Assembly: GCF_014205295.1 (NCBI RefSeq)
Contig: NZ_JACHNF010000001.1
Span: forward strand, 6,324,001-6,388,000
DNA length: 64,000 nucleotides
Direction of reading: 5' to 3'
Origin: Kribbella solani
GTDB lineage: Bacteria; Actinomycetota; Actinomycetes; Propionibacteriales; Kribbellaceae
Shown here one piece after another: positions 1-64,000 of the stretch. The position numbers and the translations under genes are program-made. Below the pieces are notes generated by a model, which was not told the DNA's origin, did no database searches, and saw only the letters and a list, made by a program, of their open reading frames with translations. Numbering within the stretch: position 1 is the stretch's first letter; the number at the start of each line of letters is the position of its first letter.

Positions 1-598
1 GTACGGTCCCCGCGATGATCCCGGGAGCGATGGACGGCAGTGTCACGCGCCGGAAGGTCGTCCATCGACTCGCACCGAGCGTTGCGGCCGCCTCTTCGTA
101 CCGTGGGTCTGCTGCACGCAGTGCGCCTTCGACAGAGATCACCAGGAACGGCATGGCTACAAAGGCTTCTGCCACGATCACGCCTGCTGTGGTGAACGGC
201 AGCGAGATCCCGAACCAGGCATCTAGGTACTGGCCGACCAGGCCGCGCCGCCCGAGTACCAGTAGCAGCGCAACGCCTCCTACTACTGGCGGGAGCACCA
301 GTGGGACGGTCACGAAGGCTCTGATCACACTTCGGCCGGGCAGTCCGCCTCTAGCGAGTAGCCACGCCAGGGGTACGCCTAGCACGAGGCAGACTGCGGT
401 AGCGGTCGTAGCGCAGATCAGTGACAGCTTCAGTGCCTGCCAGACGTCCGCACTGAACAGGCGGTCCGGCAGCGTCGACCACGGCGCTTTGGCGAGCAGG
501 CCGATCAGTGGGACGAGCAGGAACGCCAGACCGATCAGTGCAGGCAGCAGGAGCACGAGGGGCAGCCGCCCACTCGTACTCCTGCCACGACGACTCAC
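1..598 (-). CDS. modB: molybdate ABC transporter permease ModB (3' end outside window)
   Basis: Membrane subunit of a molybdate importer that passes oxyanion from ModA through the membrane, driven by a ModC ATPase expected beyond the window edge. The GTG start shares a GTGA overlap with the modA stop. About 199 codons are present. The protein opens with a basic stretch and a hydrophobic helix (LVLLLPALIGLAFLLV). Near the edge it carries the permease EAA loop (RYEEAAATLGAS), which docks the ATPase. It is the third gene of the regulator-modA-modB operon. Only the C-terminus is missing. A tungstate or other oxyanion permease is the alternative, but the Mop-domain regulator favours molybdate. Confidence 0.9.
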   Translation of the reverse strand, partial: MSRRGRSTSGRLPLVLLLPALIGLAFLLVPLIGLLAKAPWSTLPDRLFSADVWQALKLSLICATTATAVCLVLGVPLAWLLARGGLPGRSVIRAFVTVPLVLPPVVGGVALLLVLGRRGLVGQYLDAWFGISLPFTTAGVIVAEAFVAMPFLVISVEGALRAADPRYEEAAATLGASRWTTFRRVTLPSIAPGIIAGTV

Positions 599-1398
599 GG
601 TGCGGAGAAGCCGGCCGCGGTCAGAACCGCCTTGCCCTTGTCGGACAGGACGAAGTCGACGAACGCCTTCGCGCCATCAGCGTTCGGCGCCTTGGACAGC
701 GTGGCGATCGGGTACTCGTTGACGGCCTTGCTCGCCTCCGGGAACTCGATGCCGTCGACCTTGCCCTTCGCGGACAGCACGTCGGTCTTGTAGACCAGCG
801 CCGCGTCCACCTCGCCGAGGCTGACCTTGGTCAGCGCGGCCTTCACGTCCTGCTCCAGGCTGTCCGGCTGCGGGGTGATCCCGGCGGCCTTGAACACCTT
901 GTCGGCGGCCGCGCCGCACGGCACCTGCGGCGCGCAGAGCGCGATCTTCTTGGCCTTGTCGGCGAAGTCCTTCAGCCCGGTGATCTTGCCCGGGTTGCCG
1001 GTCGGGACGGCGATCTCCAGGGTGTTCTTGACGAAGTTCGCCGGGGTGCCCTTGTCCGTCACCTGGTCCATGTTCTTCGGTGCCGCGGAGGCGAAGACAT
1101 CCGCCGGCGCGCCCTGGTTGATCTGCTGCGCGAGCGCCGAGCTGCCGCCGAAGTTGAAGGTCACCTTCACGCCCGGGTGCGCGGCCTCGAAGTCCTTGCC
1201 GAGCTGGGTGAACGTGCCGGTCAGCGAGGCGGCGGCGAAGACGTTGATCGTCCCGGAGACGGCCGGCGCGCTGCTGCTCGTGCCGCCCGACGGCGACGAC
1301 GACCCGACCGGGGTCTTGTCGGCGGAGTTGTCCCCGCAGCCGGCCAGGGTGAGCGCGGCGACGGCGGCCAGCGCGGCGAGGGTGGTACGGCGGGACAT
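595..1398 (-). CDS. modA: molybdate-binding lipoprotein ModA
   Basis: Substrate-binding lipoprotein (267 aa) that captures molybdate outside the cell for ModB. It has a signal peptide with lipobox LAGC (Cys near residue 21), then a Ser/Gly/Pro-rich linker. The mature domain starts INVFAAASLTGTF, the oxyanion-binding opening of the ModA family, followed by FGGSSALAQQI and PADVFASA, also typical. The ATG overlaps the stop of the upstream regulator by one base (TGATG), which indicates translational coupling. Length matches the family. Confidence 0.93.
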   Translation of the reverse strand: MSRRTTLAALAAVAALTLAGCGDNSADKTPVGSSSPSGGTSSSAPAVSGTINVFAAASLTGTFTQLGKDFEAAHPGVKVTFNFGGSSALAQQINQGAPADVFASAAPKNMDQVTDKGTPANFVKNTLEIAVPTGNPGKITGLKDFADKAKKIALCAPQVPCGAAADKVFKAAGITPQPDSLEQDVKAALTKVSLGEVDAALVYKTDVLSAKGKVDGIEFPEASKAVNEYPIATLSKAPNADGAKAFVDFVLSDKGKAVLTAAGFSAP

Positions 1399-1805
1399 CA
1401 GGCCTCCGGGATTTCGACGACGACATGGGTGGACTTGATCGAGGCGACGGCCACCACACCGGGCTCCAGCCCGAGCTCGTCGGCGGCCTCACGGCTCATC
1501 AGCGACACGACGCGGAACGGCCCGGCCTGCATCTCGACCTGGGCCATCACGCCGTCCTTGACTACGCGGGTGACGATCCCGCGCATCCGGTTCCGGGCCG
1601 AGGCGGCCGTGGTGGCGCCCGGCTCCGGTGTCTCGGCCAGTTGCTGGGCGAACGCGGCGAGCGCCCGCCCCTCGACGGCCATCCGCCCGTTCTCCTGTGT
1701 CGACGGCAGCCGGCCCTGGTCGATCCAGCGACGCACCGTGTCGTCGCTGACTCCGAGCAGCGCGGCCGCTTCGCTCACCCGCAAATTCGGCACGGTACAC
1801 AGCAT
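1398..1805 (-). CDS. molybdate-responsive regulator: excisionase-type HTH plus Mop/TOBE domain
   Basis: A 135-aa protein with two parts. Residues about 7-50 form an excisionase/MerR-like DNA-binding helix-turn-helix (VSEAAALLGVSDDTVRRWID). Residues about 72-133 form a single Mop/TOBE oxyanion-binding domain (RNRMRGIVTRVVKDGVMAQV, then SREAADELGLEPGVVAVASIKST). By family it should bind molybdate and control the adjacent mod genes. It lies first in the operon, one base before modA. It is smaller than E. coli ModE (one Mop domain instead of two and a different HTH), a common actinobacterial form. The start is the ATG before LCTVPNLRV. Confidence 0.85.
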   Translation of the reverse strand: MLCTVPNLRVSEAAALLGVSDDTVRRWIDQGRLPSTQENGRMAVEGRALAAFAQQLAETPEPGATTAASARNRMRGIVTRVVKDGVMAQVEMQAGPFRVVSLMSREAADELGLEPGVVAVASIKSTHVVVEIPEA

Positions 1806-1892
1806 ACTTCCGCAACTGCGGGTTGATACCAGGTTTTCCACAGTCACCGAGTGGTGACGGACAGTGGCCGCGAATCCTCGTAAGTTAAAGGC

Positions 1893-3917
1893 ATGAGGAC
1901 ATCGGGGATGCGTGACTATCTGGACGGGCCGCACAAGGCGGCCCGGGACGTGGTGCGGGCCGAGCTGGTCGCGCATGCCGGGCCGGCCGGCCTGGCCGAG
2001 CACATGTCGCGGGACGAGTACCGCGACAAGGTGCTCGAGCTGCTGCTGGTCGCGGCCGCCGACGGGCTGCCCGCGCGCGGGTACCCGAAGGAGTACGGCG
2101 GGGCCGACGATCTCGGCGGGTTCATCGCGGGGTTCGAGACGCTCGCGTTCGGTGACCTGTCGCTGATGGTCAAGGCCGGGGTGCAGTTCGGTCTGTTCGC
2201 CGGCGCGATCCTGCACCTCGGCACCGAGCGGCACCACGAGCGGTACCTGGCGGATGCCGTCAGCGGGCGGCTGCTCGGGTGCTTCGCGATGACCGAGACC
2301 GGCCACGGGTCGAACGTGCAGGCCCTCGGCACCACGGCGACGTACGACCCGGAGACCGACGAGTTCGTCGTGCACACGCCGACGCCGGCCGCGCGGAAGG
2401 ACTACATCGGCAACGCGGCGCGGCACGGGCGGATGGCGGCGGTGTTCGCACAACTCGTGGTCGGTGCCGAGAGCCACGGCGTGCATTGCTTGCTGGTGCC
2501 GATCCGCGACGACGACGGCGCCGCGCTGCCGGGCGTGACGCTCACGGACTGCGGGCCCAAGCTGGGGCTGAACGGGGTGGACAACGGCCGGATCGTGTTC
2601 GACCAGGTCCGGGTGCCGCGCGACGCGCTGCTGGACAGGTATGCCCAGGTCGATGCCAACGGCAACTACCAGAGCTCGATCGAGAATCCGGACCGGCGCT
2701 TCTTCACCATGCTCGGGACGCTGGTGCAGGGGCGGGTGTCGGTCGGCGGGGCGGCGATCAACGCGAGCAAGGTCGCACTGACGATCGCGATCAGGTACGC
2801 GGCGCGGCGCCGGCAGTTCGGTGCGCCGGGCAGCGCGGAGGAGGCGTTGCTGCTCGACTACCGGATGCATCAGCGCCGGCTGCTGCCGTTGCTGGCCCGG
2901 ACGTACGCGCTGCACTTCGCGCAGGCCGAGCTGGTCGACGAGTTCGTGCGGGTGTTCAACGCCGGCCGAACCACCGCGGACGCTCGCGGCCGGAGCGGTG
3001 ACGATGGCGGCCGGGCGGGCGGCGATGGCGGCGGCACGGGTAGGGATGGCGGCCGGACGGGTGGGGATGGCGGGGAGCATGATCGGCGGGCGCTCGAGGC
3101 GCAGGCGGCCGGGACGAAGGCGCTCGGGACGTGGCATGCGACCGAGACGATCCAGGTCTGCCGCGAGGCGTGCGGCGGCGCCGGGTACCTGGCGGAGAAC
3201 CGGCTGGCCAGGCTCAAGGCCGACACCGACGTGTTCACCACCTTCGAGGGCGACAACACCGTCCTGCTGCAGCTGGTGGCGAAGGGATTGCTGACCGACT
3301 ACCGCAGATCGTTCGGCGAGCTGGATCCGTTGGGGACGGCACGGTTCGTGGCGGCGCAGGCGGTCGAGATCGCGGTCGAGAAGGCGGCGCTGCGGCCGCT
3401 GATCGAGCGGCTGCGCGACGTCGTACCGAACCGGAGCGACACCTCGGACCCGGACGCCGGCCTGCGCGACGACGCGTACCACTCGGGCCTGCTGCGATAC
3501 CGGGAGGAGCACATGCTGTCTGGGGTGGCGCGGCGGTTGAAGGCCGGGATCGACGCTGGGGACGATGCGTTCGACGTGTTCAACCGGTGCCAGGACCACG
3601 TGATCGCGGCCGGGCGGGCACATGTCGATCGGGTCGTGCTCGAGGCCTTCCAGTCCGCTGTGCGGGACGCTCCGGAGGAGGTGCAACCGTGGCTGCACGA
3701 TCTGTACGACCTGCACGCGCTGACCACGATCGAAGCGGAGCGGGCCTGGTATCTCGAGCACGGGCGGCTGTCACCGGGGCGTTCGAAGGCGATCACCGCA
3801 CTGGTGAACGAGCTGTGCGCGATCGTCCGGCCGGTGGCGGTGGACCTCGTCGACGCGTTCGGCGTACCGGGCTCGGCGGTCGACGTACCCATGGTTGTAC
3901 CGTCGCAGCATGAGTGA
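1893..3917 (+). CDS. acyl-CoA oxidase / acyl-CoA dehydrogenase family flavoenzyme
   Basis: FAD enzyme (674 aa) expected to catalyse the first alpha,beta-dehydrogenation step of acyl-CoA beta-oxidation. The N-terminal helical domain is followed by the flavin-domain signature CFAMTETGHGSNVQALGTTA (about residues 129-148) and the middle beta domain. The C-terminal helical part has CREACGGAGYLAENRLARLK and DVFTTFEGDNTVLLQLVAKG, which fit the oxidase (ACOX) branch. Residues about 365-397 are a Gly/Asp/Arg-rich low-complexity insert made of GGDGG-like units, absent from typical family members. Starts at 1893 and 1908 are both possible. It overlaps the next gene by 8 bases, so the two are probably co-transcribed. 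The oxidase versus dehydrogenase distinction is not proven. Confidence 0.88.
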   Translation: MRTSGMRDYLDGPHKAARDVVRAELVAHAGPAGLAEHMSRDEYRDKVLELLLVAAADGLPARGYPKEYGGADDLGGFIAGFETLAFGDLSLMVKAGVQFGLFAGAILHLGTERHHERYLADAVSGRLLGCFAMTETGHGSNVQALGTTATYDPETDEFVVHTPTPAARKDYIGNAARHGRMAAVFAQLVVGAESHGVHCLLVPIRDDDGAALPGVTLTDCGPKLGLNGVDNGRIVFDQVRVPRDALLDRYAQVDANGNYQSSIENPDRRFFTMLGTLVQGRVSVGGAAINASKVALTIAIRYAARRRQFGAPGSAEEALLLDYRMHQRRLLPLLARTYALHFAQAELVDEFVRVFNAGRTTADARGRSGDDGGRAGGDGGGTGRDGGRTGGDGGEHDRRALEAQAAGTKALGTWHATETIQVCREACGGAGYLAENRLARLKADTDVFTTFEGDNTVLLQLVAKGLLTDYRRSFGELDPLGTARFVAAQAVEIAVEKAALRPLIERLRDVVPNRSDTSDPDAGLRDDAYHSGLLRYREEHMLSGVARRLKAGIDAGDDAFDVFNRCQDHVIAAGRAHVDRVVLEAFQSAVRDAPEEVQPWLHDLYDLHALTTIEAERAWYLEHGRLSPGRSKAITALVNELCAIVRPVAVDLVDAFGVPGSAVDVPMVVPSQHE

Positions 3918-4557
3918 GCCGATCGAACCCGCGTCGGCCGCCGAGGCCGCCCGCGAACTCGCCCGGGTGCTGCTGGAGCAGGCCGACGCTCTGGACCTGC
4001 ACGACCTGCGGGCCACCGGCGCGATCGAGAACGTCCGGGTCCAGGCCCGGGCGCTCGCCGACGCCGTACACGAGCGGGGGTGGGGTGACATCTTCCTCGG
4101 GATCGACTCGTACGACCCCGATGAGCTGGACGACCTGCCGCTCGGCCCGGACGACTTCGACGACCCGGCCGACTACCGCGAGATCGTCGAGGGTGGCGCC
4201 CTCGGCGACCTGGACGACCTGGAGGAGCTCGAAAGCACGCTGCTCCCGGAGAACGGCGTCCGGCTCAGCTACCAGGCGCGCTACGACTACGTCGTCACCG
4301 ACCCGGACGCCTTCGTCCGGTACGTCCGCGACCGCGCCGAGAAGGCCCAGGACGAGGCGCTGACCGACGACGCGATCGACGACATCGAGGACGCCCAGTC
4401 CGCGTTCGAGCTGCTCTGCTACCTGGACGGGCTGGGCTCCAAGGAGTACGAGCCGTACGGGCTGATCCCGGGCGGTGGCGAGGAGTCACACAAGATCGTC
4501 GAGTTCTCGCTCTGGGACCTGGACCCGACCCGCCGCGACGACACCTACCCGTACTGA
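3910..4557 (+). CDS. acidic protein of unknown function
   Basis: A 215-aa, strongly acidic protein with many Asp/Glu clusters (YDPDELDDLPLGPDDFDDP) and no signal peptide or membrane segment. I do not recognise the family. The start is the ATG of MSEPIEPAS, which overlaps the end of the acyl-CoA oxidase gene by 8 bases and indicates coupling. The N-terminal 50 residues look helical and heptad-like (ARELARVLLEQADALDLHDL). Codon use matches the neighbours. It is a real gene by its composition, overlap and third-position GC, but no function can be assigned. Confidence 0.75.
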   Translation: MSEPIEPASAAEAARELARVLLEQADALDLHDLRATGAIENVRVQARALADAVHERGWGDIFLGIDSYDPDELDDLPLGPDDFDDPADYREIVEGGALGDLDDLEELESTLLPENGVRLSYQARYDYVVTDPDAFVRYVRDRAEKAQDEALTDDAIDDIEDAQSAFELLCYLDGLGSKEYEPYGLIPGGGEESHKIVEFSLWDLDPTRRDDTYPY

Positions 4558-4614
4558 CTGTCCTGACCCCGAGCCGTTCACCGTCGAGAGTCTTCGCGGG
4601 GAGCGGGGAGGGGG

Positions 4615-4656
4615 TCCTCGGTGTACTGATCCCCAGTCGCACCAGTACAGCGAGGA
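4615..4656 (+). terminator. hairpin downstream of the acidic-protein gene
   Basis: Arms TCCTCGGTGTACTG (4615-4628) and CAGTACAGCGAGGA (4643-4656) pair over 14 positions with one mismatch around a 14-base loop. It begins 58 bases after the stop codon. There is no U-tract, so its role as terminator is uncertain. Confidence 0.4.
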
Positions 4657-4672
4657 ACGCCCCACATGAGAA

Positions 4673-4740
4673 ACGCCGGCCGTGCCGGGCGCCGGTCACC
4701 ACCTCACTGGCGACCGATGCCCAGCCGGCACGGCCGGCGT
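4673..4740 (-). terminator. long inverted repeat, terminator-like on the minus strand
   Basis: Perfect 16-bp arms ACGCCGGCCGTGCCGG (4673-4688) and its complement (4725-4740) enclose 36 bases. Read on the minus strand the stem is followed by TTTCTC, a weak U-tract. This fits the end of a minus-strand transcript better than a plus-strand one. Confidence 0.4.
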
Positions 4741-5059
4741 CCTGCTGTTTGCCCCGAGAGGGCAAGTGGCCCGAAGGAGGGTGGCCCGGGACACTCATTC
4801 CGCGGCCGGCAGGGGAGGTACAGTCCGGTCCCGGACGGGAGTGCAGCGGGGGCCACCTGGACCCGGTTGCCGGCGACCCGTCCGCCGCCGACACCAGAAC
4901 CGTGGCATGGGCGGCAGCTCCCCGGGAATCCTCCCGATCAAACATTTGCATTGCCTTTGAAGTAGGCAACTCTGTGTACAGATCGCTTCACGTTCCGTAG
5001 ATATGTTGCCTGCCGCAACAACTATCCACGTTTTGTTGAGCGCCTGATTTCTCGAATCG

Positions 5060-7582
5060 TCAGGCGAGTTCCAGCGACGGCCGGGCCGGTACGTCGCCGT
5101 ACGTCGTGGTGCGCTGGCGAGCCGGGCGCCCGGCCGCGGTGGCCATCGCGGTGAGCTCGGCGATCGACTTGCGGCTGCCGTGCTTCGAGCCGGCCATCCG
5201 GCTGATCGTCTCCTCCATCAGCGTGCCGCCGATGTCGTTGACGCCACCGTTGAGTACGGCCACGCAACCGTCGACGCCGAGCTTCACCCACGAGCACTGG
5301 ATGTTGTCGATCCGCCCGTGCAGCATGATCCGCGCCATCGCGTGCACCGCGCGGTTCTCGTCGTACGTCGGGCCCGGGCGGGCCACGCCGGCCAGGTAGA
5401 TCGGCGAGTTCTGGTGGATGAACGGCAGCAGCACGAACTCGGTGAACCCGCCGGTCCGGTCCTGGATCGCCGCGATCGTCCGCAGGTGCTGGACCCAGTG
5501 GTGCGGCGCGTCGACATGCCCGTACATCATCGTCGAGCTGGACGGCAGGCCGACCTTGTGCGCGGTGCTGATCACCTCGATCCAGCTTGCCGTCGGCAAC
5601 TTTCCCTTGGTGAGGATCCAGCGGATGTCGTCGTCGAGGATCTCGGCGGCGGTGCCCGGGATGCTGTCCAGACCGGCTTCCTTGACCGAGATCAGGAACT
5701 CCTCGATCGACAGTCCGGTCCGGACCGAGCCGTTCACGATCTCCATCGGCGAGTACGCGTGGACGTGCATCTCCGGGACCCGGTCCTTCACGGCGCGGAC
5801 CAGGTCGGCGTACGCGGTGCCGGGGAGGTCGGGGTGGATACCGCCCTGCATGCAGACCTCGGTCGCGCCGATCACCCAGGCCTCCTCGGCGCGCTGCCCG
5901 ACCTCGTCCATCGAGAGCGAGTACGCGTCCGCGTCCGTACGGCGCTGGGCGAACGCGCAGAACCGGCAGCCGGTGTAGCAGACGTTGGTGAAGTTGATGT
6001 TCCGGTTCACCACGTAGCTGACGTCGTCGCCGACCGTCTGCTTACGCAGGTCGTCCGCGATCCGGGCAAGCTGATCCAGCGCGGGCCCGGTGGCCGTCAT
6101 CAAGGTCAACGCCTGCTCATCGGACAGTCCTGCCGGATCCCGTTCAGCAGCAGCCAACGCAGCCTTCACGTCACTGTCTATCTGCTGAGGTGAAGTAGAC
6201 GCGGCGCGGCGGGCAGCTACGTCTTCGCGGAGGACGTCCCAGTCGCCGTAGGCGGCGTCGAAGTCGGAGCGGGTTTCGGTGCGGCGGCCCTCGGTGTCGA
6301 TCGCGGTGTGCAGGTCGGTGCGGCCGACGCTGTCCCATCCGCCATCAGGCTCCTGCCACGGCAGCCCAACCGGCAGCGCACTCTCGTTCGCCAGACCACT
6401 TGCCGGATCGACCAGCGCCTCGACGTGCGAAATCAGCCGCGGATCAAGCCAGGGCTCCCGCAGGTACTCGGGGTGAGCCGTCAGCCGCTCCCGCAACACG
6501 AACCCGGCGTCGGCCGTCACCTTCGCCAGGTCGTCGATCTGCGGCCACGGTCGCTCCGGGTTCACGTGATCGGGCGTCAGCGGCGAAACCCCACCGAAGT
6601 CGTCCACCCCGGCGTCCAGCAACGCCCGGCACTCGGCCAGATCGACCAGGTTCGGCGGCGCCTGCACCCGTACCCGCGGACCGAGCACGACACGGGTGAC
6701 GGCGATCGCGGCCAGCCACTCGTCCAGCGGTACGTCGGCGTCGTTCCGCATCGCGGTGTCCGGCTTCACCCGGAACCCCTGGATGATGACTTCCTGAATC
6801 CCGTTGTACTGCCGCGCGATCTTCCGCAGCGCGAAGATCGAGTCGGCGCGCTCGGTCAGTGTCTCGCCGATCCCGATCAGCAGCCCGGTCGTGAACGGCA
6901 CGTTCGACCGGCCGGCGTCCTCCAGCACCCGCAGCCGTACCGCCGGGTCCTTGTCCGGCGACCCGAAGTGCGGCTGGCCCTTCTCCTCGAACAGCCGCCG
7001 GGACGTGGTCTCGAGCATCATCCCCATGCTCGGCGCGACCGGCTTCAACCGCTGCAGGTCCTGCCAGGACATCACGCCGGGGTTCAGGTGCGGCAGCAGC
7101 CCGGTCTCTTCGAGGACCCGGATCGCCATCGCGCGTACGTAGTCGAGCGTGCTGTCGTACCCGGCCTCGTCCAGCCACTGCCGTGCCGCGTCCCACCGCT
7201 CTTCCGGCGCGTCGCCCAGCGTGAACAGCGCCTCCTTGCAGCCCAGCGCCGCGCCTTGGCGGGCGATCTCCAGCACCTCGTCCGGCGACAGGTACGGCGC
7301 GTGGACGCGGCCGGGCGTGGTCGCGAACGTGCAGTAGTGGCACCGGTCGCGGCAGAGCCGGGTCAGCGGGATGAAGACCTTCTTCGAGTAGGTGACGATG
7401 CCCGGTCGCCCGGCGTCGGCCAGGCCTTGGTCGCGGACCCGCGCCGCGGTCGCCATCAGGGTGGTCAGCGCGTCACCGCTCGCACCGAGCAGGACCTCCA
7501 CCTCCACCGGGTCGAGGGTCTTGCCGTCGCTTGCGCGCTTCAGGGCACGGCGCATCGCGGTACCGAGTTCAGAGTTGGCCAC
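5060..7582 (-). CDS. fbiC: FO synthase FbiC (CofG-CofH fusion)
   Basis: Bifunctional radical-SAM enzyme (840 aa, near the usual size) that makes FO, the deazaflavin chromophore of coenzyme F420, from tyrosine and a ribityl-aminouracil. The N-terminal CofG half has the cluster motif CRDRCHYC (Cys 77, 81, 84). The C-terminal CofH half has CYTGCRFC near residue 540, followed by [11 protein letters not shown] and HAYSPMEI. The GTG start (VANSELG) was chosen because upstream in-frame codons run toward a divergent gene and do not look coding. A short stem (5041-5047/5060-5066) spans the stop codon. The gene stands alone, as fbiC often does in actinobacteria. Confidence 0.95.
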
Positions 7583-7673
7583 GAGATCCGAGCCTAAGTT
7601 GCCTTGGCCGGTCGTTCCCGCGATTCCGGGGATCAAAATCAATCCGTACGAACGTCCTGATAGTTTGCTGTTC

Positions 7674-8228
7674 ATGCAGGTCAGGCGGGTTCCCGACGGT
7701 CGCCGGATGCGCGGTGAGCAGCGCCGGAACGAATTGCTCGCGGCCACGCTGGCGGTGATAGAACGCGACGGAGTCGCAGGTGTGAGCCATCGAGTGGTGG
7801 CCGCGGAGGCCGATGTCTCGGTCGCGTCGATCACCTACCACTTCCCGACGCTGGACGCGCTGCTGGTCGCCGCGCTGCAGTCGGCGGCGGAGGATCTCGC
7901 GGCCGAGCTGGACGGCCGGGGGAGTGAGCTGGGAGCCCGGCCGGCCGACGAGCTGGCCCGGCTGATCGAGCACAGCGCGGTACGCCGACGTGGCCGCACG
8001 CTCGCCCTGTACGAGCTGTACTTGTACGCCGCCCGGCGTCCCGAACTGCGCGGGTCAGCCGCGGCATGGCTGCAACCGCTGACTGAGATCGCCCGGGCGT
8101 TCGCCGGTGACCCGCAGAAGGCGCGACTACTGGTGGCGGCACTGGACGGGCTGCTGATGCAGGCACTGATAGGTGCCCGCGAGGTCGACCGTCGGGACCT
8201 GGCTGCCCTGCTTGAGGTGCTGAGGTAG
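7674..8228 (+). CDS. TetR-family transcriptional regulator
   Basis: A 184-aa repressor-type protein. Residues about 12-60 hold the TetR helix-turn-helix ([22 protein letters not shown], then [21 protein letters not shown]). The C-terminal helical region should bind an unknown ligand. The ATG at 7674 gives a normal family length. It is divergent from fbiC with a 91-bp gap and lies 69 bases upstream of the FtsX-like permease, its likely target. Confidence 0.85.
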
Positions 8229-8297
8229 CGCTGGGGCTACCTGCGGCCGGGTGCGCAGGCCAGAGCGCGCTACCGGCAGTGCAGGTTGGCTAGCTGC

Positions 8298-10124
8298 ATG
8301 CTGAGGTTGTCTGTCGGAGCACTGCGGACCAGGTGGCAGCTGTTCGCCGGTGCGGTAGTCGCTGTCGCGCTGGGTGTCGGTCTGGTGCAGTCCGGACTCC
8401 AGATGCTCGCCGCAACTGACAAGCCAGTGCTGCCGGCCGGACTGACGGCGTACGAGCGCGCACAGGTGCGGGAGGGGTACGTCGGTGCGTCAACGCTGTT
8501 AGGCATGTCGGTGATGCTGGCGGTCTTCCTGAGCGTGTTCATCGTCAGTACGACGTTCGGGTTCATGACCGTGCAGCGGCGGCGTGAGTTCGGGCTACTG
8601 CGGCTGGTGGGGGCGCAGCGAGGGTATCTGTGCCTGATGGTGGTCATGGAGGCCGGACTGCTTGGTGTACTGGGCAGTGTGGTCGGCCTGCCGCTCGGAC
8701 TGGTCGCTACCTGGGCACAGACGTGGCTGCTCACCCAGTTGGGGATGCTGCCGAGCTGGTTCCATGCGCCGTGGGACCAGGGCGCGATGTGGGCCGCGAT
8801 GATCGTCGGGGTCAGTACGGCGCTCGCCGGGGTGCTCGCCGCGGCCTGGCGGGCGTCGCGGATCCGTGCGCTCGAAGCGATTGTCGAGGGGCAGGCGGCG
8901 CAGCGGGTGATGACCGCGTGGCGCTGGTTCTGGGGGTTGTCGGCGGCGGGTGGAACGCTCTTGCTGGTGATCGCGGCGCAGGCGGCGCGGGACCTCTTGG
9001 CCGGGTTGATGATCGCCCTGGTGGTGATGATCAGTGGTTCGGTCGCGCTCAGTCAGTTGAGTCCGGTGGTCGTCCCGCTGGTCGGCCGGCTGCCCGCGTT
9101 CGTTGTCCGGGGCAACTTGATCGCGGACCTGGCGCGGTCGGGCGTGCTGCACGCCGTACGCCGAAGTGCCGCGACCGCGGCGCCGCTGATCGTGCTGGTC
9201 GGGTTGACCGTCGGGTTGTGGGGCACGTTCGGATCGCTGGCCAAGGCGGTCGGGGTCGAGCAGAAGCGGCTGATCACCGCGGATGTGGTGGTCGATCGTC
9301 CGGTCGCGCCCGGGCCGGGGATCGTCGCGGCGTCGACGCAGACCGCCGTACCGATCGCGATCACGCGCGGGAAGCGGACTGTGTACTCGGAGGCGATCGG
9401 GATCGATCCGGCCGCGTACGAGGCGACGCATCGGCTGCGGCCGCGGAAGGGAGCGCTGGACAAGCTGACCGGGCCTACGATCGCGATCGGACCGGGGATG
9501 GCGGCCGAGGGGTACAAGCTCGGGTCGACGCTGAAAGTTGCTCTAGGCAATCGAAAGATCGAGGTCAAGGTGGTGGCGATCATGCCCGAGACCCTGGACG
9601 TGAGCGAGAACTTCTTCATTCCCAGGAGTTTGCTGCCGGCCGGTGGCCGGACCGAGACGCTGGTGAAGTTGGAGCCTGGGGCAACGATGGACGGGCAGAC
9701 GGTCAAGTCCTGGGCCGAGCAGCGGGGTGAGGATCAGCAGCGCGGCAATGCCGGGTTGTTCGCGGCGCTGATGGGTCTGGCCGGGATCTTCACCGCGGTC
9801 GCGGTGGTGAACGCGGTGGTGATGTCGACGGCCGACCGGCGGCGTGAGTTCGCGCTGGCGCGGATGGCCGGCCTGACCCGCGGGCAGGTCGTGACCGTCG
9901 CGCTGGTCGAGTCCGCGACCGTCGTGGTGGTCGGCGTACTGCTCGGGGCCGTGGTGGCCGCGGCGGCGCTCGCCGGGATCGCGGCCGGACCCTACGGTAT
10001 CGAGGCGCTGGCGGTCCCGTGGCAGTTGCTGGGGCTGATCTTCGGTACGGCGCTGGTGGTCGTCGGAGCGACGTCAGCGCTTACCGCGTATCGCGCGACG
10101 TCTCGCCGGCCCGGCACATACTGA
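8298..10124 (+). CDS. FtsX-family ABC transporter permease
   Basis: Membrane protein of 608 aa with the duplicated FtsX/MacB layout: a first core helix (LFAGAVVAVALGVGLVQSG), an extracytoplasmic segment, three-helix groups in each half, and paired VQRRREFGLLRLVGAQRG and ADRRREFALARMAGLTRGQ motifs just before membrane helices. Such permeases act with an ATPase to move lipids or peptides, or to transmit force. No ATPase gene lies beside it here. The ATG at 8298 is preferred over the TTG 12 bases earlier. It ends inside the convergent DUF2867 gene with a 44-base overlap. Confidence 0.85.
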   Translation: MLRLSVGALRTRWQLFAGAVVAVALGVGLVQSGLQMLAATDKPVLPAGLTAYERAQVREGYVGASTLLGMSVMLAVFLSVFIVSTTFGFMTVQRRREFGLLRLVGAQRGYLCLMVVMEAGLLGVLGSVVGLPLGLVATWAQTWLLTQLGMLPSWFHAPWDQGAMWAAMIVGVSTALAGVLAAAWRASRIRALEAIVEGQAAQRVMTAWRWFWGLSAAGGTLLLVIAAQAARDLLAGLMIALVVMISGSVALSQLSPVVVPLVGRLPAFVVRGNLIADLARSGVLHAVRRSAATAAPLIVLVGLTVGLWGTFGSLAKAVGVEQKRLITADVVVDRPVAPGPGIVAASTQTAVPIAITRGKRTVYSEAIGIDPAAYEATHRLRPRKGALDKLTGPTIAIGPGMAAEGYKLGSTLKVALGNRKIEVKVVAIMPETLDVSENFFIPRSLLPAGGRTETLVKLEPGATMDGQTVKSWAEQRGEDQQRGNAGLFAALMGLAGIFTAVAVVNAVVMSTADRRREFALARMAGLTRGQVVTVALVESATVVVVGVLLGAVVAAAALAGIAAGPYGIEALAVPWQLLGLIFGTALVVVGATSALTAYRATSRRPGTY

Positions 10125-10578
10125 GCAGGACGACATGATGGAACGGGCGGATCAGGTTGAAGTAGATCCGCCCGGCCGGCCGGAGGTACTGCACCAGGGT
10201 CGCGACCTTGAACGTCGCCGGATGCTCGTCGTCGGTGAAGAACGCCAGGTACGCCATCAGGTGGTTGTCGGCGATCTGCAGCAGCAGGTAGCGGTCCTCC
10301 TCGCCGCGGACGACCGTGAAGAACGAGTTCTTCTCGCCCGGCGTGAAGCTCACGGTCTCCGGCCGGAGCCGCCGCGAGTCCGGGATGCCGGTGGTCTCGA
10401 GCCGCAGCACCGCGGCGAGCGCCATTCGGACCGCGAACAGTCCTTTGATCCAGAGCGGGCTGTGGCCGAGCGCACCGGCGGCGAACTCGCGCAGTGTCAC
10501 GTCGGCGTGCGCCGTCTTCACGTCGATCTCGTCCACGACCGGAATCAGCTCGTCCAGCTCGTGCAGCATCGTCGGCAT
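10081..10578 (-). CDS. DUF2867-like protein
   Basis: A 165-aa cytosolic protein that resembles DUF2867 (pattern TGIPDSRRLRPETVSFTPGEKNSFFTVV, then EEDRYLLLQIADNHLMAYLAFF), a lipocalin/START-like small family of unknown function. It follows the TetR regulator gene by 20 bases on the same strand and is probably its co-transcribed target. Its 3' end overlaps the permease gene antiparallel by 44 bases. The family assignment is from memory of the pattern and is moderate. Confidence 0.7.
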   Translation of the reverse strand: MPTMLHELDELIPVVDEIDVKTAHADVTLREFAAGALGHSPLWIKGLFAVRMALAAVLRLETTGIPDSRRLRPETVSFTPGEKNSFFTVVRGEEDRYLLLQIADNHLMAYLAFFTDDEHPATFKVATLVQYLRPAGRIYFNLIRPFHHVVLLSMCRAGETSRDTR

Positions 10579-10598
10579 GATCGCGTCCTCCCAGTTGA

Positions 10599-11129
10599 TC
10601 AGTCGATGAGGCGGAGCGTGAGGTTGTAGATCTCGCGCAGGTCGGCGCGTTCGACCGTCGGCAGCACCTGCTCGGCACCGATCAGGATCAGGTAGAGCAT
10701 TTGCGCGTACCGGTCCGGGTCGAGGTCGGCGTTCAGCCCGTGGCACAGCTCCTTCAAGTACGCCGTCCGCGTCGCGTCCACGCGCTCCTGCGCCGCGCGT
10801 ACTTCCGGGTCCTGCAACGCCCAGGCGCGGATCGCGATCTCGAGGGCCACGTTGTCCGGGTCGGTCAGCACCAACCGGAGCAGGTGCTCGAGCTTCGCCT
10901 TCGGCTTGGCGTTCTCGGCTTGAACGGCGTCGATCAACCGAGTCGTGTACTCCTGCTCGAAGTACTCCAGCAGGGCGGTCTTGAACCCGCCGGCGCCCGC
11001 GAAGTGGTGGTAGAACGACCCCTTCGTCATCCCGAGCTCGCCGGTCAACCGCTCGATCGTGATCGCCGGCGCCCCCTCGGTCGCCAGCAGCTCGACCCCT
11101 ACCTCGATCCACTCCACCCTCGTGACCAC
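10599..11129 (-). CDS. TetR-family transcriptional regulator
   Basis: A 176-aa TetR regulator. The DNA-binding domain covers residues about 5-55 (VEWIEVGVELLATEGAPAIT, then GMTKGSFYHHFAGAGGFKTA) and a ligand-binding helical domain follows. The GTG start at 11129 is chosen because a perfect inverted repeat and a TATGGT-like -10 lie just upstream, which implies a leaderless transcript. It probably represses itself and the downstream DUF2867 gene. Confidence 0.85.
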   Translation of the reverse strand: MVTRVEWIEVGVELLATEGAPAITIERLTGELGMTKGSFYHHFAGAGGFKTALLEYFEQEYTTRLIDAVQAENAKPKAKLEHLLRLVLTDPDNVALEIAIRAWALQDPEVRAAQERVDATRTAYLKELCHGLNADLDPDRYAQMLYLILIGAEQVLPTVERADLREIYNLTLRLID

Positions 11130-11138
11130 GGGCTGAAC

Positions 11139-11157
11139 ATACCATACGGTTTGGTAT
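11139..11157. promoter_or_regulatory. probable TetR operator
   Basis: Inverted repeat ATACCA (11139-11144), 7-base spacer, TGGTAT (11152-11157), placed 10 bases upstream of the TetR start codon over its likely -10 element. This is the usual arrangement for autorepression. Confidence 0.65.
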
Positions 11158-11377
11158 GCCCGCTCAACCCGCCCCTCAACCCGCCCCTCAACACACAGGC
11201 GGGGGTTCACGTCTCAAGTGGTCGGTTAGTGCCTGGCATGCGAGTGGTGAACCGGCCAGATCTGAGGTGAACCCTTCCCGTTGCGTTCGGAAACGGCGGT
11301 CCGGTTGCGCGATGCGGCCGCGCCGGGGCGGCCGGTCGAGGTTGGATGGTCCAGGTCCGGTGGTCCAGGTCGGGTGG
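11158..11377. other. intergenic stretch with short tandem repeats
   Basis: No gene is seen in these 220 bases. A 12-bp unit (CTCAACCCGCCC) occurs twice plus a partial copy at about 11162-11193. A 14-bp unit (GGTCCAGGTCSGGT) occurs twice at about 11348-11376, just after the stop of the GH116 gene. Confidence 0.45.
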
Positions 11378-13771
11378 TCAATCCAGCTTGATCTGGAGGT
11401 TGTTCAGGTAGATCGAAGTGACGTGCGGGTCGCCTTCGTGGACCTGGAGGGTGTGGGTGCCGGTGTCGAAGGTGCCGTACGCGTCGCCGGTCGACCAGAA
11501 CACCCGGCGTACGTCCGGGTGATGCGGCGTGAAGCGCATGACGCCGGTGTGGGCGTCGTACCCGAATCCGGTGAGCTGGATGACCGCGCCCCAGGACGCC
11601 ATCGCCCGGGCGTAATGATGACCGCATTCGGCTTCGTCGTACGGGTTGCGCCGCTCGCCGTCGTACCGGTGCCGGATGTCCGTGACGAGCTGGATGCCTT
11701 CGTCGATCATTCCTTCGGACATGAGCCCGACGGCGAGGATGTGCTCGAAGCCGGTCATCACCTCGGTGAAGTACGGGAACGGGCGCTCCGGGCGGTTGCC
11801 GCGCGGGTAGCTGCACATCAGGACGGCGGATTCGTCGGCACCGAGTACGTAGCTGCGCATGTGGTTGAAATGCCCGGTGAACCCGGACAGCCGGTTGTAC
11901 CGGACGATGCTGCGCAACGTGGTGGCGACGTGCTCCTCGTTGAGCAGTGAGCCGAGTTGGGTCAGTCGCGCGAGGTGCTGCCCGACGAGCTGGTCGACGA
12001 GGCAGCCGTCGCCGAGTTGCAGTACGGGATGCGTCGGGTCAGGTGCTCCGGCCTGCTCGCGCAGCCCGGGCGCGATGTCGTCGGCGGACGCGGGCGGACG
12101 GATCTCGTGCCGGTAGTACTCCCCGTTGAACAAGTGCTCGTCCATCCACGCGCTACCGCTCGCGAACAGTTTCCGGCACTCACCGGCGAGATCGTCACCG
12201 AGGTACGTCGCCATCTCCTCGCAGGCGCGGAGCGCGGCCAGGTACCAGGACTGCATCTGGGGATTCGGCCCGTAGTACTCGACGTCCATCGTGTTGTGCT
12301 GGCAACCCTCCATCACCCCGTCGCGGTCGGCGTCCCACCCGCCGGGAATCCAGCAGAACTCCAGTGCCCGGCGCGCGGCCGGCCACAACGACCGGAGCAG
12401 CTCGTCGTCACCGCTCAGCCGCCACTCCCGGTACAGCTTCACCAGGCAGCCGAGTTGCCCATCCGCGGCCGCGACCGTCCAGTTGCGGGCCTTTGTGTCC
12501 AGCGGCAGCCCGACGCGGAAGCTCATCAGCCCGTCCGGGCCGGTCGCGTGCGCGAACTCGATCTCACGCATCGACCGCGCGATCTCGCCGAACAGGTAGG
12601 GCGTCGCCTGCTCGTAGTTCCACACATGGGTACAGGTCCCCATGCAACTGCCTTCGTGGTCGGAGCAGCCCTCCCACCCGAAGAAGCGCCCATCCGGCGT
12701 ACGGAACACGGTCTGCGTACGCAGCGTGCTGAGGTTGAACAGCGCTGCTTCTTTCACCGCGTCCGGTAGATCACTCGACACAAAGGCATCGACGAAGCGC
12801 ACGGTACGGCGCTCGAGCTCGTCCAAGCGCGGTGCGAATCGCGTCAGTGCATCCCACGCATCCGCGTACAACGTCGTGTAGTGATTGCCGACGAAGTCCG
12901 GGTTCTCCCAGCCGCGCCGGTTCGGGAAATGCCAGCCGAGCAGGAAGGTGAAGCGCTCGGTCGCCCCGGCGGCAACCGCACGCCGGTCCGCGACCGAGGC
13001 GACCGGGGTCGCGGACTCACTGACCCGCTCGTCCAGCCGGCCGTCGGCGCTGAAGTCGTCCCAGAAATCGAGCAGGCTGTCACCCCAGGTACGGTCGGCC
13101 CAGCCGGTCCGCCGGGTCACGTCCTGCCCGTCGAGTACGGCCAGCGCGATCGATCCGTACTGCTCCGCGCCGGGATCGACGCCGCGGCTGCGCAGCAGTA
13201 CACCTGATGGGTCGGCCAACGTGTTGTAGTTGCCTGCGGCAACGTCAGTCCGGCCGTCCCGGCCGATGAAGTTCTGCAGCGCGCCGGCGATGGAGACGGT
13301 CAGCGGTTCCGGGCCGCGGTTGGTGACCGCGAAACGCAGCACCGCGACCGGCCACGAGCTCGCCTCGACGTCGGTGGGTACGAACGGGTTGAACGCTTCC
13401 AGATCGACCTCGACCGGTGCGTCGCCGTCACGCAACTCGAGCCGGCCGAACGGGTACGCGGTGGCGAAGGTCGCGTCCCGGAAGCGCGGCAGACCGTGGT
13501 TCTGCGCGCCGCTCCCGTGCGCGCCCTCGTACTCGCTGAGGTCCAGCGGGCCTTCCAGCGCGCGGGCGGTGACCGCGCCGGACGGGGATTCGGTCCGGAG
13601 CGCGAAGAAGGCGGTGCCGGGGTGGAAGCCTTTCGCCGGGCGGTTCACGATCTCCCAGTCGCGGAGGTTGCCGCGGCCGCCGAGGCTGACCGTGCCGGTG
13701 CCGATCCCGCCGAGCGGGAGCGCGATCCGGCGGAGATTACGTCCGGTGTACGTGCGCAGGGTTGGCCACAT
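11378..13771 (-). CDS. GH116-family glycosidase (GBA2-like)
   Basis: A 797-aa intracellular glycoside hydrolase related to non-lysosomal glucosylceramidase and bacterial GH116 beta-glucosidases/xylosidases. The N-terminal beta domain begins RRIALPLGGIGTGTVSLGGR, the start of the GBA2 N-domain. The C-terminal (alpha/alpha)6 domain has FFGWEGCSDHEGSCMGTCTHVWNYEQATPYLF and MEGCQHNTMDVEYYGPNPQMQSWYLAALRA, the latter expected to hold the acid/base Asp. No signal peptide is seen. The ATG at 13771 starts MWPTLRTYTG; longer upstream extensions run into the terminator and the next gene and are rejected. The substrate cannot be told from sequence. Confidence 0.88.
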   Translation of the reverse strand: MWPTLRTYTGRNLRRIALPLGGIGTGTVSLGGRGNLRDWEIVNRPAKGFHPGTAFFALRTESPSGAVTARALEGPLDLSEYEGAHGSGAQNHGLPRFRDATFATAYPFGRLELRDGDAPVEVDLEAFNPFVPTDVEASSWPVAVLRFAVTNRGPEPLTVSIAGALQNFIGRDGRTDVAAGNYNTLADPSGVLLRSRGVDPGAEQYGSIALAVLDGQDVTRRTGWADRTWGDSLLDFWDDFSADGRLDERVSESATPVASVADRRAVAAGATERFTFLLGWHFPNRRGWENPDFVGNHYTTLYADAWDALTRFAPRLDELERRTVRFVDAFVSSDLPDAVKEAALFNLSTLRTQTVFRTPDGRFFGWEGCSDHEGSCMGTCTHVWNYEQATPYLFGEIARSMREIEFAHATGPDGLMSFRVGLPLDTKARNWTVAAADGQLGCLVKLYREWRLSGDDELLRSLWPAARRALEFCWIPGGWDADRDGVMEGCQHNTMDVEYYGPNPQMQSWYLAALRACEEMATYLGDDLAGECRKLFASGSAWMDEHLFNGEYYRHEIRPPASADDIAPGLREQAGAPDPTHPVLQLGDGCLVDQLVGQHLARLTQLGSLLNEEHVATTLRSIVRYNRLSGFTGHFNHMRSYVLGADESAVLMCSYPRGNRPERPFPYFTEVMTGFEHILAVGLMSEGMIDEGIQLVTDIRHRYDGERRNPYDEAECGHHYARAMASWGAVIQLTGFGYDAHTGVMRFTPHHPDVRRVFWSTGDAYGTFDTGTHTLQVHEGDPHVTSIYLNNLQIKLD

Positions 13772-13795
13772 ACCCACCGACCCTAGACGCGAAAA

Positions 13796-13823
13796 CCCGC
13801 CGGAGAAATCGTTCTCCGGCGGG
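13796..13823 (-). terminator. Rho-independent terminator after the MFS gene
   Basis: Perfect 12-bp stem CCCGCCGGAGAA / TTCTCCGGCGGG with a 4-base loop, followed on the minus strand by TTTTCG. It ends the marR-MFS operon just before the GH116 start. Confidence 0.85.
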
Positions 13824-13836
13824 TCGGGTAGACCAC

Positions 13837-15051
13837 TCAGGCGTCGGCCGCGGTGAGCGCCTCCGCTTCGGCCGGGGAATGGTCGGCGGGAATCCGCAGG
13901 TGGGCCAGCGGCTTCCAGCCGGTGGCCAGCGCGCCGACCGCGAGCAGCACCGCGAGGGCGCCGACGTAGAACGGCAGCTGGATGTTGACCTCCTCGCCGA
14001 GCTTCCCGGCCAGCCACGGAGCGACCGCGCCGCCGGAGAATCGCACGAAGGAGTATGCCGCCGACGCCGTACCGCGCTCGACCGGAGCTGCTCCCATCAC
14101 CGCCTCGGTGATCAGCGTGTTGTTGATCCCGAGGAACAGTCCGGCCACAACCACACCCACCGCGAGTACGGGCTTGTGGTGCGCGTACATGCCCATCACC
14201 GCGAGGTCGACGGCGAACAGGAACAGTGCGGTCATCGCCACCGGCAACGTGCCGAACCGGCGTTGTAGCCGGGGCGCCACGAAGACCGACGTGAACGCCA
14301 GGCACAGGCCCCAGCCGAAGAAGATCAGCCCGATCTGCCGTGCCGACATGGCCAGCGGGAACGGCGTGAACGCGAGCAACGTGAAGAAGCCGAAGTTGTA
14401 GAGCAGCGCGGTGACCGCGACGGTTGCCAGCGACCGGTGCCGCAACGCCTTCAACGGTTCGAGAATCGAGGTCCGCCGGGCCTCGGGCGGTGACGCCGGC
14501 AGCAGGAACGCGGTCGCCGCGAGCGCGATCGTCATCAGCACCGCGACGCCGAAGAACGGGCCGCGCCAGGAGATCGTGCCGAGTTCACCACCGACCAGCG
14601 GGCCGGCCGCGATGCCGACGCCGAGCGCCGCCTCGTACAGGATGATCGCCTCGGCGACCGAGCCGGCGGCCGAGTTCACGATGGTGGCCAGGGCGGTGGC
14701 GATGAACAGCGCGTTGCCGAGGCCCCAGCCGGCCCGGAAGGCGACGATCATGCCGATGCTGTTCGACAGGCCCGCCAGCGCGCTGAACACGACGATGATG
14801 GCCAGGCCAATGAGCAGGGTGCGCTTGGCGCCGATCCGGCTCGAGACCGCGCCGGTGATCAGCATCGCCACGCCGATCACCGCCATGTAGCTGGTGAACA
14901 GCAGCGAGACCTGGGACGGGCTCGCGTGCAACTGCTCGGCGATCGGCTTCAGGATCGGGTCCACCAGGCCGATGCCCATGAAAGCGATCACGCAGGCGAA
15001 CGCGACCGCCCAGACGGATTTCGGCTGCTTCAGGAACGACGAGGTGCTCAC
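13837..15051 (-). CDS. MFS transporter, probable drug efflux
   Basis: A 404-aa, 12-helix major facilitator. It has the DHA-type opening (VWAVAFACVIAFMGIGLVDPILKPIA) and a loop 2-3 motif A variant (VSSRIGAKRTLLIG). The antiporter motif C region is near GVGIAAGPLVGGELG. The GTG start overlaps the stop of the MarR gene (GTGA), so the two are translationally coupled. The MarR partner and its operator suggest inducible multidrug export; the substrate is unknown. Confidence 0.88.
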   Translation of the reverse strand: MSTSSFLKQPKSVWAVAFACVIAFMGIGLVDPILKPIAEQLHASPSQVSLLFTSYMAVIGVAMLITGAVSSRIGAKRTLLIGLAIIVVFSALAGLSNSIGMIVAFRAGWGLGNALFIATALATIVNSAAGSVAEAIILYEAALGVGIAAGPLVGGELGTISWRGPFFGVAVLMTIALAATAFLLPASPPEARRTSILEPLKALRHRSLATVAVTALLYNFGFFTLLAFTPFPLAMSARQIGLIFFGWGLCLAFTSVFVAPRLQRRFGTLPVAMTALFLFAVDLAVMGMYAHHKPVLAVGVVVAGLFLGINNTLITEAVMGAAPVERGTASAAYSFVRFSGGAVAPWLAGKLGEEVNIQLPFYVGALAVLLAVGALATGWKPLAHLRIPADHSPAEAEALTAADA

Positions 15052-15494
15052 CGGGGCGTTGCCTCCAAAGGTTCGATGGCGAGGAGTTTGTGGATGACGG
15101 TGGCGGCGGCCTCCAGGGTGGCGAGGTCGTGCGCGGGCAACTGGCCCAAGTGGGCCGCGAGCGCGGCGCCCGCCTGACTGCGCGCGCCGCGCAACTCGGC
15201 AAGACCCGCGTCGGTGAGACTGATCAGGCTGGCCCGCGAATCAGCCGGGTCGGACCCACGCCGAACCCACCCCTGCTCCTCGAGCCGCTGAACCAGGTTG
15301 GACATGGTCGGCTGCGAACACCGATCGGCCTTGGCCAACTCACTGATCCGCGCCTCCCCAAGCTCGTCCAGCCGCCCCAGCACCCGCATCGCGGCATGCG
15401 GCAACGTGTTCACATTCCGGGTAGCCAGCCGCGACAACCGCGTAGCCACCACCACCAGCTCTTCCCCAAGCCGCTCCAGCTCACCAGTACTCAC
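15048..15494 (-). CDS. MarR-family transcriptional regulator
   Basis: A 148-aa winged-helix regulator. The recognition region is ARISELAKADRCSQPTMSNLVQRLEEQGWVRR and the wing is GSDPADSRASLISLT. The GTG at 15494 is preferred over the ATG at 15509 because a TATATT -10 element (15501-15506 on the minus strand) and a palindrome cover the ATG, which makes the GTG a leaderless start. It probably represses itself and the coupled efflux gene. Confidence 0.87.
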   Translation of the reverse strand: MSTGELERLGEELVVVATRLSRLATRNVNTLPHAAMRVLGRLDELGEARISELAKADRCSQPTMSNLVQRLEEQGWVRRGSDPADSRASLISLTDAGLAELRGARSQAGAALAAHLGQLPAHDLATLEAAATVIHKLLAIEPLEATPR

Positions 15495-15504
15495 ACCTCG
15501 AATA

Positions 15505-15523
15505 TACATAGCTTTCCTATGTA
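15505..15523. promoter_or_regulatory. probable MarR operator
   Basis: Perfect inverted repeat TACATAG - 5 bases - CTATGTA overlapping the -10 region of the marR-MFS operon and lying between it and the divergent second MFS gene. Confidence 0.7.
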
Positions 15524-15598
15524 CCTCCACCGAAGTGAACCACCTCACGGCGCACCGTGCCGGCGGCTGGGAGTGTGGATTGTCTGTACGTTGGGCTG

Positions 15599-16837
15599 GT
15601 GGCCCGCCCCGCTCGTTCTTCTGGTGCTGAGTTCGCTGATCGGCCTGCTACCTACAGCGAAGTGTTTGCCGTGGCCGAGTTTCGGTGGTTGTGGTTTGCG
15701 CAGTTGGGGTCGGTGGTGGGGGATCAGCTGGCCCGGGTCGCGTTGGCCGTGCTGGTGTACGACCGGACCGGATCGGCTGGTTTGTCGGCGGTTACGTATG
15801 CGTTGACGTTCCTGCCGGACATTGCCGGTGGGCCGTTGTTGTCGGGGCTGGCGGATCGGTTTCCGCGGCGGCGGTTGATGATCGGGTGCGATGTCGCGCG
15901 GGCCGTGCTGGTGGCGGCGATGGCGATCCCGGGTGCTTCGTTGTGGGTGCTGTGTACGTTGCTGGTGGTCGTGCAGTTGCTCGCCTCGCCCTTCCAATCG
16001 GCGCGGGCGGCATTGCTGCCGTCGATTCTGACCGGGGACAAGTTCGTACTGGCCAGCTCGGTCTCGAACATCACCGGCCAAGCGGCCCAGCTGGCGGGGT
16101 TCGTCACCGGCGGCACGCTGGTCGCGGCGTTCGGTGCCGGCAACGCGTTGCTGGCCGACGCCGCGACCTTTGGCTTGTCCGGATTGCTGCTGTGGTTCGG
16201 CGTACGAGAGCACGCGCTGCCGGAGACCACCGAAGAAAGCAAGGGCTGGTGGGCATCGCTCTCCGCGGGCGCGCGGCTCGTTTGGAGCAATCGCCAGCTG
16301 AGGTACTTGGTCGCGCTGGCATGTGTAGCCGGTTTCTACGTGAGCATCGAAGGACTCGCGGCCCCGTACGCCGCGTCCGTCGGCGGTGGGCCGGCCGCGG
16401 TCGGGATCCTGCTCGCCGCCAACCCCGCCGGGCAGATGATCGGGATGCTGTTGCTGACCAGGGTCGCGCCGGATCGCCGGCTCACCCTGATGGGTCCGTT
16501 GTCGATCGGGTCGTGCGCGCCGCTGATCGGCTGCGTGGCCCAGCCGGGGCTGTGGGTGACGGTGGCGTTGTGGATGCTCTCGGGGTTGTGCGCGTCGTAC
16601 CAGTTGGCGGCGAGCGCGGCGTTCGTGATGAACGTGCCGGACGCGCAGCGCGGCCAGGCGTTCGGCCTGGCGCGCACTGCGCTGATCGTCTCGCAGGGAA
16701 TAGGTGTACTGGCCGCCGGCGCGCTCGCGGATCGCTGGGCGCCCGCGTCGGTCGTGGCGGCGGCCGGAATACTCGGAGTGTTGGTCGCGGCCGGAGCGGC
16801 GTACGGTTACGCCGGGGCGACGCGACGGCTCGCGTGA
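15599..16837 (+). CDS. MFS transporter (MFS_3 / enterobactin-exporter-like)
   Basis: A 412-aa, 12-helix transporter of the MFS_3 type: FRWLWFAQLGSVVGDQLARVALAVLVYDRTGSAGLSAVTYALTFLPDIAGGPLLSGLADRFPRRRLM is the characteristic first repeat. It is divergent from the marR-MFS operon and may share its operator. The start is uncertain: GTG 15599 (VARPARSS) is used here, and GTG 15557 adds 14 residues. The substrate is unknown. Confidence 0.82.
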   Translation: MARPARSSGAEFADRPATYSEVFAVAEFRWLWFAQLGSVVGDQLARVALAVLVYDRTGSAGLSAVTYALTFLPDIAGGPLLSGLADRFPRRRLMIGCDVARAVLVAAMAIPGASLWVLCTLLVVVQLLASPFQSARAALLPSILTGDKFVLASSVSNITGQAAQLAGFVTGGTLVAAFGAGNALLADAATFGLSGLLLWFGVREHALPETTEESKGWWASLSAGARLVWSNRQLRYLVALACVAGFYVSIEGLAAPYAASVGGGPAAVGILLAANPAGQMIGMLLLTRVAPDRRLTLMGPLSIGSCAPLIGCVAQPGLWVTVALWMLSGLCASYQLAASAAFVMNVPDAQRGQAFGLARTALIVSQGIGVLAAGALADRWAPASVVAAAGILGVLVAAGAAYGYAGATRRLA

Positions 16838-16895
16838 TCGATTTACCAGTCGTTGTTCTGCATGGCAGTGGCCTCCTCTCGCGCAAGGTGAGGCA

Positions 16896-16937
16896 AGTGA
16901 CAGCGAGGTAGTGACAGTGAGGCAGTGACATTGCGTG
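16896..16937. repeat. three tandem 14-bp repeats upstream of the diguanylate cyclase
   Basis: Units AGTGACAGCGAGGT, AGTGACAGTGAGGC and AGTGACATTGCGTG run head to tail. The third overlaps a possible -35 (GTGACA, 16925-16930) with TACGCT 18 bases downstream. This looks like a stacked regulator-binding site. Confidence 0.6.
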
Positions 16938-16989
16938 AATACCACGGCTACGCTGTGACAAGGACCGACTGTGAGGCGGGGGTCTTGTC

Positions 16990-18309
16990 ATGAGTATCAG
17001 GCATCGGCTGGCGCATCGTCGCCTGCGCAGACGTAACGACGCTGCCTGGTTTCCCACCCGGTGGGCGATGTGGACCCAGCCGCGGCCGGTGCTCGGCTTC
17101 GTACTCGCGGTTGAACTGATCACTTTCCTCGTCGTCGGCGCGACGGTCAACCTGGTCGCGGTGACCGGGAGTGACTGGATTCGGTTGCTCGTCCTGGTGG
17201 CCGGATCGGCGATCCACCTGGAGGCCGCGCGGGACATCGAGCGGCTGCGCAAGGTCGGCGCGGAAGGCATTCCGTACGTCAATCTGAAGGGGATGTGGAC
17301 GTTCGCGGGCATCCTGATCCTGCCGCCACCGCTGGCCGTGCTGCTGATCGTCAGCACGTACGTCCACTCCTGGTTGCGGGTCCGCCGGGTGCCGCCGTAC
17401 CGATCGGTCTTCACCGCCACGACGCTGATCCTGGCCGGTGCCGCGGGTGCGGTGGCGATGGCCACGATCCGTCCCGGCGTGTACCCGGGTTATCCGTCCG
17501 GCCCGATCGGGCTTGCCGCGGTGGTCGCGGCCGGCCTGGCGTACTGGTTCGTGAACTACGTCCTGGTCGCCGGCGCGATCATGCTGTCCAACCCCGACTC
17601 CCCAGGGCGGAACGCGCTTGGGCGGCTGTCGGATCAGCTCATCGTCGCCGGCTCGCTCGGGCTCGGCGTCGCGACCGCGGCGCTGCTGCTCAGCCAGCCG
17701 TGGGCGGTCGCGGTCCTGCTGCTGACCATCCTCGGCCTGCACCGCGCGCTGCTGGTCGACCAGTTCCAGGCCGCGTCGCGTACGGATCCCAAGACCGGCC
17801 TGGCGAATGCCGCGTTCTGGCACGAGATCGCCCGCCGCGAATTCGCCGGCGCGGAGCGTACGAACACGCCGCTCGGCGTGCTGTACCTGGATCTCGACCA
17901 TTTCAAGATCCTCAACGACACGTACGGGCACCGGGCCGGCGACGAAGCATTGAAGGCGGTCGCGGACGAGCTGCGCAAGGAGGTACGCGACAACGACCTG
18001 GTCGGCCGGCTCGGTGGTGAGGAGTTCGCGATCCTGCTGCCGCGGACGCCGGCCGCCGACGCCGCGCTGGCCGCCGAGCGGATCCGGCGCCGGATCGCCG
18101 GGCTCGCGGTCACCATCACCACCGCGGGCGGTCCGTTGCTGTGCGACACGATCACCTGCTCGATCGGCGCCGCGACGTACCCGGATTCCGGGACCACGCT
18201 CGACGAGCTGCAGATCGCGGCGGACCTGGCGATGTACCACGCCAAGGACCTCGGCCGGAACCGCGTCGTCAGCGCGCCGGGAAACGACAGCGAGCTGCCG
18301 ACCGCCTGA
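16990..18309 (+). CDS. membrane-bound diguanylate cyclase (GGDEF)
   Basis: A 439-aa protein expected to make cyclic di-GMP from two GTP. The N-terminal half (about residues 30-260) has six to eight hydrophobic helices with no recognisable ligand domain. The C-terminal GGDEF domain starts SRTDPKTGLANAAFWHEI and carries LYLDLDHFKILNDTYGHRAGDEAL and the active-site motif RLGGEEFAILLP, with GGEEF intact. The distal part (SIGAATYPD, ADLAMYHAKDLGRNRV) is complete. No clear inhibitory RxxD is seen ahead of GGEEF. Three tandem repeats upstream suggest tight control. Confidence 0.92.
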   Translation: MSIRHRLAHRRLRRRNDAAWFPTRWAMWTQPRPVLGFVLAVELITFLVVGATVNLVAVTGSDWIRLLVLVAGSAIHLEAARDIERLRKVGAEGIPYVNLKGMWTFAGILILPPPLAVLLIVSTYVHSWLRVRRVPPYRSVFTATTLILAGAAGAVAMATIRPGVYPGYPSGPIGLAAVVAAGLAYWFVNYVLVAGAIMLSNPDSPGRNALGRLSDQLIVAGSLGLGVATAALLLSQPWAVAVLLLTILGLHRALLVDQFQAASRTDPKTGLANAAFWHEIARREFAGAERTNTPLGVLYLDLDHFKILNDTYGHRAGDEALKAVADELRKEVRDNDLVGRLGGEEFAILLPRTPAADAALAAERIRRRIAGLAVTITTAGGPLLCDTITCSIGAATYPDSGTTLDELQIAADLAMYHAKDLGRNRVVSAPGNDSELPTA

Positions 18310-18368
18310 ATCCCGCCCTGGACCGCGGTCGCGGGTGACAATGGCGATCCGGGGAAAGGAGCTGCGCG

Positions 18369-19514
18369 GTGAGCTTCACCATGCTCGCGGTGGTCGTCGC
18401 GATCGGTCTGATCGGTCCGCTGCTCGCGCTTCCGCGCGGCTGGCACATCCCGATCGTGCTCGGCGAGCTGGTCGCCGGAGTCGTCCTCGGCAAGACCGGA
18501 TTCGGGTACCTGACGGCGTCCGATCCGCGGTTCACCTTCCTGGCCGACATCGGATTCGGGCTGGTGATGTTCGTTGCCGGCACCCACGTTCCGGTCCGGG
18601 ACGCGAGTCTGCGGCGGGCGATCCGGCCCGGTCTGCTCCGGGCGGTACTGACCGGGGTCGTGGCGACCGGGCTGGCTTTCGCGCTGAACGCGATCTTCGG
18701 CACCGGACATGTCGCGTTGTACGCCGTGCTGATGGCGTCTTCGTCGGCGGCGCTGATTCTGCCGATCGTGGACTCGCTCGGGCTGGGTGGGCGATCGGTG
18801 GTCGAGCTGCTGCCGCAGGTCGCGATCGCGGACGCTGCCTGCATCGTCGCGCTGCCCCTGGCGATCGATCCGCCGCACGCGGGGCGAGCGGCGCTCGGTG
18901 CGGTGGCGGTGATCGCGGCCGGGGTGGTGGTGTTCTTCCTGCTGAACCGGTTGGAGCGGTCGGGGTTGCGGCAGCGGGCGCACAAGGTGTCGGAGGACCG
19001 GCGGTTCGCGCTCGAGCTGCGGGTCAGTCTGATGGTGCTGTTCGCGCTCGCCGGTCTCGCGACCGCGACCCATGTCTCGATCATGCTGGCCGGGTTCGTA
19101 CTCGGGCTCGCGGTGGCGGCGGTCGGTGAACCGCGGCGATTGGCGCGGCAGTTGTTCGCGCTGACCGAAGGATTCCTCGGTCCGGTGTTCTTCGTCTGGC
19201 TCGGGGCCTCCCTCGACCTGCGCGAGCTCGGCACGAAACCGGCGTTCATCGGGCTGGGCGCGGCACTCGGCGTCGGCGCCGTGATCAGTCATTTGTCCGG
19301 CAAACTGACCCGCCAACCGTTGTCGATCGGCGCCTTGGCCTCCGCGCAGCTAGGCGTACCCGTCGCGGCCGCCACGGTCGGTACCACCCTGCACGTCCTC
19401 CAACCAGGCGAACCATCCGCCCTGATCCTCGGCGCCCTGATCACCATCGCCATCAGCGCGGCGGCCGGCGGCATCGCCGTACGGCACGGATTGACCGCCC
19501 CGAAACGGCAGTAG
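18369..19514 (+). CDS. CPA2-type cation/proton antiporter
   Basis: A 381-aa integral membrane protein of the Na+/H+ exchanger (CPA2/KefB) fold with 11-12 helices. The opening AIGLIGPLLALPRGWHIPIVLGELVAGVVLGKTGFG and the repeat ADIGFGLVMFVAGTHVPV are typical. It has no C-terminal RCK/TrkA domain, so nucleotide gating through this chain is absent. The GTG start follows an AAAGGAG ribosome site. It lies 59 bases after the cyclase gene and may share its transcript. The ion is unknown. Confidence 0.85.
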   Translation: MSFTMLAVVVAIGLIGPLLALPRGWHIPIVLGELVAGVVLGKTGFGYLTASDPRFTFLADIGFGLVMFVAGTHVPVRDASLRRAIRPGLLRAVLTGVVATGLAFALNAIFGTGHVALYAVLMASSSAALILPIVDSLGLGGRSVVELLPQVAIADAACIVALPLAIDPPHAGRAALGAVAVIAAGVVVFFLLNRLERSGLRQRAHKVSEDRRFALELRVSLMVLFALAGLATATHVSIMLAGFVLGLAVAAVGEPRRLARQLFALTEGFLGPVFFVWLGASLDLRELGTKPAFIGLGAALGVGAVISHLSGKLTRQPLSIGALASAQLGVPVAAATVGTTLHVLQPGEPSALILGALITIAISAAAGGIAVRHGLTAPKRQ

Positions 19515-19570
19515 TCCGGACCGGCGGGCCGGCCGTCTTGTGCAGGGGTGCAAGTTTTCAGGGTTAATAG

Positions 19571-19601
19571 TTTGCACTGGGTGCAAATTTGTCCGTACCC
19601 T
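19571..19601 (+). promoter_or_regulatory. promoter and operator of the tetR-efflux operon
   Basis: The inverted repeat TTTGCAC - TGG - GTGCAAA (19571-19587) overlaps a -35 TTGCAC (19572-19577). After 18 bases comes TACCCT (19596-19601). The start point would fall at or just before the GTG at 19609, which implies a leaderless mRNA. A further half-site, GGTGCAAG, lies at 19547-19554. Confidence 0.65.
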
Positions 19602-19608
19602 CGTTTTT

Positions 19609-20229
19609 GTGGCACAGCAGGGTGGGTTGCGGGAGCGGAAGAAACGGGAGACGCGGGCGGCGCTGGCCGAGGCCGCGTTGCGGCTGGCGCTGGAGAAGGG
19701 GCCGGATCAGGTCACGGTCGAGGAGATCGCCGAGGCCGCCGACGTGTCGGTGCGGACCTTCTTCAACTACTTCCCGCACAAGGAGCACGCGATCCTCGGG
19801 CGCAATCCCGAGCACGTCGACCGGGCGCTGGAGCGGGTACTGAACGCGCCGGCGAGCGAGTCGCCGCTGACCACGATGTGGTTCATCGTGCAGGACGTGC
19901 TGCGCGATTTCGAGGAGGACGGGGAGATGACGCGCCGGGGTGAGCTGATCATGAGCACCCCGGACCTGCTGTACCACCTGCTGCACGCCAGCATCGAGGA
20001 CGAACGACTGCTGACCAAGGCCCTGACCGAGCGGATGGGCGAGCCACCCGGCTCGCTCCGGCCGGCGCTGATCGTGAGTGCGGCCGGCACCGCCTGCCGG
20101 ATGGCGATGGAACTGCACAAGACGGTTCCCGGCCGCCCGGTCCGCGAGCTGCTCACCGAAGCATTCCAACTACTTGCCCAAGGCATCGATACTGCTTTCG
20201 GGCCGGACGACCAGAAAGGCAACTCATGA
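19609..20229 (+). CDS. TetR-family regulator of the adjacent MFS pump
   Basis: A 206-aa TetR protein. HTH residues about 10-57 read LRERKKRETRAALAEAALRLALEKG, then VSVRTFFNYFPHKEHAILG. The GTG at 19609 matches the promoter spacing. Its TGA overlaps the ATG of the MFS gene (ATGA), so regulator and pump are made together. The operator just upstream makes autorepression and drug-inducible export the likely role. Confidence 0.87.
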   Translation: MAQQGGLRERKKRETRAALAEAALRLALEKGPDQVTVEEIAEAADVSVRTFFNYFPHKEHAILGRNPEHVDRALERVLNAPASESPLTTMWFIVQDVLRDFEEDGEMTRRGELIMSTPDLLYHLLHASIEDERLLTKALTERMGEPPGSLRPALIVSAAGTACRMAMELHKTVPGRPVRELLTEAFQLLAQGIDTAFGPDDQKGNS

Positions 20230-21806
20230 CGACGACCTCGTCGCCATCACCGGAACCGGTGGGTGAGGTCACCGCCACCGAATCCACCACGCTCACCCCG
20301 CGACAGACCGTCCAGGCCATCTCCGGCCTGATGATGGGCATGTTCGTGGCGATCCTGGCCGGTACCGTGGTTTCGACCGCGCTGCCGCGGATCATTCACG
20401 ATCTCGGCGCCAGCCAGTCGTCGTACACCTGGGTGGTCACCCTCGAGCTGCTGACGATGACCGCCACCGTGCCGTTGTGGGGCAAGCTGGCCGACCTCTA
20501 CAACAACAAGCTGCTGGTCCAGCTGTCGCTCGGCTTCTTCGTGATCGGCTCCCTGGTGGCCGGCTTCGCGCCGAACATCGAGGTGCTGCTCGGCAGCCGG
20601 GTGCTGCAGGGTCTGGGCGCCGGCGGTCTGACCGCGCTGGTGCAGATCGTGATGGCGGCGATCATCCCGCCGCGCGAGCTCGGCCGGTACTCCGGCATCT
20701 TCGGCGCGATCTTCGCCTCGGCGACCGTCGGTGGACCGCTGCTCGGCGGTTTCCTGGTCGACTCGCCGCTCGGCTGGCGGGCCTGCTTCCTGGTCGGCGT
20801 ACCGTTCGTGCTGGCCGCGATCATCCTGCTGCAGCGTACGCTGAAGCTGCCGACCGTACGCCGCGAGGTGAAGATCGACTGGCTGGGCGCGGTGCTGATC
20901 ATGGGCGGCGTGAGCACGCTGCTGGTCTGGTCCTCGTTCGCCGGCAACAAGTTCGAGTGGGTCTCCGGCTGGAGCTTCGGCCTGGTCGCGATCGCGCTGG
21001 TCGCGCTGCTGGCCGCGGTCCTGGTCGAGCGCAAGCACCCGGAGCCGATCATCCCGATGGACCTGTTCCGCAACCGCACGGTGACGCTGGCGATCGTGGC
21101 CAGCGCGCTGGTCGGCGTGGCGATGTTCGGCGGCTCGGTGTTCCTGGCGCAGTACTTCCAGATCGCGCAGGGGTACTCACCGACCAAGGCCGGCCTGATG
21201 AGCCTGCCGATGATCCTCGGCATGATGGTCGCGTCCACGATCGCCGGTGGCCTGATCACCAAGTACGGCAAGTGGAAGATCTACCTGGTCGTCGGCAGCG
21301 TGCTGCTGCCGATCGGGCTCGGGCTGTTCGGCACCATCGACGCGCACACGTCCAAGTACCTGCTCTGGGCGTTCATGATCGTGCTCGGCGTCGGCATCGG
21401 CCTGGTGATGCAGAACCTGGTGCTCGCGGCGCAGAACGACGTCCCGGCGCGTGAGCTCGGCGCGGCAACGTCGGCGGTGAGCTTCTTCCGCAGCATGGGC
21501 GGCACGATCGGCGTCAGCGTGCTCGGCGCGATCCTGGCGAACAAGGTCACCGAGACGCTGAACCCGGGCGGTGCCTCGTCCGGCGGCGGTCACGCGGTGC
21601 CGAACATCGCCGAACTGCCACCGGAGGTGCGGACCGTGGTGGAGAACGCGTACGGCGCGGCCACCGCCGATCTGTTCACGATGTCGGTGCCGTTCGCCGT
21701 ACTCGCGCTGATCGCGGTCCTGTTCATCAAGGAGAAGGCGCTGCTGACCACCTCGGGGACCGAGCGTCGCGCGCAGGAGGAAGAACCTGATATCCAGGAT
21801 GCATGA
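20226..21806 (+). CDS. MFS multidrug transporter, DHA2 (EmrB/QacA) type
   Basis: A 526-aa, 14-helix drug/proton antiporter. Features are the motif D1-like [19 protein letters not shown], motif [18 protein letters not shown] and the motif C-like [21 protein letters not shown]. It ends with a soluble acidic tail. It is coupled to the upstream TetR gene and overlaps the downstream thiamine-binding-like gene by 4 bases (ATGCATGA region). The substrate is unknown. Confidence 0.92.
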
Positions 21807-22102
21807 TCGTCGCATTCAGCATCAGCCCGTCCGCGGGTGACGAAACCGGAGGCGTGAGCGAAGCGGTGGCCGAGGCCGTCCGCGTCGTTCGCGCCTCTGG
21901 TCTTCCCAACGAAACCAACGCCATGTTCACCAACCTCGAGGGCGAGTGGGACGAGGTGATGGCGGTGGTGAAACAGGCAGTGGAAGCGGTGGCGGCGGTC
22001 TCGCCGCGGGTCAGCCTGGTGCTCAAGGCGGACATCCGGCCGGGGTACACCGGGCAGCTGACCGCGAAGGTCGAGCGGGTCGAGCAAGCATTGAGCGACT
22101 GA
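21803..22102 (+). CDS. MTH1187-family (thiamine-binding-like) protein
   Basis: A 99-aa cytosolic protein of the MTH1187/YkoF-like fold (former DUF77), whose members bind thiamine or related pyrimidines. The pattern [55 protein letters not shown] matches the family. Its ATG overlaps the stop of the MFS gene, so it is translated from the same operon. The role beside a drug pump is not clear. Confidence 0.85.
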
Positions 22103-22135
22103 CGCGAGCCCGTCTTGTGGGTTAGGTTCGCGCGC

Positions 22136-23206
22136 ATGAGATTCCTGCGTGTGGCCGCTGGTGCGGCAGGAGGTCTGCTGTTGATGGCTCAGGTCGTTCC
22201 CGCCCAGGCATCTGGCGGCTCGCCGTACCGGTGGGAGTTGACGCCGACCGGGAGCACGGCGCAGTTCCGTGGGCTGGCGGCGGTCAGCAAGGACATCGCC
22301 TGGGTGGCCGGTACCGAAGGGACCGTGCTGCGTACCGTCGACGGCGGCAAGCGTTGGCAGAACGTCAGCCCGAAGGGCGCGGAGAAACTGCAGTTCCGCG
22401 ATGTCGAGGCGTACGACGCGCGCAGTGCGGTCGCGCTGACGATCGGCCCGGGTGCGGACTCCCGGATCTATCGCACGACCGACGGCGGCAACACCTGGAC
22501 GGAGACCTTCCGGAACACCGATCCGAACGCGTTCTACGACTGCTTCGCCTTCAGTACGTCGAAGCACGGGCTGGCGTTGAGTGATCCGGTGGACGGGAAG
22601 TTCCGGATCGCGGCCAGTACCGATGGCGGGAAGTCCTGGAAAGTGCAGCCGAACGACGGGATGCCGGCCGCGCTGCCCGGTGAGTTCGCGTTCGCCGCGA
22701 GCGGTACCTGCCTGGTCGCCGGCGCCGGCCGGACGGCGTGGTTCGCGACTGGTGGCGGCGATCGGCCGCGGGTGTTCCGGACCGTCGACGGCGGCCGGCA
22801 CTGGAAGGTCAGTGACTCGCCGATGGCAAGTGGTGAAGCGGCCGGAATCTTCAGCCTCGCGTTCCGGAACTCGTTGTTCGGCGTCGCGGTCGGCGGTGAC
22901 TTCCTGAAGCCGAACGAGGCGGTCAAAGCCGCCTCCGTGACGTACGACGGTGGCCGTACCTGGAAGCTGGTGCCCGCGGACAAAGCGCCGAAGGGCTACC
23001 GGAGCGGCGCGCACTTCGTACCAGGGTCGCTCGGGGTCGTGGTCGCGGTCGGACCGTCCGGAAGCGACGTGAGCTTCGACGGCGGGCGGAGTTGGAAGCA
23101 GTTCTACGACGGCAGCTTCGACAGTGTCGAGTGCGCCGGCCACGGCGCCCAGGCCGGGTGCTGGGCCTCCGGGGCGAAGGGCGCGGTCGGGCGGCTGGTG
23201 CGTTGA
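22136..23206 (+). CDS. secreted Asp-box beta-propeller protein (Ycf48/BNR-like)
   Basis: A 356-aa exported protein with a signal peptide (residues 1-26, cleavage near AQASG). Six Asp-box motifs of the S-x-D-x-G-x-x-W type are spread along it: TVDGGKRW, TTDGGNTW, STDGGKSW, TVDGGRHW, TYDGGRTW and SFDGGRSW. These build a BNR/sortilin-like propeller. There are no obvious sialidase catalytic residues. Two Cys near the C-terminus (CAGHGAQAGC) may form a disulfide. The ATG at 22136 (MRFLRV) starts the signal peptide. Its specific function is unknown. Confidence 0.82.
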   Translation: MRFLRVAAGAAGGLLLMAQVVPAQASGGSPYRWELTPTGSTAQFRGLAAVSKDIAWVAGTEGTVLRTVDGGKRWQNVSPKGAEKLQFRDVEAYDARSAVALTIGPGADSRIYRTTDGGNTWTETFRNTDPNAFYDCFAFSTSKHGLALSDPVDGKFRIAASTDGGKSWKVQPNDGMPAALPGEFAFAASGTCLVAGAGRTAWFATGGGDRPRVFRTVDGGRHWKVSDSPMASGEAAGIFSLAFRNSLFGVAVGGDFLKPNEAVKAASVTYDGGRTWKLVPADKAPKGYRSGAHFVPGSLGVVVAVGPSGSDVSFDGGRSWKQFYDGSFDSVECAGHGAQAGCWASGAKGAVGRLVR

Positions 23207-23245
23207 CGTTCAGGCTGTGCGCTGACGTCTGCGCTGATGTTCAGG

Positions 23246-23280
23246 CCGGCGACACCCGCTCGTCGAGCGGGGGTCGCCGG
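23246..23280 (+). terminator. hairpin between the propeller and EEP genes
   Basis: Outer stem CCGGCGAC/GTCGCCGG with an inner CCCGCT/AGCGGG. There is no clear U-tract; a weak terminator or an mRNA structure. Confidence 0.45.
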
Positions 23281-23300
23281 TTACCCGGAAAGATGCTGGT

Positions 23301-24113
23301 ATGCGGAAACTGCTGACCGTTCTTGTGGGGTTCCTGATGGTGGTGCCTAACGTCGCCGCGGCTCAGCCGGACACCGGCCGGCCGGGTCGTCCGCTGACCG
23401 TGATGACCTACAACATCCACCACGGCGCCGGCATCGACGGCGTACTCGACCTGGAGCGGATCGCGGCGCTGATCGAGACGTCCGGGGCCGACGTGATCGG
23501 GCTGCAGGAAGTCGATCGGCACTGGGACGTACGCAGCAACTGGGTGGATCAGCCGGCCTGGTTCGCGAAGCGCCTCAAGATGCATTACGCGTACGCCGCG
23601 AACCTCGACCTCCCGCCCGTGAAGCCGGGCGATCCGCGTCGCCAGTACGGGACGGCGATCCTGTCGAAGTATCCGATCAAGGACTTCACGAACACGCTCT
23701 TGCCGCTCTACCCGACCGGCGAGCAGCGTGGTCTCGCGGTGGCAAACATCACAGTGCGCGGAGCGAAGCTGCGGTTCGCGAACACGCATCTGACCAGCAA
23801 CAACAACGCCGAGCGGCTCGAGCAGGCCCAGAAAGTGGTCGAGCTGCTGAGCGGATCGAGTACGCCGACGCTGCTCGTCGGTGACCTGAACGCGACGCCG
23901 GCGGCGCCGGAGATCAAGACCCTGACCGCCGCGTACGACGACACCTGGGCCGAGGCCGGCGACGGTCCGGGGTACACGATCGAGGCGGGCAATCCGACCA
24001 AGCGGATCGATTTCCAGCTGCACGGCGCCGGTCTGCGGCCGATCCGCGCGACCGTACCGGTGACGCCGGCGTCGGACCATCTGCCGGTCGTTGCCACGTT
24101 CGTCCTGAGCTGA
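23301..24113 (+). CDS. secreted endonuclease/exonuclease/phosphatase-fold protein
   Basis: A 270-aa protein with a signal peptide (residues 1-21, VVPNVAAAQP). It carries the EEP-fold metal and catalytic motifs MTYNIHHG (Asn), GLQEVDRH (Glu), NTHLTSNNN (His), VGDLNATP (Asp/Asn), RIDFQL (Asp) and ASDHLPVVA (terminal His). All catalytic residues are present. It probably cleaves a phosphodiester or phosphoester substrate outside the cell; DNA, sphingomyelin-like lipid and sugar phosphates are all possible. Confidence 0.87.
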   Translation: MRKLLTVLVGFLMVVPNVAAAQPDTGRPGRPLTVMTYNIHHGAGIDGVLDLERIAALIETSGADVIGLQEVDRHWDVRSNWVDQPAWFAKRLKMHYAYAANLDLPPVKPGDPRRQYGTAILSKYPIKDFTNTLLPLYPTGEQRGLAVANITVRGAKLRFANTHLTSNNNAERLEQAQKVVELLSGSSTPTLLVGDLNATPAAPEIKTLTAAYDDTWAEAGDGPGYTIEAGNPTKRIDFQLHGAGLRPIRATVPVTPASDHLPVVATFVLS

Positions 24114-24129
24114 ATCCGGCTTCGCGCAG

Positions 24130-24159
24130 ACGCCCCTCCGGCACCGGCCGGAGGGGCGT
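24130..24159 (+). terminator. Rho-independent terminator after the EEP gene
   Basis: A 12-bp stem ACGCCCCTCCGG / CCGGAGGGGCGT with a 6-base loop, followed by TTTTCG, beginning 16 bases after the stop. Confidence 0.9.
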
Positions 24160-24190
24160 TTTCGTGCGTTCACCTGCAACTTTGCGAAAT

Positions 24191-24202
24191 TACAAGCTTG
24201 TA
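24191..24202. promoter_or_regulatory. 12-bp palindrome in the nlpC upstream region
   Basis: TACAAGCTTGTA is a perfect palindrome in an unusually AT-rich patch 158 bases upstream of the NlpC/P60 gene. Possible regulator site; the protein is unknown. Confidence 0.4.
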
Positions 24203-24289
24203 GTTTGTCAAGTCGACACACGGGTGAAACAAAGATACTTGTGTGAAAGCTGTTCCCAATGGGGCTGTAGGCAACTAGTGTCACGTATG

Positions 24290-24338
24290 TGGTCCAGGAG
24301 GACCAAAAGCTCACGAACCCTGGGGAAGGGGTTCGTGA
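24290..24338 (+). promoter_or_regulatory. two adjacent leader hairpins before the NlpC/P60 gene
   Basis: First stem TGGTCC/GGACCA (24290-24305) with a 4-base loop, then TCACGAACCC/GGGTTCGTGA (24311-24338) with an 8-base loop, followed by the ribosome site GGAAGGA and the ATG at 24360. It does not match the c-di-AMP (ydaO) riboswitch that often precedes wall hydrolases. Confidence 0.5.
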
Positions 24339-24359
24339 CCGGCGGAAGGAACGACCCCG

Positions 24360-25805
24360 ATGCGGACGCCCACGAGGGCCACGTCCGGCGAGCGGGTCGC
24401 GAGTAACGGGAAGCCCGGCCGAGCAGGCAAGGTGCTGCTCTCCGGTGTGCTCGCGATCTGTCTGGCTGCTGCGATGGCCGTACCGACGCTCCCGGCCGAA
24501 GCCACCAAGCCGAAGCCGCCGGTGATTCCGTCCAAGGCCGCGGTCGAGCGGGCCAAGCAGGCCGCCGCCTCGAAGGCCGGCCAGGTGGCCGCGATCGAGA
24601 ACCAGCTGGCCGCCGCCAACACCCGGCTCGAGCAGCTCGGCGTCCAGTCCGGGATCGCCGACGAGGCGTACAACGGCGCCGTCTACCGCTTGCAGCAGGC
24701 GAAGGCCGAGGCGGCCGCCGCCGCGGCCCGGGCGGCCGAGGCGCAGAAGACCCTGACCACCCAGCGGCAGCAGATCGGCCGGTTCGCGGCCGCGTCGTAC
24801 CAGGGCGGTGGCGAGGTGGCGAAGATCGCGCCGCTGTTCACCGCCAACGGCCCGCAGGAGCTGCTCGACTCGGCCGGCGCGGCCCGCTCGGTGTCGGCCG
24901 CGATGCAGGGCTCGTACCTGCGGTACTCCGCGACCCAGGTGATGACGAACCTGTTCAAGGTGCAGGCCGACCAGGCGGTCGTGAAGGTGAAGAAGGCCAC
25001 CGACGAGGCCGCGAAGGCCAAGCAGGCGGCCGAGAACGCGGAGGCGGCGCAGGCCGCGGCCGTGACCGCGATCGGCGTCCAGCGGAAGCAGTCGATCGCC
25101 CAGCTCGCCGTCCTGCAGAGCGTTTCGGTGCAGGTGGCGGCCCAGCGGCAGCGGGGGCTCGAGGAGCTTGCGCGGCAGCGCGCCGCCGCGCTCGCCGCGA
25201 AGAAGGCCGCCGAGCTGAAGGCCCGGATCGCCGCCAAGGAGGCTGCCGAGGCGCGCGCCGAAGCGGCCGAGCGGGCCCGCGAGCAGAAGGAGGCCCGCGA
25301 GCAGGCGAAGCAGAACCACGGCAAGAAGAACCCGCCGAAGCGGCACAAGCCCTCCGCGCCGAGCGACGGCGGCAACAACGGTGGCAGCGGCGGCAACGGC
25401 GGTAATGGTGGTAATGGCGGGAGCAGCCACGGTTCGAAGAAGGGCGCGCGGGCGGCGATCAACTTCGCGCTGAAGCAGCTCGGCGACATGTACCTGTGGG
25501 GTGCTACCGGTCCGAGCCGCTGGGACTGCTCCGGGCTGACGATGGGAGCCTGGGCGCAGGCCGGTGTCGACCTGCCGCACTACAGCGCCGCGCAGTACGA
25601 GCAGATCCGGCACATCCAGGAGGACGACCTGCGGCCGGGCGACCTGATCTTCTGGGCGACCGACCCGAACGACCCGGCCACCATCCACCACGTCGCGCTG
25701 TACATCGGCAACGGGCAGATGGTGCACGCCCCACGGACCGGCAAGCCGGTGCAGATCGACAGCGTCTACTACTGGATTCCACCGAACTTCTTCGGCCGCC
25801 CCTGA
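24360..25805 (+). CDS. secreted NlpC/P60 peptidoglycan hydrolase with coiled coil
   Basis: A 481-aa exported D,L-endopeptidase of the RipC/Rv2190c style. The long signal peptide spans residues about 20-48 (LLSGVLAICLAAAMAVPTLPAEA). An Ala/Lys/Glu-rich coiled coil fills residues 55-320. A Gly/Asn-rich linker (GGNNGGSGGNGGNGGNGG) follows. The C-terminal NlpC/P60 domain (about residues 360-481) has the catalytic Cys in RWDCSGLTMGAW and His in IHHVALYIGNGQMVHAP. The coiled coil probably holds the enzyme inactive until a partner such as FtsX binds. The gene is now separated from its probable terminator by an IS insertion. Confidence 0.92.
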   Translation: MRTPTRATSGERVASNGKPGRAGKVLLSGVLAICLAAAMAVPTLPAEATKPKPPVIPSKAAVERAKQAAASKAGQVAAIENQLAAANTRLEQLGVQSGIADEAYNGAVYRLQQAKAEAAAAAARAAEAQKTLTTQRQQIGRFAAASYQGGGEVAKIAPLFTANGPQELLDSAGAARSVSAAMQGSYLRYSATQVMTNLFKVQADQAVVKVKKATDEAAKAKQAAENAEAAQAAAVTAIGVQRKQSIAQLAVLQSVSVQVAAQRQRGLEELARQRAAALAAKKAAELKARIAAKEAAEARAEAAERAREQKEAREQAKQNHGKKNPPKRHKPSAPSDGGNNGGSGGNGGNGGNGGSSHGSKKGARAAINFALKQLGDMYLWGATGPSRWDCSGLTMGAWAQAGVDLPHYSAAQYEQIRHIQEDDLRPGDLIFWATDPNDPATIHHVALYIGNGQMVHAPRTGKPVQIDSVYYWIPPNFFGRP

Positions 25806-25885
25806 GTTGCCGAACCCTGCAGTTGAGGGGGCATCTCCTTGAAGATGAACTGGTCCCCGAAAGTTGGACTGGCTGGGTAGGGAGC

Positions 25886-26707
25886 CTATGCCGTGAGGGT
25901 CTGGGTGCGGTATTGCACTGGGCTCAGGCCCTTGAGTGTTGTTGAGGTGCGGTGGTTGTTGTACCAGTGGATGTAGTCGGCGAGTGCGGTGGTGAACGCG
26001 TCGGCGCTGGTGAAGGTGGTGTGGTGGAAGAGTTCTTCTTTGAGGTGTCCGAAGAAGTTCTCGATGATGGCGTTGTCGTAGCAGTTGGCTTTGCGGGACA
26101 TCGACTGGGTCGCGCGGGCGGTGGTGAGTAGGGCCTGCCAGGAGTGGTGCTGGTATTGGAAGCCTTGGTCGGAGTGGACCAGCAGGCCGGGGCTGGGGCG
26201 CTGGGTGGTGAGTGCTTGTTGCAGGCTGGAGTTGGTGAGTTGCAGGTTAGGTGAGTCGCTGGTTGTGTAGGCGATGATCTGGCGGTCGAACAGGTCCATG
26301 ACCGGCGACAGGTAGAGCTTGCGGCCGGCGATGGCGAACTCGGTCACATCGGTGACCCACTTGCGGTTCGGAGCGGTGGCGGTGAAGTCACGGGCCAGCA
26401 GGTTCGGTGCGGTCTTGCCAGTCGCGCCGGTCGTGCTGGTCTGGCCTTTGAACGAGTTGTAGCGGCGGCGGCGCCGGACCAGGCAGACCAGCCCGAGGCG
26501 CCGCATCAGCGCCAGGACGGTCTTCTTCGCGACCCGCCAGCCGGCGGTCACCAGTTCGCGGTGGACGCGACGATGCCCGTAACGGCCTTTGTTGTTCTCG
26601 AACACTTCCCGGATGGCGGTCTTCAGGGCGGCGCGTGGGTCCGGCGAGGCGAGGCGGGCCTGGTGGTAGAAGAACGTCGACCGGGCCAGACCAGCAACCT
26701 CCAGCAA
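25886..26707 (-). CDS. IS3-family transposase OrfB (DDE integrase domain)
   Basis: Catalytic half of the transposase (273 aa from the TTG at 26707). It has an HTH_21 segment (FENNKGRYGHRRVHREL) and an rve integrase core with DVTEFAIAGRKLYLSPVMDLF (first Asp), HSDQGFQYQ (second Asp) and NCYDNAIIENFFGHLKEE (Glu). The frame stays open upstream into orfA in the -1 register (TLKAQAVTALKADHRLEVLL), so the active product is probably an OrfAB fusion made by frameshifting. Confidence 0.93.
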   Translation of the reverse strand: MLEVAGLARSTFFYHQARLASPDPRAALKTAIREVFENNKGRYGHRRVHRELVTAGWRVAKKTVLALMRRLGLVCLVRRRRRYNSFKGQTSTTGATGKTAPNLLARDFTATAPNRKWVTDVTEFAIAGRKLYLSPVMDLFDRQIIAYTTSDSPNLQLTNSSLQQALTTQRPSPGLLVHSDQGFQYQHHSWQALLTTARATQSMSRKANCYDNAIIENFFGHLKEELFHHTTFTSADAFTTALADYIHWYNNHRTSTTLKGLSPVQYRTQTLTA

Positions 26708-26754
26708 TACCTCGAGGCGGTGGTCAGCCTTGAGAGCGGTGACGGCCTGGGCCT

Positions 26755-27264
26755 TCAGCGTCGTTGCTGGGCTCTCAAGGCACGCAATTTTCCCAGGTAG
26801 GCGTTTTCGGCCCGCAGCCGCTCGTTCTCGCGACGCAACCGCTCCAACTCACTCACCTCACCCAATTCACCCGCAGACCGGCCACGATCACCACCACCGG
26901 CACCCGGTGGGCGGCCCGGACGTTTCGGGCGCAACCCGTCATCACCCTCGTCGCGGTACTTACGGGCCCAGTTCTCGATCAATTTCGGCGACGACAACTC
27001 GAACTCCCGCGCGAGCGCGACCTTCGTCTCGCCCGCGAGAAACCGCCGGACCACCTCGCGCTTGACCTCGAACGAGAAGACCCGTTTCCCCGGCATCGCC
27101 ACCAACGCTCCCGTACCTCGAACACGCCACCGGTCGTACAACCGGTTCACCGCTGAAGCACTCCCACTCAGCCGCACCGCGACCGCCTGCCGGCCCCAGC
27201 CAGCCTCGAACAACGCTACCGCCTCACACCGCTGCTCCTCAGACAACGAACTACCACCACGCAT
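26755..27264 (-). CDS. IS3-family transposase OrfA (HTH and leucine zipper)
   Basis: A 169-aa DNA-binding protein. The N-terminal helix-turn-helix region (SEEQRCEAVALFEAGWGRQAVAVRL) is followed by a second HTH (FSFEVKREVVRRFLAGETKVALAREFELSSPKLIENW). A C-terminal coiled coil (SELERLRRENERLRAENAYLGKLR) ends just before the overlap with orfB. The ATG at 27264 (MRGGSSL) lies close to the right inverted repeat. Confidence 0.9.
   Translation of the reverse strand: MRGGSSLSEEQRCEAVALFEAGWGRQAVAVRLSGSASAVNRLYDRWRVRGTGALVAMPGKRVFSFEVKREVVRRFLAGETKVALAREFELSSPKLIENWARKYRDEGDDGLRPKRPGRPPGAGGGDRGRSAGELGEVSELERLRRENERLRAENAYLGKLRALRAQQRR
26788..26794 (-). other. probable -1 ribosomal frameshift site in the IS
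   Basis: On the minus strand the heptamer G GGA AAA fits X XXY YYZ in the orfA frame (codons GGA AAA), 31 bases before the orfA stop, and a -1 shift enters the open orfB frame. Confidence 0.6.
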
Positions 27265-27328
27265 ACAACCACTCCCCAGAATCAGAACTGAATTTCTCAG
27301 TCCAACTTCTGGGGAGCAGTTCAAGAGA

Positions 27329-27378
27329 GGGTTGCCCCCTCGAATTTCCAGGGGGCAACCCTTCGTTCGAGGGGGCAA
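27329..27378. terminator. terminator with two alternative stems, cut off from nlpC by the IS
   Basis: Stem A is GGGTTGCCCCCT (27329-27340) / AGGGGGCAACCC (27350-27361), perfect over 12 bp. Stem B is TTGCCCCCTCGAA (27332-27344) / TTCGAGGGGGCAA (27366-27378), perfect over 13 bp and sharing the left arm. It sits between the convergent nlpC and quinone oxidoreductase genes and probably served both before the insertion. Confidence 0.65.
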
Positions 27379-27387
27379 GCTGCCCGG

Positions 27388-28392
27388 TTAAGGGATGGCT
27401 ACGAGGCGGCCGTGGGCGGTGCGGGCGTCGAGAGCTTCGTGGAGCTTGGTGACGTCGGCGAGTGGGTGGGTCGCGTGTACGACCGGGCGGAGGTCGCCGG
27501 TCTGCCAGCGGCGGGTGACCTCGGCGATGTCGGCGCGGGCCGTGTCCGGCCGGGCGCCGCGCCAGCCCATCATCGACACCCCGGTGACCGTCTTGAAGCC
27601 GAACAGCGCGGCCGCCGGAATCGTCGGCAGCTCGGTGCTGATGGCCCCGTACGTGAGCATGGTGCCGAGCGGCTTGACCAGTTCCAGGCCCTGGTCGAAG
27701 ACCGCGCCGCCGACCGAGTCCAGGACGGCGTCGACGCCTTCGGGCGCGATCGCGCGGACCTGGTCCGGCCAGTCCGGGTCGGTGAGGTTGACGGCCTCGG
27801 CGCCGAGTGAGCGGATGAAGTCGAGGCGGGCGGGTGACGATGCCGTACCGATGATCGTCTTCAGGTCGTAGCCGCGGGCCAGCTGGACGGCGAGGTGGCC
27901 GACGGTGCCGGCCGCGGAGTGGATCAGGACGGTGCCGCCGGCTGGGAGGTTGGCGGTCTCGAGCAGCCGGAAGGCCAGTGGACCGGTCATCGGCAGCATC
28001 GTCGCCTCGGCCAAGTTGGCGCTGTCGGCTCCGGTGCCCCAGGCGGCGCTGTCGGGGATCGGGGCAAGGAAGGCGGCGTCGACGGCCGCGTACTCCGCGA
28101 AGGCGTCTTCGGCCAGGGCGGCGACGCGTTGGCCGACCGCGACGCCGGGCGGGGTGTCCGGGCCGAGCGCGGCGATCCGGCCGACGACTTCACCGGTCAG
28201 CGTGCCGGGGAGTGGGCGGTCCCAGGCCGAGCCGCCGCGGCGGAGAACGGTGTCGATGGCGTTGGCGCCGATCGCCTCGGCCTCGATCAGGACCTGGCCG
28301 GCGCCGGGCTCCGGGACGTCCACCTCGTCGAGCTGAAGAACGTCCGGGCCGCCGTGGCGGTGGAAGCGCACTGCGCGCATGGTCGGGCGCAT
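27388..28392 (-). CDS. zinc-independent quinone oxidoreductase / MDR-family alcohol dehydrogenase
   Basis: A 334-aa NADPH-dependent reductase of the QOR branch of medium-chain dehydrogenases. A GroES-like N-domain (MRAVRFHRHGGPDVLQLDEV) is followed by a Rossmann domain with nucleotide motif SAAGTVGHLAVQLARG and the conserved LDSVGG. Structural and catalytic zinc ligands are absent, as in QOR. The ATG at 28392 has a GGAG site 8 bases upstream. It is divergent from a MarR gene and shares its operator, which suggests induction by an electrophile or quinone. Confidence 0.88.
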   Translation of the reverse strand: MRPTMRAVRFHRHGGPDVLQLDEVDVPEPGAGQVLIEAEAIGANAIDTVLRRGGSAWDRPLPGTLTGEVVGRIAALGPDTPPGVAVGQRVAALAEDAFAEYAAVDAAFLAPIPDSAAWGTGADSANLAEATMLPMTGPLAFRLLETANLPAGGTVLIHSAAGTVGHLAVQLARGYDLKTIIGTASSPARLDFIRSLGAEAVNLTDPDWPDQVRAIAPEGVDAVLDSVGGAVFDQGLELVKPLGTMLTYGAISTELPTIPAAALFGFKTVTGVSMMGWRGARPDTARADIAEVTRRWQTGDLRPVVHATHPLADVTKLHEALDARTAHGRLVAIP

Positions 28393-28405
28393 GGTGGGTA
28401 CTCCA

Positions 28406-28444
28406 TATCGTGGGAGTTATAAATAATGGGAGATTCCCACGATA
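28406..28444. promoter_or_regulatory. MarR operator cluster between the oxidoreductase and marR
   Basis: Outer arms TATCGTGGGA (28406-28415) and TCCCACGATA (28435-28444) form a perfect 10-bp inverted repeat. The right arm also pairs with TGGGA (28427-28431) around 3 bases. The site overlaps the probable oxidoreductase promoter region. Confidence 0.65.
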
Positions 28445-28479
28445 ACGGCAAGCGGAGCCGAAGCCAATAGAGTTGACGG

Positions 28480-28914
28480 GTGGAGAAGTCGCCGAAGCAT
28501 CGACTGGCCGACCGGGTGCTGTGGGCGCTCGGGCGGGCCAGTCAGCAGTCCCACCGGCTGGTCCGGCAGCACATGACGACGGCCGGCATTCGTACGCTGC
28601 ACTATCACGTGCTGGCCAGCCTCGCCGACGACGGCGAGGGGGCGCAGGCGACGCTCGCGGACCGGATCGGGCTGGACCGCAGTGATCTGGTCACGTTGCT
28701 GGACGAGCTGGAGGAGCAGAAGTTCCTCGCCCGCCGGGTCGACCCGGCGGACCGGCGACGGAAGATCGTCGCGATCACCCCGGCGGGGCAGCGGCAGCTG
28801 GAGGTGATGGACCAGCTGATCTACGCCGCCGAGGCGGACCTGCTGAAACCGCTGACGGCAGCCGAACAGAAGACCCTGCTCACCCTGCTCACCCGCCTAG
28901 CCCCGGACTCCTGA
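28480..28914 (+). CDS. MarR-family transcriptional regulator
   Basis: A 144-aa winged-helix protein (TTAGIRTLHYHVLASLADD, QATLADRIGLDRSDLVTLLDELEEQKFLARR, wing DPADRRRKIVAITPAG). The GTG start is at 28480. It probably represses the divergent oxidoreductase and itself through the TGGGA/TCCCA sites. Confidence 0.88.
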   Translation: MEKSPKHRLADRVLWALGRASQQSHRLVRQHMTTAGIRTLHYHVLASLADDGEGAQATLADRIGLDRSDLVTLLDELEEQKFLARRVDPADRRRKIVAITPAGQRQLEVMDQLIYAAEADLLKPLTAAEQKTLLTLLTRLAPDS

Positions 28915-28941
28915 CCCCGGGCCGGGCACCGCTCCACCTTT

Positions 28942-29031
28942 CCCCAAACCGGTTTGGGGTGCCTAACCGCCTGTTCCAGGGGTAGAACCTGCCCCACTCC
29001 ACGTAGACAACCACCCCAAACCGGTTTGGGG
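28942..29031. repeat. two identical 18-bp perfect palindromes
   Basis: CCCCAAACCGGTTTGGGG occurs at 28942-28959 and 29014-29031, start to start 72 bases, in the 157-base gap between convergent marR and ppa. Each copy is self-complementary throughout. No gene is present between them. Confidence 0.85.
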
Positions 29032-29071
29032 CGTCCAGTCTGACTCGGCCGGACGGGCTGTCCTGGGCGAG

Positions 29072-29560
29072 TCAGTGTGAGGTGGTCTTGAGGCGGTTGA
29101 AGGAGGCGCTGATCTCGGCCTCGGCCTCCGCTCGGCCGACCCAGGTGGCGCCCTCGACCGACTTGCCCGGCTCCAGGTCCTTGTAGACCTCGAAGAAGTG
29201 CTGGATCTCCAGCCGGTCGAACTCCGGTACGTGGTGGATGTCCCGCAGGTGTTCCTGCCGCGGATCACCGGCCGGTACGCAGAGCACCTTGTCGTCGGGG
29301 CCCTTCTCGTCGGTCATCCGGAACATGCCGATCGCCCGGGAGCGGATCAGGCAGCCGGGGAACGTCGGCTCCGGCAGCAGCACCAGCGCGTCCAGCGGGT
29401 CGCCGTCCTGACCGAGGGTGTCCTCGATGAACCCGTAGTCGGACGGATACTGGGTGGCCGTGAACAGCGTCCGGTCCAGCCGGAGTCGCCCGGTCTGGTG
29501 ATCCAGCTCGTACTTGTTCCGGGTGCCCTTGGGGATCTCGATGAAGACGTCGAACTCCAT
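29072..29560 (-). CDS. ppa: inorganic pyrophosphatase
   Basis: A 162-aa soluble family I enzyme that hydrolyses pyrophosphate. It shows [23 protein letters not shown], the conserved [25 protein letters not shown] with the Asp metal ligands, and [13 protein letters not shown] near the end. The ATG starts [12 protein letters not shown], the usual actinobacterial beginning. It is divergent from the D-Ala-D-Ala carboxypeptidase gene by 50 bases, a common pairing in this group. Confidence 0.96.
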
Positions 29561-29610
29561 ACGGCAGATACTGTCACGGTTCCGACCGACCGAATGACAG
29601 GAGCAGCCCG

Positions 29611-30981
29611 GTGGCTCGACCAGCCCGTGCGGCATTCGTCACGCTCGTCGCCACGGCTCTGTGTGCCGGCTTGTGCACGAGCCAGGTGAACACGGCTGGT
29701 GCCGTACCCGCCGCGGCGGGGGATGCGGTGGCTCAGCAGGCGCCGGCAGTACTGGCACCCGCGACCACAGAGGGTGTCGCTCCGACGGCAGCGGGTGTCG
29801 CCAAGGCGCTGGCCGCCGTACTCAAGGATCCGTCACTCGGTCCGCACCACGGTGTGTACGTGTACGACGCCTCGCGGAACAAGCCGCTGTTCTCGGTCGG
29901 TGCAGGTACGCCGTACACGCCGGCGTCCACGCTGAAGCTGCTGACCACCGTATCGGCGCTGGAGACGCTCGGCCCGGACCACACGTTCGCCACGAAGGTC
30001 GTCAGCGGTGCCAAGGGGTCGGTAGTGCTGGTTGGTGGGGGCGACCCACTACTGGCGGTCAGGCCGTCCGCTGGTGATGGCTACCCGACCAGGGCGACTC
30101 TCCAGACACTCGCTGCCAGTACGGCGAAGGCGCTGAAGGCCCAGGGCCTCACCTCGGTGTCACTCGGGTACGACGCGTCGCTGTTCACTGGTCCGGCCAT
30201 CAATGCGCGCTGGGAGGCCAACTACGTGCCGGAAGGCATTGCGGCGCCCACGTCCGCGCTGTGGGTGAACGAGGGCCGCGTCGCGCCCGGTATGGCGAAG
30301 CGGTCGACCGCACCGGCTCAGGCGGCGGCGGTTGCGTTCCAGAAGCTGCTGGTCCAGTACGGCATCAAGGTGGCTGCTGCGCCGAAGCCCGCGGTCGCAC
30401 CGGCTGCGGCGGCTCCGATTGCACAGGTGAAGTCGCCGACGCTCGGGCAGATCGTCGAGTACATCAACCTGCACAGCGACAACGATGGTGCGGAGACGCT
30501 GCTGCGGCACGTCGGCATCGCCACCGGCAATGGCGGCTCGTACGTCGGCGGGGTCAAGGGCGTACGCGCCACGCTGACGAAGCTGGGGCTGGACGTCTCC
30601 AAGGCAACCATCTACGACGGCAGTGGTTTGACTAGGGCAAACAAGGTCCCGCTGGATGTACTGGCCGGTGCGGTTCGAGTGGCCGTGTCGAAGGACCACC
30701 CGGAGCTGCGCCACCTGCTGACCGGTCTGCCAGTGGCTGGATTCAACGGCAGCCTCCGGGAGCGCTTCAGCACAGTAGGTACCGGTCCGGGCCTCGGACT
30801 GGTCCGGGCGAAGACCGGGACACTCACCGGTGTCCACAGTCTCGCCGGGTACGCGCGGGACATGTCCGGGACGCTCCTGGTCTTCGCGGTCGCCAGTGAC
30901 AGCGTTCCCGTACCGAAAACGCTCGATGCGCGTGCCGCGCTGGACAGGACCACCTCGCTGCTCGCTGCCTGCGGATGCTGA
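29611..30981 (+). CDS. dacB: D-alanyl-D-alanine carboxypeptidase/endopeptidase (S13, PBP4 type)
   Basis: A 456-aa exported penicillin-binding protein trimming peptidoglycan stem peptides. Its signal sequence is [18 protein letters not shown]. The three active-site motifs are present: SxxK in TPASTLKLL, SxN in [11 protein letters not shown], and KTG in RAKTGTLTG. The start is the GTG at 29611. It leads a conserved run with the metalloprotease, tilS, hpt and ftsH genes. Confidence 0.92.
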
Positions 30982-31030
30982 AGTACCTGATCCGGCGGCG
31001 CATGTTGGTACATAGCACTAGGGTCGTTGT

Positions 31031-32125
31031 ATGAGTACGGCGGAGGGCGAGACCACTACTGAGATGGTCGACTGGCAGCTGGCGACCGGCGTGGCGCGGA
31101 GGTTGCTGCGTCCGGGTCCCGCGGTCAGCCGCGCGCAGGCCGACCAGGTGGTCGCCGAGCTGCGGCAGTTCGCGGCCGAGTCCGAGGGCCACGTACGTGA
31201 GTTCACCGGTCTGCAGGCCACGTCGGCCACGGCGCCGGTGGTGATCGTGGACCGGCCCGGCTGGGTCCAGGCGAACGCGGACGGCTTCCGTACCGTCCTG
31301 CAGCCGCTGGCCGACAAGCTGCGCGAGAAGGCGGACCGGACTGCCGGTCTGTCCTCCGCGGTGGGTTCCCGGGTCACTGGTATCGAGGCGGGTGCGCTGC
31401 TGGCGTTCCTGTCGTCCCGCGTACTCGGGCAGTTCGACCCGTTCTACCCGGCTCAGCCGGACCCGGACCGGCCCGGACTGACCGGCCGGCTGTTGCTGGT
31501 CGCGCCGAACGTGATGCACGTGGAGTCCGAGCTGGATGTAGTACCGAGGGACTTCCGCTTGTGGGTGTGTCTGCACGAGGAGACGCACCGGGTGCAGTTC
31601 ACGGCGGTCCCCTGGCTGCGGGACCACCTGCGGTCGGAGATCGCGCTGTTCCTGGACCAGGCCGAGCTGGACGCATCGGCGTACGCCGCCATGTTCCGCG
31701 AGGCGGCCCAACGACTCGGACGGTCGATCCGCGGTGAGGCGGAGCTCAGTCTGGTCGACCTGATGCAGTCACCGGAACAGCGTGCGGTACTGGATCGGCT
31801 GACCGCGGTCATGTCCCTGCTGGAAGGACATGCGGACTTCGTGATGGACGGCGTCGGTCCGGCCGTCATCCCGACCGTCGACAAGATCCGGTCCAAGTTC
31901 TCGTCGCGGCGGACGAGTGGCAACCCGGTGGATCAGCTGCTGAAGCGTCTGCTCGGGCTGGACGCGAAGCTGCGGCAGTACAAGGACGGCGCGGCGTTCG
32001 TACGCCATGTGGTCGACCGGGTCGGCATGGAGGGCTTCAACCGGGTCTGGACCGGGCCGAACACGCTGCCGACCAAGAACGAGATCGCGAACCCGGATGC
32101 CTGGGTCACCCGACTCCACGGCTGA
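31031..32125 (+). CDS. DUF2342 zinc-dependent metalloprotease-like protein
   Basis: A 364-aa cytosolic protein of the actinobacterial DUF2342 family, also labelled F420-biosynthesis-associated in some databases. The zinc motif is HEETHR (His-Glu-x-x-His) in RLWVCLHEETHRVQF, with a downstream Glu-rich helix (LLEGHADFVMDGVG) likely to supply a third ligand. Its position between dacB and tilS is the conserved one. The substrate is unknown. Its 3' end overlaps the favoured tilS start by 29 bases. Confidence 0.86.
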   Translation: MSTAEGETTTEMVDWQLATGVARRLLRPGPAVSRAQADQVVAELRQFAAESEGHVREFTGLQATSATAPVVIVDRPGWVQANADGFRTVLQPLADKLREKADRTAGLSSAVGSRVTGIEAGALLAFLSSRVLGQFDPFYPAQPDPDRPGLTGRLLLVAPNVMHVESELDVVPRDFRLWVCLHEETHRVQFTAVPWLRDHLRSEIALFLDQAELDASAYAAMFREAAQRLGRSIRGEAELSLVDLMQSPEQRAVLDRLTAVMSLLEGHADFVMDGVGPAVIPTVDKIRSKFSSRRTSGNPVDQLLKRLLGLDAKLRQYKDGAAFVRHVVDRVGMEGFNRVWTGPNTLPTKNEIANPDAWVTRLHG

Positions 32126-33218
32126 GCCGGCAGCGGGCCAACCGGCAGCCGGCGAACCGGCGGGCGGCCAACCGACAGCCGGTGAACCGCTGGCCAGGCC
32201 GGTGGAGGAGCTTGTCGAGCATCGCAGGGGACGGCTGCACCCTGCCGTCGCGCGCACCCGGGAGGCAGTCCGTACCGCCCTCGCCGGGCTCCCGCAGGGC
32301 ACCACGGTGCTGGTCGCATGCTCCGGCGGCACCGACTCACTCGCACTGGCCGCCGCCACCGCGTTCGAGGCCCCGAAGCTCGGGCTACGCGCCGGTGCGG
32401 TCATCGTCGACCACGGTCTGCAGGCGGACTCCGCGCACATCGCCGAGACAGCCGCCGAGCAGTGCAGAACACTCGGTCTGGACCCGGTCCAGGTCAGGCC
32501 AGTCACTGTCGGCACCGAAGGCGGCCCGGAGGGTGCGGCCCGCACTGCCCGCTACGACGCCCTGCGCGACGCGGCCGACGAGCTGGCCGCGGACGTCGTA
32601 CTCCTCGCCCACACCCGCGACGATCAGGCCGAAACCGTCCTCCTCGGCCTCGGACGCGGTTCCGGTGCCCGCTCCCTCGCCGGGATGGCGCCAGCGGTCG
32701 GACTGCTCCGGCGGCCGTTGCTGGACGTGCCACGCGCCACCACCGCCGCGGCGTGCATCGCGTCCGGTCTCCGCCCGTGGCACGACCCGCACAACGACGA
32801 TCCGCAGTACACGAGGGTCCGCGTACGCCATGAGGTCCTGCCGATCCTGGAAGAGGCACTAGGACCCGGCGTGGTCGAAGCGCTCGCGCGTACGGCCGGA
32901 CTGCTTCGCGCGGACGCCGATGCGCTCGACCAGCTCGCTGCTGACGTGGCCGAGACCGCACTGAGCCGGGCCGAGGGCGAAGTACGCGGCGACCTCGGCG
33001 TACTCGCGGGCGAGCCCACGGCCGTTCGTACGCGGGTGCTGCGCCAGGCCGCACTGGAGGCCGGGTGCCGCGCGACGGACCTCACCGCGGGCCACGTGGC
33101 GGCCGTCGACGCGCTGGTGACCGACTGGCGCGGTCAGCGCTGGATCGACCTACCACAGGGCGTCCGGGCCGTTCGCAAGGGTGGATTCATCGCATTGGGC
33201 CCTGATGTGACAGGCTGA
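32097..33218 (+). CDS. tilS: tRNA(Ile)-lysidine synthetase
   Basis: ATP-dependent enzyme that converts C34 of the AUA-reading tRNA-Ile to lysidine. The PP-loop is CSGGTDSLALAAAT, followed by VIVDHGLQ and AHTRDDQAETVLLGLGRGSG, all diagnostic. The C-terminal part is short, as in actinobacteria. From the ATG at 32097 the protein has 373 aa and begins with a Pro/Ala linker of four 5-residue units (PAAGQ, PAAGE, PAGGQ, PTAGE). If the GTG at 32202 is the real start, this linker is not translated. The hpt gene follows after 5 bases. Confidence 0.92.
   Translation: MPGSPDSTAEPAAGQPAAGEPAGGQPTAGEPLARPVEELVEHRRGRLHPAVARTREAVRTALAGLPQGTTVLVACSGGTDSLALAAATAFEAPKLGLRAGAVIVDHGLQADSAHIAETAAEQCRTLGLDPVQVRPVTVGTEGGPEGAARTARYDALRDAADELAADVVLLAHTRDDQAETVLLGLGRGSGARSLAGMAPAVGLLRRPLLDVPRATTAAACIASGLRPWHDPHNDDPQYTRVRVRHEVLPILEEALGPGVVEALARTAGLLRADADALDQLAADVAETALSRAEGEVRGDLGVLAGEPTAVRTRVLRQAALEAGCRATDLTAGHVAAVDALVTDWRGQRWIDLPQGVRAVRKGGFIALGPDVTG
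32127..32186 (+). repeat. four 15-bp tandem repeats at the tilS 5' end
   Basis: Units CCGGCAGCGGGCCAA, CCGGCAGCCGGCGAA, CCGGCGGGCGGCCAA and CCGACAGCCGGTGAA lie directly after the stop of the DUF2342 gene and are in frame with tilS. Confidence 0.7.
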
Positions 33219-33223
33219 GCCGC

Positions 33224-33778
33224 GTGGATGCTGCGGACATCGAGAAGGACCTGAGCACGATCCATTACACCGAGGAACAGATCCTGGCGAAGCTCCGGGA
33301 ACTGGCCGGCCGGATCGAGCAGGACTACGAGGGCAAGGACCTCCTCATCGTCGGCGTTCTCAAGGGCGCCGTGATGGTGATGGCCGACCTGGCCCGGTCG
33401 CTCACCCGGCACGTCGAGATGGACTGGATGGCGGTCTCCTCGTACGGCTCCGGGACCAAGTCGTCCGGCGTGGTCCGGATTCTGAAGGACCTGGACACCG
33501 ACATCAGCGGCCGGCACGTGCTGATCGTCGAGGACATCATCGACACCGGCCTGACGCTGACCTGGCTGGTCAGCAACCTGCAGTCCCGCGGCCCGGCCTC
33601 GGTCGAGATCTGCACCGCGTTCCGGAAGCCGGACGCGGCGGCCAAGATGGAGGTCCCGGTCCGGTACGTCGGCTTCGACCTGCCGGACGAGTTCGTCGTC
33701 GGGTACGGCCTGGACTACGCCGAGCGCTACCGGAACCTCCGCTGCGTGGCGACGCTCGCCCCGCACGTCTACTCCTGA
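33224..33778 (+). CDS. hpt: hypoxanthine phosphoribosyltransferase
   Basis: A 184-aa purine-salvage enzyme converting hypoxanthine or guanine to IMP/GMP. The PRPP-binding motif is VLIVEDIIDTGLTLTWL. LLIVGVLKGAVMVMADLAR and the late FVVGYGLDYAERYRNL are family hallmarks. The GTG start at 33224 is 5 bases after the tilS stop. The tilS-hpt-ftsH order is conserved across Gram-positive bacteria. Confidence 0.95.
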   Translation: MDAADIEKDLSTIHYTEEQILAKLRELAGRIEQDYEGKDLLIVGVLKGAVMVMADLARSLTRHVEMDWMAVSSYGSGTKSSGVVRILKDLDTDISGRHVLIVEDIIDTGLTLTWLVSNLQSRGPASVEICTAFRKPDAAAKMEVPVRYVGFDLPDEFVVGYGLDYAERYRNLRCVATLAPHVYS

Positions 33779-33973
33779 CCACCACCCCGCGTCGTTCCCG
33801 GCCTGCTCTCCGGTCACACTCGGTAACTAACTTGGCTCAGTAGTGCTCGATGCGCAGTCGTGCCCCTGTAGTGGGGGAGTTTGCGCGGCACGAGACACTA
33901 GAGTCGGTGTACCGTCTCAAGCCCGAATATCCGGGCCTGTCGAGCTAGGAGGGACGGGGCCTAGGCCTCGATC

Positions 33974-36010
33974 ATGGACGTGAAGCGCATCTTCCGCGGA
34001 CCCCTGTTCTGGATTGTCGTCGCCTTCCTCGGCGTCTTGGTGATCGGGCAGCTCCTGACCGGCACGACCGGGTACAAGTCCGAGCCGACCGGTCAGGTCG
34101 TGCAGCTGATCCAGCAGGCGAAGTCGTCGAGCGACAAGACGATCAAGTCGGTGACGCTGATCGATCCCGACCAGGAGATCCGGATCGAGAAGACCGACGG
34201 CTCGAAGATCAAGGCCAACTGGGTCGACGGCCAGGCCGACACCCTCGGCAACGATCTCCAGACGCTCTACCAGAACGGAAAGGTCGAGACGTACAACGTC
34301 GAGAATCCGAAGCCGAGTTTCATCGGCCAGGTGTTCTCGACCCTGATTCCCTTCCTGCTGATCGCGGTGGTGTTCATCTTCCTGATGAACTCGATGCAGG
34401 GCGGCGGATCGCGGGTGATGAGCTTCGCCAAGTCCAAGGCCAAGCTGATCACCAAGGACACCCCGAAGACGACGTTCGCGGACGTCGCCGGGTGTGACGA
34501 GGCGATCGAGGAGCTCGGCGAGATCAAGGAGTTCCTGCAGGAGCCGGGCAAGTTCCAGGCGGTCGGGGCGAAGATCCCGAAGGGCGTACTGCTGTACGGC
34601 CAGCCCGGTACCGGTAAGACGCTGCTGGCCCGCGCGGTCGCCGGTGAGGCCGGCGTGCCGTTCTACTCGATCTCCGGCTCGGACTTCGTCGAGATGTTCG
34701 TCGGTGTCGGCGCCTCCCGGGTCCGGGACCTGTTCGAGCAGGCCAAGGCGAACGCCCCGGCGATCGTCTTCATCGACGAGATCGACGCCGTCGGCCGGCA
34801 CCGTGGCGCGGGTCTCGGCGGCGGTCACGACGAGCGCGAGCAGACCCTGAACCAGCTGCTGGTCGAGATGGACGGCTTCGACGTCCGCGGCGGCGTGATC
34901 CTGATCGCGGCCACCAACCGGCCGGACGTGCTGGACCCGGCGCTGCTGCGCCCGGGCCGGTTCGACCGGCAGATCGCCGTCGACGCGCCGGACCTGCCGG
35001 GCCGGGCCCAGATCCTCAAGGTGCACGCCCGTGGCAAGCCGATGGCGCAGGACGTGGACCTGACCGCGGTCGCCCGCCGGACCCCCGGCATGACCGGTGC
35101 CGACCTGGCGAACGTACTGAACGAGGCGGCGCTGCTGACCGCCCGTTCGAACGCGCAGCTGATCGACAACCGCGCGCTGGACGAGGCCATCGACCGCGTG
35201 ATCGCCGGACCGCAGCGGCGTACCCGGCTGATGTCCGACAAGGAGAAGGTGCTGACCGCGTACCACGAGGGCGGCCACGCCCTGGTCGCGGCCGCGCTCC
35301 CGCACTCGGACCCGGTGCAGAAGGTGACGATCCTGCCCCGCGGCCGGGCGCTCGGCTACACGATGGTGATGCCGGACGAGGACAAGTACTCGACCACCCG
35401 GTCGGAGATGCTGGACAAGCTGGCGTACATGCTCGGTGGCCGCGCGGCCGAGGAGATGGTCTTCCACGACCCGACCACCGGTGCCAGCAACGACATCGAG
35501 AAGGCGTCGGCGCTGGCCCGCGCGATGGTCACCCAGTACGGCATGACCGAGCGGCTGGGCGCGATCAAGTTCGGCCAGGACAGCAGCGAGCCGTTCCTGG
35601 GCCGTGACTTCGGCAGCCAGCGGAACTACTCCGAGGAGATCGCGGCCGCGGTCGACGAGGAGGTCGGCAAGCTGATCCTGAACGCGCACCAGGAAGCCTT
35701 CGACATCCTGGTCGAGAACCGGGCCGTCCTCGACCACCTGGTCGAGGAGCTGCTGGAGAAGGAGACGCTGGACAAGCACGAGATCGCCCGCGTCTTCGGG
35801 CCGATCATCAAGCGCGACCGCCGGCCGGCCTGGACCGGGTCGTCGACCCGGATTCCGTCGGACCAGCCGCCGGTGATGCCGGTGCCGACCCGCGGCGAGC
35901 AGAACGGTTCGCTCACCGACGTGCTGCCGGGCGGATCGGTCGGTCCGGACGAGGCGATCCGGCCGCCGGACTACGGCAGCGGCCCGACCCCGCCGCCCAG
36001 CAACCAGTAA
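33974..36010 (+). CDS. ftsH: ATP-dependent zinc metalloprotease FtsH
   Basis: Membrane-anchored AAA+ protease (678 aa) that degrades misfolded and regulatory proteins. Two N-terminal helices (residues about 10-28 and 115-134) flank a small extracytoplasmic domain. The AAA module has Walker A GQPGTGKT (about residues 209-216), Walker [12 protein letters not shown], and the second region of homology [21 protein letters not shown]. The protease zinc site is HEGGH near residue 431. The tail is Pro/Gly-rich and variable. TAGGAGGGA lies upstream. The 195-base gap before it probably holds its own promoter, which I could not place with confidence. Confidence 0.97.
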
Positions 36011-36030
36011 CCTTCGGCAGGACCAGTGAA

Positions 36031-36057
36031 CGCCGCCACCCGGACCGGGTGGCGGCG
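36031..36057 (+). terminator. Rho-independent terminator after ftsH
   Basis: The 11- to 13-bp stem CGCCGCCACCC(GG) / (CC)GGGTGGCGGCG with a very short loop, followed by TTTTCG, lies 20 bases past the ftsH stop and 52 bases before folE. Confidence 0.9.
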
Positions 36058-36108
36058 TTTTCGTTGCCCGGGCCGGTAGCGTTCGAAGTCTGCCGTCAGG
36101 AGGCCTGG

Positions 36109-36681
36109 ATGACATCACCGAACTTCGACCACGGGCGGGCCGAGCGGGCCGTCCGGGAGCTGCTGATCGCGATCGGCGAGGACCCGGACCGCGAAGGGCT
36201 CCGGGACACTCCGGCCCGGGTGGCGCGCTCGTACGCGGAGATCACCGCCGGGCTCGGGCAGACCGCCGAGGACGTACTGACCACCACCTTCGCGCTCGAG
36301 CACGACGAGATGGTGCTGGTGAAGGACATCGAGGTGTGGAGCCTGTGCGAGCACCACCTGGTGCCGTTCACCGGGGTCGCGCACGTCGGCTACATCCCGA
36401 GCCGGGACGGCCGGGTGACCGGGCTGTCCAAGCTGGCCCGGCTGGTCGACGTGTACGCGAAGCGGCCGCAGGTCCAGGAACGGTTGACCACCCAGGTCGC
36501 CGAGTCGCTGGTGGAGCTGCTGCAGCCGCGGGGCGTGATCGTGGTGATCGAGTGCGAGCACCTGTGCATGACCATGCGCGGTGTCCGGAAACCGGGCGCG
36601 AAGACGATCACTTCGGCGGTCCGCGGCCAGCTCCGGAACCCGGTCACCCGCGCGGAGGCGATGAGTCTGATCGTCGGCTGA
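36109..36681 (+). CDS. folE: GTP cyclohydrolase I
   Basis: A 190-aa enzyme that opens GTP to dihydroneopterin triphosphate, the first step of folate synthesis. It has [20 protein letters not shown] (zinc Cys and His), [23 protein letters not shown] and [18 protein letters not shown] (second zinc Cys). The ATG at 36109 is preceded by AGGAGG. It lies between a terminator and the protease gene, so it may be monocistronic. Confidence 0.96.
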
Positions 36682-36812
36682 GCCGTAGCCCGGGAACCGG
36701 TGTGATCGTTGACGTTTAAGAGACAAGCCCTCTGGACATTCTGTTGCTGAACGTTTACTTTCCGTAGTGGCGCTTGGCCAACGGGGACCAGGCGCTGGTG
36801 TGAGGAGGACAG

Positions 36813-37958
36813 ATGTCGGGGCGTTTCCGGGTCGGCGCCGCACTGGCCGGAGTCGTCGTCCTGACGACCACCGGCCTGGTCGCGGCGAACTGGGCCACCG
36901 CCGGGACAGCGGACCAGCCAGACCCGCAACCGGCCGCCAAACCGGCCGGCCCGGTGACCAACCCGCTGCTCGCGGAGACGCTGGAATCGGAGCTCGGCTC
37001 CGACTCGGGTGTGGTCGGCAGCTACTACGACGAGGCCGGTGAGCTGATCGTCGCGGTCTCGAACCTGTCGACGGCCGCGCTGGTCCGGCAGATCGGCGCG
37101 GTGCCGCGACTGGTCAAGTTCACCGCCCGGCAACTGAACGCCGTCCAGGGCGAGCTGAACCAGCTGGCCAGTACGTCCAGTGCCGGCAAGGTCCGGTCCT
37201 GGTACGTCGACCCGATCACCGGCACCGTCGTCGTCTCGGTGCCGAAGAACGCGCACGACCTGATCACCAACCGGTTCCTGCGCCGGGCCGAGGCGAACGG
37301 CGACCGGGTGACGGTCCGCAGGGTGGCCGGCACGATCCGGACCACCGCCGACGACTTCGGGCTGCGCGGCGGCCTCCAGGTCGACAAGAACACCGGGTAC
37401 GTGTGCTCGCTCGGCTTCAACGCCCGCACCCGCAAGGGCAATCGGATCTTTCTGACGGCCGGCCACTGTACGTCCGGCAAGCCGTCGTTCTCGCGGAACG
37501 GCTACGTCCTCGGGAACACGTACACCTCCACCTTCCCCGGCCACGACTTCGGTTCGGTCGGCGTGATCGAAGGCTGGGACCAGCAGGGGTACGTCGAGGG
37601 CTGGGGCAGCGGGAACGTCGCGGTGAAGGGGATCGCGGACGCGACCGTCGGCTCGACGGTGTGCAAGTCCGGGAAGAGCACCGGCTGGACCTGCGGCCGG
37701 ATCGTGGCCCGGAACGTGACCGTCAACTACGGCAACAACCGCGTCGTCCGCGGGCTGTTCCAGCACACCGCCTGCGTCGAGTCCGGTGACTCCGGTGGCG
37801 CGAACATGACCGGCAACTACGCGCAGGGCATCACCAGCGGCGCGGCGCTGATCGACGGGCAGTGCCTGGAGAAGTCCGGGCAGACCAACGAGTCGTACGC
37901 CCAGCCGATCGGCGAGGTGCTCCGCGCCACCGAGTCCCGCCTGATCCTCGCCAACTGA
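36813..37958 (+). CDS. secreted chymotrypsin-fold serine protease (streptogrisin/alpha-lytic type)
   Basis: A 381-aa exported S1 peptidase with a signal peptide (VGAALAGVVVLTTTGLVAANW). A prosegment of about 150 residues includes an alpha-lytic-protease-like folding domain (GSYYDEAGELIVAVSNLSTAALVRQIG). The mature domain (about residues 190-381) has the triad His in FLTAGHC, Asp in GHDFGSVGV and Ser in VESGDSGGANM. Cys pairs flank the His and Ser loops. The ATG has GAGGAGGA upstream. It interrupts the folate gene run between folE and folP and probably has its own promoter. Confidence 0.9.
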   Translation: MSGRFRVGAALAGVVVLTTTGLVAANWATAGTADQPDPQPAAKPAGPVTNPLLAETLESELGSDSGVVGSYYDEAGELIVAVSNLSTAALVRQIGAVPRLVKFTARQLNAVQGELNQLASTSSAGKVRSWYVDPITGTVVVSVPKNAHDLITNRFLRRAEANGDRVTVRRVAGTIRTTADDFGLRGGLQVDKNTGYVCSLGFNARTRKGNRIFLTAGHCTSGKPSFSRNGYVLGNTYTSTFPGHDFGSVGVIEGWDQQGYVEGWGSGNVAVKGIADATVGSTVCKSGKSTGWTCGRIVARNVTVNYGNNRVVRGLFQHTACVESGDSGGANMTGNYAQGITSGAALIDGQCLEKSGQTNESYAQPIGEVLRATESRLILAN

Positions 37959-38068
37959 CCTTCGCCGGCAACCCGTCCCGTACGCCGTTCAGCGCCTGTT
38001 CGACCGGCCGGCCGGTCAAATCGGCGGCTGCCTGTCGGGGTGGGGGTGCGGGCTACTACGGTGTGTGG

Positions 38069-38926
38069 GTGAGAACTGGGTCGTGGGGTCACGTGGACGG
38101 ACTGCCGGTCGTGGACCGGTGTCTCGTCATGGGCGTGGTCAACGTGACGCCGGACTCGTTCTCGGACGGCGGCAAGTGGTTCGAGCCGGAGGCGGCGATC
38201 AAGCACGGCCGCGAGTTGCTGGCCGAAGGCGCCGACCTGCTGGACGTCGGCGGCGAGTCGACCCGGCCGGGGGCGGCGCGGCCGGAGCCGGACGAGGAGA
38301 TCCGCCGGGTGCTGCCGGTGATCGAGGCGCTCGCGGCCGAGGGCGCGATCATCTCGGTGGACACGATGCGGGCACACGTCGCGGAGCTGATGCTGGACGC
38401 CGGCGCCACCATGATCAACGACGTCTCCGGCGGCCAGGCCGACCCGGACATGCTGCCGCTGGTCGCCGAGCGGAAGGCGCCGTACCTGTGCATGCACTGG
38501 CGCGGCCACTCGATCGACATGCAGAACCGGGCGGAGTACGGCGATGTGGTCGCCGAGGTGATCGCCGAGCTGGCCGAACGGCTCGAAGCGCTGAGCCGGG
38601 CCGGCGTCGATCTGAACCGGGTGGCGATCGACCCGGGGCTCGGGTTCGCGAAGCACGCGGGTCACAACTGGGAGATTCTTCGCCGGATCCGGGAATTCGC
38701 GGTACTGGAGCGGCCGTTGTTGATCGCTGCGTCCCGGAAGGCGTTCCTCGGTAGGCTGCTCGCCGACGAACAGACCGGTGCACCCAGACCGGCGGTACGA
38801 AGAGACGATGCGAGCGCGGCCGTCACCGCCCTGGCCGCCGCCGCGGGAGCCTGGTGTGTCCGGGCGCACGCGGTGGCACCGAGCGCGGACGCGGTCCGGG
38901 TAGCGAAGAGATGGGGAACTGTATGA
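38069..38926 (+). CDS. folP: dihydropteroate synthase
   Basis: A 285-aa TIM-barrel enzyme that joins p-aminobenzoate to the pterin pyrophosphate; the sulfonamide target. All motifs are present: MGVVNVTPDSFSDGG, DVGGESTRPGA, INDVSGG, CMHWRGHS, AIDPGLGFAKHAGHNWEIL, ASRKAFLG and the terminal VRAHAV. GTG 38069 is used (VRTGSWGHVDG); GTG 38063 is also possible. Its stop overlaps the next start (ATGA). Confidence 0.95.
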   Translation: MRTGSWGHVDGLPVVDRCLVMGVVNVTPDSFSDGGKWFEPEAAIKHGRELLAEGADLLDVGGESTRPGAARPEPDEEIRRVLPVIEALAAEGAIISVDTMRAHVAELMLDAGATMINDVSGGQADPDMLPLVAERKAPYLCMHWRGHSIDMQNRAEYGDVVAEVIAELAERLEALSRAGVDLNRVAIDPGLGFAKHAGHNWEILRRIREFAVLERPLLIAASRKAFLGRLLADEQTGAPRPAVRRDDASAAVTALAAAAGAWCVRAHAVAPSADAVRVAKRWGTV

Positions 38927-39408
38927 CCGACGGACCCACCGGCGCTCCGCGTCCCGGCGCGGGCGGTGCGGGCGCGTCCGGCGCCCGGGTGGACGACGTC
39001 GTACTGGCCGCCAACACCGCGTTCTACAACGCGTTCGAGGCCGGCGACCTGGATCTGATGGCGGCGGTCTGGCTGCCGGAACCCGATCCGGTCTGCATTC
39101 ATCCCGGCAACGCGGCGATCTCCGGGTACGCGGAGCTGATGCGCGCCTGGGCGATGATCTTCGCCAACACCCCGTACATCCAGTTCTTCCTCACCGACGT
39201 GCGGGTACGGGTGGATGAAGACGTGGCGTACGTCACGTGTACGGAGAATGTCCTGTCGTCGGGCGAAGGCGCGCCGGAGGAAGGATTCGCCGGTGGTATG
39301 GCGCTGGCCACGAACGTTTTCCGGAAAACTTCCTCCGGCTGGCGGTTGTGGATTCACCATGCCTCACCGGTACTGTCGTCTGGGGGCCGACAGGAGGAGG
39401 CGCCGTGA
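38923..39408 (+). CDS. SnoaL/NTF2-like protein in the folate operon
   Basis: A 161-aa protein with an NTF2/SnoaL-like fold: AANTAFYNAFEAGDLDLMAAVW, CIHPGNAAISGYAELMRAWAMIF and WRLWIHHASPV. A disordered Gly/Ala-rich N-terminus precedes it. Its start and stop overlap folP and folB by 4 bases each, so it is locked into the folate operon. Its job there is unknown; a small-molecule binding or isomerase role is only possible. Confidence 0.83.
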   Translation: MTDGPTGAPRPGAGGAGASGARVDDVVLAANTAFYNAFEAGDLDLMAAVWLPEPDPVCIHPGNAAISGYAELMRAWAMIFANTPYIQFFLTDVRVRVDEDVAYVTCTENVLSSGEGAPEEGFAGGMALATNVFRKTSSGWRLWIHHASPVLSSGGRQEEAP

Positions 39409-39818
39409 CGGAGCGAAGCGAGGTCACACAACGCTGCGTCCCGAACCCGCCTGACGTGATCGAGATCCGTGGGATCCGTGGATTCGGACGGCACGGGGTC
39501 TTCGATCACGAAAAGGCCGACGGGCAGGAGTTCGTCGTGGATGTCCGGCTGGAGCTGGACACCCGGCCCGCCGCTGCCTCCGACGACCTGGCCGACACCG
39601 TGAACTACGGGGTGGTGGCCGAGCGGGTGCACCAGGCGATCGAGACCGATCCGGTGGACCTGATCGAGACCCTCGCCCAGCGGATCGCCGATCTCTGTCT
39701 CGCCGACGACCGGGTGACAGCGACGGCAGTGACCATCCACAAACCCTCGGCGCCGATCACGGTGCCGTTCGACGACGTTGTCCTGACCGTGCAGCGCAGA
39801 GCCGGAGAATCCTCGTGA
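39405..39818 (+). CDS. folB: dihydroneopterin aldolase
   Basis: A 137-aa enzyme that cleaves dihydroneopterin to hydroxymethyl-dihydropterin. It has IEIRGIRGFGRHGVFDHEKADGQEFVVDV, DTVNYGVVAERVHQAIET with the conserved Tyr, LIETLAQRIAD with the pterin-binding Glu, and IHKPSAPI. The GTG overlaps the upstream stop and its own stop overlaps folK. The first 15 residues are a non-conserved extension. Confidence 0.95.
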   Translation: MTERSEVTQRCVPNPPDVIEIRGIRGFGRHGVFDHEKADGQEFVVDVRLELDTRPAAASDDLADTVNYGVVAERVHQAIETDPVDLIETLAQRIADLCLADDRVTATAVTIHKPSAPITVPFDDVVLTVQRRAGESS

Positions 39819-40372
39819 CTGAGACCCCTAGTCCCCACGTCATCGACGCGGACACCCTGAGCGGCGGCCTGAAGCCGATCCGCCAGGTGATCCTGTCGCT
39901 CGGCAGCAATCTCGGCGACCGTGAGGCGAACCTGCAGGGCGCGGTCGACGCGCTCCGGGACACCCCGGACGTCGTGGTGGTCGAGGTCTCGCCGGTGTAC
40001 GAGACCCAGCCCGTCGGCGGACCGGAGGAGTCCGGCCCGTACCTGAACATCGTCCTGCTCGCCGACAGCACGCTGGCGGTCGACCTGCTGCTGGAGCGCG
40101 CGCACGCGGTCGAGCAGGCGTTCGGCCGGGAGCGTGGCGTACCGGGCGCGCCGCGGACCCTGGACGTGGACCTGATCACCTACGGGCAGAAGACGATCGA
40201 GTCCGAGGAGCTGACCATCCCGCACCCGCGGGCGCACGAGCGGGCGTTCGTACTGGCGCCGTGGCTGGACATCGAGCGGGACGCGGTCCTGCCCGGTCAT
40301 GGCCCGGTCGCCGAACTGCTCGCCAAGGTCGGCACCGAGGGCGTGACCAAGCTCGACATCGAGCTGCAGTAG
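39815..40372 (+). CDS. folK: 2-amino-4-hydroxy-6-hydroxymethyldihydropteridine diphosphokinase
   Basis: A 185-aa HPPK that transfers pyrophosphate from ATP to the pterin, making the FolP substrate. Key segments are ILSLGSNLGDREANLQGAVDAL, VYETQPVGGPEESGPYLNIV, GVPGAPRTLDVDLITYG and IPHPRAHERAFVLAPW. It starts at a GTG overlapping folB by 4 bases and shares one base with the next gene. Confidence 0.96.
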   Translation: MTETPSPHVIDADTLSGGLKPIRQVILSLGSNLGDREANLQGAVDALRDTPDVVVVEVSPVYETQPVGGPEESGPYLNIVLLADSTLAVDLLLERAHAVEQAFGRERGVPGAPRTLDVDLITYGQKTIESEELTIPHPRAHERAFVLAPWLDIERDAVLPGHGPVAELLAKVGTEGVTKLDIELQ

Positions 40373-40893
40373 TGGCACCGGGCGGTACCGAGCCCGGCCG
40401 GGCGCCCGGGGACAAGCAGGAACCGCCGCACCCGGGTTCGGTGCGGCCGACGTCGCGCCGGCTGCTGGTCGCGATCGCCGTCCTCGGCGTCGCGGTCGGC
40501 GTCACGCTGGTGAAGGCGATCGAGGCCGGCGGCGGGGTCGCGCCGTCGCTGTCCTGGCTGACGCTGGTCGCCTGGGCGTTCCTGGCCGCGCTGCTGTTCG
40601 CGGCGGCCCGGAACACCCACCAGCGGATCCAGGTCCGGCACGAACGGGTCGAATCGTCGCGCGCGGTCTTCCTGTTGATGATCGGCAAGGCAAGCGCTTT
40701 CGTCGGCGCGTTGTGCACCGGTGTTTACACAGGGTTCGCGTTATCCTTCCTGCAGGCAGTGGGCTCCTCGGGGCCTCGTAACCGTGTGATCATGGCCGGT
40801 GCCGCGGCGGTGATCTCTGTGCTGGTCGTCACGGCCGGATTGTTGCTCGAACGTGCGTGTCGCATTCCCAAGGACCCGGACGAAACCCCTTAA
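40372..40893 (+). CDS. DUF3180 membrane protein
   Basis: A 173-aa actinobacterial membrane protein. After a disordered Pro-rich N-terminus come four helices (LLVAIAVLGVAVGVTLV, WLTLVAWAFLAALLFAA, SAFVGALCTGVYTGFALSFL, AAVISVLVVTAGLLL). The motif MIGKASAFVGA matches DUF3180, which is found next to folK in this phylum. The GTG start at 40372 lies inside the folK TAG stop. Function unknown. Confidence 0.85.
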   Translation: MAPGGTEPGRAPGDKQEPPHPGSVRPTSRRLLVAIAVLGVAVGVTLVKAIEAGGGVAPSLSWLTLVAWAFLAALLFAAARNTHQRIQVRHERVESSRAVFLLMIGKASAFVGALCTGVYTGFALSFLQAVGSSGPRNRVIMAGAAAVISVLVVTAGLLLERACRIPKDPDETP

Positions 40894-40904
40894 CATGACG
40901 ACCC

Positions 40905-41345
40905 ATGGGGTCAAGGGGTAGCCGCCGTCGAACCAGGACCACAGTTCTCACCGTCGCCAACGGTCTGGTGATCGTTGTCTGTCTGGGCGTGAGTATCGCC
41001 CTGTTCTCACAGAACGCCTGGATTCTCCGGGCGGCCGCCGGGGGCGCTGTCCTGGTCGCGATCGCTGCCTCGGTGCTGTTCCGGCACCAGCTGCTGGTGG
41101 AGCGGCTGAAGCACTCCGACGAACGCGCGCAGGTCGCGCAGGAGTACTCGCGGATCACCAGCGCGCGGGTGGTCGAGAACGCCGAGTTCGTCGACCTGAT
41201 GCAGCGCCGGCTGGACAAGATCGACCAGCGCCTGGACAAGATCGACGAGGAGGTCGCGACCGTGGTCGCGGCCGGCGACAAACACTCCCAGGCCGAGGCC
41301 CCGACCGTCGTCGACCTCAAACTCCGCGGCCTCGCCGCCTCCTGA
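40905..41345 (+). CDS. small two-helix membrane protein with C-terminal coiled coil
   Basis: A 146-aa protein with a basic N-terminus, two membrane helices (VANGLVIVVCLGVSIALF and ILRAAAGGAVLVAIAASVLF), then a heptad-rich cytoplasmic segment including RRLDKIDQRLDKIDEEVATV with a repeated RLDKID unit. I do not recognise the family. It lies 11 bases after the DUF3180 gene and ends the folate run. Confidence 0.78.
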   Translation: MGSRGSRRRTRTTVLTVANGLVIVVCLGVSIALFSQNAWILRAAAGGAVLVAIAASVLFRHQLLVERLKHSDERAQVAQEYSRITSARVVENAEFVDLMQRRLDKIDQRLDKIDEEVATVVAAGDKHSQAEAPTVVDLKLRGLAAS

Positions 41346-41360
41346 CAGCCCTCCACACGA

Positions 41361-41437
41361 GTGGATATCCACCGTTGTGGTGGGTTCTCCACCCGTATAC
41401 CGGTGGAGAACCCACCACGGCAGTGGATATCCACTGC
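41361..41437. repeat. cluster of palindromes with GTGG-N4/5-CCAC sites
   Basis: GTGGATATCCAC occurs at 41361-41372 and again inside the 18-bp palindrome 41420-41437. Between them perfect 17-bp arms (41377-41393 and 41402-41418) flank CGTATACC. Every part contains GTGG-N4/5-CCAC, giving four copies in 77 bases. It fills the gap before the inositol-monophosphatase-family gene. Confidence 0.85.
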
Positions 41438-41460
41438 TGTGGGGTGGGTAGGTTGGGCCT

Positions 41461-42231
41461 GTGGAACTTGCCGAGTTGTTGAAGGTTGCCGGGGCCGCGG
41501 TCGAGCGGGGGCGGGCGGTGACCGCGTCGCGGGCGCCGGGGGAGCTGACCTCGAAGGGCGACCGGGACATGGCGTCCGAGGTGGACTTCGCGGTCGAGCG
41601 GGAAGTCCGGGCGTTCCTGGAGCGCGAGACGCCGGAGATCGGCGTGCTCGGTGAGGAAGAAGGCGGCGCCACCGACGGGACCCGCTGGGTGCTCGACCCG
41701 GTCGACGGCACGGTGAACTTCATCCACGGCGTACCGCTGTGGGCCATCTCGCTCGGGCTGATCCACGAAGGCCGGGCGGTCGCGGGCGTGATCGACCACC
41801 CCGCGCTGGGTACGACGTACGCAGCCGCCGAAGGCCTCGGCGCGACCTGCAACGGGCGGGCGATCCGGGGCAGCGAGTGCACCGATCTGACCGACGCGCT
41901 GGTGTCGATCGGTGACTACGCGGTCGGGCCGGACGCGGAGCAGGTGAACGCCGAACGGGTCGCGCTGACCGAGCGGCTCTACCCGCGGGTGCAGCGGCTG
42001 CGGATGATCGGTACAGCCGCTACGGCGCTGACGTGGACAGCACACGGGTACTTCGACGCGATGATCCTGTTCTCGAACAAGCCGTGGGACACGATGGCCG
42101 GCGTCGCGATCTGCCGTGAAGCGGGTGTGACCGTGCTGGACCTCGACGGCACCGAGCACGCGCCGGAATCCCGTGGCGTCTTCGCGGTCGCGGAGGGCAT
42201 CCGCGAACCGTTGCAGGAGCTTCTGGGCTGA
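41461..42231 (+). CDS. inositol-monophosphatase-family phosphatase (possible histidinol phosphatase)
   Basis: A 256-aa Mg-dependent phosphatase. It has the metal-site motifs LGEEEGG (Glu), LDPVDGTVNFIHG (Asp, Asp) and SNKPWDTMAGVAICREAG (Asp). Members hydrolyse inositol phosphates, histidinol phosphate, PAP or fructose bisphosphate, and the sequence does not decide between them. The start is a GTG at 41461, directly after the palindrome cluster, which may be its control region. Confidence 0.87.
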   Translation: MELAELLKVAGAAVERGRAVTASRAPGELTSKGDRDMASEVDFAVEREVRAFLERETPEIGVLGEEEGGATDGTRWVLDPVDGTVNFIHGVPLWAISLGLIHEGRAVAGVIDHPALGTTYAAAEGLGATCNGRAIRGSECTDLTDALVSIGDYAVGPDAEQVNAERVALTERLYPRVQRLRMIGTAATALTWTAHGYFDAMILFSNKPWDTMAGVAICREAGVTVLDLDGTEHAPESRGVFAVAEGIREPLQELLG

Positions 42232-42234
42232 TCC

Positions 42235-43428
42235 CTACTTGTCGATGTCGCCGACGACGAAGAACATGCTGCCGAGGATCGCGATCATGTCCGGGATCAT
42301 CGTGCCGGGCAGCAGCGCCGGCAGCGCCGAGATGTTGTTGAAGCTGGCCGATCGCAGTTTTAGCCGCCACGGGGTCTTGTCGCCGCGGGAGACCAGGTAG
42401 TAGCCGTTGATTCCTAATGGGCTCTCGGTCCAGGCGTACGTCTGGCCTTCCGGGACCTTGAGGATCTTCGGCAGCCGGACGTTCACCGGCCCGGCGGGCA
42501 TCGTTGACAGCTTGTCCAGGCAGGCGTCGACGAGGTCGAGTGACACCTTCACCTGTTCGAGCAGGACCGCGAAACGCGCGTAGCAGTCGCCTTCGGGGCG
42601 GGTCACGACGCGAAGTACGTCGGTCAGCTCGCCGTACGCCAGGTAGGGCTCGTCGCGGCGGAGGTCCGCGTCCACGCCGGAGGCACGGGCGATCGGCCCG
42701 GAGACGCCGTACTGCGCGACGAGCTCGGGGGAGAGTTTGCCGACGCCGACCGTCCGGGCGCGGAAGATCTCGTTGCCGAGGATGATCTCCTCGATGTCGG
42801 GCAACCGGCCGCGGACCGCCGCGGAGGCGGCGGCGGCGCGGCCGAGCCAGCCGTACGGCAGGTCCTCCTTCAGGCCGCCGACCCGGTTGAACATGTAGTG
42901 CATCCGGCCGCCGGACAGTTCCTCCATCACGGCCTGGATCGTCTCGCGCTCCCGGAACGCGTAGAACACCGGCGTGATCGCGCCGAGTTCCAGCGGGTAC
43001 GAGCCGAGGAACATCAGGTGGTTGAGCACCCGGTTCAGCTCGGCGAGCAGCGTACGCAGCCAGACCGCGCGCTCCGGGACTTCCAGGCCCATCATCCGCT
43101 CGACCGCGATGACGACGCCGAGCTCGTTGGCGAAGGCGGACAGCCAGTCGTGCCGGTTCGCGAGCACGATGATCTGCCGGTAGTCGCGGACCTCGAACAG
43201 TTTCTCCGCGCCGCGGTGCATGTAGCCGATGATCGGTTCGCAGCCGACGATCCGCTCGCCGTCGAGGGTCAGCCGGAGCCGCAGGACGCCGTGGGTGGCC
43301 GGATGCTGCGGCCCGATGTTGAGCACCATGTCGGTGGTCGGCAGGTCCGAACCGGCCCCACCACGCTCGTACGCGGGGTCGAATCCGGCAGCTCCGGCCC
43401 CGACTCCAACCACTCTTTCGGTGCTCAT
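42235..43428 (-). CDS. nuoD: NADH-quinone oxidoreductase subunit D paralogue, outside a nuo operon
   Basis: A 397-aa protein of the 49-kDa complex I/hydrogenase large-subunit family. It has [50 protein letters not shown] and the quinone-pocket end [36 protein letters not shown]. These match NuoD well. No other nuo gene lies in the window. It is likely a second copy (NuoD2) of the kind I recall from streptomycetes near ftsH/folK (unverified). Whether it joins complex I is unknown. The start is the ATG of MSTERVVG. Confidence 0.9.
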
Positions 43429-43454
43429 GCCCTCTATCGTGACAGGCTGGGGGC

Positions 43455-43943
43455 GTGGATGACCTTTTCGCACCCTCGGATGTCAGTTGGATGCCGGTGT
43501 CACCCAAGCTGGCCACGCTGCGCCGGCTGAACGCGGCGATCACGGGCGGGCTGCTGGCGATCGTGGCGCTGGTGGCGCTCGGTCTGACGGTCGGCTGGCT
43601 GTACGGCGTACTGGCCGTGGTCGTGATCGCACTGCTGTTCGCCTGGTCCTGGGTGCTGATCGGCCGCAACCAGCGGTCCTGGAAGTACGCGGAGCGCGAG
43701 GACGAACTGCTGGTCAGCCACGGGATCATGTTCCGCGAGCTGGTCGTCGTACCGTACGGGCGGATGCAGTTCGTCGACGTGACCGCCGGACCGCTGGAGC
43801 GGGCGTACGGGATGGCGACCGTGGAGCTGCACACCGCGACGCCGGCCACCGACGCGAAGATTCCGGGACTGCACCCGGATGAGGCGAGCCGGCTGCGGGA
43901 CCGGCTGTCCGCTCTCGGCCAGGCGCAGGCGTGGGGCCTGTGA
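43455..43943 (+). CDS. bacterial PH-domain (DUF304/bPH2) membrane protein, small
   Basis: A 162-aa protein with two membrane helices ([20 protein letters not shown] and [21 protein letters not shown]) and a bPH2 domain: [54 protein letters not shown]. It starts at GTG 43455, divergent from nuoD by 26 bases, and overlaps the next gene by 4 bases. Such YdbS/YdbT pairs are membrane-envelope proteins of uncertain role; Bacillus relatives give resistance to secreted antibiotics. Confidence 0.88.
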
Positions 43944-45349
43944 CCGAGCAGCCGGCGGTGGAGGTGGTCGGTCAGCGGCTGCACCCGCTGACCCCGTTCG
44001 TGAAGGGCTGGGGGTACTTCGTCGTCGCGGCGGTCGCCCTGGTCAACAACGAGGGGCTGCGCAGCAATCTGACCATCGCGGGCATCGGCCTGGCCGCCGT
44101 ACTCGTCGGCGGCATCCTGCTCGGCGCACTGTCCTGGTGGTTCACCAAGTGGCAGCTGACGGCCGAGGCGATCCGGGTGGACAGTGGGTTCCTGTTCCGG
44201 CGGACGCGGATCATCCGGTTCGACCGGATTCAGGCGATCGACGTGGCGCAGCCGTTCGTCGCGCGACTGTTCGGCATGGCTGAGCTGCGCATGGACGTGG
44301 CCGGCGGTGGCAAGAGCGACGGCAAGCTGAGCTACTTCCGGTACGAGGAGGCCGTGCAGCTGCGGACCACCTTGCTGGTCCGGGCCAAGGGCGAGCAGGG
44401 CGCCGCGCAGCAAGAGCTGGAGCAGCAGGCCGAAGCCGAGGCTCCACCACTGCTGACCGTACCGACGAGCCGGCTGCTGGGTGCGACGCTGCTGTCCTCC
44501 ACTGTGGTCGGTAGTGCCGGCGCACTGATCTGGCTGATCGTCGCGACCATGGTGCTGAACTTCCACGTCGGTCTGGTCGCCGGTCTGCCGCTGCTGCTCG
44601 GTGTCGTGCACCCGATCTGGAAGCAGGTCGTAGGCAACCACGGCTTCACGCTGTCGGAGTCCAGCCACGGGCTGCGGACCAAGCGCGGTCTGCTGGACGT
44701 ACAGCGGCAGACGATCCCACCAGGCCGCGTACAGGGCCTGCTGATCACCGAGCCGTTGATCTGGCGGATGATCGGCTGGTCACGCGTCGAGCTGGACATC
44801 GCCGGTGTGGCCGGCAAGAAGGAAGACGGCGAGGACGACTTCGACGGCGCACAACTGCTGCCGGTGGGCGAGCGGACCGAGGTGGCGTACGTACTGAGCC
44901 GTGTCCTACCTGGGTTCGATCTGGCCCGGATCGACATGCGTCGTGCACCGGAACGAGCCAAGTGGCTGCGTCCGATCGGCTGGCGTTACCTGACGTTCGG
45001 CTTCGACGAGCAGGTCATGGTGACCAGCAAGGGCTGGGTCAGCCGGCAAACGGCGATCGTGCTGCATCACAAGACGCAGTCCGTACGGATGGCACAGGGA
45101 CCGATCCAGCGGCGGCTGGGAGTTGCCAACGTGCATGTGGACACGCCGCTCGGCCCGACCAACGCCATCGCGTTCCACCGGGACCAGGCCGAAGCCGCGG
45201 CACTGGTCGATGCTCAGGCGGACAGGGCGCGGGAGGCGCGGCGTACGGTGTCGGCTTCGGTTGCCGTCCAGACCCAGCCGAACCCGCCGAGTCCGGACGG
45301 GTCCAGCAGCTCACCTGCCTCGCCTGCTGACGACAGCTCGGCCAGATAG
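43940..45349 (+). CDS. bacterial PH-domain (YdbT-like) membrane protein, large
   Basis: A 469-aa membrane protein with repeated bPH2 domains, the partner of the preceding small one. The first domain includes WQLTAEAIRVDSGFLFRRTRIIRFDRIQAIDVAQPFVARLFGMAELRMDVAG. The second has FTLSESSHGLRTKRGLLDVQRQTIPPGRVQGLLI and the third QVMVTSKGWVSRQTAIVLHHKTQSVRMAQGPIQRRLGVANVHVDTPLG. Hydrophobic helix pairs lie at about residues 25-65 and 180-225. The GTG start overlaps the upstream stop (GTGA). The disordered Ser/Pro tail overlaps the convergent methyltransferase gene by 136 bases. Confidence 0.88.
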   Translation: MTEQPAVEVVGQRLHPLTPFVKGWGYFVVAAVALVNNEGLRSNLTIAGIGLAAVLVGGILLGALSWWFTKWQLTAEAIRVDSGFLFRRTRIIRFDRIQAIDVAQPFVARLFGMAELRMDVAGGGKSDGKLSYFRYEEAVQLRTTLLVRAKGEQGAAQQELEQQAEAEAPPLLTVPTSRLLGATLLSSTVVGSAGALIWLIVATMVLNFHVGLVAGLPLLLGVVHPIWKQVVGNHGFTLSESSHGLRTKRGLLDVQRQTIPPGRVQGLLITEPLIWRMIGWSRVELDIAGVAGKKEDGEDDFDGAQLLPVGERTEVAYVLSRVLPGFDLARIDMRRAPERAKWLRPIGWRYLTFGFDEQVMVTSKGWVSRQTAIVLHHKTQSVRMAQGPIQRRLGVANVHVDTPLGPTNAIAFHRDQAEAAALVDAQADRAREARRTVSASVAVQTQPNPPSPDGSSSSPASPADDSSAR

Positions 45350-46104
45350 CGCATCGGATCGGTCTGGGCGAGCTCCAGCGGCGGACGCCGACCGGACAGG
45401 CCCAGCTGGGTCAGAGCGTCGCGTTGCGAGACCAGCTGACCGTCAACGGCTGCTGCGAGTGAGTCGAGCGCTACGTGTGCGGTGATGTCGCAGCTGCCGT
45501 CCGGTTCCGGTGCGCACTCCTGGCCGGAGCGGAAGCCAGTCAGCGTGCCGAAGGGCGGCCGCGTCGCTCTGAGATGGCCGTAGTCGACTGCGATCGCTAC
45601 CGCACCCGGCTCCAGCCGCCGGACCACGTCCTGCCAGGACTCGTCCCTGGCCCGTCCGACCTCCGCACGGTCACCTGGCTCGCCGGGCCACCATTGCTGC
45701 AGCCAGTCGAGGTTGTTGCCAGTAACAACCGCACCTGGTGTCAGGTCAGCCAGCAGGTAGCGCGGTACGCCGTCCTCGTCCCACTCGACCAGCTCGCACG
45801 GGACGTTGTCGAGCCACTCGTTCGCTATCACCAGTCCGGTCAGACGGTCGGGCAGCTGGTCGTCCAGCTCGATGTCGAGTACGGACAGCCCCTCGGTGCG
45901 CAGTACCTTGCCCAGCTCACCGGTGCCTGCTCCGATGTCCACCACCTCGCTCAGGTCGAGCTGCTCCGCCAGGCGGGCGATGGCCTGACCGAAGAGACTG
46001 GAGGCGTGTACGGACGTCCGGAAGTGCATGGCAGGCCGCTGGCGCCGGTAGAAGCCGTCAGGGCCGTACAGGGCCTCCTGCCACGCGTCCCGGAAGGTTG
46101 TCAT
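45214..46104 (-). CDS. SAM-dependent methyltransferase, NDUFAF7/DUF185-like
   Basis: A 296-aa protein. The SAM-binding motif is VVDIGAGTGELGKVL and the later LVIANEWLDNVPCELVEW is typical of the NDUFAF7/MidA (DUF185) family, whose mitochondrial member methylates an arginine in the complex I subunit homologous to NuoD. A nuoD gene lies less than 2 kb away, which makes a functional link attractive but unproven. The ATG starts MTTFRDAWQEAL with an overlap to the upstream gene. The 3' end overlaps the PH-domain gene. Confidence 0.8.
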   Translation of the reverse strand: MTTFRDAWQEALYGPDGFYRRQRPAMHFRTSVHASSLFGQAIARLAEQLDLSEVVDIGAGTGELGKVLRTEGLSVLDIELDDQLPDRLTGLVIANEWLDNVPCELVEWDEDGVPRYLLADLTPGAVVTGNNLDWLQQWWPGEPGDRAEVGRARDESWQDVVRRLEPGAVAIAVDYGHLRATRPPFGTLTGFRSGQECAPEPDGSCDITAHVALDSLAAAVDGQLVSQRDALTQLGLSGRRPPLELAQTDPMRYLAELSSAGEAGELLDPSGLGGFGWVWTATEADTVRRASRALSA

Positions 46105-46661
46105 CTGGACCCAAGTGGCACTGTGCCGAGCTGGTGCCAGGAGCCGTCCGCGTCCTCGCGCCACAGCCCCAGCTCGGTCAGGCGCTTCGTCGGGGCCGGT
46201 GTGTCGGCCAGCGCGGCAGTTGCCTCGGCCAGTACGGCCGGTCCGCCTTGGTTGGACGACGAGATGGTCAGGTGTGGCCGTGCGTCCGGGAACTCACCGC
46301 CGTACGGCGGACACTCCGGGAAGGCCGCGAACACAGCCAGCAGCAGCGAGCGGACCGTGTCGAAGGGCTCCGGCTGCAGCCACACCGTGCCGTTGGGGAA
46401 CTGGCCCGCGGTCGGGAAGGTGAGCTCGAAGGGCTCGATGGTCGACACGGCGGCACGCAGCCGGGCGATGTCGGCGTCGGTGGGCTCGGCGACCCAGGGG
46501 ACCAGCACCGTCACGTGCGGCGGGATCAGCTCGGTCAGCGGGACCTGTGGCCGGGCTGAGGACCGTGACACCGAACGCCAGCGCTCCGTGTACGCCGCCA
46601 GCTCAGGCACTGTGATCAGAATCGCCGTCAATCCGGTCCGCGCTGCCCACGCATCAGTCAC
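46101..46661 (-). CDS. 2'-5' RNA ligase / cyclic phosphodiesterase-fold protein
   Basis: A 186-aa 2H-phosphoesterase-like protein. Two His-x-Thr motifs are present, PHVTVLVPW and PHLTISSS, about 75 residues apart, as in LigT/CPDase folds that act on 2',3'-cyclic phosphates or 2'-5' linkages. The ATG starts MTDAWAARTGLTA. It overlaps the methyltransferase start by 4 bases, so the two form an operon. The substrate is unknown. Confidence 0.83.
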   Translation of the reverse strand: MTDAWAARTGLTAILITVPELAAYTERWRSVSRSSARPQVPLTELIPPHVTVLVPWVAEPTDADIARLRAAVSTIEPFELTFPTAGQFPNGTVWLQPEPFDTVRSLLLAVFAAFPECPPYGGEFPDARPHLTISSSNQGGPAVLAEATAALADTPAPTKRLTELGLWREDADGSWHQLGTVPLGSR

Positions 46662-46744
46662 CCCAGCATCCTCTCATCGCCTACGCTGGAAGACAGATCG
46701 TCTGGTACCCCGCCGTGGGACTGGAACGAGAAGAGAGTTGAGTG

Positions 46745-47692
46745 ATGGAACGGATCGGCTTGATCGGAGCCGGCCGGGCCGGGTCCGCCGTGGGAGCAGC
46801 CTTGGCGGCAGCCGGACATCCCCTGGTCGGTGTCACCGCGCGGTCGGACGCGTCTCTGGAACGCGCCGCCCGCCTACTACCTGGCGTACCGGTGCTGACG
46901 GCGGATGAGGTCGCGGACCGCGCCGAGGTGGTGCTGGTCGCCGTACCGGATGACCTGATCCGCGAGGTGGCGCAGGAGCTGCCGTTGCGCGCTGGGCAGT
47001 ACGTCGTACATCTGTCCGGAGCGCATGGGCTGGAGCCGGTGGCCGGGCTGAGTGCGACGCCGGTCGCGCTGCATCCGTCGATGACCTTTCCCGGTGGGCC
47101 TGTGCGGCTGGACGGGGTCATGTTCACCGCTACCGCGCCAGACTCGGCTCAGGGGGTCGTGGAGCGGCTGGTGAAGGCGGTGGGTGGACAGGTGCAGTGG
47201 GTGGCCGATGAGCAACGTGCGCGCTACCACGCCGGGCTGGTGCACGGTGCGAACCACTTGACCACGCTGGTCACCCAGGCGGTCGGTGTCCTGCGAGAGG
47301 CCGGTGTGGCCGATCCGGTCGCGACACTGCGCCCGCTGCTGACCGCAACCCTCGACAACACGCTGCGGGCCGGTCATCATGCGCTCACCGGGCCGATTGC
47401 CCGGGGCGACGTCGAAACCGTCGCGGCACACCTGGCAGCACTGCGCACGGGGATGGATCGCACAAGGACTACCTACGCCGAGCTGGCTCGCGCGACAGTG
47501 GAATTGACTGCGGCGGACGGCCGGCTGGACGCGGCCACTGCCGACCGGTTCACCGAACTGCTCGACGGGCATCCGGCGGTAGCGGACCCGGCCGCCGACC
47601 GTCACCCGACAGCACCGGACCGGACAACACCGCAGGATCGGACAGCGCAGGATCGGACAGCGCAGGATCGGACAGGGGAGGCACCGCGATGA
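46745..47692 (+). CDS. Rossmann-like protein with DUF2520 domain
   Basis: A 315-aa protein. The N-terminal NADP-type Rossmann motif is [21 protein letters not shown] and the C-terminal helical DUF2520 domain contains [12 protein letters not shown] and [24 protein letters not shown]. It resembles 6-phosphogluconate/ketopantoate reductase-like proteins and sits directly upstream of panC, where it overlaps by 4 bases. A ketopantoate-reductase role is conceivable but not shown. The last 30 residues hold a repeated AQDRT unit. The ATG at 46745 is used; a GTG lies one codon earlier. Confidence 0.85.
47631..47675 (+). repeat. three perfect 15-bp tandem repeats at the 3' end of the DUF2520 gene
   Basis: CGCAGGATCGGACAG is repeated three times and encodes repeated QDRT units just before the panC start (47689). 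Confidence 0.85.
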
Positions 47693-48516
47693 GACTCACC
47701 CAGACCAAGGCCGAGCTGCGAGCAGCGACCGCGATCCGGCCGCGCGCGGTGGTGATGACGATGGGCGCGCTGCACGAAGGCCACGCGGCGCTGCTGGCCG
47801 AGGCGCGCGAACGGGTCGGACCCGAGGGCAGCGTGGTCCTGACAATCTTCGTGAACCCGTTGCAGTTCGGGCCGTCGGAGGACTTCGACCGGTACCCGCG
47901 GACGCTGGCCAGCGACCTGGCGATCGCCAAGAGCGAGGGTGTCGACCTGGTCTTCAACCCGTCCCGCGACGAGCTGTACCCGAACGAGCCGTCGGTCACC
48001 GTGCATCCAGGCCCACTCGCGGACGAACTCGAAGGCGTGTTCCGCCCGGGGCACTTCTCCGGCGTACTCACCGTGGTCTCGAAGCTGCTGCACCTGACCG
48101 CGCCGGACATCGCGTTGTTCGGCGAGAAGGACTACCAGCAGCTGACGCTGATCCGCGAGATGGTGTGCGACCTGGACATGGATCTGGACGTGATCCCGGT
48201 GCAGACCGTACGTGAGGCCGACGGGCTGGCGTTGTCGTCACGCAACCGCTATCTGAGCGAGACCGAGCGTGACGAGGCGCTGGTGCTGTACCGGGCGCTG
48301 AGCGCCGGCGCGAAGGCCGGGATGAACGGCCCGGACGCGGTGGTCGCCGCCGCACAGGCCGAACTCGAAGCAGTACCGTCGGTGAAGATCGACTACCTGG
48401 CCCTGCGCGCACCCGATCTCGGCCCGGTGATCGGCCCCGGCGAGGCGCGGATGCTGATCGCGGCCCGGGTAGGTCTGACTCGTCTCATTGACAACATTTC
48501 CATCACCCTCAGATGA
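47689..48516 (+). CDS. panC: pantothenate synthetase
   Basis: A 275-aa enzyme that condenses pantoate and beta-alanine with ATP. Motifs are [17 protein letters not shown] (HIGH-like HEGH), [46 protein letters not shown] and [11 protein letters not shown]. The ATG overlaps the upstream stop. It is followed by nadB, nadC and coaX, which groups coenzyme A and NAD precursors in one operon. Confidence 0.96.
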
Positions 48517-48538
48517 ATTCCGTTGATACGGTCGCCGA

Positions 48539-50206
48539 ATGACCGTGCCTGCAGTTCCGCAGCGGCTGGCTGCGCCGGAGCCTGGTTGGACCGACAGTGC
48601 CGACGTAGTGGTGATCGGTTCCGGCGTGGCCGGCCTGACTGCTGCTTTGAAGGCTCGTGAGTTGGGGTCCGTGCTGGTGGTGACGAAGGATGTCGTCGCC
48701 TCCGGGTCCACGCAGTGGGCGCAGGGCGGGATCGCCGCCGCGCTCGACCCGGAGGACTCGCCGGAGGAGCATCTGCAGGACACCCTGGTCGCCGGCGCCG
48801 GGCTGAGCGACCCGGAAGCGGTCCGGGTGCTCGTCACCGAGGGCCCGGAGGCGGTGCACGACCTGATCGACCTGGGCGCGCGCTTCGACACCCTGGCCGA
48901 CGGTGAGATCTCGCTCGGCCGCGAGGGCGGCCACCACCGGAACCGGATCGCGCACGCGGGCGGTGACGCGACCGGCGCGGAGATCGAGCGGGCGCTGGTC
49001 GCCGCGGTCAAACGCGCCAAGGACATCCGCATCATCGAGCACGCGCTCGTACTCGACCTGCTGACCGCCGCCGACGGCGCGATCGCCGGCGTCACCCTGC
49101 ACGTGATGGGTGAGGGCCAGCTCGACGGCGTCGGCGCGATCCGGGCCCGGGTCGTCATCCTCGCCTCCGGCGGGCTCGGACAGTTGTACGCGGCAACGAC
49201 CAACCCGAGCGTGTCCACCGGCGACGGGATGGCACTCGCGCTCCGGGCCGGCGCGAAGGTGCGGGACCTGGAGTTCGTGCAGTTCCACCCGACCGTACTG
49301 TGGCTGGGCAAGAGCGCGAAGGGCCAGCAGCCGTTGGTGTCCGAGGCGGTGCGAGGCGAGGGCGCGTTCCTGGTCGACCACACCGGCAAGCGGTTCATGC
49401 TCGGCCGGCACGAGCTCGCCGACCTGGCGCCGCGGGACATCGTGGCGAAGGCGATCATGCGGCAGATGCTTGCCACCGGCAAGGATCATGTCTACCTGGA
49501 CGCCCGGCACTTCGGCGACGAGAAGTGGCGGGTCCGGTTCCCGACCATCCTCGCGTCCTGCCGGTCGCACGGCATCGACCCGGTCCGTGAGCTGATCCCG
49601 GTCGCCCCGGCCTGTCACTACTCGTCCGGTGGCGTCTGGACCGACCTGAACGGTGAGACGTCGGTGCCCGGGTTGTACGCCTGCGGCGAGGTCGCCTGCA
49701 CCGGCGTACACGGAGGGAACCGGCTCGCCTCGAACTCGTTGCTCGAAGGCCTGGTGTTCGCCCGCCGGATCGCGGCGCATCTCGCCGCCGGTCTGCCCGA
49801 ACAGCGCGATCCGGTCGAGGACACGCGTACGCCCGGGCTCGTCGACGCGGACATGGTCCCCGAGCTGCAGCGCGCGATGACCGCCGGCGCGGGCGTGATC
49901 CGGAGCGCGGCCGGCCTGGCCGAGGCGGGCGCGACGATCGCCAAGCTGATCGAGCTGCCGTACGACGAGCCGGGTACGCCCGGCTGGGAAGCCACCAACC
50001 TGGTGACGGTGTCCGCGGCCCTGATCGCGGCCGCGACCGTCCGTGAGGAGAGCCGCGGCGCGCACTGGCGCGAGGACCACCCGGATCGCGACGACCGGAA
50101 CTGGTCGGGCAGTCTGGACCTCACGTTGCCCGCGGTGCGTGACCGAGCTGTGCCCAAAGCGACGTTTGTACCGCGTGAATCCGAGGAGAATGACCGGCAT
50201 GGATGA
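48539..50206 (+). CDS. nadB: L-aspartate oxidase
   Basis: A 555-aa FAD enzyme that oxidises aspartate to iminoaspartate for NAD synthesis. The dinucleotide fold is DVVVIGSGVAGLTAALKARELG. STQWAQGGIAAALDPEDSPEEHL, GREGGHHRNRIAHAGGDATGAEIERAL and CGEVACTGVHGGNRLASNSLLEGLVFARR are family signatures. It ends 8 bases inside nadC. nadA was not found in this window. Confidence 0.95.
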   Translation: MTVPAVPQRLAAPEPGWTDSADVVVIGSGVAGLTAALKARELGSVLVVTKDVVASGSTQWAQGGIAAALDPEDSPEEHLQDTLVAGAGLSDPEAVRVLVTEGPEAVHDLIDLGARFDTLADGEISLGREGGHHRNRIAHAGGDATGAEIERALVAAVKRAKDIRIIEHALVLDLLTAADGAIAGVTLHVMGEGQLDGVGAIRARVVILASGGLGQLYAATTNPSVSTGDGMALALRAGAKVRDLEFVQFHPTVLWLGKSAKGQQPLVSEAVRGEGAFLVDHTGKRFMLGRHELADLAPRDIVAKAIMRQMLATGKDHVYLDARHFGDEKWRVRFPTILASCRSHGIDPVRELIPVAPACHYSSGGVWTDLNGETSVPGLYACGEVACTGVHGGNRLASNSLLEGLVFARRIAAHLAAGLPEQRDPVEDTRTPGLVDADMVPELQRAMTAGAGVIRSAAGLAEAGATIAKLIELPYDEPGTPGWEATNLVTVSAALIAAATVREESRGAHWREDHPDRDDRNWSGSLDLTLPAVRDRAVPKATFVPRESEENDRHG

Positions 50207-51053
50207 GACAGTCGACCGGCAGTGGGTCGGGGACCTCGTGCGGGCAACCATCGAAGAGGATCTGGCCGGCGGGGTGGACGTGACCACCACCGCCACCGTC
50301 GACCCGGACCAGGTGTCCGTCGCGGAGCTGGTGGCGCGGGCCGATGGCGTCGTGGCCGGGCTGGAGATCGCCGAGCTGGTGCTTCGTCAGGTCGCCGCCC
50401 CGGACGTGCCCGAGATCGAGTACAGCGTGCGCGACGGCGCGTCCGTACGCGCGGGTGACGTGCTGATGACGGTCCGGGGCAAGACCCGGCAACTGCTCAC
50501 CGCCGAGCGCACCACGCTGAACCTGCTCTGCCACCTGTCCGGTGTGGCGACGCTGACCCGGCGCTGGGTGGACACGGTCGAGGGCACCGGCGCGATCATT
50601 CGCGACACCCGCAAGACGATGCCGCTGCTCCGTTCGCTGGAGAAGTACGCGGTCCGCTGCGGCGGCGGGCAGAACCACCGGATGGCGCTGTCCGACGCCG
50701 CGCTGATCAAGGACAACCACGTGATCGCCGCCGGCGGGGTCGCGGAGGCGTTCCGGCTGGTCCGCAAGACGTTCCCGGACATCTCGATCGAGGTTGAAGT
50801 CGACTCGATCGAGGACGCGCTGATCGCGGTCGAGTCCGGCGCGGAGCTGATCCTGCTGGACAACATGGCCGTTCCGCTGCTGCGCGAGGCGGTCGAGAAG
50901 GTGGCCGGCCGGGCCCGGCTCGAGGCCTCCGGTGGCCTGACCCTGGACACGGCCCGAGCGGTCGCCGAAACCGGCGTCAACTTCCTGGCCGTCGGCGCAC
51001 TGACGCACTCGGCCCCCGTACTCGACATCGCGCTGGATCTGCAGGAGGCCTGA
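50199..51053 (+). CDS. nadC: quinolinate phosphoribosyltransferase (carboxylating)
   Basis: A 284-aa enzyme making nicotinate mononucleotide from quinolinate and PRPP. It has EDLAGGVDVTTTATVDPDQ, ERTTLNLLCHLSGVATLTRRWVD, DTRKTMPLLRSLEKYAVRCGGGQNHRMALSDAALIKDNH and LEASGGLTLDTARAVAETGVNFLAVGALTHSA. The ATG at 50199 is chosen because GAGGAG lies 10 bases upstream. The ATG at 50190 is too close to that site. It shares one base with the coaX start. Confidence 0.96.
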   Translation: MDETVDRQWVGDLVRATIEEDLAGGVDVTTTATVDPDQVSVAELVARADGVVAGLEIAELVLRQVAAPDVPEIEYSVRDGASVRAGDVLMTVRGKTRQLLTAERTTLNLLCHLSGVATLTRRWVDTVEGTGAIIRDTRKTMPLLRSLEKYAVRCGGGQNHRMALSDAALIKDNHVIAAGGVAEAFRLVRKTFPDISIEVEVDSIEDALIAVESGAELILLDNMAVPLLREAVEKVAGRARLEASGGLTLDTARAVAETGVNFLAVGALTHSAPVLDIALDLQEA

Positions 51054-51820
51054 TGCTGCTGGCCGTTGCCGTCGAGAACACCAGGACGCTGGTCGGCCTG
51101 GTGTTCGAGGGCACGGTCAAGCGGCACTGGTGGGTCGGCACGGACCCGCGGCGTACGGCGGACGAATGGGCCGTGCTTTTGCAAGGCCTGCTGACCGGCG
51201 AGGCGCCGGTGTCCGGGATCGCGGTGTGTTCAGCCGTGCCGCATGTCCTGCACGAGCTGCGCGAGGCCGTCGGGCGGTACTACCGGAACGTACCGAGCGT
51301 GGTGGTCGAGCCTGGCGTGAAGACCGGTCTGCCAGTGCTGGTGGACAATCCGCGGGAGGTCGGTACGGATCGGATCGCCAACGCGCTGGCGGCGGTGCAC
51401 AAGTACGGCGCGCCCTGCCTGGTGGTCGATGTCGGTACCGCGATCACCATCGACGTCGTCAGTCCGGCCGGCGCGTTCAGCGGCGGAGTGATTGCCCCAG
51501 GCATCGAAACCGCGAGTGACGCGCTCGGTCGGGCGGCCGCGCAACTGCGCCGGGTCGAGCTGGTCCGGCCGCGCTCGGTGGTCGCGAAGAACACCGTCGA
51601 GGCCTTGCAGTCCGGCGCGATCCACGGCTTCGCCGCCATGGTCGACGGACTGCTGGCCCGGATCCGGCAGGAACAGTCCCTTCCCGCCGGCACCACCGTC
51701 GTACTGACCGGAGCCCTGGCGCCACTGCTCGCCGACCAGCTCAGTACGCCGATCCACAACGAACCGCTACTGACCTTGCACGGCTTGTACTACGCGTACG
51801 CCCGAAATTCAGGTGCCTGA
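51053..51820 (+). CDS. coaX: type III pantothenate kinase with altered phosphate-1 motif
   Basis: A 255-aa protein of the CoaX acetate/sugar-kinase-like fold that would phosphorylate pantothenate. The usual opening D-V-G-N-T is replaced: it reads LLAVAVENTRTLVGL, so the phosphate-1 Asp is Ala and the Gly is Glu. The other motifs remain: GTDRIANALAAVHKYG, VVDVGTAITIDVVSPAGAFSGGVIAPG (catalytic Asp) and VVLTGALAPLLAD. Position after nadC is the conserved actinobacterial one. It may be inactive or a scaffold or regulator, with a type I CoaA elsewhere doing the reaction. Confidence 0.88.
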   Translation: MLLAVAVENTRTLVGLVFEGTVKRHWWVGTDPRRTADEWAVLLQGLLTGEAPVSGIAVCSAVPHVLHELREAVGRYYRNVPSVVVEPGVKTGLPVLVDNPREVGTDRIANALAAVHKYGAPCLVVDVGTAITIDVVSPAGAFSGGVIAPGIETASDALGRAAAQLRRVELVRPRSVVAKNTVEALQSGAIHGFAAMVDGLLARIRQEQSLPAGTTVVLTGALAPLLADQLSTPIHNEPLLTLHGLYYAYARNSGA

Positions 51821-52381
51821 GGCAACTGAACTGATGGGGCGGCCGACGGTCAGCGCCGTCCGGAGGTTCTCCGGGAGACCGCTGAAGACGGAGTCCGGTT
51901 GGGTTCCGGTGGCGTCGAGGGTCTTGGAGAAGAAGGCCCGGGCCGCTGCGGTGAGGGCGATGTCGAGTACGTCACCGTCCGACAGGCCAAGAGCTTTCAG
52001 CTCGTCGATGTCCGTTTGGGTGACCGCGTCGGCGCCGAGCGCTACCTTACGGGCGAAGGACATCACCGCCTGATCGACCGGGTCCGTCGGCGCTGCGTCC
52101 GCCAAGGCCGTGACCTCGTCGGCGCTGAAGAACTTGTCCGCCAGGATCTGGCCGTGCGCGAGACTGCAGTAGCTCGACTTCAGCGCGGTCGCCGCCGCAA
52201 GCGTGGCCAGCTCGTACCGGCGCAGGTCCATGGACTCCTTGATCGCGCCGTTCAGCTGCTTCCACGCCTCGTACACGGCCGGTCTGGCCGCGAACGTGCG
52301 GACGAAGTTGGGTACGTGCCCGGCCGCCGCCCGGTTCCGATCGAAGAACTCCGGGTCGTCGGGTGTGTCGATGAAAGCCAT
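51809..52381 (-). CDS. AhpD-like / carboxymuconolactone-decarboxylase-family peroxidase-related protein
   Basis: A 190-aa helical protein of the AhpD/CMD fold. It contains a single Cys and downstream His in SSYCSLAHGQIL, the peroxidase-related pattern (Cys-x3-His), after ELATLAAATALK. The resolving Cys of classical AhpD is absent. It may reduce peroxides with a thiol partner. Its 3' end overlaps coaX antiparallel by 12 bases. Confidence 0.82.
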   Translation of the reverse strand: MAFIDTPDDPEFFDRNRAAAGHVPNFVRTFAARPAVYEAWKQLNGAIKESMDLRRYELATLAAATALKSSYCSLAHGQILADKFFSADEVTALADAAPTDPVDQAVMSFARKVALGADAVTQTDIDELKALGLSDGDVLDIALTAAARAFFSKTLDATGTQPDSVFSGLPENLRTALTVGRPISSVASGT

Positions 52382-52503
52382 CCTGGTTCCCCCTTTGTGG
52401 CTGCTCTCACGGTAGATCCGCGATACCGATCCGGCAACGGCAGTGGGGAGTACGCACTCGCTACTGGGTAAGGTTCACCCGGACGTGAGGCAGCGGAGAC
52501 GAG

Positions 52504-53811
52504 GTGGTCGGAGTGCGGCGCTTTCTCGCCGTGGCACTGGTGGTTCTGGCGGGGAGTGCTTCGCTGACCGCCTGTTCCTCCGACCCCGCGCCTTCCGACG
52601 TCGCGGTCGCCTGGGCACCGAACGGACGGCCCGCCGTCGTGGTGACCTGGCAGGACGGCGGTCAGCCGAACCGGATCACGATCGAGGGCGTGCTCAGCGA
52701 GAGCCCTTCGTACGTGAAGTACATCCCGGTCGGTGACCCGAACCGGTGGGAGATCCCGACGTCGGCGTTCCCACCGGACGGCAACTACAAGATCGCGGTG
52801 GCGACCGGTACCTCACAGGGCGGTATGACCAGCAAGCTGACCCGCTCGCCGGTGTTCGACACCGACGGCCCGGTCCGGCCGAACACCGCGACGGTCGCGG
52901 CCCAAGGCCGGGGCGTACTGATCAACTGGTCGGTGCCGGTCGCGCCGCAGGACTTCACCCCGAACGATCCGCTCGACGTCACCGGCAAGAAGACCCAGCG
53001 GTACGTACCGATGATCGGCCGGCCCGGTACGACGCTGAAGGCGATCGGTCCGGCGACGACGTCGAACCAGCAACTGATCAAGAGCATCAAGCCGCCGTAC
53101 GTCTTCCAGCTTCGTACCCAGAACGAATGGGGTACGCGGATGGGCGGGCAGGTGCTCGGCCTGACCAGCTCGATCAGCGGGTCGGTGCCGCCGCTGGCGC
53201 AGTTCAGCGTGCCGATCCGGGTCAAGGGCCGCGTCATCCTGCAGCAGGTCGGCTGCGATCCGGAGGCGAAGTGCGGTACGCAGCGCGCGACGCCGGCCGG
53301 CGTACCCGTCGTGGTGCTGACCCAGGTCACCCCGGGCGCGCGCTGGACGCCGGCGGCGCGGGGCGTCACGAGTGGCGGTGGGTACTACGACATCGCCGTA
53401 CCGACCGGGGGCAGCCGTCCGTACAAGATCACCGTGCCGGTGTACGCGAAGCCCGGGATGATCACGGGCGAGTCCTCCAGCAGACCGGGGTACACGCGGT
53501 CGGTCGTACGCGTCGCGTCGGCCGGGTTCGCGGGTGGTGAGACGGCGAAGAAGGCCGGGTCGATGGTGGCCGTGGCGATCGCGGTGAAGCCGGCCATGAG
53601 TACGACCGTGATGCTGCAGGTCTGGAACCGGCAGGCGCGGACCTGGACCAACGTGAAGGCGATGCCGATGCGGCAGGGTCAGGCCGCGCTGGCCTTCAAG
53701 GCCGGCCAGGCGGGGGACTTCGTGTACCGGTTCGTGGTCCCGGGCGCGATGATGTTCGGCCGGCCGATGGACGGCGCGACCACCCCGGGACTCGCGCTAC
53801 ACGTCCGCTGA
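52504..53811 (+). CDS. lipoprotein with fibronectin-like repeats
   Basis: A 435-aa exported lipoprotein. The signal peptide has lipobox LTAC (Cys near residue 24). The rest looks beta-rich: AVAWAPNGRPAVVVTWQDGG and RGVLINWSVPVAPQDF resemble fibronectin type III strands, and a later part (RVKGRVILQQVGCDP, TPAGVPVVVLTQVTPGARWTP, GGGYYDIAVPTGGSRPYKI) looks like a CNA-B or Ig-like repeat. No catalytic motif is seen. The GTG at 52504 follows GGAGACGAG. Function unknown. Confidence 0.8.
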   Translation: MVGVRRFLAVALVVLAGSASLTACSSDPAPSDVAVAWAPNGRPAVVVTWQDGGQPNRITIEGVLSESPSYVKYIPVGDPNRWEIPTSAFPPDGNYKIAVATGTSQGGMTSKLTRSPVFDTDGPVRPNTATVAAQGRGVLINWSVPVAPQDFTPNDPLDVTGKKTQRYVPMIGRPGTTLKAIGPATTSNQQLIKSIKPPYVFQLRTQNEWGTRMGGQVLGLTSSISGSVPPLAQFSVPIRVKGRVILQQVGCDPEAKCGTQRATPAGVPVVVLTQVTPGARWTPAARGVTSGGGYYDIAVPTGGSRPYKITVPVYAKPGMITGESSSRPGYTRSVVRVASAGFAGGETAKKAGSMVAVAIAVKPAMSTTVMLQVWNRQARTWTNVKAMPMRQGQAALAFKAGQAGDFVYRFVVPGAMMFGRPMDGATTPGLALHVR

Positions 53812-54492
53812 CTCGGTCGCCGGGCCGGTCTCGGCCGGTGCGGCCGGTGCGGTCGTCGTCGCGGCGGCCGCCTGCTCGCGGCGGCGCTTGCGGACCTTGT
53901 GTACGACGTACAGCGCGACCGCGACGACCGCGACCGCGATCAGCGCGCCGACCGACACCCGGCCGAAGATCTTGTCCGCGTTGTCGCCGATGTTGTACGC
54001 GACGACGCCGATCGTGGTCGACCAGGCGATGCCGCCGGCCGCGTTGGCGACCAGGAACTTCGGGTAGTTCATCCGCAGCATGCCCGCCATCGGGCCGGCG
54101 AAGATCCGCAGCAGTGCGACGAACCGGCCGAAGAACACGGTCCAGACGCCGTACTTGTGGAAGTACTTCTCGGCCCGGGCGATCCGGTCCTCGGAGAAGT
54201 GGTGGAAGCGTCTGCCGAGCCGTTCGAACAACCGGCGGCCGGCCTTGCGGCCGATGAAGTACCCGATCGAGTCACCGACGATCGCGCCCAGCGCGGCGGC
54301 CAGGATGACGAACTCGATCTTCAGGTGGTGCTGCTGCGAGGCGAGCAGCGCGGCCGCGATCAGCGTGGTCTCACCGGGCAGCGGTACGCCCATGCTCTCG
54401 ACGCCGATGACGAGTCCGACCACCAGGTACGCGAGCACCGCGACACCGGACGGGATGGCGATTGCCTGCGCTATCAGCAGTGGTTCCCCCAT
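53797..54492 (-). CDS. DedA-family membrane protein
   Basis: A 231-aa SNARE-associated/DedA protein, a group of proton-dependent lipid-carrier (undecaprenyl phosphate or phosphatidylethanolamine) scramblases. It shows GVESMGVPLPGETTLIAAALLA, ALGAIVGDSIGYFIGRKAG and FFGRFVALLRIFAGPMAGMLRMNYPKFL with the family Arg and Gly residues. A disordered Ala/Thr-rich tail ends it. It overlaps the lipoprotein gene antiparallel by 15 bases. Confidence 0.9.
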   Translation of the reverse strand: MGEPLLIAQAIAIPSGVAVLAYLVVGLVIGVESMGVPLPGETTLIAAALLASQQHHLKIEFVILAAALGAIVGDSIGYFIGRKAGRRLFERLGRRFHHFSEDRIARAEKYFHKYGVWTVFFGRFVALLRIFAGPMAGMLRMNYPKFLVANAAGGIAWSTTIGVVAYNIGDNADKIFGRVSVGALIAVAVVAVALYVVHKVRKRRREQAAAATTTAPAAPAETGPATESADV

Positions 54493-54550
54493 GTACCCAT
54501 GGTGACATCGTCAGGCAACCGCTTTCGTGCCGGGGCAACAATCCCAGGGA

Positions 54551-55465
54551 CTAGCCCCGGGAGATTTCAGGGTTGTGCCCGTTCTCCGACGGCAACTCGG
54601 CCGGTGGCTTCGGTGCCGGCGTGTTGGCACCGGTGTCAACGGTGAACGCCTTGGTGACGTTCTGCAGCGCGGTGGTGACCTCGGACGGGATGACCCAGAA
54701 CGTGTTGCCGGGTCCCTTGGCGAGCTCCGGCAGCATCTGCAGGTACTGGTACGCGAGCAGCTTCGGGTCCGGGTCGTTGCGGTGGATCGCGTCGAACACG
54801 GTGTCGATCGCCTTCGCCTGGCCCTCGGCGCGCAGGATCGCCGCCTGCCGGTCGCCCTCGGCCGTCAGGATCCGGGCCTGCCGCTGGCCCTCGGCGGCCA
54901 GGATCGCGGCCCGCTTCTCCCGCTCGGCCCGCATCTGCTTCTCCATCGACTCCTTGATCGACGGCGGCGGTTCGATCGCCTTCAGCTCGACCCGGTTGAC
55001 CCGGATCCCCCACTTGCCGGATGCCTCGTCCAGTACGCCGCGCAGGATCGAGTTGATGTGCTCGCGCGAGGTCAGCGTCTTCTCCAGGTCCAGCGCGCCG
55101 ATCACGTTCCGGAGCGTGGTGACCGTCAGCTGCTCGATCGCTTGGATGTAGTTCGCGATCTCGTACGCGGCCGCGCGCGGGTCGGTGACCTGGAAGTACA
55201 GCACGGTGTCGATGTGGACCACCAGGTTGTCCTCGGTGATCACCGAGTTCGGTTCGAACGACACCACTTGCTCACGCAGGTCGATCAGCTGCCGGGGCCG
55301 GTCGACGAACGGGATCACCACGTTCAGACCGGGTTCGAGGGTACGCAGGTACCGGCCGAGGCGCTCGACGTTGCTGGCCCGGGCCTGCGGGACGATCCGG
55401 ACCGTCCGCAGTACCAGCGCGACGGCGAGCAGGGCGACGACCAGCCCGATGATCAGTTCGGCCAT
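54551..55465 (-). CDS. SPFH/stomatin-family membrane protein
   Basis: A 304-aa stomatin/prohibitin-like protein. One N-terminal helix (LIIGLVVALLAVALVLRTV) is followed by the SPFH domain (VPQARASNVERLGRYLRTLEPGLNVVIPFVD) and a long helical coiled coil (MEKQMRAEREKRAAILAAEGQRQARILTAEGDRQAAILRAEGQAKA). These proteins form membrane microdomain rings. The ATG has AGGAGCC just upstream. It overlaps the NfeD gene by 13 bases; the SPFH-NfeD pair is a conserved unit. Confidence 0.92.
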   Translation of the reverse strand: MAELIIGLVVALLAVALVLRTVRIVPQARASNVERLGRYLRTLEPGLNVVIPFVDRPRQLIDLREQVVSFEPNSVITEDNLVVHIDTVLYFQVTDPRAAAYEIANYIQAIEQLTVTTLRNVIGALDLEKTLTSREHINSILRGVLDEASGKWGIRVNRVELKAIEPPPSIKESMEKQMRAEREKRAAILAAEGQRQARILTAEGDRQAAILRAEGQAKAIDTVFDAIHRNDPDPKLLAYQYLQMLPELAKGPGNTFWVIPSEVTTALQNVTKAFTVDTGANTPAPKPPAELPSENGHNPEISRG

Positions 55466-55899
55466 GGCTCCTCCTGGGGATGGACGAGGGCGGTGGCCCC
55501 CTCGATGGCGAAGACGTCGACCCGGGTACCGGCGGGGATGAGCAGGTCCGGGTCGTAGGAGCGCGCGCTCCACTCCTCGCCGCCGATCCGGACCCGGCCG
55601 GTGTCCCGGTCACAGGTCGCGAGCACGACGGCCTCCCGGCCGACCAGGGCGGCCACGCCGGTACGGATCAGTGGATGCCCGGTCAGGTGCCGGCGCGCCA
55701 CCGGCCGGACCAGCGTGATCAGCGCGCCCGCCGTGGCGGCGAACGCGACCACCTGGAAGCCGGTGCCCAGCCCCAGCCCGGCGGTACCGGCCGCGGCCAG
55801 CGCGGCGACGGCGAGCAGGAGCAGGTCGAAGGTCGCTGTCATCAACTCGGCCGTGCCGAGGACGGCGGCGACGATCAACCACAGAAGCCAGGACTGCAT
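55453..55899 (-). CDS. NfeD-like membrane protein
   Basis: A 148-aa partner of the SPFH protein. Hydrophobic helices lead (WLLWLIVAAVLGTAELMTATF, DLLLLAVAALAAAGTAG, FQVVAFAATAGALITLV) and a C-terminal OB-fold NfeDC domain follows (GREAVVLATCDRDTGRVRIGGEEWSARS, then IPAGTRVDVFAIEGATALVHP). It lacks the N-terminal ClpP-like protease of long NfeD proteins, so it is the short form. The ATG at 55899 is used. Confidence 0.9.
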   Translation of the reverse strand: MQSWLLWLIVAAVLGTAELMTATFDLLLLAVAALAAAGTAGLGLGTGFQVVAFAATAGALITLVRPVARRHLTGHPLIRTGVAALVGREAVVLATCDRDTGRVRIGGEEWSARSYDPDLLIPAGTRVDVFAIEGATALVHPQEEPWPN

Positions 55900-55971
55900 G
55901 ACGACCACCCGACGGCGGAAATACCTCTACTTCGAAGGTACTCCTGGATACGGCCGGAAACAGCTAACGGT

Positions 55972-56541
55972 TCAGCTGTCTTCGGGCGGTTTACCGAGTG
56001 GTACGACCGCGTACAGTGAGCCGACCGCCCGGCTACCGGCCGGGTGGTCGCTCTGGGTGCGGTGCTGCTTGTAGCGGTCGACCAGCTCGCTCAGCTCCTG
56101 GCCGAAGCGCACCGCCTCGTCGTGCGTCAGCCACAGCCGGGACCGGCTCATCATGCTGATGTCGTCCCACGGGTCCTCGTCGGACAGCTCCTCGAACTGC
56201 GCCAGGATGCGGTCCACGGCGGTCCGCATGATCGCCTGCCCGGCGAGCCGGCCGGCGCCGGCCGAGGTGGAGTCGATCCGCAGGCTCGCGGCCTTCGATC
56301 GCCACGGCCGTTCCCGACCGTCGGCGGTCTCCTCGGCGCGCTCGATGATTCCCCACTTCTCCAGCGCGCGCAGGTGGTAGCTCATCGCCGACGGCGTCAG
56401 GCCGGCCAGCTCGGCGCACTCGGTCGCGGTCAGTACCCGGCCGTTGTAGAGCTCGTCGATCACCTGCTGCCGGGCCGGGTGGGCCAGGGCACGGATCGCC
56501 TGCGGGTCGCTGATCACCACCACGCGCTGCTGCTTCGCCAC
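55972..56541 (-). CDS. ArsR-like winged-helix regulator
   Basis: A 189-aa protein. The N-terminal winged helix (ALAHPARQQVIDELYNGRVLTATECAELAGLTPSAMSYHLRALEKWGIIER) is of the ArsR/HTH_20 type and has no metal-binding Cys. The C-terminal half is helical (SMMSRSRLWLTHDEAVRFGQELSELVDRYKQH), as in regulators of divergently encoded MFS pumps. The GTG at 56541 is used. It faces the MFS gene across a 42-bp palindrome. Confidence 0.85.
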   Translation of the reverse strand: MAKQQRVVVISDPQAIRALAHPARQQVIDELYNGRVLTATECAELAGLTPSAMSYHLRALEKWGIIERAEETADGRERPWRSKAASLRIDSTSAGAGRLAGQAIMRTAVDRILAQFEELSDEDPWDDISMMSRSRLWLTHDEAVRFGQELSELVDRYKQHRTQSDHPAGSRAVGSLYAVVPLGKPPEDS

Positions 56542-56562
56542 CAGGGCAGCGTAGCGAACGCC

Positions 56563-56618
56563 TTGACCGTCCAAAGTCTGAAGTGTTTACTTCATAATTG
56601 TGAAGCAAACACTTCAGA
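56563..56618 (+). promoter_or_regulatory. promoter and 42-bp palindromic operator over the MFS start codon
   Basis: -35 TTGACC (56563-56568), 17 bases, -10 TTTACT (56586-56591), so initiation falls at about 56600, the GTG start of the pump. Arms TCTGAAGTGTTTACTTCA (56577-56594) and TGAAGCAAACACTTCAGA (56601-56618) pair over 18 positions with one mismatch, covering the -10, the start site and the first codons. Confidence 0.75.
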
Positions 56619-57811
56619 CCTCGATCTGGTCGTACCGGGACATCCGGCTGGTGCTGCCGGCCCGGGCGTTGTCGTACGCGGGCGACGCGATCGCGATGAT
56701 CGCGCTCACGCTGCGCGTCTCGGACGGGCACGGTCCGGCCGCCGTCACCGCGTTGCTGCTCGCGTTCGCCGTGCCGACGGTGGCGATGATCCCGTTCGCC
56801 GGGCGGATCGTGGACGGGTTCGACTCGCGTACGGTCCTGGTCTGGTCGGGGCTCTTGCAGGTGATCGCCGGGGTTGGACTGGCTCTGGTGCACGACCTCG
56901 TACCCACGTTGTTGCTGGTGTGCGTGCTTCAGATCGGTCAGGCGGTTTCCGGGCCGGCGTGGGGCGCGCTGATCCCACGGATCGTCGGCGAGGAGCTGAT
57001 CGGTCGGACTACTGGAGTAAGCCAGGCGCTGGTCGGTGTCGCGACACTGGCCGGGTCGGCGGCCGGCGGGCTGCTGGTTGGGTGGTCCGGGAGCCGCGGG
57101 GCCTTGCTGGTCGACTCCGCGACGTTCCTGGTCCTGGTAGTAGTGGCGGCGCTCGTACGCACCCGTCGGCGGCCTGAGCCGGGTGCCGACGTTGAGAAGG
57201 GCGGTGTGTCCGCCGGACTGCGGTCCATCTTCGGGGACGGCGTACTGCGCATCCTGGTGCCCGGACTCTGGGTGTTCGTGCTGGTAGGCGAGGCCGTCAA
57301 CGTGGTCGAGGTCTTCCTCATCACTGGTGAGCTGGGACTCGGTCCGAGCGGCTACGGCGCTGCTGGTGCTGCCACTGGAGCCGGTGCGATCCTCGGCGCC
57401 TGGTACAGCGGCCGGCTGCGGAGTGATCGGACCAGGACCCGCGGCGTGGTCGCTGGGATGGCAGCCATCGGTACGGCGTGTGTGGTGATCGGATTGGCCG
57501 GCAACTTCGCCGTACTCCTGGTCGGTGCCACTGGGATCGGTCTGGGCAGCGGCATGCTCAACGCGGCAACCAGTGCGCTGGTAGTGACTCGGTCGAGCGA
57601 TGCGGTGCGCGGGCGGGTGATCGCGGCCCTGAACGGCACTGCCCGTTCGTGCAGCATCTTCGCCATGCTGCTGGGCGGTCTGGCCGGTACGTTGCTCGGT
57701 CCGCGGGGCACGTTCGTGACCGGTGGAGTGGCGTGCGCGGTGGCTGCTGCGGCAGTCGGAGCACTGGTCGTACGAGTAAAGGATTCGGAGCTGGAGGTGA
57801 TCAGTCATTAG
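56600..57811 (+). CDS. MFS transporter controlled by a divergent ArsR-like regulator
   Basis: A 403-aa, 12-helix transporter of the MFS_3 type: IRLVLPARALSYAGDAIAMIALTLRVSD and FAGRIVDGFDSRTVLVWSGLLQ in the first half, RVVTR-like region VRGRVIAALNGTARSCSIFAMLLGGLAG in the second. The GTG start lies within the operator palindrome and at the predicted transcription start, so the mRNA is probably leaderless. The substrate is unknown; drug or toxic-metabolite export is likely. Confidence 0.87.
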   Translation: MKQTLQTSIWSYRDIRLVLPARALSYAGDAIAMIALTLRVSDGHGPAAVTALLLAFAVPTVAMIPFAGRIVDGFDSRTVLVWSGLLQVIAGVGLALVHDLVPTLLLVCVLQIGQAVSGPAWGALIPRIVGEELIGRTTGVSQALVGVATLAGSAAGGLLVGWSGSRGALLVDSATFLVLVVVAALVRTRRRPEPGADVEKGGVSAGLRSIFGDGVLRILVPGLWVFVLVGEAVNVVEVFLITGELGLGPSGYGAAGAATGAGAILGAWYSGRLRSDRTRTRGVVAGMAAIGTACVVIGLAGNFAVLLVGATGIGLGSGMLNAATSALVVTRSSDAVRGRVIAALNGTARSCSIFAMLLGGLAGTLLGPRGTFVTGGVACAVAAAAVGALVVRVKDSELEVISH

Positions 57812-57820
57812 CCTTTGCTT

Positions 57821-59341
57821 ATGACTGATGCACACGTGGACCCGGTGAACCCCGACAACGGGCAGGACGACCTGCCCGAGCAGATGCGGGTCCGCCGGGA
57901 GAAGCGTGACCGCCTGCTGGCGGAAGGAGTGCAGCCGTACCCCATCTCCGTGCCGCGGACGCACCTGCTGAAGGACCTCCGCGCCAAGTACGACGCGCAG
58001 GAGCTGGCCGCGGACACTCGCACCGGCGAGCAGGTCTCGGTAGCGGGCCGGGTGATCTTCCTGCGCAACACCGGCAAGCTCTGCTTCGTACGGCTCCGTG
58101 AAGGCGATGGAACCGAGCTGCAGGTGATGCTGTCGCTGGCTGACGTCGGTGAAGAGGAGCTGGCCCGGTTCAAGCAACTCGTCGACATCGGCGACCTGCT
58201 GTCCGTGCAGGGCGAGGTGATCACCAGCCGGCGCGGTGAGCTGTCGGTGCAGGTGACGGCCTGGCAGATGGCCGCCAAGACGCTGCGCCCGCTGCCGAAC
58301 GAGCACAAGCCGCTGAGTGAAGAGGCCCGTGTCCGGATGCGGTACGTCGACCTGATCGTCCGCCCGGAGGCGCGCGACATGGTCCGCGCCAAGGCGGCGG
58401 TGCTGAAGGCGCTGCGGGCGACGTACGACGGGCATGGCTTCGTCGAGGTCGAGACCCCGGTGCTGCAACTCACCAACGGTGGCGCGGCGGCGCGGCCGTT
58501 CAGTACGCACCTGAACGCGTTCGACCAGGAGATGAAGCTCCGGATCGCGCTCGAGCTCGACCTCAAGCGCGCGATGATCGGCGGCGTCGACCGGGTGTAC
58601 GAGATCGGCCGCACGTTCCGCAACGAGGGACTGGACTCCACCCACTCGGCGGAATTCTCGATGATCGAGGCGTATCAGGCGTACGGCGATTACGACACGA
58701 TGGCCGAGCTGATCCAGGAGCTGATCCGGAACGCCGGTGCCGCGATCGGCCGTACCTCGATCACCGCGCGGGACGGGCAGACCATCGATCTGGCCCGGCC
58801 GTTCCGGCACGCGACGCTTTTCGGGTTGCTCTCCGAAGCGGTCGGCGAGCAGGTCGACGTGAGCACCGATCTGGCCACGCTGACCAAGTTGGCCGAGCAG
58901 CACGACGTCGAGCTGCAGCCCGGCCGGAATGCCGGCGAGATCGCCGTCGACTTGTTCGAGAAGCTGGCCGAGCACACCCTGATCCAGCCCACCTTTGTCC
59001 GCGACTATCCGGAGTCGGCACGCCCGTTGGCGAAGCCGCACCGGGAAATTCCGGGCCTGGTCGAGGCCTGGGACCTGTTCGTGAACGGCGTCGAGCTCGG
59101 GGTCGCGTACTCCGAGCTCAACGACCCGGTGATCCAGCGGGATCGCCTGCAGGCACAGTCGATCCAGGCCGCGGCCGGCGATCCGGAGGCGATGGAGCTG
59201 GACGAGGACTTCCTCCGCGCGATGGAATTCGGGATGCCGCCGGCCGGTGGTATGGGGATGGGCCTGGACCGCTTGGTGATGCTGCTCACCGGTGCCGGTA
59301 TCCGGGAGACGATTCTCTTCCCGTTGCTCCGGCCGGAGTGA
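57821..59341 (+). CDS. lysS: lysyl-tRNA synthetase, class II
   Basis: A 506-aa enzyme charging tRNA-Lys. The N-terminal OB-fold (VSVAGRVIFLRNTGKLCFVRLREGDGTELQVML) binds the anticodon. The catalytic domain has motif 2 FRNEGLDSTHSAEFSMIEAYQAY and motif 3 GMGMGLDRLVMLLTGAGIRETILFP. The C-terminus has no MprF-like membrane extension, so this is the housekeeping form. The ATG at 57821 (MTDAHVDP) is used. It lies 9 bases after the MFS gene, probably by chance of packing. Confidence 0.96.
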   Translation: MTDAHVDPVNPDNGQDDLPEQMRVRREKRDRLLAEGVQPYPISVPRTHLLKDLRAKYDAQELAADTRTGEQVSVAGRVIFLRNTGKLCFVRLREGDGTELQVMLSLADVGEEELARFKQLVDIGDLLSVQGEVITSRRGELSVQVTAWQMAAKTLRPLPNEHKPLSEEARVRMRYVDLIVRPEARDMVRAKAAVLKALRATYDGHGFVEVETPVLQLTNGGAAARPFSTHLNAFDQEMKLRIALELDLKRAMIGGVDRVYEIGRTFRNEGLDSTHSAEFSMIEAYQAYGDYDTMAELIQELIRNAGAAIGRTSITARDGQTIDLARPFRHATLFGLLSEAVGEQVDVSTDLATLTKLAEQHDVELQPGRNAGEIAVDLFEKLAEHTLIQPTFVRDYPESARPLAKPHREIPGLVEAWDLFVNGVELGVAYSELNDPVIQRDRLQAQSIQAAAGDPEAMELDEDFLRAMEFGMPPAGGMGMGLDRLVMLLTGAGIRETILFPLLRPE

Positions 59342-59377
59342 TTCCGCCGCCGGCCGGCGTGATTCCGCGAATCCCGG

Positions 59378-59408
59378 ACCGGTTCGTTGCATAGCACAAC
59401 GGACCGGT
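59378..59408 (+). terminator. hairpin downstream of lysS
   Basis: ACCGGTTCGTTG (59378-59389) and CAACGGACCGGT (59397-59408) pair over 12 bp with one mismatch and a 7-base loop. A TTTTT run lies further on at about 59430 after CCGGGGCCCCGG. Together they probably end lysS transcription. The rest of the gap to lsr2 has no gene. Confidence 0.55.
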
Positions 59409-59536
59409 TCCGCGAATTCCGGGGCCCCGGTTTTTGTCCGGGTCTGCGGCCGGCATTCCGGTCCGGCCGGTTTCGGATCGGATGAATACGCAAAGTCACG
59501 GCCGCGGTACGGCGGCGATGAATGACAGGACGCCGG

Positions 59537-59565
59537 TTTGTGCGGTACAAATCAGGTGCTAACAA
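59537..59565 (+). promoter_or_regulatory. probable lsr2 promoter with overlapping inverted repeat
   Basis: -35 TTGTGC (59538-59543), 16 bases, -10 TAACAA (59560-59565). TTTGT-GCGGT-ACAAA (59537-59551) overlaps the -35 and could be a repressor site. Confidence 0.5.
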
Positions 59566-59615
59566 TTCGGCAGGGGGATTGTGCCCGGTGACGGGCGCGG
59601 AAAGGACTGTCATCG

Positions 59616-59945
59616 ATGGCGCAAAGGGTGCAGGTGGTCCTCGAGGACGATCTCGACGGCGGAAAGGCCGACGAGACCGTTACCTTCGGGCTGGACGGGA
59701 CGACGTACGAGATCGATCTGTCCAAGAAGAATGCCGCCAAACTGCGCGACGCCCTGGCCGCCTACGTCGGCTCCGGCCGCCGGGTTTCCGGCCGGCGGGG
59801 TGGCGCGGGCCGGGCCCGGGGCCGCGGCCGCTCGGCCTCGGACTCGGCGGACATCAGGGCCTGGGCCAAGGACAACGGCTACGAGGTCAGCGAGCGTGGC
59901 CGGATCTCCGCGGAGGTCCGGGCGGCGTACAACGACGCCAAGTAA
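59616..59945 (+). CDS. lsr2: nucleoid-associated protein Lsr2
   Basis: A 109-aa H-NS-like protein that bridges and silences AT-rich DNA. The N-terminal dimerisation domain (MAQRVQVVLEDDLDGGKADETVTFGLDGTTYEIDLSKKNAAKLRDALAAYV) is joined by a basic Arg/Gly linker. The C-terminal DNA-binding domain (SADIRAWAKDNGYEVSERGRISAEVRAAYNDAK) ends with the R-G-R hook for the minor groove. The lysS-lsr2-clpC order matches mycobacteria and relatives. AGGACTG lies upstream. Confidence 0.97.
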   Translation: MAQRVQVVLEDDLDGGKADETVTFGLDGTTYEIDLSKKNAAKLRDALAAYVGSGRRVSGRRGGAGRARGRGRSASDSADIRAWAKDNGYEVSERGRISAEVRAAYNDAK

Positions 59946-59967
59946 TTCCGCCCACTTCAGCACTGCG

Positions 59968-60046
59968 GTCCCGGCGACCCCTTTACGGGTTGCCGGGACG
60001 GATCAGGCGGGGGTGTGTCCACAAAAAGCGTGGACACACCCCCGCC
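59968..60046 (+). terminator. two strong hairpins in series after lsr2
   Basis: First stem GTCCCGGCGACCC / GGGTTGCCGGGAC (59968-59980/59987-59999, one mismatch). Second stem GGCGGGGGTGTGTCCAC / GTGGACACACCCCCGCC (60006-60022/60030-60046, perfect 17 bp, loop AAAAAGC). No U-tract follows, yet the strength suggests a double terminator or stabilising 3' structure. Confidence 0.7.
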
Positions 60047-60167
60047 CTCTCTGTCATGAGGAGCTTCGCTCCGTGGGACCGTCCGCATTCCGGTTGTTTC
60101 ACAGAGTGGGACAGAGTGCGCCCGGGCGTGTCGGCTCCGGTCACTGAGTGGACAGGTAGTTCCGGGA

Positions 60168-60184
60168 ATTCGCTGGTGGCGAAC
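60168..60184 (+). promoter_or_regulatory. ClgR-like box 1 upstream of clpC
   Basis: TTCGC-TGGTG-GCGAA (60169-60183) is a perfect inverted repeat matching the known actinobacterial ClgR site pattern TTCGC-N5-GCGAA. It lies about 200 bases before the clpC start. Confidence 0.7.
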
Positions 60185-60280
60185 ACGGCGATCACCGGCG
60201 CGTACCCGGGAACACCTTGGTGATCAGGGCGGTTGTTCCCTTGTGATGCCGCCCGCGCGGCCGACGGAACAGTGATCGGG

Positions 60281-60321
60281 TGTTCGCCGAGAGCGAGCCT
60301 GTCGGCACCGGGGACTAGCAT
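60281..60321 (+). promoter_or_regulatory. ClgR-like box 2 and clpC promoter region
   Basis: TTCGC-CGAGA-GCGAG (60283-60297) matches the ClgR pattern except for the last base. TAGCAT (60316-60321) is a possible -10, so the box sits over the -35 region, where an activator would act. Confidence 0.6.
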
Positions 60322-60384
60322 GCAGGTACGGGGGTCGGCCTACACGGCACGTCCGACTCCTCTGAGGCAAGGAGCGCTTTGGCG

Positions 60385-62937
<2,553 letters not shown>

Positions 62938-62952
62938 CCCTCCACCCGAACA

Positions 62953-62986
62953 GATCGGCCCGGCACCCCAAGGTGCCGGGCCGATC
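62953..62986 (+). terminator. clpC terminator hairpin
   Basis: ATCGGCCCGGCACC / GGTGCCGGGCCGAT pair over 14 bp around a CCAA-type loop, starting 16 bases after the clpC stop. No U-tract follows because the 3' arm runs straight into repeated copies of itself. Confidence 0.7.
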
Positions 62987-63098
62987 CACGTTCACCCCCC
63001 ACCGGGTGCCGGGCCGATCCACGTTCACCCCCGCCGGGTGCCGGGCCGATCCACGTTCACCCCCGCCGGGTGCCGGGCCGATCCACGTTCACCCCCGC
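62972..63098 (+). repeat. four tandem 32-33 bp repeats of the clpC terminator 3' arm
   Basis: Units starting at 62972, 63005, 63037 and 63069 each read GGTGCCGGGCCGATCCACGT followed by TCACCCCC and a GCCG-like joint. The first copy supplies the descending arm of the clpC terminator. No spacer variation of the CRISPR kind is seen. Confidence 0.9.
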
Positions 63099-63128
63099 TT
63101 TCCGGCCGCCGACCGCCCCTCCCCTCCT

Positions 63129-63222
63129 CGCCATTTGAGGGGTGAACCTCTTCGGTTGTCCCTTCACCACCCGCAGGCGGCCCGTGAAGGGACAGTTTCA
63201 GACGTTCACCTCTCAAATGGCG
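63129..63222. repeat. 94-bp nested inverted repeat
   Basis: Outer arms CGCCATTTGAGGGGTGAAC (63129-63147) and GTTCACCTCTCAAATGGCG (63204-63222) pair with one mismatch. Inner arms TGTCCCTTCAC (63157-63167) and GTGAAGGGACA (63184-63194) pair perfectly. No coding sequence is seen. The following 286 bases up to the next gene show nothing else I can name. Confidence 0.8.
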
Positions 63223-63508
63223 GGGTGGGGAAGTGGTACAGGCCGGATCGGTTTTTGGGCGGGTGGTCAGTACTTTGGCGGGGGGTGGGGTATCGCGGGG
63301 ACACGCTGGATTTGCGTGTGGGGCTACTGAATGGTCGTATCGTCCTGCGGAGCGTGATCAGTTTGGTATCGGAGTGGGTTTCGCGGGGCTCCGGTTCGAT
63401 GGGAAAATCTCGCGACTCCTGACGAAGCAGTTACCTACCGCCTGGCTAGCGCGTTGTAACCCTGTGACCACGCTGTTCGGACCCGGACTGTCGGAAAGGG
63501 GGCCGGTG

Positions 63509-64000
63509 ATGGAATCATCTCGTCGCATGGACGCTCCGCGTCTGCCGCTGACCCAGGAACCGGTCGCCGACACCGGTTCCTTTGGCGTGCGGCAGGCGGG
63601 CGGGGTACTGGAGCGGGCGCAGCGGATCGCCGACACGTTGCGCGAACAGGCCGAGCTGGAGAACGATGCCGCCCGGGACGAGGCGAGCCGGCTCCGGGCC
63701 GCGAACGAGCGGCTGAAGGCCGAGGCCGAGAGTGCGGCGCGTAAACAGCGCGCGGATGCGATGGCGGCCGCGCAACGGGTGCTGAGCGACGCTGAGCGGG
63801 CCGCTGAGCAGCTCCGGACCGAGTCCACGGCCGATGCCGAGCAGGTCCGCTCCGAAGCCGCCCAAGCCGCCGCCGAGCTCCGCGCGACGGTCGCCGCCGA
63901 AGTAGCCAAACTACGCGCCGACGCCGAAGCAGCAGCCGACCACCTGAAGTCCGAAAGCGAGAGCACCGCGGAGCGGGTGCGCGCGGAGAGTGTCGCGGCC
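63509..64000 (+). CDS. coiled-coil protein, N-terminal part (runs off the window)
   Basis: 164 codons are open to the window end. The start is ATG 63509, with GGAAAGGGGG upstream; GTG 63506 is in frame. A short Pro-rich opening (MESSRRMDAPRLPLTQEP) and a motif SFGVRQAGGVLERAQRIADTLREQAELEN precede a long Ala/Glu/Arg coiled coil with heptads (ANERLKAEAESAARKQRADAMAAAQRVL). The opening recalls DivIVA/Wag31-related cell-pole scaffold proteins, but the DivIVA signature was not seen. No firm function. Confidence 0.75.
   Translation, partial: MESSRRMDAPRLPLTQEPVADTGSFGVRQAGGVLERAQRIADTLREQAELENDAARDEASRLRAANERLKAEAESAARKQRADAMAAAQRVLSDAERAAEQLRTESTADAEQVRSEAAQAAAELRATVAAEVAKLRADAEAAADHLKSESESTAERVRAESVAA

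Follow-up and report, generated by a model that had tools for sequence, protein, structure and literature searches.

What does a dense cluster of palindromes do in front of a metabolic gene in Kribbella solani: does it serve that gene alone, or did it arrive there as part of something larger? The cluster lies between the end of a short upstream gene and the GTG start of an inositol-monophosphatase-family gene, as a sequence-only reading of the locus had correctly placed it, and that reading had taken it for the site of an undescribed DNA-binding protein acting on the phosphatase gene. All coordinates refer to the window, the 64-kb stretch of the genome that was analysed, unless a locus is named.

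Architecture and genomic copies of the palindrome block

A motif scan of the window recovered all four GTGG-N4/5-CCAC sites that had been described within 77 bases (Table 1). The whole window holds five such motifs and shuffled windows give 4.8, so it is the packing of the four sites and not their number that is exceptional. The core palindrome is centred on GTATAC (41395-41400) and has arms of about 21 nt with one mismatch, where 17 bp had been given, and the right-hand palindrome GCAGTGGATATCCACTGC is, as reported, a perfect 18-bp palindrome. Beyond that description, the block as a whole is symmetric, with 45-nt arms (41353-41397 and 41398-41442) that are 87% complementary, and its strand folds into one long hairpin (-37 kcal/mol compared to -15.7 ± 2.4 kcal/mol for shuffles, z -8.8), which bears out the suggested potential to form a cruciform. 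An Rfam search of the block gave no match, ruling out a riboswitch or known RNA, and covariation of the hairpin across element copies was not above that of shuffles, so that compensatory base pairs were dropped as proof of selection on the hairpin. At 41449-41463, TAGGTT is followed 6 bases on by the GTG start, an arrangement that is conserved across Kribbella and resembles a leaderless promoter of the phosphatase gene.

Table 1. Positions of the palindromic element, its parts and neighbouring features, and of insertion sequences found in palindromes of this kind
Feature	Position	Strand	Basis
Whole palindromic element, one of at least about 40 dispersed copies	41353..41442		Inverted repeat and genome copies
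Left outer palindrome GTGGATATCCAC	41361..41372		Motif scan; genome copies
Core palindrome GTGGTGGGTTCTCCACCCGTA/TACCGGTGGAGAACCCACCAC, one mismatch	41377..41418		Symmetry; copy alignment
GTGG-N5-CCAC site, left arm of core	41380..41392		Motif scan
GTGG-N5-CCAC site, right arm of core	41403..41415		Motif scan
Right outer palindrome GCAGTGGATATCCACTGC, containing GTGGATATCCAC at 41423-41434	41420..41437		Motif scan
Upstream gene, short	40905..41345	+	3' end kept in 38/38 Kribbella genomes
Inositol-monophosphatase-family gene (name from the sequence-only reading), GTG start; context, outside the element	41461..42231	+	
TAGGTT, putative -10 box of the phosphatase gene	41449..41454	+	Kept in relatives without the element; function inferred
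IS30-family insertions	L064:3039-4324; L065:1703-3000; L067:1714-2999; L068:1714-2999 and 3034 on; L069:3053-4338; L072:3048-4345		

The sequence-only reading had itself raised the possibility that the block recurs at unrelated loci or is missing in relatives, and recurrence is what we found: BLASTN of the block against its own 7.85-Mb genome placed it at no fewer than about 40 unrelated loci, of which 38 stretches besides the window were read and aligned, copy numbers being lower bounds. A genome count of GTGGATATCCAC, which had been proposed as a check, returned at least 26 occurrences compared to 0 for the reversed control. The aligned copies have a single architecture of three abutting palindromes, about 90 bp in total and extragenic, in which the outer palindrome is either GTGGATATCCAC flanked by CACGAG/CTCGTG shoulders or a shorter end, GGGTTCTCCAC, the core palindrome is GTGGGTTCTCCACCGGTA/TACCGGTGGAGAACCCAC, and a second outer palindrome stands on the far side. 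The core carries a conserved TTCTCC/GGAGAA in the block's own family and different letters in other palindrome families. By gene context, as given by a rough gene caller, 20 of the 38 copies are tandem, 12 convergent and 6 divergent, and they lie mostly just 3' of stop codons. Six extra GTGGAGAACCC sites in unrelated sequence ruled out that the half-sites are the ends of an autonomous transposon.

All 38 Kribbella genomes have retained the 3' end of the gene to the left of the block, and only in the block's genome does BLAST find the element next to it; where the orthologous junctions could be read, the end of the upstream gene leads directly into the phosphatase promoter or into some other sequence. 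In K. rubisoli (L083:2860-2985), an element of another subfamily lies in front of the same phosphatase gene. Related elements were detected in 16/38 Kribbella genomes, with up to dozens of matches. Comparison of G023 with G017, G029 and G025 yielded one near-clean empty site, for a K. soli copy (CTCTGA joined to CCGGGG in G017 compared to CTCTGA-element-CCGAGG in G023), and at this sole case the target duplication reads GACC or AC; the flanks in G028 and G009 were too diverged. A search for relatives in phages or viral contigs found none, which ruled out phage or viral spread.

The block is a dispersed element that landed at the phosphatase locus and no private operator, because unrelated copies are so numerous and none was found at the orthologous site. 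A dedicated phosphatase operator for an unknown regulator, as first proposed, would suit the position directly upstream of the gene and the overlap with the expected -35 position, but the dispersed copies and the lack of the element upstream of the same gene in relatives leave it with almost no credibility. Scarcely more probable, in our judgement, is that the copies are structural sequences kept behind genes for transcription termination or mRNA stability: the strong hairpin and the many copies directly behind stop codons speak for it, but no T-run was seen after the hairpin, the element is absent at orthologous gene ends, and the bracketing of one gene family, described below, would be left unexplained.

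A partner gene family bracketed by the element

In several relatives, the element lies immediately upstream of a gene of about 320 aa with an AbiEi_4 winged helix. An element profile run over the loci around AbiEi_4 genes matched in only one subfamily, at most of its loci on both sides, and with this partner protein as the query, members were detected in 36/38 Kribbella genomes. At no fewer than 14 loci, the element stands on both sides of the partner gene (nhmmer E 1e-22 to 1e-2), with the match weakening as partner protein identity drops from 88% to 55%. A sequence-blind comparison of upstream with downstream flanks found matching repeats around 26/30 partner members (0/200 shuffles each) compared to 0/12 control genes (z ≤ 1.5); the four members without matching flanks include L304 (60% identity), the only intact close member in the block's genome. 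The upstream element lies about 50 bp before the aligned start of the partner gene, and a full copy also follows the stop codon. The bracketing test covered Kribbella and three genes of Tsukamurella, a member of another order, where two of the three were bracketed by repeats (z 32 and 43), one of which recurs at ten places in its genome's records and the other at three. Most of the other AbiEi_4 paralogue loci examined were without matching flanking repeats, a few paralogues of about 43-44% identity and one more distant gene having other repeats, and a general link of the element to all AbiEi_4 genes was thereby ruled out. The pairing of the element with the partner gene is well supported. The two occur apart in some genomes, with G033 having the partner gene and no match to the block query, and G032 having element copies without a close partner.

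Several further repeats and motifs were observed around these genes. A second repeat family, GCGGGTTGTTTCACCGCTGGCGGG, brackets two paralogues of about 43% identity (L220 and L223 flanks; also in the L186, L189 and L192 flanks) and recurs near other copies in G023, while at L237 an unrelated repeat of about 83 bp (z 11.8) stands on both sides of a more distant AbiEi_4 gene. A dispersed repeat beginning GTGCACTACCTGTCCAGC (L193 left flank; copies in G017, G025 and G029), with many copies per genome, adjoins some elements. The DnaA-box-like motif TT[A/G/T]TCCACA was present at an almost constant distance, -44 to -61, from the aligned start of 23/30 partner genes (L293-L322) and of 0/12 controls, and may tie partner expression to replication.

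The partner protein appears, from its sequence, to combine an N-terminal AbiEi-type winged helix with a C-terminal PD-(D/E)XK nuclease of the DUF559/Vsr-like kind. The AbiEi_4 profile matched 25/25 members, and the DUF559 profile gave a weak match in 9/25. At the C-terminus lies the motif VDF...VEFDG..KY...REDRLR..G..VVR, with D248, E259-x-D261, K265 and E277-K-x-REDRLR invariant in the alignment of 25 sequences, a pattern that a PD-(D/E)XK nuclease would be expected to show, and PDB 3hrl aligns weakly over the motif (E 0.88); the nuclease assignment rests on this invariant motif together with the weak Pfam and PDB matches. Neighbouring reading frames, read by eye, comprised an ABC-transporter ATPase, NadA-like, glycosyltransferase-like, metallo-beta-lactamase-like (MBL) and Crp-like genes, and no AbiEii (DUF1814) toxin was recognised among them.

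Diverged partners have palindrome families of their own. When seven diverged upstream palindromes were searched jointly in the seven genomes carrying them (49 genome-family combinations), nine combinations were populated among the matches listed, namely the seven expected ones, the L317 family in G026 and the L308 family in G021. The L317-family palindrome in G026 has a copy beside a G026 paralogue, and for the L308-type family in G021 no adjacent partner was seen. The distinct places, each a lower bound and with gene flanks included, numbered at least 41 in G009, 15 and 12 in G026, 10 and 5 in G021, 9 in G032, 7 in G017, 4 in G018 and 2 in G015, the last of which may comprise hardly anything beyond the flanks of the gene itself. 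The G009 family repeats the three-palindrome layout in the 15 stretches read, with other letters, for example TCTGATGGGTTAACCCACCAGA with the core GCAGGGTTGGCCCACCAGA/TTCTGGTGGGCCAACCCTGC. Similarity of the proteins and similarity of the elements were correlated (Mantel r 0.43, 0/999).

Partner loci further indicate that the gene is usually inherited vertically, with an element of its own family on either side. One locus, between MBL and Crp-like genes, holds a partner in 15 species with different palindromes, and in 11 of these species the median partner identity was 61% compared to 75% and 85% for the adjacent reading frames. At another, between nadA and a glycosyltransferase-like gene, K. 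soli (L323) carries the element-gene cassette at the same position but in the opposite orientation to that of four other species (e.g. L325, G022), with endpoints at the elements. The block's genome has an orthologue of the closest partner that is about 78% identical, abuts an ABC-transporter gene and keeps one full element at its 3' end; since it is N-terminally truncated, the copies there are probably no longer mobilised by it.

Mobile palindromes or bound sites

We consider it likely, with reservation, that the block belongs to a family of non-autonomous, extragenic mobile palindromes that spread within the genome by means of the winged-helix nuclease partner. The chemistry of mobilisation (binding, cutting and copying) we infer as follows. 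The partner's winged helix would bind the stacked inverted sites, four per element, much as Rv2827c, a homologue of AbiEi, binds a set of four inverted 23-bp sites within its own promoter (PMC7319586); its nuclease domain would then cut the element, either as a duplex or as an extruded cruciform or hairpin; and repair or replication would place copies at new intergenic positions, for the most part directly after stop codons. The earlier idea of several protein-binding sites holds. The guess that an undescribed protein binds them may also be correct in a modified form, the candidate being the winged-helix protein of AbiEi type, with its nuclease motif, that is paired with the element; the gene-specific regulator does not stand.

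The same pairing could also describe a regulon, in which the AbiEi-type protein acts chiefly as a regulator or nucleoid protein, at its own promoter and genome-wide, and the copies were spread by another process. AbiEi homologues do bind stacked inverted repeats and autoregulate (PMC7319586), the upstream element lies only a short distance before the partner start, and co-divergence of protein and repeat suits a binding pair without mobility. The full copy behind the partner stop codon, the position of dispersed copies mostly at gene 3' ends and not at promoters, and the insertion-like presence and absence at orthologous sites all argue in the other direction, and we regard a regulon as unlikely. 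Less likely still is that the palindromes are MITE- or REP-like repeats moved by an unrelated transposase, with the AbiEi-like gene as a passenger or favoured landing place. Many IS families mobilise short palindromes, and the block's genome holds its roughly 40 copies although the closest partner there is truncated; but each diverged gene copy is bracketed by a separate repeat family that is also dispersed in that genome, no Y1 transposase was found in the seven Kribbella genomes searched, and the elements are the insertion target of the sole IS seen at them, whose ends differ from theirs. This IS30-family element (about 1.3 kb, 412 aa, ends GGCGGGGTCCAGTGGTC) was found in seven insertions at the same palindrome point, TTGNGG/GTTC, with a 3-bp duplication where both ends were readable, and one palindromic element carries a copy in each arm. 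The palindromes serve as a precise target for the IS, whose insertion into them, together with its unrelated ends, ruled it out as their parent.

Relation to known systems and implications

For mobilisation by the winged-helix nuclease partner, the closest known system is that of REP/REPIN palindromes with RAYT (PMC3116915, PMC3733652), where the one kind of partner known for REP palindromes is the RAYT transposase, the CGTC class being without a known partner (PMC3733652). Both systems have short, extragenic, dispersed palindromes in inverted doublets that form hairpins, a partner gene flanked by repeats (here 26/30), partner-specific repeat families and IS elements that target the palindromes, REPs being known IS targets (PMC1525189). 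The Kribbella element differs in being a three-palindrome unit of about 90 bp, and its partner is a winged-helix and PD-(D/E)XK-like protein, not an HUH/Y1 transposase. REP hairpins have a GTAG- or CGTC-type tag at one foot, and the conserved letters in the block's family are TTCTCC/GGAGAA at the core, with others in other families. The RAYT Y1 transposase (PF01797) was absent from the 7 Kribbella genomes searched, with a positive E. coli control, which ruled out RAYT as the partner; the lifestyle of REP/RAYT is matched and the protein is not.

Rv2827c and AbiEi of the type IV toxin-antitoxin system AbiE share with the partner the AbiEi_4 winged helix, and known members bind stacked inverted repeats at their own promoter, the four inverted sites of Rv2827c resembling the four stacked sites of the Kribbella element. 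The Kribbella partner, however, has a C-terminal nuclease motif in place of the antitoxin domain, its sites are dispersed genome-wide, and the toxin gene of AbiE was not recognised among the neighbouring reading frames inspected by eye. DUF559/Vsr-like endonuclease-fold proteins (PDB 3hrl) share the motif, with weak DUF559 and PDB matches, but have no link to dispersed palindromes in the papers searched; in the open-access literature, to which that search extended, none connected AbiEi or DUF559 proteins with dispersed palindromes. MITEs are likewise small, non-autonomous and intergenic with inverted repeats, whereas here no parent DDE transposase with matching ends was seen; at the single near-clean empty site the target duplication may be either GACC or AC.

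We put forward tentatively, at somewhat less than an even chance, that these elements form a class of bacterial mobile palindromes not described before, mobilised by PD-(D/E)XK nucleases that have an AbiEi-type winged helix, and that the REP/RAYT lifestyle was thereby invented a second time, independently of HUH enzymes. If this is true, the class would occur widely in Actinomycetota, nucleases retained by the host would co-evolve each with a palindrome family of its own, and abundant AbiEi/DUF559 proteins now annotated as lone antitoxins would gain a function. A second partner, unrelated in fold, would demonstrate that quite different enzymes can maintain dispersed palindromes, and the many independent protein and repeat pairs would form a natural set for studying specificity. 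Palindrome blocks of this kind should not be taken for gene-specific operators, and the many actinobacterial genes annotated as 'AbiEi family antitoxin' or 'DUF559' would acquire a testable role.
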